Assembly: GCF_003996995.1 (NCBI RefSeq)
Contig: NZ_RZTT01000011.1
Coordinates: forward strand, 1 to 32,158
From: Mesorhizobium sp. M7A.T.Ca.US.000.02.2.1
GTDB lineage: Bacteria > Pseudomonadota > Alphaproteobacteria > Rhizobiales > Rhizobiaceae
Length of the DNA: 32,158 bases
Direction: 5' to 3'
Program-made: the position numbers and the translations under genes
In this document: positions 1 to 32,158 of the stretch, piece after piece
Numbering within the stretch: position 1 is the stretch's first letter
Layout of the letters: the number at the start of each line of letters is the position of its first letter
Notes under the pieces: generated by a model
The model's database searches: none
Told to the model about the DNA's origin: nothing
Seen by the model: the letters and a program-made list of their open reading frames with translations, nothing else

Positions 1-116
1 GCTCATTTCAGCCCCTCGAGATAAGCGACGATGTCACAGGCGACCGCCACATCCCGGAACCAGACCCCGCCAAGGGCGACCTTGCTCCCGAACGTGACGG
101 CCCCCGCGATACGGGC

Positions 117-1988
117 ATGGATGATGCCAGCCTGCATCGCTGGCTCGAGCGCACCTGGCGGACGCCGTCCGGCATCGTAGGAGCGCTCTCGAGCGTCGAT
201 CACAAGGTGATCGCACGACGCTATTTGATCACCGCTTTCGTCTTCCTTGGTCTTGGCGGTCTCAACGCTGTCGCCATGCGTATCCAGCTTTCGGGACCGC
301 AACGCGGCCTGATCGGGCCCGACCTCTACAACCAGCTGTTCACCATGCATGGCGTTACGATGATGTTTCTGTTCGCCGTGCCCATCGTGCAGGCGACCGG
401 GATCTACCTGGTGCCGCTGATGGTGGGCACCCGCAACATCGCGTTTCCGCGCCTGAACGCGTTCAGCTATTGGATCTACGTCTCGGGCGGCGCTTTCGCC
501 TGGGTGTCCTTCGCCCTCAACATGGCTCCTGATGTGGGCTGGTTCGCTTACGTGCCGCTGTCCGGCCCCGAATTCGCACCGGGCAAGCGCGCCGATGTCT
601 GGGCGCAGATGATCACCTATACCGAAGTGTCGTCATTGGCCGTCGCTGTTGCGACCATCGTCACTGTGTTCAAACAGCGTGCCCCCGGCATGTCGCTGGA
701 CAAGATCCCACTCTATGTCTGGGCGATGCTGGTCACTTCCTTCGTCGTCGTCTTCGCGATGCCGGCGGTGATGATCACCTCGACTTTCCTGATCCTTGAC
801 CGCCTGGTCGGCACGCACATCTTCAACCCGGCGGAAGGTGGGGATGCTCTGCTGTTCCAACATCTCTTCTGGTTCTTCGGTCATCCGGAGGTTTACATCA
901 TCTTCCTGCCGGCGACGGGCATGGTGTCCGCGATCATTCCTGTTTTCGCCAGGCGACCGACATTCGGTCATCTCGGGCTGGTCCTGTCGCTGATCGCAGT
1001 CGGCTTCCTGTCGTTCGGGCTCTGGGTTCACCACATGTTCGCCACGGGATTGCCTAAGCTCGGCGCCAGTTTCTTCACCGCATCCAGCATGCTGATCGCC
1101 ATTCCAAACGGCGTGCAGATCTTCTGCTGGCTTGCAACACTTTGGGACGGCCGGCCGGTGATCCGGACGCCATTGCTGTTCGTCTTCGGCTTCTTCTTCA
1201 TCTTCGTCATCGGCGGGCTGACCGGCGTCATGCTCGCCTCTGTGCCATTGGATCTTCAGGTGCACGACACCTATTTCGTCGTCGCGCATTTCCACTACGT
1301 GCTGATCGGCGGCTCGGTGTTCCCGCTGCTTGGCGCGGCTTATTTCTGGTTCCCGAAGATCACCGGCCGCATGATGAGCGAACGCCTTGGACGGTGGCAT
1401 TTCTGGCTGGCCTTCATCGGGTTCAATGCGGCCTTTTTCCCGATGCATCTCGTCGGCCTATGGGGCATGCCACGAAGGGTCTACACCTATCCGGCCGAGC
1501 TTGGCTGGGGCAACATCAACCTTTTCATCTCGGCAGGGGCGCTACTCTTCTTCCTGAGCTTTGTCCTGTTCACCTTCAATCTTGTGCATGGCGCGTTGAA
1601 AGGCACCTCGGCCGGCAACAATCCGTGGGACGCAGGAACCTTGGAGTGGGCAACGTCCTCGCCACCGCCGAGCTATAATTTCGCACGCATTCCCATCGTC
1701 ACCCATATCGAGCCGCTCTGGGCCGAGCGCGAGGCGCTCCCTGTAGCGACCGGGCTCCGCGTCGATGCGCGCGAACTCCTCATCTCGACCTTGGCCGAAG
1801 CTTATCCCGATATTCGCGAGAAATCGGCCACACCGTCGATCTGGCCGCTTTTTGCGGCGCTAGCCGTCGGCGGCACGTTTCTCTATTCGATCTTCACGCC
1901 TTGGGCGATCGTCTGGGGCGCCGCGCCGATCGCCATCACGTTGATCGGTTGGTTCTGGCCGAAGGGCGATCCGGAGGACCAGGAATGA
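117..1988 (+). CDS. ctaD: Cytochrome c oxidase subunit I (heme-copper oxidase, aa3/caa3 type)
   Basis: Catalytic subunit of a proton-pumping terminal oxidase in the inner membrane; it reduces O2 at the heme a3-CuB centre. The 623-residue product carries the family hallmarks: MHGV with the low-spin heme ligand near residue 78, GHPEVY near 256-260 (CuB ligand and cross-linked Tyr, with the proton-channel Glu), WVHH near 305, and HDTYFVVAHFHYV near 383-395. About twelve to fourteen hydrophobic segments are visible. It starts a plus-strand operon and its stop overlaps the subunit III start (ATGA at 1985-1988). The frame stays open to the window edge, so the true start could lie upstream of 117. 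Equivalent genes are called coxN in rhizobial coxMNOP loci. Subunit II is not in the window and would be expected just upstream. Family assignment is certain; the start is less so. Confidence 0.95.
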   Translation: MDDASLHRWLERTWRTPSGIVGALSSVDHKVIARRYLITAFVFLGLGGLNAVAMRIQLSGPQRGLIGPDLYNQLFTMHGVTMMFLFAVPIVQATGIYLVPLMVGTRNIAFPRLNAFSYWIYVSGGAFAWVSFALNMAPDVGWFAYVPLSGPEFAPGKRADVWAQMITYTEVSSLAVAVATIVTVFKQRAPGMSLDKIPLYVWAMLVTSFVVVFAMPAVMITSTFLILDRLVGTHIFNPAEGGDALLFQHLFWFFGHPEVYIIFLPATGMVSAIIPVFARRPTFGHLGLVLSLIAVGFLSFGLWVHHMFATGLPKLGASFFTASSMLIAIPNGVQIFCWLATLWDGRPVIRTPLLFVFGFFFIFVIGGLTGVMLASVPLDLQVHDTYFVVAHFHYVLIGGSVFPLLGAAYFWFPKITGRMMSERLGRWHFWLAFIGFNAAFFPMHLVGLWGMPRRVYTYPAELGWGNINLFISAGALLFFLSFVLFTFNLVHGALKGTSAGNNPWDAGTLEWATSSPPPSYNFARIPIVTHIEPLWAEREALPVATGLRVDARELLISTLAEAYPDIREKSATPSIWPLFAALAVGGTFLYSIFTPWAIVWGAAPIAITLIGWFWPKGDPEDQE

Positions 1989-2590
1989 AGCAGCGCGCCG
2001 CCGCCGATCTTTCTGGCCTGCCGACCTTCGGGCACGGTCCGCGCAGCCCCACCTGGTGGGGCACGCTCGGCTTCATGGCTTTGGAAGGCACCGGTTTTGC
2101 GCTGGCAGCGGGCGCATATCTCTATCTTGCGCTGTCGTGGCCAGCGTGGCGGCTTAGCGCACCGCAGCCTGACCATTGGCCCGGAACGATCGTGACGATT
2201 TTGTTTGTCGTCAGCCTTGTGCCCAACCACGTCCTCCACCGCCACGCCAAGCAATGCTCCATGGTTCCGGTGCGGATCGGCCTGGTGGTCATGTCGCTGC
2301 TCGGCATCGCTCCGCTCGTCGTGCGCTGGTTCGAATTCCCCGCCCTCAACATCTATTGGGACACCAACGCCTATGGATCGATGCTCTGGGTGCTGCTTGG
2401 CCTGCACACCACGCACCTCATAACCGATGTCGGCGACACCATCGTGCTGACAGTGCTGATGTTCACGCGCCACGGCTATAGCGGCCGGCGCTTCGGCGAT
2501 GTCGGCGACAATGTCTTCTACTGGGATTTCGTGGTCCTGACCTGGATCCCGATCTACGTGCTCATCTATTGGGCGCCGAGGCTAGGCTGA
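1985..2590 (+). CDS. Cytochrome c oxidase subunit III
   Basis: Membrane subunit of the heme-copper oxidase that stabilises subunit I and its proton uptake path. The 201-residue product has about five hydrophobic segments. It shows the subunit III signatures WGTLGFMALEGTGFALAAG near the N-terminus (with the conserved membrane Glu) and HTTHLITDVGDT in the second half. The length matches the short five-helix subunit III of caa3-type enzymes. The ATG at 1985 overlaps the subunit I stop by four bases, which indicates translational coupling, and the frame upstream of this ATG lies inside subunit I. In rhizobial nomenclature it would be coxO or coxP; I cannot choose between them. Confidence 0.88.
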   Translation: MKQRAAADLSGLPTFGHGPRSPTWWGTLGFMALEGTGFALAAGAYLYLALSWPAWRLSAPQPDHWPGTIVTILFVVSLVPNHVLHRHAKQCSMVPVRIGLVVMSLLGIAPLVVRWFEFPALNIYWDTNAYGSMLWVLLGLHTTHLITDVGDTIVLTVLMFTRHGYSGRRFGDVGDNVFYWDFVVLTWIPIYVLIYWAPRLG

Positions 2591-2591
2591 G

Positions 2592-2933
2592 ATGCGAGCG
2601 TTGCGGTTGGGAACGTCCTGGGGTGGTCTTCTGTCAGGTCCGCTGGCCTGGGCGGTCTCGACACAGCTGAATTATGCGCTGGTGCCTTGGCAATGCAACC
2701 GTCAGGTGCCGGTCGTGCTTCCCGTGGCGCTGCTGCTCGTCTTGTTGTCGCTGCTCGGCGGGGCGCTGTCGTGGCGGGCGAAGCGGCGAGGCGGTGCCGC
2801 ATTCAAGCCGGAGCGTACGCGCGGCACAGAGCGCTTCGTCGCCAATCTCGGGATGTTGTCGGCGTTGCTGTTTGCGCTTGTGATCCTCATGCAAGGCAGC
2901 GCGGCGCTGATCCTGGATGGGTGCCTGCGATGA
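2592..2933 (+). CDS. Small membrane protein of the oxidase operon
   Basis: A 113-residue protein with three hydrophobic stretches: residues about 10-30, 40-60 (rich in Leu and Val) and 88-110. A basic loop, SWRAKRRGG, lies between the second and third. It begins one base after the subunit III stop and overlaps the next gene by four bases (ATGA at 2930-2933), so it is a core member of the operon. I do not recognise a named family. The position is where other oxidase operons carry a small subunit IV-like or accessory membrane protein, so a structural or assembly role is inferred from context only. Confidence 0.8.
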   Translation: MRALRLGTSWGGLLSGPLAWAVSTQLNYALVPWQCNRQVPVVLPVALLLVLLSLLGGALSWRAKRRGGAAFKPERTRGTERFVANLGMLSALLFALVILMQGSAALILDGCLR

Positions 2934-3808
2934 ACCTGGACGCGCTGTTCCCTACTTCCATCTGCTACGGCGCCGGCGCGCCCGGGGCCGGGTGGACGCT
3001 CGCGCTGCCCATCACCCTGCCACTCGCCGTGCTTGCCCTGGTATATGTCGTTGGCGCTGGCCGGCTTTGGCGGCGCAGCAGCCGCGGCAGGACTCTGCGG
3101 CTGCGCCAAGCTCTGCTGTTCACGGCCGGATGGAGCGTGTTGACAGCCGCATTGGTCAGCCCGATTCATGTGCTCGGCGAGCAGGTCTTTGCGGCGCATA
3201 TGATCGAGCATGAGCTGCTGATGGCCGTGGCGGCGCCGCTGTTGGTCTCTGCCTGCCCGGCTGCGGCCTTGATGTGGGGCCTACCCATCCGGTTTCGGCG
3301 CATCCTGGGAATTGCCGGACACGCCAATTGGCTGAGGGTGGTCTGGGCCTTCGCAACGCGGCCGATCAGCGCGACCACTATCCACGGCATTGCTATATGG
3401 ATTTGGCACATTCCGGTGTTGTTCGAGGCCGCGCTCGAACGCGGCGTACTGCACTATGCACAGCACGCGAGCTTCTTCGGAACAGGGCTGCTGTTCTGGT
3501 GGGTCCTCTTGCCGCGTCCCGGCCGCCAGCATGCCTATGGGAGCGCAGTGATGCACCTCTTTGTCACCTCGCTGCATACCGGGCTGCTCGGCGTTCTCCT
3601 GTTGCTCTCGCCACGCCTCTGGTACCCGGAGAACGCCGTGGGAGCGGCACTGTGGAATTTGAGCCCCCTGGAGGACCAGCAACTTGCCGGACTGGTGATG
3701 TGGGTTCCGGCTGGATTGATATATGGCGGCGCAGCGCTGCTGCTGGTCGCGTTGTGGATCAAGGCGAGCGGAAGGAGGGAGGCGGCGCATGCGTACGAGC
3801 TTGTCTAA
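2930..3808 (+). CDS. ctaG: Cytochrome c oxidase assembly protein, CtaG/Caa3 type
   Basis: Multi-pass membrane protein of the Caa3_CtaG family, needed for assembly of the CuB site of caa3-type oxidases. It is distinct from the Cox11-type CtaG. The product has 292 residues and about seven hydrophobic segments with conserved histidines in HMIEHELLM (near 75), HGIAIWIWHIP (near 155), HYAQHASFFGTGLLFWW (near 175) and TSLHTGLLG (near 205). The ATG at 2930 overlaps the preceding stop by four bases. The same frame is open to 2687, but that part lies inside the previous gene. The context next to subunits I and III supports the role. Confidence 0.9.
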   Translation: MNLDALFPTSICYGAGAPGAGWTLALPITLPLAVLALVYVVGAGRLWRRSSRGRTLRLRQALLFTAGWSVLTAALVSPIHVLGEQVFAAHMIEHELLMAVAAPLLVSACPAAALMWGLPIRFRRILGIAGHANWLRVVWAFATRPISATTIHGIAIWIWHIPVLFEAALERGVLHYAQHASFFGTGLLFWWVLLPRPGRQHAYGSAVMHLFVTSLHTGLLGVLLLLSPRLWYPENAVGAALWNLSPLEDQQLAGLVMWVPAGLIYGGAALLLVALWIKASGRREAAHAYELV

Positions 3809-4205
3809 ACTGCTTGCCGCCGTCATCGCCGCGCTGGTGCTGCTCGTCGCGGCCGTGGCCGGAATGACCTGGTGGTCCGATCGGGCCGCGCGCGTCCGCC
3901 ACGAGGCGGAGGCGGCCACGGGCGGTGACACTGCGAGGGCCTTGCCGATCATGACTGCGAATGGCTGTTCCGGCTGCCATACGATTACGGGCGTGCCGGG
4001 CGCGCAAGGGCAGGTCGGTCCTCGCCTGGATGCCAGCCTTGCTGGCCGCATCTTTATCGGTGGCGGGCTGGCCAACAATCCAGAGAACCTGATCCGCTGG
4101 ATACGATCGGCAAGGGAAGTCGATCCGCACACGGCCATGCCATCGACACGGATCACGGAGCAGCAGGCGCGCGATATCGCGGCCTACCTCTACGCTCTAA
4201 AATGA
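3789..4205 (+). CDS. Membrane-anchored class I cytochrome c
   Basis: A 138-residue c-type cytochrome expected to deliver electrons to the oxidase. An N-terminal hydrophobic anchor (about residues 8-28) precedes a periplasmic heme domain with one CSGCH site (about 60-64). The probable Met axial ligand is in the AMPST segment, and the C-terminal helix ends DIAAYLYALK, as in class I cytochromes. The start at 3789 overlaps the end of ctaG by about 20 bases; an earlier in-frame start at 3723 would lie deep in ctaG. It ends the operon: the next gene is on the other strand. A short inverted repeat (ctaaaat/attttag) spans the stop codon. Confidence 0.88.
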   Translation: MRTSLSKLLAAVIAALVLLVAAVAGMTWWSDRAARVRHEAEAATGGDTARALPIMTANGCSGCHTITGVPGAQGQVGPRLDASLAGRIFIGGGLANNPENLIRWIRSAREVDPHTAMPSTRITEQQARDIAAYLYALK

Positions 4206-4283
4206 TTTTAGCGGTCCATCGTCTGAACAACAACGCCGGCCCTTCTGAAGGGACCGACTATCGTTGATCCAGGATCATTTGAG

Positions 4284-5123
4284 CTAGGTTTGACGCTCAG
4301 ACGGATCGGCAATCCGTTCACGCACGGCATGCTCGGTTTTATCTGCTGTAGACTTCACGATCTCGCCGAGCTGATCAGCCATCGTGCCTGCTTCCATATG
4401 TTGCCGGCCAGCTTCCTGCTTGATGGTCTCATAGGCGTCGGCGGCGACCTGCTTGGCCTCATCGAGACCCCTGTCGAGCATGGTTCCGGCAGTATCGCGA
4501 AGCTTATCACCAAAGGCGCCTAGTTGCTCATCCTCCGTTGCGGTATGCGGCAGCATTGCACCTATAGCGGCGCCGATGGCGAGACCGACGGCCGCTACGG
4601 CCAAGGGTTGGTCCTCCAACAGATCTTGCGCGGAGCGGCTCGCTTTTGCCGCCATGTCACCAGTCCTCGAGCTTGCATTGGCAGCGCTTCCCGTCAGACC
4701 CGCCGCAGCGGCCCTTGCGGTGCTCGATATGGTATCGCCGACGCTGGTAGCGCTCGATGAGAGCGATTCCGCGGCATCGGAGAGCGTGCCGCCGAAGCCG
4801 CCGCGCTCCCCTTCATCATGTCGTCCCGGCGCTGAAGGCAATGGGTAGCCAGCCGAACCGTGGGCCGTGTTTGAGGTACCGCTGCCGAACATCAGCCAAG
4901 CAAGACCCGCGCCGACCATGGTGACCGGCAAAGGATTGTCTCGGACCTGCGTTCTGAGATTGCTGAGCATGGCCGAGCTCTCCCCTCCCGAGAACAGCCC
5001 GGTGAACTCATCCAGCAATTGTCCGGGCGTCATCTTGCCTCGAATGGATTCGGCGGTCTCCATCACCCGGGCGCGAGCTGCCTCGGCCTCGCGTTCAAGT
5101 TCGGCTGCGGATTTCTCTTTCAT
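4284..5123 (-). CDS. DUF3618-type stress membrane protein
   Basis: A 279-residue protein whose N-terminus, KSAAELEREAEAARARVMET followed by SIRGKMTPGQLLDEF, matches the DUF3618 helix. Two short Gly/Ala-rich hydrophobic segments follow: PLPVTMVGAGLAWLMFG near 85 and PLAVAAVGLAIGAAIGAML near 195. Both are preceded by charged helical stretches, in the pattern of YqjD/ElaB-like inner-membrane stress proteins. The start at 5123 is chosen because it overlaps the upstream gene stop (ATGA, 5120-5123); the frame is open further, but that part overlaps the upstream gene. It is the last gene of the operon read from the stress promoter at 6223-6247. Function is not known beyond a probable role at the envelope. 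Confidence 0.85.
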   Translation of the reverse strand: MKEKSAAELEREAEAARARVMETAESIRGKMTPGQLLDEFTGLFSGGESSAMLSNLRTQVRDNPLPVTMVGAGLAWLMFGSGTSNTAHGSAGYPLPSAPGRHDEGERGGFGGTLSDAAESLSSSATSVGDTISSTARAAAAGLTGSAANASSRTGDMAAKASRSAQDLLEDQPLAVAAVGLAIGAAIGAMLPHTATEDEQLGAFGDKLRDTAGTMLDRGLDEAKQVAADAYETIKQEAGRQHMEAGTMADQLGEIVKSTADKTEHAVRERIADPSERQT

Positions 5124-5512
5124 CTCACCTGTTCCTTGATCACGCTCGCGTCGCGCTTGAGCTGTTCCTGGGTCCGGTCGGGGGTAAGTTCCGAAGGCGC
5201 CATGCTGGCCATCCCGGTCCGCAGCAGGATGACGCCGAGAACCGCCACAACCACACCGACCAGCAGGGAAGACCACCCCGCGCCAAGCCCTGCCCGCGTC
5301 AGTGCGATAACGAGTGCCTGCAGCAACACCAATAGCGCGGCGAGCAGGCAGATCGCGCCGCCCAGCACTTCCGCGGCACCTGCTCCGGCTTTGGCAAGCT
5401 TTTCAGAGAGCTCCGCCCGAAACAGCCTGGCCTCGGTTTGCACCAGAGTGGTGACATTCTGGGCCAAGTCGGTGATCAGTCCGGTAAGGCTGGGATTGTC
5501 CTGAGTGTTCAT
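5120..5512 (-). CDS. Holin-X/YqjE-like phage-holin family membrane protein
   Basis: A 130-residue protein. An amphipathic N-terminal helix (about 10-50, SLTGLITDLAQNVTTLVQTE followed by ARLFRAEL) leads into two transmembrane segments (about 52-75 and 80-100) and a charged tail. This matches the Holin-X/YqjE families, which despite the name are mostly host membrane-stress proteins rather than lysis proteins. The ATG at 5512 overlaps the stop of the upstream ndi-like gene (5509), and its own stop overlaps the downstream start. This gives three tightly coupled genes. Confidence 0.82.
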   Translation of the reverse strand: MNTQDNPSLTGLITDLAQNVTTLVQTEARLFRAELSEKLAKAGAGAAEVLGGAICLLAALLVLLQALVIALTRAGLGAGWSSLLVGVVVAVLGVILLRTGMASMAPSELTPDRTQEQLKRDASVIKEQVR

Positions 5513-6117
5513 CTGTCCTGCTCCGCGTTCTGCGTGGCCCCATCATCGCCGACGAGGCCAGAATCCTGGGAACGATCAGCGGACCAATCCTGTTCCCGAT
5601 CGGTGTGTGATCTGAAGTCTTCCGGATCATCCTGAAATTCGGGCCTTGTCGGCGGAGAAGCCTTGATGAACCGCCCGAGAGCCAATCCGGCCAATACCGA
5701 TCCGGCAAGCAGGACACCGGGATTTTGCCGGCCAAAGGACTGCACGTCCTCCAGGACCTGGCCGAACGGTTTCTGTTTCAATGACGATGAAAGCCGCTCC
5801 AAGCCACCGGCGGCATCCAATGCGAACTTCGATGCGTTCCTTTCATCGTTGTTGGCCAGATGGTCACTGGCCGCGCGCAGTGCGCCGCCCAGCGCCGCCA
5901 GACTCGATCCGATGTCGCGCTGAGCTTCCTCCGCCTTGTCGGAAATCGCATCCCTGGCTTCAGATGCATAATCGCCAGCCTTACGGGTCACCGTGTCACG
6001 CGCGTCGTGAAGCAGCTCGCTGGCACGTTCTTGTTCCTGGCGAAGCCTGTCGGAAACGTCGCTTTTCGCCTTGTCGAAATCGGTGGGCTGTCCGCCCTGA
6101 TCGTTCTCATGCTGCAT
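5509..6117 (-). CDS. Nutrient-deprivation-induced (Ndi-like) protein
   Basis: A 202-residue, highly charged protein with a long predicted coiled helix (about 12-75; KSDVSDRLRQEQERASELLH, then repeated DxxxRKAGDY and AxDAISDKAEEAQRD) of the apolipoprotein/LEA-like kind. It is followed by a single Gly/Ala/Leu-rich hydrophobic segment, NPGVLLAGSVLAGLALGRF, at about 134-152 and an acidic tail. Proteins of this form in rhizobia are annotated as nutrient-deprivation-induced proteins of the general stress response; the match is from memory of the family. Upstream the frame is open to 6192 but overlaps the 24-residue gene, so the ATG at 6117 is preferred. Confidence 0.78.
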   Translation of the reverse strand: MQHENDQGGQPTDFDKAKSDVSDRLRQEQERASELLHDARDTVTRKAGDYASEARDAISDKAEEAQRDIGSSLAALGGALRAASDHLANNDERNASKFALDAAGGLERLSSSLKQKPFGQVLEDVQSFGRQNPGVLLAGSVLAGLALGRFIKASPPTRPEFQDDPEDFRSHTDREQDWSADRSQDSGLVGDDGATQNAEQDR

Positions 6118-6124
6118 GGGCCAC

Positions 6125-6199
6125 CTAGTGAAGACCGAGGAAGGAGAGGACCGCGAGCACGACAACGATAAGGCCGATAAGATAGATGACACTGTTCAT
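6125..6199 (-). CDS. 24-residue single-pass membrane peptide
   Basis: A very short gene starting ATG at 6199 and ending TAG at 6125. The product begins MNSVIYLIGLIVVVLAVL and is hydrophobic for nearly its whole length, so it should be one transmembrane helix. GGAGG lies 8 bases before the ATG. The start is about 24 bases downstream of the -10 element of an exact EcfG-type promoter (6223-6247), and the peptide is the first gene of the Ndi-like operon. Tiny hydrophobic proteins of this kind are common beside alphaproteobacterial stress operons and are often left unannotated. Function unknown. Confidence 0.72.
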   Translation of the reverse strand: MNSVIYLIGLIVVVLAVLSFLGLH

Positions 6200-6222
6200 G
6201 TGCACGTCCTCCGTGGCTTCCC

Positions 6223-6247
6223 AACTTCGTGGAACCTCCGATGTTCC
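6223..6247 (-). promoter_or_regulatory. EcfG/RpoE2-type promoter for the envelope-stress operon
   Basis: On the minus strand GGAAC (6247-6243) is separated by exactly 17 bases from GTT (6225-6223), the alphaproteobacterial general-stress sigma factor pattern. It reads into the 24-residue gene and the three genes after it. The -35 element lies inside a perfect 7-bp inverted repeat (6229-6249). Confidence 0.8.
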
Positions 6248-6249
6248 AC
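6229..6249. repeat. Perfect inverted repeat over a stress-promoter -35 element
   Basis: GTGGAAC and GTTCCAC are exact reverse complements separated by 7 bases. The left arm presents GGAAC on the plus strand and the right arm presents it on the minus strand, where it is the -35 element of the operon promoter. It could be an operator or a coincidence of the promoter sequence. Confidence 0.6.
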
Positions 6250-6663
6250 TAGGTGAAAGCATTTATGATCAGGCTGAAACGGAGAGCTCGTCAGGCACGC
6301 AACAATCAGGAATGAGCTGAGCTGCCCCTCGTGCGGAGCTTCAGTGGCTCGAGTACAAACCTCCCGACTGCGCACGGGTCGAGCGGAAGGCCGCCGGTTG
6401 CCTCGGCTTTGGCTGACCTTTGTCTATTCGGCTGTCCGCCTGTCGATCATCTGCTCGCTCTGGACGCCCGGCACGTCCCTGCGCTGTTGGACGCCTTCAA
6501 CGAAGCGAGGATGAAGGCATAGAATACGTGCTGATGTTTCATTCTCCTGCGGGAAGGAGCAGAGATATTCAGTTCGCCCATGTCTTCGAACGCCGCGAGC
6601 GACTGCTGCATGGTGTCGTGTGCACGCGCTCCGACGGATTGTTCCGTCCGAGCAACACCTAAA
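6250..6663. other. Intergenic region without a convincing gene
   Basis: Between the stress-operon promoter and the propeller protein. Short open frames exist on both strands (plus strand ending near 6522 with HVPALLDAFNEARMKA, minus strand 6447-6671), but neither has a ribosome site or a recognisable family. It may contain a decayed gene. No EcfG site pointing into it was found. Confidence 0.4.
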
Positions 6664-7581
6664 TCATGCAACCTTGGAAAACAGGGCGACGTCGCATCTG
6701 GCCAAGCCGTAGCGCCACCGATGATCGGTCGTGGCGACCCGGCTTTGGTAAAACAGCGAAAGTTGGCCCCCTTCGATCATCACGGTCGAGTGGCCGTTCT
6801 CTCCCGGCTGGCCTGGTTCCAGCACCGGTCCCATCGACACATAAGGTCCAGCAACATCATCGGCGATGGCAAAAAACACGCGTTGCCGGTTTCCCCGAAG
6901 GCCATTCGGGAGAAAGCAAGTGGCATTGAGAAGCACGCGGCCATCCGGCAATTCGACCAGTTGTGCGCCCTCTATCCCCCATTCGTAGTCGGGATCCTCT
7001 CTCGTGTTGTGGTGAGGAACTTCATTATGGTCGAGGATCTTGCCGATCCGCTTCCAAGGGCCGAACCATGAATCGGATTGGCTACGCGCGAGATAGATGT
7101 CGGGCTGTGGCACCCTGGTGAATTTTGGCATGGCGGAATAGACGAGGTAGCGCTTGCCGCCAATAACTGCGGGATGCGGATCGTAAATGCCATCTTCCTC
7201 CGTGTCCGGGATGGCGAGGATTGCCGGGCTAAGAACCACCCAATGGAACCCGTCATTGGAAACCGCATGCTCGCAGCGGCCACCAGACTTCATGAACTCG
7301 GTCTGGATGAACATGTGAAAGACGCCACTTTCGTGAATGACCCCCGGAGCCGCAACACCACTCCCATTGATAGGAAGCTCGATCGACTGATGCTCGGTCC
7401 ACGGCCCATAAAGTTCCGGCGCCGTGGCATGCAGGATCCTCCACGTCTCGCTGGTCACCGTGCCGCTCGAGCCGAAGACGTGCCACAGGCTGCCATCAAA
7501 GACGGGGCAAGGGTCTTTGAGATCATCCACGCTTTGCGGATGAAACAGCGGAAAAACATTGGTTGAAAAGTCGATCTTCAT
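6664..7581 (-). CDS. Five-bladed beta-propeller glycosidase-like protein (GH43/GH130-like)
   Basis: A 305-residue protein with blade-like repeats typical of the GH43/62/117/130 propeller superfamily: DPCPVFDGSLWHVFGSSG (about 23), GVFHMFIQTEF (about 85), YDPHPAVIGGKRYLVYSAMP (about 133), EGAQLVELPDGRVLLNATCF (about 203) and NGHSTVMIEGGQLSLFYQSR (about 263). The Asp of the first DP, the Asp of YDPHP and the Glu of EGAQ are in the positions expected of the catalytic triad, but this needs a structural check. No signal peptide is seen, so it is probably cytoplasmic. A weak variant stress promoter (AGAAC-N17-GTT, 7670-7694) lies upstream. The substrate is unknown; the neighbours suggest a galactofuranose-containing glycan. 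Confidence 0.78.
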   Translation of the reverse strand: MKIDFSTNVFPLFHPQSVDDLKDPCPVFDGSLWHVFGSSGTVTSETWRILHATAPELYGPWTEHQSIELPINGSGVAAPGVIHESGVFHMFIQTEFMKSGGRCEHAVSNDGFHWVVLSPAILAIPDTEEDGIYDPHPAVIGGKRYLVYSAMPKFTRVPQPDIYLARSQSDSWFGPWKRIGKILDHNEVPHHNTREDPDYEWGIEGAQLVELPDGRVLLNATCFLPNGLRGNRQRVFFAIADDVAGPYVSMGPVLEPGQPGENGHSTVMIEGGQLSLFYQSRVATTDHRWRYGLARCDVALFSKVA

Positions 7582-7820
7582 ATCAGCCCCGGAATTCGCC
7601 TGGCACGGACTCGCCAGTGATGCGGGCGAATCAACTTGATGTCCTGCACATTTTATAACCAGCGACTTAAACGCAAATACGGCAGGTCAGTTCTCCACCG
7701 ACATTCCCCCGTCGCTCACGCTTTCAAAGCCCGGCGACGCGTGGTGGCCGTTCTCAGCTCCGCGGAAATATCGTCGCATCCATCATCCGAGCGGTGACTG
7801 AGAGCTCTTCACTTCACCTT
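7582..7820. other. Divergent intergenic region
   Basis: Lies between the minus-strand propeller gene and the plus-strand glycosyltransferase. It holds one weak variant EcfG site on the minus strand (7670-7694, AGAAC-N17-GTT). The exact plus-strand site at 7821 lies just beyond its end. No small gene with a ribosome site was found. Confidence 0.5.
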
Positions 7821-7845
7821 GGAACAACTCACGCGGTGGAAAGTT
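7821..7845 (+). promoter_or_regulatory. EcfG/RpoE2-type promoter for the glycosyltransferase-glf operon
   Basis: GGAAC (7821-7825), 17 bases, GTT (7843-7845). It reads toward the glycosyltransferase ATG at 7938, leaving a leader of about 85 bases. Confidence 0.8.
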
Positions 7846-7937
7846 AGGAGCTGGTACCGAAGTCTATTTCTCCTCCATCTGCGATTAACAAATGTTAGTC
7901 GCAGCATAAATTAAAGATTACAGGAAGGAAAATCTCA

Positions 7938-9110
7938 ATGGAAGCAGCCTTGGGCAGGGTGTCCGCCAGTAAACACGCTGGCAGGGAAAATCTACTGGTT
8001 TGCTTCTCGCACTTGCGTTGGAATTTCGTCCATCAACGCCCGCAGCATATTCTCACTCTTGCATCCATGCAGCAGAGAGTGATCTACTTTGAAGAGCCTC
8101 TTTTTGAAGAACTGCCACAGCCGCTGATGCGGACGAGCGAGGCATCGCCAAACATTCTAATTGTGACACCAGTGCTTCCGCTCGGCGCGTCGGCCACGAA
8201 ATCAGATGCCGTCCAGCGGAGATTTGTGCAGCAGATCATAGCTTCTATGCCGCACAGCCGGCTGATCGCCTGGTACTACACGCCGATGGCTCTTCGCTTC
8301 ACGGAGTTCCTTGACCCAGACATATGCGTCTACGACTGCATGGACGAACTCTCCGCCTTCAAGAATGCGCCGCCCGAACTGGCGCAGATGGAAAAGGAAC
8401 TTCTGCGCCGCGCCGATCTCGTTTTCACCGGTGGCCTGAGCCTGTTCGAGACCAAGCGCCGCCTGCATCAGGCCATTTACCCCTTTCCGAGCAGCATCGA
8501 TGTGAAACACTTTCACAAGGCAAGGCTGCCAGGAAAGGACCCCATCGACCAGGCCGGCATTCCTCACCCGAGGGTGGGGTATTTCGGCGTCATCGACGAG
8601 CGGCTGGACGTCGACCTCGTGGCGCTAGCGGCGCGGACCATGCCGGACGTGCATTTCGTCATGATCGGCCCCGTTGTCAAAATCGATCCTGCAATCCTGC
8701 CGAAGGCCGACAACCTGCATTGGTTGGGCGCCAAGGCCTACTGCGACCTGCCCGATTATCTGCGCCATTGGGATGCCGGGTGGATGCCGTTTGCGCTCAA
8801 CGAAGCGACCCGGTTCATCAGCCCAACCAAGACGCCAGAGTTTCTGGCGGCGGGCCTGCCGGTGATCTCGACGGCGATCGTTGACGTTGTGCGCAGCTAC
8901 GGCGCTGCTGGGCTGGTGGAGATCGCCGACGGTGACGACTTGGATAGCAAGCTGCGCTCCCTGCTTTTGCGACCGCGCGAGATGCTGCTGCCGCAAGTCG
9001 ATGCCTACCTGGCTGACATGTCGTGGGAAAGAACATGGAAGGCCATGGCCGCTCACATTGAGGGCGCCTACCGACGCAAGAAGGTCGTCCCGCTCCGCAG
9101 GAGCGCATAG
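7938..9110 (+). CDS. Glycosyltransferase, GT-B fold (family 1/GT4-like)
   Basis: A 390-residue GT-B enzyme. The N-terminal domain has the CFSHLRWNFVHQRPQHIL motif (about 22-40) of bacterial stress and exopolysaccharide glycosyltransferases. The nucleotide-binding C-terminal domain contains VGYFGVIDERLDVDLV (about 213), HWLGAKAYCDLPDYL (about 260) and SPTKTPEFLAAGLPVIS (about 295-311), the equivalent of the EX7E region. GGAAGG precedes the ATG by about 8 bases. It forms an operon with UDP-galactopyranose mutase two bases downstream, so transfer of galactofuranose is a reasonable guess. Driven by the EcfG promoter at 7821. Probably cytoplasmic or membrane-peripheral. Confidence 0.85.
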   Translation: MEAALGRVSASKHAGRENLLVCFSHLRWNFVHQRPQHILTLASMQQRVIYFEEPLFEELPQPLMRTSEASPNILIVTPVLPLGASATKSDAVQRRFVQQIIASMPHSRLIAWYYTPMALRFTEFLDPDICVYDCMDELSAFKNAPPELAQMEKELLRRADLVFTGGLSLFETKRRLHQAIYPFPSSIDVKHFHKARLPGKDPIDQAGIPHPRVGYFGVIDERLDVDLVALAARTMPDVHFVMIGPVVKIDPAILPKADNLHWLGAKAYCDLPDYLRHWDAGWMPFALNEATRFISPTKTPEFLAAGLPVISTAIVDVVRSYGAAGLVEIADGDDLDSKLRSLLLRPREMLLPQVDAYLADMSWERTWKAMAAHIEGAYRRKKVVPLRRSA

Positions 9111-9112
9111 CC

Positions 9113-10255
9113 ATGTTCGATTGGCTGATCGTGGGCGCGGGGTTTGCCGGCAGCGTGCTTGCTGAAAGGATAGCCTCCCAGCGTCATGAAAGCGTTCTCC
9201 TGGTCGACCGCCGCAGCCATGTCGGCGGCAACGCCTACGATTGCTACAATGAAGCCGGCATCCTCATCCATCGTTACGGGCCCCATATTTTTCACACCAA
9301 CAGCCAGTCGATCGTGGACTACCTCTCGCAGTTCACCCAATGGCGCCCATACGAGCACAGGGTTCTGGCGGCGGTCGACGGGAAACTGCTTCCCATCCCG
9401 ATCAATCTCGACACGATAAACCGCCTTTATGGCCTCGAGTTGAATTCCGCACAGTTGGAGGAGTTCTTCGCATCGCGGCGCGAGACGGTAGAGGACGTGC
9501 GAACGGCCGAGGATGTTGTCGTCAGCACCGTGGGACGCGAGCTCTACGAGAAGTTCTTCCGTGGCTATACAAGGAAGCAATGGGGCGTCGATCCGAACCA
9601 GCTGAGCAAATCAGTGACGGCACGAGTGCCGACCAGGACCAACCGCGATGACCGCTATTTCAGCGACAGCTTCCAGAAGATGCCTGCCGGCGGATACACG
9701 AGGATGTTCGAGCGCATGCTCGATAACCCGAACATCAAGGTAATGCTGCAGACCGACTTCCGCGAAATTCGTGACAAAATACCATTCAACCGCCTGATCT
9801 ATACCGGCCCGATAGACGAATATTTCGGCTGGCAGCTAGGGCGTCTTCCTTATCGTTCGCTCCGTTTCGAGCACGTCACACTCGACCAAGAGCAGTTTCA
9901 GCCGGTTGCCGTCGTCAACTACCCCCAGACGGAAGATTACACCCGCATCACCGAGTACAAACATTTGACCGGCCAACGGAGCGTGCGGACCAGCCTGACA
10001 TACGAATATCCCTCCGATATCGGGGACCCGTATTATCCGGTGCCGCGGGCCGAAAACGAAGAGCTCTACAAGCGCTACGAAGCGCTCGCCGCAACCTGTC
10101 CCGACGTGTGGTTTGTCGGCCGCCTGGCAACCTACCGCTACTACAACATGGATCAGGTGGTCGGGCAGGCCCTGGCAACCTTCGCACGCATTCAAAAGAG
10201 CGTCCCGGAATGGGCGGGCGTGGGGAATACGTCGTTGGCCGAAGGGGCGCTGTAG
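9113..10255 (+). CDS. glf: UDP-galactopyranose mutase
   Basis: Flavoenzyme that converts UDP-galactopyranose to UDP-galactofuranose. The 380-residue product, the usual length, starts with the FAD dinucleotide fold IVGAGFAGSVLAERIA. It has HVGGNAYD (about 39), YGPHIFHTN (about 57), the substrate-binding FFRGYTRKQWG (about 150), RVPTRTNRDDRYFSDSFQKM (about 171) and the C-terminal GRLATYRYYNMDQVVGQAL. These cover the conserved FAD and UDP-Galf contact regions. It begins two bases after the glycosyltransferase stop, so the two genes share the stress promoter at 7821. Confidence 0.95.
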   Translation: MFDWLIVGAGFAGSVLAERIASQRHESVLLVDRRSHVGGNAYDCYNEAGILIHRYGPHIFHTNSQSIVDYLSQFTQWRPYEHRVLAAVDGKLLPIPINLDTINRLYGLELNSAQLEEFFASRRETVEDVRTAEDVVVSTVGRELYEKFFRGYTRKQWGVDPNQLSKSVTARVPTRTNRDDRYFSDSFQKMPAGGYTRMFERMLDNPNIKVMLQTDFREIRDKIPFNRLIYTGPIDEYFGWQLGRLPYRSLRFEHVTLDQEQFQPVAVVNYPQTEDYTRITEYKHLTGQRSVRTSLTYEYPSDIGDPYYPVPRAENEELYKRYEALAATCPDVWFVGRLATYRYYNMDQVVGQALATFARIQKSVPEWAGVGNTSLAEGAL

Positions 10256-10330
10256 CTCCCCCACCTGGACCCGGGAGCATCGGCGCGGGGCCGACAGGCG
10301 CTCGCGCAGTCCCTCGTGCAGCTCATGTGT

Positions 10331-11497
10331 TTAACGCGTCGGGTTCGCCGCGAACAAAGCTTGCTGGCGGGCCAATTCGTCCGCGACGGGCTTGCGGACG
10401 TGTCGGCTGCCGTCCGCCTGGACGACTGAAAACAATCCCACCTCCGCATGCCGCGAATTGTCCCAGCCCGGATAGGCGGTTACCGGGTAAAGGCAAATAC
10501 CTTCGATCGGGGCTTTGAGGCTTTCTGCGGCACGCACCTCGTCGCAGACATAGTGGAGCCAAGCCGGCCCGCCAGACCCCTCGGAGCCGGTCTCGGCGAT
10601 GAACATAGGCTTGCTATATCGATGCGCGACTTCGATCAGCATCTCCGATAGGGCACGGTACTCGTGATGCCCCATCGGAATCGTCGGCCCGTTTAGGTAC
10701 CACTGATTGTGTGGATAAAAATTCAAGCCAACGACGTCGACGACATCTTCGCTCCCACCCAGCTCAGGTTCGGCCCGGCCCAGCAGCATGTCGTAAGCTT
10801 CGAACTGTCCCTGACGGGCATTTTCGGCCCGGCGCCGTTCGATGCGGGTCCGGTCGCGAGGAGCGATGTGGATAAGGGGCTCGGCCCAGACAAATCTGCA
10901 AGCGGGATCGACCTCCCGCATCGCGCGAACGCCGGCTATTGCTGCTTTCACGAGGTGCCGCTTGAACCATCCCCGCTTCTTCGGGCCGACGCGCGGGAAA
11001 TAGCCGACCTCAACAGCCCAGGCGAAAAACGAAATTTCGTTGATCGGGCACAACAGAGGCGCTGTACCGGCGATTGAACGATGAACCCTCACAGCTTCCG
11101 CGGCGAACGAGGCATAGGCATCGATGAAATGCATCGATCCCTGATCGACATGGTCTGGAGATCCGTAGTGGAAGATGTCCCAGATGACCTGGACACCCGC
11201 CGATTGCGCTGCTTCGACCATCGGCGTCCAGCTTGACCAGTCATAGGTTCCAGGAGCGGTTTCGATGAGGTGCCAGCGCAAACCGTCGCGGATGGTCCGA
11301 AGACCGAGTTCGGCGCAACCGCGGTAGTCGCCCAGGGCATGCAAATAATGCGACGTGGCGCGGATAAGATCGAGGCGAACGCCGTCCTTGCGCCGGTGCG
11401 ACGAGCACTCGAAGCCAGCCATGAAAAAACTGGCGAACGGCGACGTGCCCGCAATCGAAGTCACCTCATTGCCTGCGCTGTGTCCTGCTTCGCTCAT
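10331..11497 (-). CDS. Clan-A (TIM-barrel) glycoside hydrolase, beta-glucosidase-like
   Basis: A 388-residue predicted cytosolic retaining glycosidase. RDGLRWHLIETAPGTYDWSS (about 70-90) is the typical beta-alpha barrel entry segment. CPINEISFFAW (about 147) carries the presumed acid/base Glu after Asn, and FIAETGSEG (about 305) carries the presumed nucleophile Glu, an arrangement like GH1/GH5 of clan GH-A. The start at 11497 is preferred over upstream in-frame starts because AAGGAG precedes it at the right spacing. An EcfG promoter lies at 11630-11654. It is convergent with glf, which suggests a role with the same stress glycan. Confidence 0.82.
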   Translation of the reverse strand: MSEAGHSAGNEVTSIAGTSPFASFFMAGFECSSHRRKDGVRLDLIRATSHYLHALGDYRGCAELGLRTIRDGLRWHLIETAPGTYDWSSWTPMVEAAQSAGVQVIWDIFHYGSPDHVDQGSMHFIDAYASFAAEAVRVHRSIAGTAPLLCPINEISFFAWAVEVGYFPRVGPKKRGWFKRHLVKAAIAGVRAMREVDPACRFVWAEPLIHIAPRDRTRIERRRAENARQGQFEAYDMLLGRAEPELGGSEDVVDVVGLNFYPHNQWYLNGPTIPMGHHEYRALSEMLIEVAHRYSKPMFIAETGSEGSGGPAWLHYVCDEVRAAESLKAPIEGICLYPVTAYPGWDNSRHAEVGLFSVVQADGSRHVRKPVADELARQQALFAANPTR

Positions 11498-11887
11498 GCG
11501 AAGTCTCCTTAGGGCATTTGGGCTCAATCTCGGCTGCCGAATGCAGATCGGGAACAGCCATAGCAATCCGGCAGCCGTCTCTCATCCGCCAGGCTGCACA
11601 TTGGTTCTGTGCTTAACGGGATGGTTCCAAACCGGATGGTCGAGGCTTTGTTCCCGATCGAACCCACCGGAAGGCAGACAGCAGCTAGGGAAGAAGCTGC
11701 GCAAGGCAAGTCGGGGGTCACACAGCCGTCATCGGATGATCCACCGCTCCGACGAAGGTAGGGAACAGTACGTTCAAACGACTTTCCGACATCGATCATG
11801 CCAGGCGAGAGGATCGCAGCGACGTCGCCTGGAGTATCGAGCCGCTCCGCCGATCTTCCCGGTAAAGCCCGGCATTCGCTTCAAGCG
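11498..11887. other. Intergenic region holding a stress promoter
   Basis: Leader and promoter region of the glycoside hydrolase, with an exact EcfG site at 11630-11654. Short frames on both strands have no ribosome site or recognisable product. Confidence 0.5.
11630..11654 (-). promoter_or_regulatory. EcfG/RpoE2-type promoter for the glycoside hydrolase
   Basis: Minus strand GGAAC (11654-11650), 17 bases, GTT (11632-11630). The distance to the ATG at 11497 implies a leader of about 125 bases. Confidence 0.75.
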
Positions 11888-11912
11888 GGAACATTGGTTG
11901 CCTCAACAAGTT
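11888..11912 (+). promoter_or_regulatory. EcfG/RpoE2-type promoter upstream of a hypothetical gene
   Basis: GGAAC (11888-11892), 17 bases, GTT (11910-11912). It is placed 40 bases before the ATG at 11952. Confidence 0.75.
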
Positions 11913-11951
11913 TGATCGCCATAGCAATGGCCGCAGCGGGCGGGCGCACGG

Positions 11952-12332
11952 ATGAGACATCTGGTCAAAGATATCCTGATCGAAATCGCTGAAATGCTTC
12001 CGGCCATCACTCAAAAGGGCGAAAGCTCGGCCGAAGCACTGCCCGTCCATGCGCCGAACTTCCCCCACGATCTGGAGCCGGTGATCCGGGCAGACCCTTC
12101 CTACCAAGTGCCATCGCAACGCACCGACGATCGGCATGAATCAGTCGCAGTCCCGAGCAAGCCGCAAGCTCTATGGAGGGATATGGTGCCGGCTGTGACG
12201 ATCGTACCTTTGCCAGTCACTGTAGATGAAGGCGCGGTCAACGCTCACGCCTCCGACGGGCAGCATGCACGGCGTCGAGTGCCGAGCGAACGGCTTCAAC
12301 GTTTGAGGCGTGAGGCTGGGCTCACGGCCTGA
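11952..12332 (+). CDS. Hypothetical stress-promoter-linked protein
   Basis: A 126-residue open frame beginning MRHLVKDILIEIAEMLPAI and ending in a basic segment, PSERLQRLRREAGLTA. I recognise no family. There is no clear transmembrane segment; the central part is Pro/Val rich. No strong ribosome site precedes the ATG. The main support for it being real is the exact EcfG-type promoter 40 bases upstream. An alternative ATG at 11927 in another frame gives only about 21 residues. Confidence 0.45.
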   Translation: MRHLVKDILIEIAEMLPAITQKGESSAEALPVHAPNFPHDLEPVIRADPSYQVPSQRTDDRHESVAVPSKPQALWRDMVPAVTIVPLPVTVDEGAVNAHASDGQHARRRVPSERLQRLRREAGLTA

Positions 12333-12482
12333 AGATCCAGCGGCCGTTGGGCCTGCGCCTCTTTATCGCGCATCGCTTCGGCGCCGACATGAACTTTGCT
12401 CACACCCAGTACGCTTCTAACCTAGCACTGCAATTGCACTGGTTCTTTTCAGCACCGCCGCGTTGGTGATCGCTATCTTTGA

Positions 12483-13307
12483 CTATGCTGATTTGCGGCT
12501 CTTGGCCTTTGGCCGGTCTTGGCCGATGCCTTCCTTGGCGAGGCTCTTTCGAAGAACCGAGGCCAGGTCGACCACGTTCTCCTGGGGCTTTGGTGCCGGT
12601 TTCGGGGGTTTTTTGCCCTTGCGTTTGGCGTCGATCATGGCAATCAGCGCATCCTCGTAGGTATCCTCGAATTTCGAAGGATCGAACTTTGTCACCTTCT
12701 TGTCGATGAGAAGCCCCGCGATTTCGAGCAGATCCGCATCATACTTTGGGCTTTTCACATCGTCGAAGACGGTGTCTTCCGACGTCATCTCATTGTGGGT
12801 CCGTAGCTCGGTCAGCAACATCCCTTTTCCAAGGGGCTGTATCAACACTTCGCGCCCGCGCTGATAGAGTACGACGCAGGAGCGTGCCGCAACGCGCTTC
12901 TTGGCCATCGCATCGCGCAGGACGGCAAAGGCCTCCAGAGAGGCACCGTCTGCCGGGATCAAATAGTATGGTTTCTCCAGAAAGCGTGTGTCGATGTCGG
13001 CAACCGGAACGAAGGAATCGACGTCAAGTGTATGCTGCGACGTCAGTTTCAGTTTCTTTATCTCGTCCGGCTCGACGTGAATGAAATCACCCTTGTCCGC
13101 CTCATACCCTTTGATCTGATCCTCGGCTTCGACAACATCGCCGGTCTCTTCATCGACATAGGCGCTTTTGACGGGTAAACCGTCCTTGCGGTTCAAAATC
13201 TTGAAGTGGATCTTGGATGCCTCACTTGTGGCACCAACTATCTTCACCCCGCATGACACGGAACCGACCCTCAGAAAGCCCTTCCACACCGCGCGTGGCG
13301 CAACCAT
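12483..13307 (-). CDS. ku: Ku-type non-homologous end-joining protein
   Basis: Bacterial Ku, a homodimeric ring that binds double-strand DNA ends and recruits the LigD ligase. The 274-residue product starts MVAPRAVWKGFLRVGSVSCG, the typical Ku opening (a shortened form of RAxWKGxLxxxxVSxPV). It contains HFKILNRKDG (about 33), the EPDEIKKL motif (about 82), FLEKPYYLIPAD (about 110) and a Lys-rich C-terminal tail (KRKGKKPPKPAPK), as seen in bacterial Ku. The start at 13307 is fixed by AGGAG seven bases upstream and by an EcfG promoter at 13338-13362. That promoter lies inside the longer open frame and so rules out the upstream starts. No ligD gene is in the window. Confidence 0.93.
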   Translation of the reverse strand: MVAPRAVWKGFLRVGSVSCGVKIVGATSEASKIHFKILNRKDGLPVKSAYVDEETGDVVEAEDQIKGYEADKGDFIHVEPDEIKKLKLTSQHTLDVDSFVPVADIDTRFLEKPYYLIPADGASLEAFAVLRDAMAKKRVAARSCVVLYQRGREVLIQPLGKGMLLTELRTHNEMTSEDTVFDDVKSPKYDADLLEIAGLLIDKKVTKFDPSKFEDTYEDALIAMIDAKRKGKKPPKPAPKPQENVVDLASVLRKSLAKEGIGQDRPKAKSRKSA

Positions 13308-13666
13308 GCCGTTTCTCCTAGACCTCGATCTCGGCACAACGTCAGGCACACGGTTCTGTTCCGCGACGTGCGCCGGCGTCTTTACGATCGCAGGAGCAGA
13401 CGTTGCTTCCACAAGCACACGAGGTGCTCAAGGGTGCTTCAAATGCATCGGAGCTCTGGCTCAGTGCGACAAAAAGCGTTCGCGTAAGGGAGTCGGCAGG
13501 ATCAAGCGGACCAAGCTCGGTTGAGTGACCGTGCCGACCTTAACTGGACACAAGCGTGGGCCGAATGCCCTGACGCATACGCTACCGGCACAAGGGGAAT
13601 GCTACAGTTACGCGCGAAGGATTCGTCGTGAACGTGGCGCAATCTATCCCCGAGTTGCAACGGTAA
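13308..13666. other. Intergenic region with the ku promoter
   Basis: Contains the EcfG promoter of ku at 13338-13362. Open frames continue on both strands, but the plus-strand one is a shadow of ku. Nothing else is recognised up to the stop of the small gene at 13667. Confidence 0.5.
13338..13362 (-). promoter_or_regulatory. EcfG/RpoE2-type promoter for ku
   Basis: Minus strand GGAAC (13362-13358), 17 bases, GTT (13340-13338), 31 bases before the ku ATG. Confidence 0.82.
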
Positions 13667-13876
13667 TCACGTTCCGGACCGAATAGTATCACGGCGAAGC
13701 CGTGCTACTCTGGCGTCCCAAGCCCTGCCAACTATTCCCCGTAGGTCATCGGCCGATTCCTCCAAGACATAGCAACTCAGTCGACATTCCGCCCGCAGGA
13801 TCTCCCCTTGCGCAGAAAGCTCCTTGTGCTGGCGAATAAGATCATCCAGGCGGTCCAGATAAGGTGCGCGGCTCAT
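13667..13876 (-). CDS. Small hypothetical protein coupled to the upstream gene
   Basis: A 69-residue, helix-rich, charged protein (YLDRLDDLIRQHKELSAQGE, then ILRAECRLSCYVLEESADDL) with two Cys. Its ATG (13876-13874) overlaps the stop of the preceding small gene (13878-13876), so the two are translationally coupled. I do not recognise the family. No membrane segment is visible, so it is probably cytosolic. Confidence 0.6.
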   Translation of the reverse strand: MSRAPYLDRLDDLIRQHKELSAQGEILRAECRLSCYVLEESADDLRGIVGRAWDARVARLRRDTIRSGT

Positions 13877-14085
13877 CAGCCTTCACCCCGCAGCATCTCT
13901 TCGAAAGTAGCTTCATCGAAGCAGGCTCCGGAGTGCTGGAACAGCCACATCAGACGGGCGCTCAGTGCCTCGGCCTCGACGCTGCCTTCTGCTAGCGCAC
14001 GCTCTTTGCAGGCCCGCTGGAACACCTGCTGTAGGAGGGCGAGTTCTTCGGGATTTGCAACGCCGATGGTAGCGGGAGCGGTCAT
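13876..14085 (-). CDS. Small hypothetical protein with an ELALLxxVFxR motif
   Basis: A 69-residue protein with PEELALLQQVFQRACKERAL near the N-terminus and FDEATFEEMLRGEG at the C-terminus. The start at 14085 is chosen because GGAGG lies five bases upstream; the frame is open to a GTG at 14124 without a ribosome site. It resembles the product of 17594-17782 along most of its length (ELALLxxVFxR, then an aliphatic helix, then a DExxxExL end). The two appear to be paralogs of one rhizobial small-protein family. No exact EcfG site was found upstream. Confidence 0.68.
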   Translation of the reverse strand: MTAPATIGVANPEELALLQQVFQRACKERALAEGSVEAEALSARLMWLFQHSGACFDEATFEEMLRGEG

Positions 14086-14224
14086 GGCTTCCTCCGTTGG
14101 GGCGGAAGCATGTTCTTCGCTCACAGCCGGCGGTGCCCTGAAACTACCGCCGATGAGAGTAGACTACGCTCATATTGGCGAGAGTCGATTGAATAATAAT
14201 TTAGTCACGACAGGCAGGAGCATT

Positions 14225-14398
14225 CTAATGCCGCTCTTTCAAAAATCGGGCCTCACGAAGCAGCGAATTCCAATCCGTGCCGATAAGCTTGATCAGACCG
14301 CGCGCATCCGGCTCCGAAATGCCGACTTCTTCAGACAAACGTCGGGCAAGCAATTGCTCATTGCCCTTCTTCACACGGCCGTCGCCATCCTTTTTCAT
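14225..14398 (-). CDS. Small DUF3606-like protein
   Basis: A 57-residue basic protein, MKKDGDGRVKKGNEQLLARR then LSEEVGISEPDARGLIKLIG and TDWNSLLREARFLKERH. AGGAGG lies five bases before the ATG. It aligns along its length with the product of 17417-17590 (VAKGxE, then a helix, then xARxLIxxxGxDWxxLxxEAxxLK). The helix-turn-helix-like shape resembles DUF3606 proteins, but I cannot confirm the family. A near-consensus stress promoter (GAAAC-N17-GTT, 14419-14443) is correctly placed upstream. Confidence 0.65.
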   Translation of the reverse strand: MKKDGDGRVKKGNEQLLARRLSEEVGISEPDARGLIKLIGTDWNSLLREARFLKERH

Positions 14399-14418
14399 TG
14401 GTTCCTCCTTGGGAAGCC

Positions 14419-14443
14419 AACTTACGGAATGACCTTTCGTTTC
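14419..14443 (-). promoter_or_regulatory. Variant EcfG-type promoter
   Basis: Minus strand GAAAC (14443-14439), 17 bases, GTT (14421-14419); one mismatch to the -35 consensus. The -10 element is 20 bases before the ATG at 14398, the usual spacing for this window. Confidence 0.5.
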
Positions 14444-14450
14444 ATGGAAT

Positions 14451-14489
14451 AAGAAAAAGCCCGCCGTCCCATTAGCGGCAGCGGCGGGC
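14451..14489 (-). terminator. Rho-independent terminator, minus strand
   Basis: A perfect 8-bp stem (GCCCGCCG at 14459-14466 with CGGCGGGC at 14482-14489) is followed on the minus strand by five T and a further T-rich stretch. It would end transcription coming from the Thr-rich secreted-protein gene and isolates the promoter at 14419-14443. Confidence 0.72.
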
Positions 14490-14733
14490 CGTCCCTGGGA
14501 TAACGGGACTCGCTGGGGTGTTGGTTTCCCCTGCTGTCGCGGGCGGTGCAAGGTGCCACCTGGGGTGAAGCAACACGGCACACCTCGCGAGCGACTCGCC
14601 GCGAAACGACAAGACCTTGGTCTGGTATCGACCCGCCGTGCCGACCTAGCACGACGGGCGTTCAAGAGCGGCTACACCCTGAGAGTCGACCCCTTTGCAT
14701 CAATCGGGAACAGGGCAACAGTTCCAAGACACG
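14490..14733. other. Untranslated stretch downstream of the secreted-protein gene
   Basis: Between the stop at 14734 and the terminator at 14489. No ribosome-site-supported frame or exact stress promoter is present. On present evidence it is a long 3' untranslated region of the minus-strand gene. Confidence 0.4.
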
Positions 14734-15039
14734 TCAGCAGCCTTCCGTGGTCTTTTTCATCTGGCCAGGAGCAGCCGAGTTAGCATCGGTATCCTGTTGA
14801 CCTGGCGCGGCCTGCTTAGCGCTGCCAGTTTGTTGACCTGGAGCGCAGTCCTTGGCGGAGTTCGAGTTAGAGTTCGTTCCACTCGTGGTGGTCGAATCCG
14901 TTCCCTGATCGGTCGTAGTGCTCGGCATTGTCTGGGTCGTCGAGGTCGACGATCCGCCTGTGGTCGTGGTGGTCGATTGCGCAACAGCGAGGCCAGTTGA
15001 CAGTACCATAATGGCTGAAGCCAAAAGAACCTGTTTCAT
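14734..15039 (-). CDS. Secreted Ser/Thr-rich low-complexity protein
   Basis: A 101-residue protein with a clear Sec signal peptide (MKQVLLASAIMVLSTGLAVA, cleavage expected after AVAQ or AVA). A Thr/Ser-rich tract (STTTTTGGSSTSTTQT and similar) and three APGQ repeats near the C-terminus follow. Only two Cys are present. GGAG is spaced six bases from the ATG at 15039; the upstream ATG at 15051 sits in the ribosome site and is rejected. An exact EcfG promoter lies at 15075-15099. The product is presumably periplasmic or extracellular; function unknown. Confidence 0.75.
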   Translation of the reverse strand: MKQVLLASAIMVLSTGLAVAQSTTTTTGGSSTSTTQTMPSTTTDQGTDSTTTSGTNSNSNSAKDCAPGQQTGSAKQAAPGQQDTDANSAAPGQMKKTTEGC

Positions 15040-15074
15040 GATCAACTCCATATTGGAATGTCCCTTCGGTACCG

Positions 15075-15099
15075 AACTTCGCTGCGAAAAGACGGTTCC
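15075..15099 (-). promoter_or_regulatory. EcfG/RpoE2-type promoter for the secreted protein
   Basis: Minus strand GGAAC (15099-15095), 17 bases, GTT (15077-15075), 36 bases before the ATG. Confidence 0.8.
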
Positions 15100-15188
15100 A
15101 AGAAAAAATTCGCAATCGCATGCACCTCACGTTTGGACGGGCCCGCACCACTTGCGCGCGTCGGGGCGAGCGTCAGCGGGTAAGCGAC

Positions 15189-15365
15189 CTAGCCCTTGGA
15201 TCGACCTTTCTTGAATGATTGCGAAGCCTTGGCTTCGGCAGCAAGGCGTTGTTCTCGAAGTCGCGCAGTTTTTGTATCTCGCGCCTCTCTCTCGGCCGCG
15301 TTAGCAATCTTTGCCTCACGGTCTGCGCGCTCCAATCGGTCTTTGTCGACGCTTCGCCGGGACAC
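15189..15365 (-). CDS. Small basic protein with a KTARLRxxRLA motif (GTG start)
   Basis: A 58-residue, highly charged protein starting at GTG 15365, with AGGAGG five bases upstream and no in-frame ATG. It reads MSRRSVDKDRLERADREAKI and later TKTARLREQRLAAEAKA, ending in a basic tail. It shares the block AExxxKTARLRExRLAxE with the products of 20512-20733 and 20743-20943, so this is one of three paralogs in the window. A single amphipathic helix is likely. A possible weak stress promoter (GGAAC-N17-ATT, 15392-15416) lies upstream. Function unknown. Confidence 0.68.
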   Translation of the reverse strand: MSRRSVDKDRLERADREAKIANAAEREARDTKTARLREQRLAAEAKASQSFKKGRSKG

Positions 15366-15391
15366 ATTGGCCTCCTACCAGAAGACCGTTG

Positions 15392-15416
15392 AATTTACAG
15401 TTTGCTAAAATGTTCC
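15392..15416 (-). promoter_or_regulatory. Possible EcfG-type promoter, weak -10
   Basis: Minus strand GGAAC (15416-15412), 17 bases, ATT. It fits the looser GGAAC-N18-TT form described for Sinorhizobium RpoE2 and lies 27 bases before the GTG start at 15365. Confidence 0.4.
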
Positions 15417-16077
15417 CCGCGATACGGCATGTTCCACGCAATGTGGCGGACTTCCCGGCCCTTCCGGGGAACCAGCAATGCAAAAGCCCGCTACCGGGAG
15501 GCAGGGGCCTTGAGAGACAGGCAACTTGGAGAAGGGCCGGCCCAACAAGCTTCCTTTGTAGTACCAATCAGTGCGGCCTTTAGTCAGTCGGCCCCGAGCT
15601 GAGGGGCGATGAGCCGGGCGAAGCCCTCACCGCCGACAGTCGCTCACGCTTGTCAAAATGAGCCTCCTGATTCGCTATCTCCCTTCGGCTGTCGCATAAT
15701 CACATACCGCGTCGCCTCGGCTTGGGTGCGTTCAATCGCAAGCCAAACGCGAGATGGCCAAGGGATTATCACCCCTTTCTGGCCTGCCGCTTTCTTTCTT
15801 GCGGCTTGTGCGGAATTCTGGCGGGCTCAACGGAGCTGGAGCCCCTGATGTGACGTCAAAATTCGAACCCAGCCTATGTCATAGGTTAATGCACGGCCTA
15901 GGCGGCTCCCTTAAGGGTGCGGCTTATTCACGTCGGGAGCGTTGCCGCACCCCAAGCGAGCAACCGAACGTGGCCTCTTCTACCGCTGGGCACTGAGGTC
16001 CCAACCAGGGGTCCTGGGTGCGTTCGCGTCTTTCCCAACTGCCGACCCATCAGTCCGGCGCCTCTTTACGGCTACCC
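15417..16077. other. Long non-coding stretch
   Basis: About 660 bases between the small GTG-start gene and the Crp/Fnr promoter. Several short frames exist on both strands, but none has a ribosome site, a stress promoter or a recognisable product. A hairpin-like sequence with a following T run on the minus strand (about 15482-15511) could be a weak terminator. A 6-bp inverted repeat, CCTATGtCATAGG, lies near 15875-15890. The stretch may be gene debris. Confidence 0.4.
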
Positions 16078-16102
16078 GGAACTTTTGAAGCGAATGCAAG
16101 TT
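16078..16102 (+). promoter_or_regulatory. EcfG/RpoE2-type promoter for the Crp/Fnr regulator
   Basis: GGAAC (16078-16082), 17 bases, GTT (16100-16102), 30 bases before the TTG start at 16132. Confidence 0.82.
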
Positions 16103-16131
16103 CGATAATCAACATCAGCTAGGTAGCCAAT

Positions 16132-16866
16132 TTGTCACCCACCTCATCCTTGGATGTCCTTATTCGCAAGCTCCAGAGCATCTCGGATCTCCGAGAGGCC
16201 GATATCGAGGTTTTGAAAGGCATCCAAATTCAGGAGAAGGATTTTTTGGCCAACTACGACCTGGTGCGTGAGGGTGACCGCCCTGTCAATTCGTTCGTGG
16301 TTTTGGATGGCCTGCTCGGTTCCACCAAACTTACCGGCGACGGCAAACGGCAGATTACATCCTTCTTTGTGGCTGGGGATATTCCCGATCTGCACGGACT
16401 GCATCTGTCGGTCATGGATTGCAATTTTACGACCCTGACAGCAGCCAGACTGGGCTTCATGCGACATGACGCTCTTCGCACCATTTGCGAACAGCATCCT
16501 CGAATCGCGACGGCTTTTTGGCGGTCGACGCTGATCGATGCAGCGGTTTACAGAGAATGGGTAACGAATGTGGGAAGACGCGAGGCATACACGCGCATGG
16601 CTCACATCTTGTGCGAACTGATCTTTCGCTTGCGCTCGGTTGGACGCATCCAGGATCACGTCGCGGATCTTCCCATTACCCAGGCAGCACTTGGCGATGC
16701 ATTGGGCTTGTCTACAGTCCACGTCAACCGAATGCTTCAGGAACTTCGACGTAGGGGCCTCATCGCCACGACGGGGTCAAGAGTGCATGCTCTTGATTGG
16801 CCCGGCCTCACTCGTGCAGGTGATTTCGACACAACCTACCTGCACCAAAGGAACCCCGCAGCTTAG
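16132..16866 (+). CDS. Crp/Fnr-family transcriptional regulator (TTG start)
   Basis: A 244-residue regulator. The N-terminal cyclic-nucleotide-binding-like beta-barrel is seen as LVREGDRPVNSFVVLDGLLG (about 44-62) and FVAGDIPDLHGL (about 79). The C-terminal winged helix contains PITQAALGDALGLSTVHVNR then MLQELRRRGLI (about 182-214). It lacks the Cys cluster of Fnr and FixL-type sensors, and the barrel lacks an obvious full cAMP-binding motif, so the signal is unknown. A stop codon upstream and the EcfG promoter at 16078-16102 leave TTG 16132 as the only early start. It is probably a second-tier regulator within the general stress response, co-transcribed with the DUF6894 gene that follows. 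Confidence 0.87.
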   Translation: MSPTSSLDVLIRKLQSISDLREADIEVLKGIQIQEKDFLANYDLVREGDRPVNSFVVLDGLLGSTKLTGDGKRQITSFFVAGDIPDLHGLHLSVMDCNFTTLTAARLGFMRHDALRTICEQHPRIATAFWRSTLIDAAVYREWVTNVGRREAYTRMAHILCELIFRLRSVGRIQDHVADLPITQAALGDALGLSTVHVNRMLQELRRRGLIATTGSRVHALDWPGLTRAGDFDTTYLHQRNPAA

Positions 16867-16885
16867 TGGTGACGGAAGCTCTCGG

Positions 16886-17122
16886 ATGGCACGATTTTTC
16901 TTTGATAGTGGCGATCACGATATGGTCATCGAGGACGAAATCGGCATCGAATGTGCCGGTCTGGAGGAGGTGCGCCGCGCGGGCTTCGAGGGCCTCATCG
17001 ACCTTACGAGAGATGTACTTACCGAGGTGGACGGGCAGCAAGTATTTGTTGAAGTGCGGAACGAAAACGGCGACAGGATTCTGAGGCTGAGCATCTCGCT
17101 TCAGATCAAGTTGATGAGATAA
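16886..17122 (+). CDS. DUF6894 small protein
   Basis: A 78-residue protein with the family opening MARFFFDSGDHDMVIEDEIG. The typical LEEVRRAGFEGLIDLTRDVL helix and a FVEVRNENGDRILRLSIS strand pair follow. Proteins of this family are abundant in Rhizobiales and are often stress-induced; their function is unknown. It starts 19 bases after the Crp/Fnr stop and is probably in the same transcript. A more divergent member is encoded at 19441-19725. Confidence 0.85.
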   Translation: MARFFFDSGDHDMVIEDEIGIECAGLEEVRRAGFEGLIDLTRDVLTEVDGQQVFVEVRNENGDRILRLSISLQIKLMR

Positions 17123-17123
17123 C

Positions 17124-17364
17124 GTGCCTGACTTGCTGCGTCAGAAAGCTGCCGAGTGCCGGCACATCGAATGGCATGAGCGGCGAGGAACGCCGCGTGA
17201 TCGGACTATCGCGCCAAGACGCCGCCATTTCGACCGACGAACAAGTTCGGTTCTCCCACACGAAGAAATCGGCAATTCACAACAGCAGCAGGTCATGGCC
17301 CGTCTCATACATGGCCCATCCGACCGATTTTTAATCGGTGTCGCGTATTTTTGTATGAAGTTCT
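17124..17364 (+). pseudogene. Possible decayed small gene
   Basis: A GTG at 17124 opens a frame beginning MPDLLRQKAAECRHIEWHER, which resembles the N-terminus of common rhizobial small proteins (LRQKAxECR). The continuation is Arg/Gln-rich and unlike coding sequence. A second frame (ATG 17176, MSGEERRVIGLSRQDAA) ends in TAA near 17334. A frameshifted or truncated small gene is plausible but unproven. Confidence 0.3.
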
Positions 17365-17389
17365 GGAACGCGCACTCTCAGCGCTCGTT
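17365..17389 (+). promoter_or_regulatory. EcfG/RpoE2-type promoter that fixes the next start
   Basis: GGAAC (17365-17369), 17 bases, GTT (17387-17389). It lies inside the longer open frame from ATG 17351 and points to the GTG at 17417 as the true start. Confidence 0.8.
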
Positions 17390-17416
17390 CATATTGTCTC
17401 AGCAGTGGGTGTCGAC

Positions 17417-17590
17417 GTGCAAAGAAAAGCGAATGCAAGCCGGGTTGCGAAAGGCCAGGAGCTTGAGGTCGAACATCTTGTCGAGGTCACGGAAATTGAC
17501 CCCAGGCAGGCCCGAACGCTGCTTCGCAAGCATGGAGCCGATTGGCCGAAGCTCAAAGACGAGGCGGAAGCTCTGAAGAAGGAAGACTAG
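17417..17590 (+). CDS. Small DUF3606-like protein (GTG start)
   Basis: A 57-residue protein, MQRKANASRVAKGQELEVEH then LVEVTEIDPRQARTLLRKHG and ADWPKLKDEAEALKKED. It is collinear with the product of 14225-14398, which has the same length. The GTG start is chosen over ATG 17351 because the EcfG promoter at 17365-17389 lies between them and because the paralog starts at the equivalent residue. The ribosome site is weak. It converges with 17594-17782, only three bases apart. Confidence 0.7.
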   Translation: MQRKANASRVAKGQELEVEHLVEVTEIDPRQARTLLRKHGADWPKLKDEAEALKKED

Positions 17591-17593
17591 TCG

Positions 17594-17782
17594 TCACCTT
17601 CCCAGCGGTTGGCGAGAAAGCTGTTCCAGCTCATCCTCATCCGTGATTCCCGCCTGGTAGTAAGCCAGAATACGTGATGCGCGCCGTTCCCTCTCGGTTG
17701 CGGTTTCGTTTTTAATTTTGCTGCGTGCAAAGACGCGACTGAGCAGGGCAAGTTCTGATGGGGTGAAGGCGTCTCTATGCAT
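17594..17782 (-). CDS. Small hypothetical protein with an ELALLxxVFxR motif
   Basis: A 62-residue protein, FTPSELALLSRVFARSKIKN then ETATERERRASRILAYYQAG and ITDEDELEQLSRQPLGR. The ELALL...VF.R block and the acidic DExxLEQL end match the product of 13876-14085. GGGAG lies about 10 bases before the ATG. An exact EcfG promoter lies at 17910-17934, giving a leader of about 120 bases. Probably cytosolic; function unknown. Confidence 0.7.
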   Translation of the reverse strand: MHRDAFTPSELALLSRVFARSKIKNETATERERRASRILAYYQAGITDEDELEQLSRQPLGR

Positions 17783-18123
17783 CGCATCTCAACTCCCGTG
17801 CGTCACCGTCTCTAGAGGGGCCGAGGCGCGCTGAAGCTTGATTGCAGCCTCTGACGCCGGCCAACAAGAGATCGCAGAACGGGCAGTCCGGCGCGCGCTA
17901 ACGCTGGACAAGAAAGTATGTTCCGCGCGTGTTTCGGACGCTAAACAAAGAAGCTCGTCCGGGCCGAGCCAGCAACGGCCTTTTACGTGTGATCTCCTTC
18001 AACTATATCCGGAAAGCCTCTTCCTTGACGGGAATTTCTGGGCTTGCTGTGCGTTTAAAGTTGAGAAATGGCAGTTATGATCTTGGACAGAAAGAATGGC
18101 TTGGCGAGCCGAGTTGCTACAGC
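17783..18123. other. Leader and promoter region, no protein gene
   Basis: Holds the EcfG promoter at 17910-17934 and the long leader of the gene at 17594-17782. Open frames on both strands lack ribosome sites at usable starts. The candidate small RNA lies immediately to the right. Confidence 0.45.
17910..17934 (-). promoter_or_regulatory. EcfG/RpoE2-type promoter
   Basis: Minus strand GGAAC (17934-17930), 17 bases, GTT (17912-17910). It reads toward the small gene starting at 17782. Confidence 0.75.
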
Positions 18124-18126
18124 CAC

Positions 18127-18158
18127 GAAAGCCCGCCCCGGACAAAGCCGAGACGGGC
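18127..18158 (-). terminator. Rho-independent terminator of the small RNA
   Basis: On the minus strand GCCCGTCTCGG (18158-18148) pairs with CCGGGGCGGGC (18141-18131) through Watson-Crick and two G-U pairs, with a CTTTGT loop, followed by TTT. Confidence 0.7.
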
Positions 18159-18212
18159 CGAAGCTGCTTCGACAGCCTCAAGGCCCAGACAATGAGGGAG
18201 GATTGTAGGCCT
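18127..18212 (-). ncRNA. Candidate general-stress small RNA (about 86 nt)
   Basis: It begins about 8 bases after the -10 of the exact EcfG promoter at 18220-18244. The first 32 bases (18212-18181) fold as AGGCC/GGCCU and ACAAU/AUUGU stems around an exposed loop, CCUCCCUC, complementary to Shine-Dalgarno sequences. A small GCUG/CAGC hairpin follows, then a terminator at 18158-18131: an 11-bp stem (GCCCG/CGGGC outer part, CGG/CCG inner part, two G-U pairs) with a 6-base loop, then TTT. No ribosome site or start codon gives a credible peptide. The design resembles GsrN, the sigma-T-dependent stress sRNA of Caulobacter, but homology is not shown. Confidence 0.6.
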
Positions 18213-18219
18213 GCAGCCA

Positions 18220-18244
18220 AACCTCGTACCGCAGTGAATGTTCC
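18220..18244 (-). promoter_or_regulatory. EcfG/RpoE2-type promoter with no protein gene behind it
   Basis: Minus strand GGAAC (18244-18240), 17 bases, GTT (18222-18220). The first features downstream are the hairpin and terminator of the candidate small RNA. Confidence 0.75.
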
Positions 18245-18386
18245 GCGGCTGTAAACTGTCGCTGGGAGTATCATGATCTTTCGGGGATCGACATTCTCGG
18301 CCAGTTACGGCAACTCCTTGTCGGCCGGGTCGAGACGTTGATACGCGCCATCAAGGCAGCCAAGAGCTCGATCAGCCGCGTGATCT
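18245..18386. other. Possible gene debris
   Basis: Both strands are open here. The plus strand reads GIDILGQLRQLLVGRVETLI and the minus strand reads MKITRLIELLAALMARINVS, neither with a ribosome site. Which strand was once coding, if either, cannot be decided. Confidence 0.3.
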
Positions 18387-19343
18387 TCATGTCCGTTGAG
18401 AAGGCTGATCTGCAAATCCAGTCCGCTCGGCGCTCTCAAGCTCTCTATGGGCATGCGACGCGGCAATGGCAGCCTGTCCAAAAGCGACGGCTATCTGGTT
18501 CAACGCTTTGACAACGTCACCAATGGCGTACATGCCTTGGATGGAAGTCTGCTGATGCTCGTCGACTGTGACATAGCCCTCTTCACAACATCTTGCGCCT
18601 ACCGCCTCGGCGAGTTGAGAACGTACCTTGCACCCCAGTGCCAGATAAATGGCATCGAAGCGGGATGACGTCCCATCTTTTAAAATCGCCTCGCAACCGT
18701 CTGCTGTCGGGCAGAGCGTATCGAGAGCGTCACCGATGACTATGCCTCTTGCCCTCGCCGCACCACGAGTGCTGGGCGAAAAGTCGGATGCGTTGCTCCC
18801 AAGCATCGTTATGAGCGGTGTAAACCGACTGAGGAAAATGGCCTCTTTAAAGGCTCTCTCGTCGTGCCCGACGACCGCAATCTTCTGGTCGATCGCCTCA
18901 TACCCGTCGCATACGGGGCAGAGTCGAACGACACCTGCGGCAATTGCCTCGCGTAGACGCGGAATGACAGGTGTCGTATCGATGATCCCTGTCGCCACAA
19001 ACACCTTGCGTGTCCGGATTGCGCCGATCGAGGTCTCAGCGACGAACCCCCGATAGGCAGCGGCGAGGGAATGGACCTTCCCTCCAACCAGAGTGGCTCC
19101 ATACAAGGTGGCGTGACGTCGAAGGCGATCCAGAATATCGGCTCCACTTATCCCTTCGGGAAAGCCAGGACAGTTATGGCTCGTTGGGATCAAGGCGGCA
19201 CGAGGATCGCCGGCATCGATCACCAGCACGCGATGGCGAAAACGGGCGAGATATTGAGCGGCGGTCAATCCCGCCGGCCCGCCTCCGACGATCAGAACAT
19301 CTTCGGTCTCGGCGGTCGGTCGGCTGACGTGGCTGTCGTGCAT
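18387..19343 (-). CDS. Thioredoxin-reductase-like NAD(P)/FAD oxidoreductase
   Basis: A 318-residue flavoprotein of the pyridine-nucleotide-disulfide class II group. It has the FAD site VLIVGGGPAGLTAAQYLARF near 17-36, a CPVCDGYE active-site motif at about 142-149 (TrxB has CATCDG), an NAD(P) site near KIAVVGHDERAFKEA, and the C-terminal FAD motif GMYAIGDVVKALNQIAVAFG. It probably reduces a thioredoxin-like or other disulfide partner; CPxC variants are often not true thioredoxin reductases. In-frame ATGs at 19355 and 19343 are both possible, and neither has a strong ribosome site. A variant stress promoter (TGAAC-N17-GTT, 19364-19388) favours the latter. Confidence 0.85.
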   Translation of the reverse strand: MHDSHVSRPTAETEDVLIVGGGPAGLTAAQYLARFRHRVLVIDAGDPRAALIPTSHNCPGFPEGISGADILDRLRRHATLYGATLVGGKVHSLAAAYRGFVAETSIGAIRTRKVFVATGIIDTTPVIPRLREAIAAGVVRLCPVCDGYEAIDQKIAVVGHDERAFKEAIFLSRFTPLITMLGSNASDFSPSTRGAARARGIVIGDALDTLCPTADGCEAILKDGTSSRFDAIYLALGCKVRSQLAEAVGARCCEEGYVTVDEHQQTSIQGMYAIGDVVKALNQIAVAFGQAAIAASHAHRELESAERTGFADQPSQRT

Positions 19344-19363
19344 GGTGCGGCGCATCACCGGCG

Positions 19364-19388
19364 AACGATTTGGTTCGTGCAATGTTCA
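19364..19388 (-). promoter_or_regulatory. Variant EcfG-type promoter
   Basis: Minus strand TGAAC (19388-19384), 17 bases, GTT (19366-19364); one mismatch. It is placed about 20 bases before the ATG at 19343. Confidence 0.4.
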
Positions 19389-19440
19389 AAGGGCGGTCTT
19401 CGGGACATCTGCTCGATGGCAACAGCGTAGAAACCAGGCT

Positions 19441-19725
19441 TCAACCCGATCGCAAGACGCCAGGCTCCTCTGTTTCCTTGAGCTCTTCCGTATCCTTGGG
19501 CGCGGCGACCAGATCGTGGAATCCGAGAGTAGCGACGAGATAGCCTGCCTCATCATAAACCTTCGTCACCCAACTGGTCGGGTCCACGCCATCGACAATT
19601 CCGTCGAGCATGGCCTCCTTGGCAGTGCGCTTCGCCTCTCTGACAGCCTCATCTCGATCAGCCATATCGGCAAAGATTGCAGGCTGCGACATGCCCTCGA
19701 TAAACTCGAAGCGAAATTTCGGCAT
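19441..19725 (-). CDS. DUF6894-like small protein
   Basis: A 94-residue protein opening MPKFRFEFIEGMSQPAIFAD, with the conserved helix DRDEAVREAKRTAKEAMLDG and a strand segment WVTKVYDEAGYLVATLGFHD. This gives the same order of elements as the DUF6894 protein at 16886-17122. GGAG is spaced six bases from the ATG. No EcfG site was found immediately upstream. It may be read separately from the flavoprotein gene 98 bases downstream. Confidence 0.72.
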   Translation of the reverse strand: MPKFRFEFIEGMSQPAIFADMADRDEAVREAKRTAKEAMLDGIVDGVDPTSWVTKVYDEAGYLVATLGFHDLVAAPKDTEELKETEEPGVLRSG

Positions 19726-20023
19726 TAGCCGCTCCAGTCATTGTGCCAGCGGATCAAACATTTCTGGCAGGTTTGACCTCAACGCGGCGGTGTCGAAAAG
19801 GATGCAGCGGGTGTGCGCGTGACCATCAAACCTCAGGCAGCGTTGCTGCCTCCCATCTCCCACTCGTGCTACTTTGCCAGCACGCTACGCTCGCAGCTCT
19901 GACGATGGCGAGGTGGCGGAGATGCAGAAGTCTCCGCGAGATCGTGCGGCATCGTACGCTGAAGACGCTCGCAAGTCGCCGTTGAACGCCGCGCCGTGGA
20001 TCGTGGACTGACGGTAAGAAGGA
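19726..20023. other. Intergenic region
   Basis: About 300 bases between two minus-strand small genes. No ribosome-site-supported frame, terminator or stress promoter was recognised. Confidence 0.4.
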
Positions 20024-20257
20024 CTAGCCGACCGCCAAGACCGGCCTCTTTCGCAGCCGCGCCCGCATGATGACAAGCAGAACCGTTTCGTCTTTCATGC
20101 CACTCTGGAATAATTTTATAAGCTCGGCCGCAATCTGCTCGGCGTTGTAAGAGATCAGTTGAATCTCCGCTTCCTCGCAAAGCTTCTTGAGGACCGATTC
20201 CAGCAATCTCAACCCTTCAGGATAGATAGGTTGATCACCGGCGGTGTCGTAGGTCAT
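20024..20257 (-). CDS. Small hypothetical protein
   Basis: A 77-residue protein, MTYDTAGDQPIYPEGLRLLE then SVLKKLCEEAEIQLISYNAE and a C-terminus KDETVLLVIMRARLRKRPVL. It is mostly helical and without a membrane segment. AAGGGG lies about 8 bases before the ATG at 20257, which is preferred over the frame opening at 20314. The EGLRLLESVLKKLCEE start is reminiscent of small rhizobial proteins of unknown function. No exact EcfG site was found upstream. Confidence 0.65.
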   Translation of the reverse strand: MTYDTAGDQPIYPEGLRLLESVLKKLCEEAEIQLISYNAEQIAAELIKLFQSGMKDETVLLVIMRARLRKRPVLAVG

Positions 20258-20511
20258 GTACGCCCCTTTGACTCGACTTAAATCAAGGCCGCAGATGCTG
20301 GGCGGCAAGCCCATGCATGACTCGTTTCTGGGAAGAGGTCATTAACCTATGCAAGTTGAACATGGTGCCGGATTCACCAACTGCAGGGGATGAACCAACA
20401 AAGGGCAGCATGTGCACGGATCGAGCTGCAGCAAGTCGTGAAAGCCCCTGCCGCCAGGCCTGTTAAGTCCCGACGGTGTTCCTGCATGGTGCTGTAGGCG
20501 AGCGAGAGAGC

Positions 20512-20733
20512 CTAAAAGAATTCAATCACCTTACGGCTCCTCTTTTTGAGAGCCGGGATGGGTTTGCGATGCATTCGCGGCTGCGCCGGCGGTGACTTCA
20601 CCGGATGCTGTGCAAGCCTTGCTTGTCTCAGCCGCGCCGTCTTCTCGGCGCGTTCGGCTCGTTCAGCGTCCAGCATCTCTTGGCTGATACGTTTGGCGCG
20701 GTCGTATCTTTCCTTGTCGTGATTGCGAGTCAC
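20512..20733 (-). CDS. Small basic protein with a KTARLRxxRLA motif (GTG start)
   Basis: A 73-residue, Arg/Lys-rich protein reading MTRNHDKERYDRAKRISQEM then LDAERAERAEKTARLRQARL and a basic Pro-rich tail. Of two GTG codons, the one at 20733 is chosen because AGGAGG is seven bases upstream; the GTG at 20739 is only one base from it. It is the last gene of a three-gene operon read from the EcfG promoter at 21122-21146. It shares the ERAxKTARLRxARLAQ block with the upstream gene product, so the pair is a tandem duplication. Confidence 0.7.
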   Translation of the reverse strand: MTRNHDKERYDRAKRISQEMLDAERAERAEKTARLRQARLAQHPVKSPPAQPRMHRKPIPALKKRSRKVIEFF

Positions 20734-20742
20734 GGACACCTC

Positions 20743-20943
20743 CTAGCCAGCAACAAAAATCCTGCGAACCTTTTTGGTGACACGCGGCTTGCGTTGGCTG
20801 GGACCGGGCGTGATGGCTTGTGCGAGGCGAGCCTCCTTCAACCGCGCCGTCTTGGCGGCGCGCTCAGCACGTTCCTTGTCGATAATGAGTGCTGCAGCTA
20901 ATGTGGTATTCTCGTTGCGACCGTCATGATTGATCCGCGGCAT
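20743..20943 (-). CDS. Small basic protein with a KTARLKEARLA motif
   Basis: A 66-residue protein, MPRINHDGRNENTTLAAALI then IDKERAERAAKTARLKEARL and a basic tail KPRVTKKVRRIFVAG. GAGG precedes the ATG by about 7 bases. It starts one base after the stop of the gene at 20945-21100 and ends about 10 bases before the next start, so the three genes form a tight operon. Paralogous to the products of 20512-20733 and 15189-15365. Nucleic-acid or membrane-surface binding by a basic helix is possible but unproven. Confidence 0.7.
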   Translation of the reverse strand: MPRINHDGRNENTTLAAALIIDKERAERAAKTARLKEARLAQAITPGPSQRKPRVTKKVRRIFVAG

Positions 20944-20944
20944 C

Positions 20945-21100
20945 TCAGTGCCTCGCCCCGATTCTTGTTGCCCGTAGTGCCATTTTGCACCTGCGTCCCG
21001 CCCTAAACTGGTCTATCGCCGCTTTGAGTGAGGTTTCGGTTGCATGTTCCGGTTTCTCGCCCGGCTGGTGGTTGTCGTTGGCAGCTTGTGTAATGGCCAT
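20945..21100 (-). CDS. 51-residue hypothetical protein, first gene of a stress operon
   Basis: Starts MAITQAANDNHQPGEKPEHA and ends with a basic segment, FRAGRRCKMALRATRIGARH. AGGAG lies seven bases before the ATG at 21100. The AANDN motif near the N-terminus is common in small rhizobial proteins. The exact EcfG promoter at 21122-21146 lies 22 bases upstream and excludes the longer open frame from 21160. Function unknown. Confidence 0.7.
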   Translation of the reverse strand: MAITQAANDNHQPGEKPEHATETSLKAAIDQFRAGRRCKMALRATRIGARH

Positions 21101-21121
21101 CTTGGTTCTCCTAGGGGGCCG

Positions 21122-21146
21122 AACTTCGATATGACACAAGTGTTCC
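21122..21146 (-). promoter_or_regulatory. EcfG/RpoE2-type promoter for the three-gene small-protein operon
   Basis: Minus strand GGAAC (21146-21142), 17 bases, GTT (21124-21122), 22 bases before the ATG at 21100. Confidence 0.82.
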
Positions 21147-21666
21147 AAGGCAACTCGCAAACTGCAGGGCTATTTTCGATGTAGGGGCACGCGCGGATGC
21201 TCAGGCGCGTGATCGGAGCATTGTGTTGGAGGGCCGTAGCTGGAACTATGAGAGCGCAGATAGCGTGGTCGCCTGAACATGAACGGCGGCCTTCCCCCCT
21301 CTCGCAAAAAGCTGTCAGCGCGATATTGTTACCGGGAGCAAAGAAGCCTGGTGTCGACGAGAACTTTTCTCGCGACGAGATCGTTCAGACTTTGCTGCAG
21401 CACAGGGCCCCCGCAAGCGACGTCAGCTCGGTATTGTAGGGAATTCGGGCGTTAGGGCCGTTGAACCGCTACGGGTGTGTCAGTAGCAAACTTACAGACA
21501 GCCGCAGGTCCAAAGGAGGAGCACGGTTCCAAGCGCATACGGAACCAGAAGCAAGCCTATCGTCACCCAGAAAGCTGGCTCTGCCAAGGCGGCCATGTCT
21601 TGCGAAACTGCTCCATAGGGCTACCCCGGCAACTTCGACAAACGAATAGAGCTAATCTGGTAAGGC
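21147..21666. other. Non-coding stretch
   Basis: About 520 bases. Plus-strand frames (21197-21439 and 21461-21710) have no recognisable product. AAAGGAGGA at about 21511-21520 is not followed by a start codon. No stress promoter points into it. Possibly gene debris. Confidence 0.4.
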
Positions 21667-21960
21667 CTACGGCCCGCTTTTGGCATCTTCGACCTCCAGC
21701 GCATCCATGAGGGCTGCCACGTCGGTGGGTTCGCCATCGGCGTCACCATGCACGCCAGTTCGGGCGTTCTTTAGCGCTTGCTCGATCGCATCTTCAATGT
21801 TTCCGAGCTCGTCCTCACGCACCTCGCGACCATAACCGGCCGCTTCGGCATCCTGCTCAAATTGCTGGACCAGCACGGCGAAGCTCACTTCCTCTTTGCC
21901 AGCAAGAGTGCCGACATTCTCCTGCAGCCAGGTTTCAAAAAACTCTTTGGTCGCGTTCAT
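21667..21960 (-). CDS. DUF768-like small acidic protein
   Basis: A 97-residue acidic protein opening MNATKEFFETWLQENVGTLA, followed by VLVQQFEQDAEAAGYGREVR and IEDAIEQALKNARTGVHGDA. The FFxxWLQENV opening and overall layout recall DUF768 proteins, which are largely confined to Mesorhizobium; the match is from memory. AAGGAG is spaced seven bases before the ATG at 21960, so the longer frame from 22158 is rejected. A possible stress promoter (GGAAC-N17-CTT, 21983-22007) is well placed upstream. Confidence 0.68.
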   Translation of the reverse strand: MNATKEFFETWLQENVGTLAGKEEVSFAVLVQQFEQDAEAAGYGREVREDELGNIEDAIEQALKNARTGVHGDADGEPTDVAALMDALEVEDAKSGP

Positions 21961-21982
21961 CGGATCACTCCTTCGCCGGATT

Positions 21983-22007
21983 AAGCGCGGCGGCGATCCG
22001 AAGTTCC
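21983..22007 (-). promoter_or_regulatory. Possible EcfG/RpoE2 promoter, CTT -10
   Basis: Minus strand GGAAC (22007-22003), 17 bases, CTT (21985-21983). It fits the looser GGAAC-N18-TT form and is 23 bases before the ATG at 21960. Confidence 0.5.
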
Positions 22008-22247
22008 GCAATGCCGTCACTTTCCCAATCAGCAAGGGGATATGCTCATGGTGGGCTTGGCTGATAATCCCGAAAATTCGTCTGCGCGGTGCTGGCTCCG
22101 TACCGGGAGCAAGGCCGCCGGATGAGTTCACGCCCACCGAGCGCTCGTCGATCCGCATGCTCCCATCTTCGATCGGTCTGCATGGAACTATTGCCCGCTC
22201 CGTTGCCCAAGGCTGCCCCGGCGGTGGTTGTTCGCCTTCCCGCTATT

Positions 22248-22493
22248 CTATCCCGACATTCCGGATTGTATCACCTCATCGGCCGACAACCGGTCAGACA
22301 TCGCTGCACTGTTGGTCTGGTCCATCCCGAACTGAGCGACCTGAATCATCATAGCCTTGGCCTTTGCAATGAGTTGGTCGTCGGGAAGAGTATGCCCGGC
22401 CTGCAGGGTGACTGTAATACACTCGCCTCCCTCTCCGCGGAATTCCACGATCGGAGCCTGGTCTCGGCTGACGACAATTCCCATGATCTGCAT
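22248..22493 (-). CDS. Small hypothetical protein, second gene of a stress operon
   Basis: An 81-residue protein. Its N-terminal half forms likely beta strands (MQIMGIVVSRDQAPIVEFRG, then GGECITVTLQAGHTLPDDQL) and the rest is helical (IAKAKAMMIQVAQFG). AAGGAGG is five bases before the ATG at 22493. It lies 54 bases downstream of the gene at 22547-22744 and probably shares its EcfG promoter. I do not recognise the family. Confidence 0.66.
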   Translation of the reverse strand: MQIMGIVVSRDQAPIVEFRGEGGECITVTLQAGHTLPDDQLIAKAKAMMIQVAQFGMDQTNSAAMSDRLSADEVIQSGMSG

Positions 22494-22546
22494 AAGAACC
22501 TCCTTCGACTGCAGCGGGCAGCCGAAACTCAACCCAGCTCGGCCGT

Positions 22547-22744
22547 CTAATCCTTGACATAAGCCCCAGGCTGACGACCGCCTCTGGGCGCCTTGGCGTC
22601 TTTCGAATGCTCGGCCATCGCAGGGCCTGCTCCGGAGACTTTCTCTGCGGCCGGTGACGGTGTCGCCGGCTTAGACGAGGTCCTGCCGCCCGATTTTTCG
22701 GGGCGTGGTGATATGCCAGCTGAAGAATTGTCTGAAGAAGTCAT
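22547..22744 (-). CDS. Small disordered protein with a SSKPATPSPA motif
   Basis: A 65-residue, Ser/Pro/Ala-rich, probably disordered protein: MTSSDNSSAGISPRPEKSGG then SSKPATPSPAAEKVSGAGPA and a basic end. The start at 22744 is fixed by the EcfG promoter at 22778-22802, which overlaps the alternative upstream start at 22804, and by AAGGAAA six bases before the ATG. The block SSKPATPSPAxxKxSGAG recurs in the product of 25182-25313, which is also first in a stress-promoter operon. Confidence 0.66.
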   Translation of the reverse strand: MTSSDNSSAGISPRPEKSGGRTSSKPATPSPAAEKVSGAGPAMAEHSKDAKAPRGGRQPGAYVKD

Positions 22745-22777
22745 GGCTCGTTTCCTTAGCTGCGAAACTTCCTTACC

Positions 22778-22802
22778 AACCTCCGAAATGCCCTGACGTT
22801 CC
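22778..22802 (-). promoter_or_regulatory. EcfG/RpoE2-type promoter
   Basis: Minus strand GGAAC (22802-22798), 17 bases, GTT (22780-22778), 34 bases before the ATG at 22744. Confidence 0.8.
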
Positions 22803-23164
22803 ATTGCGATCCCTTCGTGAGATAAGATCTCCGCAGGTGAACATGCCTCGTCCCTGGACGCGCATCAGGTAGGGGTTGATTTCGCAAGCGAACGGTAAAA
22901 TGCGAAGCCGCTCCGGCGAGATACAGCTTAGCCCTACATGGCAGCGCGGGTATCAGAATACGAGCCGACGCGAAACAGAGGTCCATCCGTCGCCGAACCC
23001 GCGACAGGCAGCAGGTTCGGTCATTTCTGCAGAAATGCGTTTGCCAGCTTGGACACAGCGGCAGTGCGCGTACCGCGCTATTCTCTCCTGGTGCCGAGAG
23101 CCTGATTGCAGCGCCGACTGGGAAAAGCCTGCGACACAGGCTGACTCCGCAGGTCAAACTATGA
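22803..23164. other. Divergent intergenic region
   Basis: Between back-to-back stress promoters (22778 on minus, 23165 on plus). Frames on both strands are open, but none has a ribosome site or a credible product. Confidence 0.45.
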
Positions 23165-23189
23165 GGAACAATATCTCCCTTTGAAAGTT
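23165..23189 (+). promoter_or_regulatory. EcfG/RpoE2-type promoter for the ferritin-like protein
   Basis: GGAAC (23165-23169), 17 bases, GTT (23187-23189), 28 bases before the ATG at 23217. Confidence 0.85.
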
Positions 23190-23216
23190 CTGGCCGACCC
23201 ATGAAGGAGATATGAA

Positions 23217-23726
23217 ATGTCAGAATCGCGCGAATGGCTTGTCCAATGGCTCAGGGATGCTCACGCCATGGAAGAGCAGGCCGAGACCATGTTGAATGGG
23301 CAGTTGAACCGAATTGAGAACTATCCTGAGCTCAGCGAACGGATTCGCCAGCACGTCCAGGAGACCAGGCAGCAGGCTGCTCGGCTGGAAACCTGTCTCG
23401 ACCGCATCGGACAAGGATCTTCCACACTGAAGGATGCCGGCGGCAAGCTGACGGCAATGGCGCAGTCGCTCAGCGGTGTCTTCGCCGGTGACGAAGTGAT
23501 GAAAGGATCGCTTGCAAGCTACACGTTCGAGCACATGGAAATCGCCTCCTACACAATCCTTATCGCCGCTGCCAAATCGCTGGGTGAAGCAGAGGTCGCC
23601 CAGGTCTGCGAAGAGAACCTGCGTGAGGAAGTCGCAATGGCGGACTGGTTGAAAAGCCATATTCCAACGACAACCGAGCAGTTCCTGGCGCGGGCCGACT
23701 CGGAGAGTGAAAACGCCAAGCGTTGA
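23217..23726 (+). CDS. YciE/YciF-type ferritin-like protein (DUF892)
   Basis: A 169-residue four-helix-bundle protein. WLRDAHAMEEQAETMLNGQL (about 11-30) supplies an Asp/His/Glu cluster. HVQETRQQAARLETCLDRIG (about 48-67), FEHMEIASYTILIAAAKSLG (about 105-124) and CEENLREEVAMADWL (about 131-145) supply the others. These match the DUF892 family, whose members bind a di-metal centre and are stress-induced, like YciE/YciF of enterobacteria. AAGGAG precedes the ATG. It is monocistronic, with an EcfG promoter upstream and a strong hairpin downstream. Confidence 0.9.
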   Translation: MSESREWLVQWLRDAHAMEEQAETMLNGQLNRIENYPELSERIRQHVQETRQQAARLETCLDRIGQGSSTLKDAGGKLTAMAQSLSGVFAGDEVMKGSLASYTFEHMEIASYTILIAAAKSLGEAEVAQVCEENLREEVAMADWLKSHIPTTTEQFLARADSESENAKR

Positions 23727-23759
23727 TCAGCCGGTAGCGTATCGCTAAACAGGCTCGCC

Positions 23760-23784
23760 CCTTGCGCCGAAGCTCGGCGCAAGG
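23760..23784 (+). terminator. Perfect 11-bp hairpin after the ferritin-like gene
   Basis: CCTTGCGCCGA and TCGGCGCAAGG are exact reverse complements around a 3-base loop, 34 bases after the stop at 23726. There is no T run on either side, so it may be a rho-dependent stop, an RNA-stabilising hairpin or part of a bidirectional terminator. Confidence 0.5.
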
Positions 23785-23820
23785 CGCATCGAGGTTGAGC
23801 CGTTACCGCTGAAAGGCACT

Positions 23821-23925
23821 TCAAAGTAGGCAGTGCGCGTGAGTAAGTTTCCGATTAGCTCTCCGTGCCGCGATAGTACCTTGACGCCAATTGAACTTGA
23901 AATTCCGGACGGAATTCTCTGCCAT
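23821..23925 (-). CDS. 34-residue hypothetical protein
   Basis: ATG at 23925 with AAGGAG spaced six bases upstream, stop TGA at 23821-23823. The peptide MAENSVRNFKFNWRQGTIAA then RRANRKLTHAHCLL is basic and has no membrane segment. It lies 47 bases after the SIR2-like gene on the same strand and could be the last gene of that operon, or the truncated start of a longer gene lost here. The ribosome site is its main support. Confidence 0.45.
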   Translation of the reverse strand: MAENSVRNFKFNWRQGTIAARRANRKLTHAHCLL

Positions 23926-23972
23926 GTGCCGCTCCTTGAGAGCCCGCCGACCTGCCCATCATACGGATGTTG

Positions 23973-24818
23973 CTATCGCCCACTTTTTGGCGACAGTTCC
24001 CCATCCCCAACCATCTCCGCCAGCCGGCTGAGGAAGTCCACCAAAGCAGCTTGCGGCTCGTCGATTTCGCCGACCACGACCGAAATGCCCCAACGTCCAA
24101 GCACGGCCTCCTCCACAGGGTTTCGGCTGGTCATGAAGATGAACGAGGGCGGGCGATCTTTCTCATAGCCGGACCGATGCCACGTCTGCCAGAGACGGTG
24201 CAGCAACAACCGAATGTTTGGGTCGGAAAGGCTATAGCCAATGAAGAGGATCGTGCTGCCGAGCGCATCCGAGCGAAAACGCACGTCCAGCGGAGAATTG
24301 AAGGAGAGACGATCGAGGTAGTCCGTTTCGGTGAGGACGAGGGACGAATCCTCGTCGAAATCACCATGGAACTTGACGATGTGGGTAATGCCTTGGCGGG
24401 CCTGCGCCACATCGCGTGCATTGGCCACTTTCACGTAGTCCCGACCGTATATCTCATAAGCCAGTTCCAGATTCCGATCATAGTTGGTTGTGTAGATGAC
24501 AGGGAAGTCGAGCCTCACGATGAGACGATGCAACTCGGAATTCTCGATCCGGTCCTTGGGGACGGACCAGTTTCTGTCCATCCAACTGCGAAGTGGCCCG
24601 ATGCTGCCATGCTTGATGCGATAGTACTCGGCCAGGGTTTGAAAACGATCGCGTCGCGTGGAAAATTCGTCGTCGACGCCGAGCTCCTTTGCCATTCGCT
24701 CTATCAGCTTCTCCCAGGAGGGTAATCCAACGCTGATCGAAACCCCTGCCCCAACAAACAGAATTGCGCTGCGATGCCGAATTGCGTTGGCGAGCGAATC
24801 TACAGGGTCATCGTTCAT
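23973..24818 (-). CDS. SIR2-like domain protein (SIR2_2 type)
   Basis: A 281-residue protein with the NAD-binding SIR2 motifs ILFVGAGVSISVGLPSWEKL (about 19-38), FPVIYTTNYDRNLELAYE (about 105), IVKFHGDFDEDSSLVLTE (about 142) and STILFIGYSLSDPNIRLLLH (about 185). The zinc finger of true sirtuin deacetylases is absent, as in SIR2-like NAD-consuming effectors of anti-phage systems. It stands alone, with no HerA, Argonaute or STAND partner adjacent. An alternative GTG start at 24863 overlaps the upstream stop (GTGA). It is the third gene behind the EcfG promoter at 25342-25366. NAD hydrolysis is inferred, not shown. Confidence 0.82.
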   Translation of the reverse strand: MNDDPVDSLANAIRHRSAILFVGAGVSISVGLPSWEKLIERMAKELGVDDEFSTRRDRFQTLAEYYRIKHGSIGPLRSWMDRNWSVPKDRIENSELHRLIVRLDFPVIYTTNYDRNLELAYEIYGRDYVKVANARDVAQARQGITHIVKFHGDFDEDSSLVLTETDYLDRLSFNSPLDVRFRSDALGSTILFIGYSLSDPNIRLLLHRLWQTWHRSGYEKDRPPSFIFMTSRNPVEEAVLGRWGISVVVGEIDEPQAALVDFLSRLAEMVGDGELSPKSGR

Positions 24819-24859
24819 CACGTCTTTCGAGGCCACCCGCGCAGGTCGACCTTCCTCCC

Positions 24860-25168
24860 TCACATCTGGTCGTTATTAGGCTCCTTGGTGATCCCCACCT
24901 GCCTGGCCAGCTCGGAAAACGGTGGCACACTCGCTTCGAACTGCTTGGTGTTAGCCAGCCGCAAAAGCCGCAAAGGGAAACACACTGCGTCGCGGTTAGC
25001 CGGCGACATATCCTCGAAGAGGCGCTCATCAACCGTGAACGAGGCTTCCGCGTTTTTCAACGCCGTGTCGATATCATCGACCGAGAGAAGGCCTCTGCGG
25101 ACCAAGGCGTTATTGACGGCCGCGACCGCCATAAGCAAACCTTCCAATTGCAGGTTGGCGACGTTCAT
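24860..25168 (-). CDS. Hypothetical protein coupled to the SIR2-like gene
   Basis: A 102-residue protein, MNVANLQLEGLLMAVAAVNN then ALVRRGLLSVDDIDTALKNA, MSPANRDAVCFPLRLLRLAN and a C-terminus PFSELARQVGITKEPNNDQM. It is mostly helical with no membrane segment. The start at 25168 has AAGGA about 9 bases upstream, and the long open frame extending to 25738 is rejected as non-coding. It begins 14 bases after the small gene at 25182-25313, and its stop overlaps a possible SIR2 start. Family not recognised. Confidence 0.7.
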   Translation of the reverse strand: MNVANLQLEGLLMAVAAVNNALVRRGLLSVDDIDTALKNAEASFTVDERLFEDMSPANRDAVCFPLRLLRLANTKQFEASVPPFSELARQVGITKEPNNDQM

Positions 25169-25181
25169 GGGCCATTGTCCT

Positions 25182-25313
25182 TCATACCATTGGGAGCCCG
25201 TCGATAGATAATCCTGCTCCGGAGGCCTTGTGCCGTGCCGGTGATGGGGTTGCCGGCTTGCTAGAGCGTTTCGGCTGCGCGGCGGCGCCGGGATTGGCAT
25301 CTGGTGGCGCCAT
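25182..25313 (-). CDS. 43-residue protein with a SSKPATPSPA motif
   Basis: Starts MAPPDANPGAAAQPKRSSKP and continues ATPSPARHKASGAGLSIDGL; Pro/Ala/Ser-rich and likely disordered. The start at 25313 is chosen because the EcfG promoter at 25342-25366 lies downstream of the longer-frame start at 25376; GGAG lies nine bases before the ATG. It shares SSKPATPSPAxxKxSGAG with the product of 22547-22744. First gene of the SIR2-like operon. Confidence 0.6.
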   Translation of the reverse strand: MAPPDANPGAAAQPKRSSKPATPSPARHKASGAGLSIDGLPMV

Positions 25314-25341
25314 GGCTTGGATCTCCGCTGGGCTGCTGGAC

Positions 25342-25366
25342 AACTCTCCACATGCCTCGAGGTTCC
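25342..25366 (-). promoter_or_regulatory. EcfG/RpoE2-type promoter for the SIR2-like operon
   Basis: Minus strand GGAAC (25366-25362), 17 bases, GTT (25344-25342), 29 bases before the ATG at 25313. Confidence 0.8.
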
Positions 25367-25446
25367 GGATCGCCATGGCAACCTTGCAAAGGCAGAGGCA
25401 AGGCTTCTCGCTGTCCTACTACCGTGGGGCGCACGAGGTGATCGCG

Positions 25447-25471
25447 GGAACAACCCGGCACCGTGATGGTT
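25447..25471 (+). promoter_or_regulatory. EcfG/RpoE2-type promoter for the small protein and phosphoesterase
   Basis: GGAAC (25447-25451), 17 bases, GTT (25469-25471), 28 bases before the ATG at 25499. It is divergent from the promoter at 25342-25366. Confidence 0.8.
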
Positions 25472-25498
25472 CGGTGGCATCAAAGGTGATAGAGAACG

Positions 25499-25672
25499 AT
25501 GGGTAAAAAGCCTAAACAGCACACAGAAGCCACAGATCGTGAAAAGGCGGTCGAAGCTCTCTACTTTGCGCGCAAGTGCGGCCTCACCAAGGAAGAGGCA
25601 CTCAAGATGCTCAGGGAAGCCCAAATCAGGATCGATGATGGACCCCAAAGCCGCTCCGGCAACCGAACTTAG
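25499..25672 (+). CDS. 57-residue small protein, distant DUF3606-like
   Basis: Reads MGKKPKQHTEATDREKAVEA then LYFARKCGLTKEEALKMLRE and a polar tail. The helix, CGLTKEEALKMLREA segment and length recall the small proteins at 14225-14398 and 17417-17590, but the similarity is weak. The ribosome site is poor (AGAGAA); the exact EcfG promoter 28 bases upstream is the main support. The phosphoesterase gene starts 40 bases downstream and may share the transcript. Confidence 0.65.
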   Translation: MGKKPKQHTEATDREKAVEALYFARKCGLTKEEALKMLREAQIRIDDGPQSRSGNRT

Positions 25673-25711
25673 AAGCGATCGTCGAGCGCTCATCTCAGCC
25701 AGCGGCGGCGC

Positions 25712-26209
25712 ATGATCTTCTTCACCTCCGACACGCATTTCAACGATCCCCGCATTCTGCGGCTCGACCCCCGCCCCTTCAGTTCATTGGTGGCCCACGA
25801 CCAGGCACTGACTGAACTTTGGAACGAGACTGTCGCTCCAAATGACGAGGTTTGGCACCTCGGCGACTTCGCCAAGGGATCGGCCGAGACAGTGTCTTCG
25901 CTGCTGTCCTGCCTCCACGGCACCAAACACCTGATCATCGGCAACAACGACGGCGTGGTAACGCTCCGCGCTTCGGCTTGGGCTAGCGTGCAACACTACA
26001 AGGAGCTAACTGTCGAGGGCAGTTTCTTGGTTCTTTGCCACTACCCGTTCCGCACCTGGAACAAGATCGGCAAGAAATCGATAAACCTGCACGGCCATTC
26101 TCATGGCCGGCTGAAGCCAATGACGCGCCAGCACGACGTCGGCGTCGACGCCTGGGATTTTCGCCCAGTCACCTTTGCTGCCATACAGGCCAGGCGCCGC
26201 CGAGATTGA
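25712..26209 (+). CDS. Calcineurin-like metallophosphoesterase
   Basis: A 165-residue enzyme with the full metal-ligand set: FTSDTHFND (about 4-12), VWHLGDFAKG (about 47-56), LIIGNNDG (about 74), LVLCHYPFRTW (about 106) and NLHGHSHGRLKP (about 125-135). The D-x-H, GD, GNxD/E, H and GHxH order is that of calcineurin-like phosphoesterases with a dinuclear metal centre. Small stand-alone members often act on nucleotides or 2',3'-cyclic phosphates; the substrate here is unknown. Probably co-transcribed with the small gene upstream from the EcfG promoter at 25447. Cytosolic. Confidence 0.9.
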   Translation: MIFFTSDTHFNDPRILRLDPRPFSSLVAHDQALTELWNETVAPNDEVWHLGDFAKGSAETVSSLLSCLHGTKHLIIGNNDGVVTLRASAWASVQHYKELTVEGSFLVLCHYPFRTWNKIGKKSINLHGHSHGRLKPMTRQHDVGVDAWDFRPVTFAAIQARRRRD

Positions 26210-26470
26210 GGTTAGCGCAGCAGATGGCGAACGATCGATGTCTTCACGTGGTGATGCTAGCCGCAAACAGGATTCCAGAATCCTGCCCCTGGAGTATTGC
26301 AGCCATGCTGGAACGCACCGCGAGTAAACTGGGACCGAGGAGCGCCCCACCCGTCTGCGCAGCCCCGTGGGACAGGCGCCGACCCCCGTCGTCAACACGG
26401 CGCTCCACTGGCGCCCCAATCGTTAATCCACCTCGCTTGAAACGAGCTTCAATCGCCGTCCTTGGCGACC
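26210..26470. other. Intergenic region
   Basis: About 260 bases between convergent genes. Short frames on both strands are unsupported by ribosome sites. No terminator with a T run was recognised. Confidence 0.4.
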
Positions 26471-26902
26471 TCAGTGCCACATTCTCTCTCTAAGCCACTT
26501 AAGAAACCTGTTCCCTCCGATTGCCCGGCGGACTCTAGCGGCAGCCCACTGCCCTCTGAACGTGGTTCCGACATGGCAACTGCAGAGGATGTCATGCAAC
26601 TCCCCGTCAGACAGTTCGAAGAAGCGCTTTGCTGCCCCATAGGTGTCATCCTTCAGGCCTAACGCACGCAGTAGCGGGTCCTCGAAGGCCACAGTAATTG
26701 GCGAGCCCTCACCGCGCGCTGCGTCGCGAGCTTCCCGCTTCAGATACTCAGTGCCGGTAAGCGCTGTCAGGCGTCGCTCGGGATGTTGTTCCAGCAACTC
26801 TGCCCAGCGCTCAATGCGCTGTTGCCGGGTCATGATCGGGTATGTCGACAGGGGTTCTACTTCTGCAATTGTCTGCAGTTGGCTTAAAGTTTGGTGTTCC
26901 AT
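26471..26902 (-). CDS. Conserved hypothetical protein
   Basis: A 143-residue protein, MEHQTLSQLQTIAEVEPLST then MTRQQRIERWAELLEQHPER, a central FEDPLLRALGLKDDTYGAAK and a C-terminal FFELSDGELHDILCSCHVGT, ending in a basic RVRRAIGGNRFLKWLRERMWH stretch. Mostly helical, no membrane segment. AGGAG lies six bases before the ATG at 26902, so the open frame to 27100 is not used. I know of no characterised family. The RIERWAELLExxP opening suggests a regulatory or adaptor protein, but that is a guess. Confidence 0.72.
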   Translation of the reverse strand: MEHQTLSQLQTIAEVEPLSTYPIMTRQQRIERWAELLEQHPERRLTALTGTEYLKREARDAARGEGSPITVAFEDPLLRALGLKDDTYGAAKRFFELSDGELHDILCSCHVGTTFRGQWAAARVRRAIGGNRFLKWLRERMWH

Positions 26903-27157
26903 CGTCGGCTCCTTTGGTCGAAGTCCCTTCCCCTCAAAAATTATCGCGCGCCGACGCGCTGACAAGAGCTGGCAAGGCGGCCACTTGCCCGACAATGATT
27001 GCGAAACAGCGCATTGCTCCGCCGGCGCGCGAAACGATATCTCATCCCAAATCAGACCGAAGCCGTTCAGAACGAACAGCTCGCCACCCGCCTGCAACAA
27101 CTAATTAAATTAGTAATGCCTTATGGAACTTTGAGGCTGGCGTTTCATTTGATCGGC

Positions 27158-28225
27158 ATGGAGGCCTCTGTAATCCAAAGTGCCGGGATGAGAGCGAACG
27201 TGTCGCTGCGCTACTCGCTGGTTCTGCCGATATACAACGAGGAACAAGTGCTGCCTCGTCTGATCGAGCGGATCAGGTTGCTAATCCACCAGCTGGACGG
27301 TGAGACAGAGGCTATTTTCGTCGATGACGGAAGCAGCGATGGCAGCGTCACTTACCTTCGGCGTGTGGTCGCCGCCGAGCCTCGTTTTCGGCTAATCGAG
27401 CTTTCCCGCAATTTTGGGCACCAGATAGCAATCACAGCCGGTATGGACGCCGCCCAGGGGGATGCCGTCATCGTCATGGATGCCGATCTCCAAGACCCAC
27501 CCGAGGTGGTTCTCGATCTGGTGGCGAAGTGGAAGGAAGGTTTCGAAATTGTCTATGCCCGGCGCGTCAAACGCGAGGGCGAATCCTGGTTCAAGCGCTT
27601 CACGGCAAGTCTCTTCTATCGCTTGCTGGAAAGGATGACGACCGTTGACATTCCGCGCGACGTTGGAGATTTCCGGTTGGTCGGTCCCAAAGCGCTGAGA
27701 ACTTTCAGGCAGATGCCCGAACAGGATCGCTTCGTCAGGGGCATGTTTGGCTGGATGGGATTCAAGCAGGCGTCGGTGCCTTTCGAGCGCCCGGCACGAG
27801 CCCATGGCCAGACCAAATACCCATTCTGGAAGATGGTGCATCTTGCTGTGCACGCCATCGTCAGCTTCTCGGAGCAGCCGCTGCGCCTGGCGCTCTGGGG
27901 TGGCTTGGCCATTTCTGCGCTGGCCATAGCCTTTGGTGCCTACGCCATCTACGCCTGGGCCTTTGAAACCGGCATTGTTGCCGGCTGGACATCCACCGTG
28001 ATGATCGTGTCGCTCCTGTGCGGCATCAACCTCTTCATGACCGGCGTGGTCGGATTGTATGTCGGCAGCATCCACGCCGAAGTAAAACGGCGCCCGCTTT
28101 ACGTGATCGATCGCCTCACCGGCTTCGACCGGGCCATGTCTGCCGTCCCCGGCAAGAGCCGCCGCCCGCCTCGAAAATCCCGGATTGGAGTCCCGGCCAA
28201 TGTCCGAACCCTTCGACAGCTATAG
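27158..28225 (+). CDS. Polyprenyl-phosphate glycosyltransferase, DPM1/GtrB-like (GT2)
   Basis: A GT-A enzyme that loads a sugar onto polyprenyl phosphate at the inner membrane. The catalytic domain shows YSLVLPIYNEEQVLPRLIER, IFVDDGSSDGSV, LSRNFGHQIAITAGMDAAQG and VIVMDADLQDPPEVVLDL (DXD-type metal site) within about 220 residues. The QTKYPFWKMVHLAVHAIVSF segment then leads into two C-terminal transmembrane helices, as in GtrB-like proteins. Starts at 27116, 27158 and 27188 are all possible; none has a strong ribosome site. A weak stress-type element (GGAAC-N17-ATT) lies at 27125-27149. It heads a three-gene operon. Confidence 0.88.
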   Translation: MEASVIQSAGMRANVSLRYSLVLPIYNEEQVLPRLIERIRLLIHQLDGETEAIFVDDGSSDGSVTYLRRVVAAEPRFRLIELSRNFGHQIAITAGMDAAQGDAVIVMDADLQDPPEVVLDLVAKWKEGFEIVYARRVKREGESWFKRFTASLFYRLLERMTTVDIPRDVGDFRLVGPKALRTFRQMPEQDRFVRGMFGWMGFKQASVPFERPARAHGQTKYPFWKMVHLAVHAIVSFSEQPLRLALWGGLAISALAIAFGAYAIYAWAFETGIVAGWTSTVMIVSLLCGINLFMTGVVGLYVGSIHAEVKRRPLYVIDRLTGFDRAMSAVPGKSRRPPRKSRIGVPANVRTLRQL

Positions 28226-28892
28226 ATTCAATTATGGTGAGACGGTCCAGGGATCGATCCGCTTTTCAGGGCTTAAGCACGACTTCTTTCTCATGGCGAA
28301 GGCCGAGTTGCTGCGACGCGTTGTGGTCGAGCGGGTGCTTCGTCATGCCGGCTCGGATGTGCGGGCGCTTGATGTCGGCTGCGGCGTAGGTGCGCTCCAT
28401 CCCTATCTCAAAGGCGTCTTCGAGTCCCTGGACGGCTGCGACATCTCGCAGGAATCGATCCTGCGTGCGAGGCAGGAAAATCCGAGCGTCACATACAGGG
28501 CCTGCACCAGCCTGAACCTGCCATACGACAATGGGGTCTTTGATCTGGCCTTCGGCAGCTGCGTCGTCCATCATGTACCGCCAGCTTCCTGGCTCGGGTT
28601 CATGCGCGAGATGCGGCGCGTCGTGCGCCCGGGCGGTGTCGCCTGCATCATCGAGCACAATCCCTATAACCCGCTGACGCGTCTGGCTGTGTTCCGGTGT
28701 CCCTTCGACCATGACGCGGTGCTGCTCAGCGCAGCCAAAACAGCGTCCCTCCTTCAAGAAGCAGGCTTCAGCAACATCCGATCCGAGCACTTCCTGCTGC
28801 TGCCGTCGGGCAGGTCCTTGGCCCGAAAAGTCGAGCGCGCGCTCGCCCCCCTGCCGCTGGGGGCACAGTATGCGTGTAGTGCGCATGCATGA
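28200..28892 (+). CDS. Class I SAM-dependent methyltransferase
   Basis: A 230-residue Rossmann-fold methyltransferase. Motif I is ALDVGCGVGALHPYLKGVFE (about 61-80), followed by the acidic LDGCDIS (about 83-89), YRACTSLNLPYDNGVFDLAF (about 104-123) and the VRPGGVACIIEH strand (about 145-156). It overlaps the end of the GT2 gene by 26 bases and the start of the GtrA gene, so it is translationally linked to both. The substrate is unknown; a lipid-linked sugar or glycolipid is suggested by the neighbours. TGGAG precedes the ATG at 28200. Confidence 0.87.
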   Translation: MSEPFDSYRFNYGETVQGSIRFSGLKHDFFLMAKAELLRRVVVERVLRHAGSDVRALDVGCGVGALHPYLKGVFESLDGCDISQESILRARQENPSVTYRACTSLNLPYDNGVFDLAFGSCVVHHVPPASWLGFMREMRRVVRPGGVACIIEHNPYNPLTRLAVFRCPFDHDAVLLSAAKTASLLQEAGFSNIRSEHFLLLPSGRSLARKVERALAPLPLGAQYACSAHA

Positions 28893-29334
28893 GCATCGGC
28901 CTGCCGGCGACGACTCCCTGAAGCTACTGGCACGCTTCGGCCTGGTCGGCATCGCTGCCACACTTCTGTATGCCGCTTTGGTTGCTGCTTTTTCCAAATC
29001 CGAATGGCTCGGTTTAACGCCCATCCATGCCTCGCTTGGGGCATATGCCGCAGCCACCCTGTTTTCGTATCTAGCTCACAAATCCCTGACGTTCGTGTCG
29101 GGCCGATCGCATCGAACTGAAGCTCCGCGTTTTCTCCTGCTGGGGGCAACAGGCTTGGCCATTGCCTATGGGGCGCCGGCGTTGCTGACGGTAAAGCTGG
29201 GCTTGCCGCTCATCATTCCCGTGCTGATTACGTGCTTGCTTGTCCCCGGCATCAATTTCTTCGTGCTTGACCGGTGGGTTTTTGCCGGACGCATTCCCGG
29301 TCGGCACGGCAATCGCTCCCGCCAGAGGCAATAA
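28870..29334 (+). CDS. GtrA-family membrane protein
   Basis: A 154-residue protein with four hydrophobic segments (about 18-38, 48-66, 80-100 and 106-128) and the GtrA/DPMS signatures LARFGLVGIAATLLYAALVA near the start and PGINFFVLDRWVFAG near the end. GtrA proteins are proposed to flip or chaperone polyprenyl-phosphate-linked sugars made by GT2 partners, here the gene at 27158. It overlaps the methyltransferase by 23 bases. The start is ATG 28870 or 28885. Convergent with the next gene, with a gap of four bases. Confidence 0.85.
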   Translation: MRVVRMHEHRPAGDDSLKLLARFGLVGIAATLLYAALVAAFSKSEWLGLTPIHASLGAYAAATLFSYLAHKSLTFVSGRSHRTEAPRFLLLGATGLAIAYGAPALLTVKLGLPLIIPVLITCLLVPGINFFVLDRWVFAGRIPGRHGNRSRQRQ

Positions 29335-29338
29335 TGCT

Positions 29339-29974
29339 CTAAATGGCGTCCAGTCGAAACGACACCAATTTGATGGAGCGCTTGTAAATGTCGCTGGCGG
29401 CCTGGCTGGGCGGGATCCCGTCGAGATAGTCAAAGGTCATTTCGAACGTGCTGGCGTCCGAAAAAGCTGCGTGCGGAATGACGAACGAGACGGTTATCGG
29501 TTGCTTGCCCGACAGTGTGACCTTATGCACGGACACGCCATGCACCGAGATTATTACCCTCTGCGTCATCTGTGGCGGACGAATGACAGCGGCCATTTGT
29601 AGCGTTGCCTTGAGACCGTCGCGAAGCGGCGGTATCTGCAGGCGAAGCCGCGAGGTCTCGCCCAGCGAATGCGTGCCGTCGGCTGCCGGCCCCGACCAGC
29701 CACAAACTTTCATGCCGGCAACCCGTTTGGCGCCATCGGACCGGAAGGACACTGTCTGGCCGAGTGAGTAGCTGCCAATGGCATCGCGGTTGAGGCATGT
29801 CGTCGTGCGGTCGATGTAATAGGCACGATAGTCGGCGTGGACATTCGGATGGAGAGCCAGCGCAAGGATGGCGAGTTCGGACACGGCCAGAACCGCGGCG
29901 AGCGCGTAAGCGCCAAGCGAGATAGCGCGTCCATGGGGGTTGAGGGTGTCAGACCAAAGCAAGGTAGCCCCCAA
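29339..29974 (-). CDS. Membrane-anchored hypothetical protein of the glycosylation locus
   Basis: A 211-residue protein with one N-terminal transmembrane helix (about 19-40, ISLGAYALAAVLAVSELAIL). A presumably periplasmic beta-rich domain follows (SLGQTVSFRSDG, LRLQIPPLRDGLKATLQMAA, VHKVTLSGKQPITVSFVIPH). No catalytic motif is recognised. A beta-sandwich carbohydrate-binding-like fold would fit and is inferred only. No in-frame ATG is available; TTG at 29974, overlapping the upstream gene by 26 bases, or TTG at 29962 is the likely start. Confidence 0.65.
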   Translation of the reverse strand: MGATLLWSDTLNPHGRAISLGAYALAAVLAVSELAILALALHPNVHADYRAYYIDRTTTCLNRDAIGSYSLGQTVSFRSDGAKRVAGMKVCGWSGPAADGTHSLGETSRLRLQIPPLRDGLKATLQMAAVIRPPQMTQRVIISVHGVSVHKVTLSGKQPITVSFVIPHAAFSDASTFEMTFDYLDGIPPSQAASDIYKRSIKLVSFRLDAI

Positions 29975-31196
29975 TCCATGCCACCGTCATGAAATAGCAG
30001 GCGACCAGGAAGAGAACCAAAGCGGCGAGCCAGGTCAGTTTCGACGCCGACAACAGGACGGCCATCAACATTATCAGAGGCGCCAGCCCAATGACGTATC
30101 TGACCATGGAGGCCAGATTCGTTATCAATGGCACGAGAATGCAGATCGCGCAGAAGACCCCAGCGCCATATTGCTTGCGAGCCACCAGCACGACTGATAG
30201 CGCCAGCCCGACGATCGCTGCGAGCGCACTCCATTGCGGCGCCGTGGGCAGCCAACCGGTCTTGGGAAATGCTGAGAGTCCGTCCCATAGAAACAGGAGC
30301 GGGTTCCCAGCCACTCGTCCAAAGGCGCGTTGGACGTGCAGAAACGCAAAGCCGTCGCCGACAGTGACATACAAAAACAGGATGTAGGCAAACAAGCCGG
30401 CAGGCGAGATAAAGATAGCGACGAGCTGATCCGATCGACCGAGCACCCAACGCGGAAAGGAGAGTGGTGAGCCGCCCCGTTCGCGATGCTGCTGGAACAT
30501 TTGAATGACGGTCGCAAAGACGACAAGGACCCCAACGAGCCTCGTTGCCGAGAGGAGCGCTGACGAGACGCCAGCGACGGGATAGCTGGAGCGTTTGAGT
30601 GCCAGGAAGACAATCGAGGTCAGGAGCACGAAAAGAGGTTCGGAAAGGAAAGTTGTGTAGTGGAAGGAGAACGGGCCGCTAAGCAGAAAAGCGCAGTACA
30701 GTACATAGGCCCGCATGTTCTTCTCCAACAGCGGCCATGCCACCAGACACGCGGCGTAGCTGCATGCAATCGAAGTGATCGTCGCGACCAGTATCGTGGC
30801 GAAGGGGAAAATCGCCCGGATCACCGCTACCAGCATCGGATAGAATGGAAAGAAGCCCCATCGTCCGACGTTGCTTTGGTTTGGGATGGGAAAGCGCTCG
30901 TAGCCGCGTTCGGAAATATCCAGATACCAGTGGCAATCCCATCGGCAGAGCGCACGAGCATAAGACTCGAAGCCTGGTTCCGCCAACGTTGAAGCAACAG
31001 CGGCATAACGAATAGCAAGTCCGGCGACACCGAACAGGAGCGGGACTGTCACGACCGCTGCCGCTACCATGTGGCGCTTGTTGATCGTCGAGCCGTAGTC
31101 GGGGAAAATCTCGAACTGCTCTGGGTGGTCTTTCGAGGGTGCATGGCGGGGGCTCTTGATGGCCGTGACGAGATTCTCAGTCCCGGATTTTCTCAT
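29949..31196 (-). CDS. PIG-V-like GT-C mannosyltransferase family protein
   Basis: A 415-residue multi-pass membrane protein. RWDCHWYLDISERGYERFPI (about 83-102) matches the catalytic-loop motif (WDxxHY/WxxIAxxGY) of PIG-V-like GT-C enzymes, which use polyprenyl-phosphate sugars on the outer face of the membrane. The motif WGFFPFYPMLV follows at about 112-122. About nine to ten hydrophobic segments are visible. The ATG at 31196 overlaps the stop of the upstream small gene (ATGA at 31193-31196). Together with the GT2 and GtrA genes it suggests lipid-linked glycosylation of an envelope component; the acceptor is unknown. Confidence 0.85.
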   Translation of the reverse strand: MRKSGTENLVTAIKSPRHAPSKDHPEQFEIFPDYGSTINKRHMVAAAVVTVPLLFGVAGLAIRYAAVASTLAEPGFESYARALCRWDCHWYLDISERGYERFPIPNQSNVGRWGFFPFYPMLVAVIRAIFPFATILVATITSIACSYAACLVAWPLLEKNMRAYVLYCAFLLSGPFSFHYTTFLSEPLFVLLTSIVFLALKRSSYPVAGVSSALLSATRLVGVLVVFATVIQMFQQHRERGGSPLSFPRWVLGRSDQLVAIFISPAGLFAYILFLYVTVGDGFAFLHVQRAFGRVAGNPLLFLWDGLSAFPKTGWLPTAPQWSALAAIVGLALSVVLVARKQYGAGVFCAICILVPLITNLASMVRYVIGLAPLIMLMAVLLSASKLTWLAALVLFLVACYFMTVAWIGGYLALV

Positions 31197-31480
31197 AGCA
31201 GAGCACCGGCGCGGCACGTTTCCATCCTCTGATGGGGGCCAAATTCCGCCGTGACCAAACCGCCGACCGTGGCCTTGCCATCTTCATTGTCAACCGGCGG
31301 GGCGTGTCCGATGGGGTTCAACTTGTCCGGCGCCGTTGCCTTCTTCGGCGTGTCGATCGAGAAGAGGAAGTTGTAGGTCGCAACGCCGACGCTGGCCCGA
31401 CGGTCGTCGAGCAGTTCCAGATGGGTGACGCCTATCGTCACCTCGTGGCCAAAGTCGATGCCAGTCTGTTCCCGCACCAT
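31193..31480 (-). CDS. Small hypothetical protein coupled to the PIG-V-like gene
   Basis: A 95-residue frame, MVREQTGIDFGHEVTIGVTH then LELLDDRRASVGVATYNFLF and SIDTPKKATAPDKLNPIGHA. No membrane segment, no recognised family and no good ribosome site. The four-base stop-start overlap with the next gene is the main reason to accept it. It may instead be the remnant of a longer gene. Confidence 0.45.
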   Translation of the reverse strand: MVREQTGIDFGHEVTIGVTHLELLDDRRASVGVATYNFLFSIDTPKKATAPDKLNPIGHAPPVDNEDGKATVGGLVTAEFGPHQRMETCRAGALL

Positions 31481-31640
31481 GTGAGGGATTCTGGAGCGCG
31501 GCTGGCGATCGTCAAGAGGTTGCTAATATTCGAGCGGCGAAGGGCAACAAATCTTTGGCCCTGCTTCTAAGCGAGCGTTTGGAGAATACCCGCGGTGCGT
31601 ATCGGGAAAGGGCGTGGTCGGCTATCGAATCAGTGCTCAA
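31481..31640. other. Divergent intergenic region
   Basis: Between the minus-strand glycosylation operon and the plus-strand epimerase. No exact EcfG site and no small gene were seen. Confidence 0.4.
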
Positions 31641-32158
31641 ATGGAGATCCCGCAACTTCAGATGCCGATGATCAGACCTCTCAAACGTTCTACGCAATCC
31701 CAACAAGTGCTGGTTACGGGAGGTTCCGGCTTCCTCGGTATGTACTGTATTTTGCGGCTGCTCGATCTTGGATATCGGGTTAGATGCACTGTACGCTCGC
31801 TGACACGCGAACCAGAAGTTCGTCGTACACTCGAGCAGATGGGCGCATCATCAATTGGCGCTTCTCTTTCCTTCATCGAGGCAGATTTGAGTGCCGATCC
31901 CGGTTGGGATGATGCCGCCGCCGGTAGCTCCTACGTGCTACATGTCGCCTCTCCATTTTCCGTTGGACAAAAGGATGGCAATATTGACACCATCGGCATC
32001 GCCAGATCTGGCACACTACGAGTGTTGCGAGCAGCACATGAAGCGAAGGTTAAACGGCTGGTGATCACATCGTCATTCGTTACCATGAGTTACGCTCGCG
32101 AAATGGACACCGCTGAACTCACTGAGGCCGATTGGAGTGACTTGAGCATTCCCACTCT
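31641..32158 (+). CDS. NAD(P)-dependent epimerase/reductase, extended SDR (partial)
   Basis: Runs off the window end; 172 codons are present. VLVTGGSGFLGMYCILRLLD (about 23-42) is the extended-SDR nucleotide site TGxxGFxG. It is followed by GYRVRCTVRSLTREPEVRRT, an FIEADLSADPGWDDA segment, VLHVASPFSVG and VKRLVITSSF, the pattern of dihydroflavonol-4-reductase/cinnamoyl-CoA-reductase-like enzymes. The catalytic YxxxK lies beyond the window. The codon choice is less GC-biased than the other genes (many ATT, GGT and AGA-type codons), which may indicate transfer. The ribosome site is weak. Confidence 0.85.
   Translation, partial: MEIPQLQMPMIRPLKRSTQSQQVLVTGGSGFLGMYCILRLLDLGYRVRCTVRSLTREPEVRRTLEQMGASSIGASLSFIEADLSADPGWDDAAAGSSYVLHVASPFSVGQKDGNIDTIGIARSGTLRVLRAAHEAKVKRLVITSSFVTMSYAREMDTAELTEADWSDLSIPT

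Follow-up and report, generated by a model that had tools for sequence, protein, structure and literature searches.

We identified a candidate small RNA (sRNA) gene in a stretch of Mesorhizobium DNA of 32,158 nucleotides, hereafter the window. It makes up contig C22 in a draft genome of 6.65 Mb (G000). We consider it likely that this is a stand-alone, non-coding, trans-acting sRNA gene that depends on EcfG and whose loop masks Shine-Dalgarno sites. EcfG is the general stress sigma factor, and PhyR frees it from NepR. Once released, EcfG would transcribe the gene from the promoter at 18244-18220, and the resulting RNA of about 86-89 nt would fold into three hairpins, with an anti-Shine-Dalgarno-like loop, CCUCCCUC, exposed on the first. 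When the cell is stressed, the GGGAGG-type ribosome sites of a set of mRNAs would base-pair with this loop, possibly also with the ACAAU arm, and the initiation of translation would be blocked. Transcription, EcfG dependence, pairing, all targets, and the direction of regulation are what we infer. In rhizobia, the sRNAs of the general stress response have so far been charted only thinly, and this RNA offers a compact, testable case, with a promoter, a predicted structure, and natural presence and absence among related strains. These strains include relatives that have the neighboring gene without the RNA and others that have the RNA with the gene broken.

Promoter and predicted structure

An earlier note on this DNA had proposed an EcfG-dependent sRNA with an anti-Shine-Dalgarno loop, transcribed from an exact stress promoter, closed by a rho-independent terminator, and similar in architecture to GsrN of Caulobacter. 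The features considered here are the following.

18220-18244, minus strand: EcfG-type promoter GGAAC-N17-GTT, an exact match, 39-40 nt before CAAUCC in all seven homologues
18125-18213, minus strand: predicted sRNA of about 86-89 nt, its start placed from the promoter spacing; fold z about -4
18181-18212, minus strand: hairpin 1, the predicted 5' domain with the C-rich loop; stems AGGCC/GGCCU and ACAAU/AUUGU
18194-18201, minus strand: predicted exposed loop CCUCCCUC, anti-Shine-Dalgarno-like; CAAUCCUCC invariant in all seven homologues
18160-18179, minus strand: hairpin 2, a predicted fold; 94.6% of cells paired
18125-18159, minus strand: third stem of 12 bp (18159-18130) with a short U tail; 97.6% of cells paired
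17594-17782, minus strand: 62-aa ORF in the flank, outside the RNA; a separate EcfG motif for it lies at 17924-17900

The exact stress promoter is present on the minus strand as the note had claimed, and the conserved GGAAC-N16/17-GTT promoter by which the EcfG (general stress) regulon is recognized was found in all seven homologues. Exact motifs of this type are dense in the window, with 15 in positions 1-32158 against 1.51 expected, a number reached by none of 100 shuffles. The motif at 18244-18220, taken alone, is therefore weak evidence. Judged from its sequence, the window is a stretch rich in stress-regulon genes. Its Ku and DUF892 genes begin immediately after EcfG-type motifs. On the plus strand at 7821-7930, another motif precedes a glycosyltransferase frame (7938), and the leader of about 92 nt between them contains an 11-bp hairpin and, 5' of that hairpin, a CUCCUCC stretch. 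NepR is present in the same genome on contig C36, beside frames that we take to be EcfG and PhyR. A second, partial NepR-like match on contig C63 (L049/L079) corresponds to a 94-aa frame and lies approximately at the cut-off (E 1e-4).

Refolding returned the hairpin coordinates, both stems of the first hairpin, and the second hairpin as they had been described. Two slightly different stretches gave one structure, with minimum free energies of -45.2 and -45.7 kcal/mol (z -4.06 and -4.22), and in each case the energy was matched by none of 200 shuffles. Across the seven sequences, 94.7% of the cells of hairpin 1 are paired, with no pair changed on both sides. We rejected covariation as proof of the structure; among the seven homologues there was one double change with the structure given and none with the structure predicted, no more than in shuffles, so folding energy and conservation are what support the structure. 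The inner stem of the loop hairpin is present in the best fold of six homologues. The exception is G104, in which a U-to-G change creates an A-G mismatch in this stem and the best fold is without the loop hairpin; G063 keeps the hairpin with four pairs and a shorter loop. We take the loop CCUCCCUC to resemble the 3' end of 16S rRNA. The anatomy of the proposed anti-Shine-Dalgarno loop thus stood up (CAAUCCUCC in 7/7, the inner stem in 6/7); its mechanism is one that we infer.

The proposal of a strong terminator held in part. The 12-bp stem is strong, but its tail, UUUCGU, has only UUU before C/G, and the longest T run 3' of the stem is two to three in all seven homologues. The stem was absent from the output of a terminator scan that needs five T in eight. 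A T run of at least five was found in 11 of the 23 weaker covariance-model matches in the genus described below. We regard the third stem as a probable terminator, possibly a leaky one.

Conservation and genomic neighborhood

Full-length homologues were found by DNA search in seven of 146 genomes of the genus (G000, G029, G104, G028, G096, G063, and G142). At E <= 0.001, the search matched 16 of the 146: these seven, two with degenerate copies (G066 and G124), one with a probably degenerate copy (G102), and six others (G030, G036, G026, G118, G091, and G093), which we rejected as homologues because their matches were terminator-only or unrelated. The degenerate copies, probably including that of G102, have changed loops and no exact promoter; for G066 and G124, this means an altered -35, a -10 that was not found, and a changed loop. 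The earlier note had named conservation of promoter and loop as a check, and all seven full-length copies keep GGAAC-N17-GTT, the spacing of 39-40 nt to CAAUCC, and CAAUCCUCC. Mean pairwise identity is 81% in the promoter, 89% in hairpin 1, 83% in hairpin 2, and 81% in the third stem, with 48% for the 80 nt upstream and 29% for the 80 nt downstream. Promoter, spacing, and hairpins kept in 7/7 copies with diverged flanks support, at the level of sequence, the proposed EcfG-dependent sRNA.

A covariance search, also suggested in the note, was carried out in the genus with a model built from the seven full-length homologues, and it matched 68 of the 146 genomes at E <= 0.1. The seven known copies were refound at E <= 1.4e-17 by construction, because the model was built from them. 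No further full-length member appeared in the 146 genomes; the next best match scored 37.6 bits, and 23 loci with weaker matches were inspected. In a sample of 394 genomes of the family, matches at E <= 5e-4 occurred only in G000, G029, and G378, the last rejected as a homologue for being terminator-like, without promoter or loop, and no homologue outside the genus was found in this sample. A plasmid collection gave no match to the RNA. By these searches, the distribution of the RNA is narrow, covering some Mesorhizobium species.

Upstream of the unit lies a thioredoxin-reductase-like gene (18387-19382) whose score is below the NCBIfam cut-off. The 62-aa ORF on the other side matched no NCBIfam model, and relatives of its protein are present in 119 of the 146 genomes. 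This neighbor is central to an alternative in which the hairpins act in cis, as a structured leader or attenuator at the 5' end of a downstream gene (the 62-aa ORF, or a response-regulator-like frame in G063) that is reached when EcfG-driven transcription reads through the weak third stem. Short U-tracts in all seven copies are consistent with such read-through, as is the downstream arrangement, in which the 62-aa ORF follows on the same strand in each of the five RNA copies inspected and the other two copies have an EcfG motif on their downstream side. However, a separate EcfG motif serves the ORF in all five, and identity drops to 29% right behind the third stem. The distance from promoter to ORF ranges from 261 to 729 nt among the five copies, and the intervening content also differs, whereas the RNA is constant. 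G063 has a response-regulator-like frame in this interval, a reading made by eye from the letters; G142 and G104 have almost nothing there, and the corresponding stretch of G000 looks like a remnant of the G063-type frame. RNA and ORF also occur apart. G029 and G028 keep the RNA with the ORF broken (15 and 51 codons, respectively), and G066, G067, and G124 (L083, L082, and L084) have the ORF at 94-97% identity with the RNA absent within 650 nt upstream. The unit is therefore independent of its neighbor, and we consider a cis-acting leader unlikely. In the same three genomes, the frame upstream of the ORF begins like the DUF6894 ORF of the window, and G067 has a weak model match upstream of the ORF (23.6 bits) without promoter or loop.

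Comparison with known sRNAs and with chance or coding sequence

No Rfam family matched in the window at the gathering score. A permissive Rfam search of 17950-18400 returned anti-hemB at E 3.8, with 12.2 bits against a cut-off of 49.5, and we rejected this match as chance. Among the titles listed for EcfG and general-stress sRNAs of Mesorhizobium, Rhizobiales, and alphaproteobacteria, none names the window RNA; an sRNA table for M. huakuii, as far as the available part of that article goes, lists coordinates without sequences (PMC5596092). The window RNA is probably a conserved sRNA gene of a known kind, driven by EcfG.

The known RNA named in the earlier note is GsrN. According to the accessible portion of Tien et al. 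2018 (PMC5869019), GsrN and the rhizobial GsrN-like candidates combine a general-stress promoter with a C-rich 5' loop, the rhizobial candidates are named by their proximity to phyR-nepR-ecfG, and BLASTn matches of GsrN are confined to Caulobacteraceae. The window RNA resembles GsrN of Caulobacter in its stress sigma promoter and in a C-rich loop near the 5' end, exposed for G-rich mRNA sites and predicted in six of the seven best folds. It differs in occurring in few species of its genus, and it is likened to GsrN by description only. Wherever positions are comparable, it lies away from phyR-nepR-ecfG, with nepR and RNA at 1.46 vs 5.08 Mb in G028, at 1.51 vs 2.62 Mb in G063, and at 92 vs 192 kb of one contig in G142; in G000, G029, G104, and G096 the two are on different contigs. 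This mismatch is not decisive, since gsrN of C. crescentus is itself distal to the GSR locus (PMC5869019, same portion). At the nepR locus of G000, no obvious GsrN-like RNA was seen behind the seven exact EcfG motifs that lie within 9 kb on contig C36, a result that covers one side, the contig ending 56 bases past the phyR-like frame.

The comparison drawn in the note survives as a loose analogy, but the location does not fit the rule of proximity that Tien et al. 2018 applied. A GsrN orthologue that had been relocated and had diverged past recognition would share the general-stress promoter and C-rich 5' loop of GsrN and the rhizobial candidates and, like gsrN of C. crescentus, could be distal to the GSR locus (PMC5869019, in the part available). 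The restriction to 7 of the 146 genomes of the genus, the distance from nepR where position is comparable, and the lack of an Rfam match argue against orthology, and we think it very unlikely. Judging by this locus, the EcfG regulon may acquire RNA regulators locally, and not only by way of a conserved GsrN.

Three other groups of RNAs invite comparison, on the basis of the parts of the cited articles that were available. The anti-Shine-Dalgarno seeds of NfeR1 (ar14) silence ntrB (PMC10746234). Similar to the window RNA, ar14 (RF02344; PMC10746234) is rhizobial and carries an unpaired anti-Shine-Dalgarno motif in a hairpin loop. It differs in having three hairpins, each with CCUCCUCCC, over 123 model positions, whereas the window RNA has one such loop, CCUCCCUC, and has an EcfG motif. 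The same seven genomes each have five to six RF02344 matches in other places (five in G000, four of them over the cut-off). With ar14 loci elsewhere, no RF02344 match in the window, and the three CCUCCUCCC loops absent, we rejected the window RNA as an ar14 member. In AbcR1, the 5' hairpin loop is predicted to pair with the ribosome site of livK, and a reporter assay supports regulation (PMC3712013). An anti-Shine-Dalgarno motif in a 5' hairpin loop is common to AbcR1 and the window RNA, which are likened by description, the window RNA matching no Rfam family. By analogy with the AbcR1 and NfeR1 precedents, the window RNA would act in the general stress response by keeping selected mRNAs from being translated, and it may do so for some genes under stress. 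Finally, Sigma-E2 (RpoE2) motifs lie upstream of 23 sRNAs of Sinorhizobium meliloti, with arrays supporting eight intergenic regions (PMC3616915). The likeness to these RpoE2-dependent sRNAs, again by description, is the general stress sigma motif upstream; the difference is that the window RNA has no homologue outside its genus in the family sample.

The abundance of EcfG motifs raises the prospect that a chance motif stands next to an ordinary terminator-like repeat and that there is no RNA, for which the 15 matches in the window and the commonness of the terminator stem in the genus would speak. Joint conservation of promoter, loop, and both other hairpins in seven genomes speaks against it. 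A promoter-plus-loop pattern found 27 stretches across the contig collection, four of them the copies in G029, G104, G096, and G142; the other 23, scattered outside Mesorhizobium, had hairpin 2 plus terminator in no case, by eye. A loose stem test was passed by 6 of these 23, and one true copy fails the same test. In the genus, a shorter promoter-loop pattern occurred at 18 places in 16 of the 146 genomes, against two for the reversed-pattern control; seven are the known copies, and the 11 remaining places were judged from the printed letters alone. We consider coincidence highly improbable.

The note had also stated that no protein gene lies behind the promoter, and this is borne out: within 320 nt there are only two frames of at least 45 codons, both starting with TTG and both, in our judgement, with an unconvincing Shine-Dalgarno site, and the next gene-like frame is the 62-aa ORF at 17782-17594. 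Among the homologues, indels of 1, 2, and 3 nt fall inside the unit and no reading frame is common to them, and these frame-breaking changes argue against a peptide. A short translated ORF or dual-function RNA is barely credible, since the 91-codon frame that spans the unit in the window begins upstream of the promoter, the related short frames of close relatives differ in start and length, the internal TTG frames lack a convincing Shine-Dalgarno site, and 1- and 2-nt indels separate the homologues.

Related elements and candidate targets

An exact EcfG motif stands directly upstream in 3 of the 23 weaker covariance-model matches (G097, G100, and G159). A search with the G100 element gave some match in 18 of the 146 genomes and near full-length matches in G100, G078, G159, and G091 (L194, L195, L196, and L197). 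All four have an exact GGAAC-N17-GTT followed by hairpins and a terminator stem, and none of the four loci has a C-rich loop in the first hairpin. Together with partial matches in G063 and G142, six loci were inspected, and in each an exact EcfG motif leads into a stretch rich in hairpins and a terminator stem. The EcfG motif had been the reason for choosing G100 and G159 but not the other four. The partial matches represent a third element, at about 1440-1575 of L200 (G063) and about 1452-1575 of L203 (G142), in genomes that also carry the window RNA. Its order is an EcfG motif, a GCGCC hairpin, a GUUGUUCG hairpin, and a terminator with a T run. In G097 (L029, 1501-1605, reverse strand), an EcfG motif is followed by one hairpin, whose loop region CGUCCCCUCA is rich in C, and by a five-T terminator. 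A separate conserved genus element, near 1501 in L038, L040, L041, L045, L046, and L047, contains CACACCCCCCGTGGAAACAAGAGGAGAGGGTCCCACCC, CCTCCTCC, and a terminator and is probably a structured RNA distinct from the others.

Tentatively, the window RNA may belong to a wider, so far uncharted class of three-hairpin RNAs that EcfG drives in Mesorhizobium. All branches would have the promoter in common, along with one kind of terminator stem and a second hairpin of similar type, with CAGCUU in its 3' arm; the first hairpin would vary between branches and set the targets. Besides the window branch, in which the first hairpin would have become an anti-Shine-Dalgarno loop, the class would contain a G100/G078/G159/G091 branch, a G063/G142 branch, and perhaps G097. 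The second hairpins of the six loci share GUUGUU and, in most cases, CAGCUUUC, and the window RNA has CAGCUUC. First hairpins differ among the elements, with C-rich loops only in G097 and perhaps G063; since most of the other three-hairpin elements have no C-rich loop, such a loop may not be what defines the class. With the window model, the six loci score 17.7-28.9 bits and G097 scores 32.3, and in the four alignments displayed the score comes mostly from the terminator, so homology of the elements as whole units is a lead and not a result.

Target prediction, another check named in the note, showed for the favored trans-acting sRNA that complementary start sites exist, but the best of them is as common without the RNA. 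The pattern GGAGGATTG-N0-7-ATG occurs five to nine times per genome in the seven RNA genomes, and the reversed pattern does not occur. Among the candidates, the start of a sugar-ABC ATPase gene (best NCBIfam model AraG, below its cut-off) ranks first; there, GGGAGGAUUGU precedes CAUG and 11 nt are complementary to ACAAUCCUCCC. The duplex between the RNA and this start was beaten or equalled by 4 of 500 shuffles of the start, and 2 of 50 ORF starts taken mechanically from the window outscore it. The 14-mer GGAGGATTGTCATG marks the ATPase gene in four of the RNA genomes (G000, G063, G104, and G029). Its exact form is found in 124 of the 146 genus genomes, at a sugar-ABC ATPase start in 30 of the 33 loci inspected. 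It is present in six of the seven genomes with the RNA vs 118 of the 139 without it, and we rejected co-evolution of the target site with the RNA as evidence because the 14-mer is equally common in genomes without it. Conserved without the RNA, the ATPase site is an opportunity and not evidence. Separately, a CAATC-TGGGAG-GATTG hairpin that would hold the Shine-Dalgarno site in its loop occurs at the ATPase start in 21 of the 30 loci (e.g., at about 1501 of L145, reverse strand).
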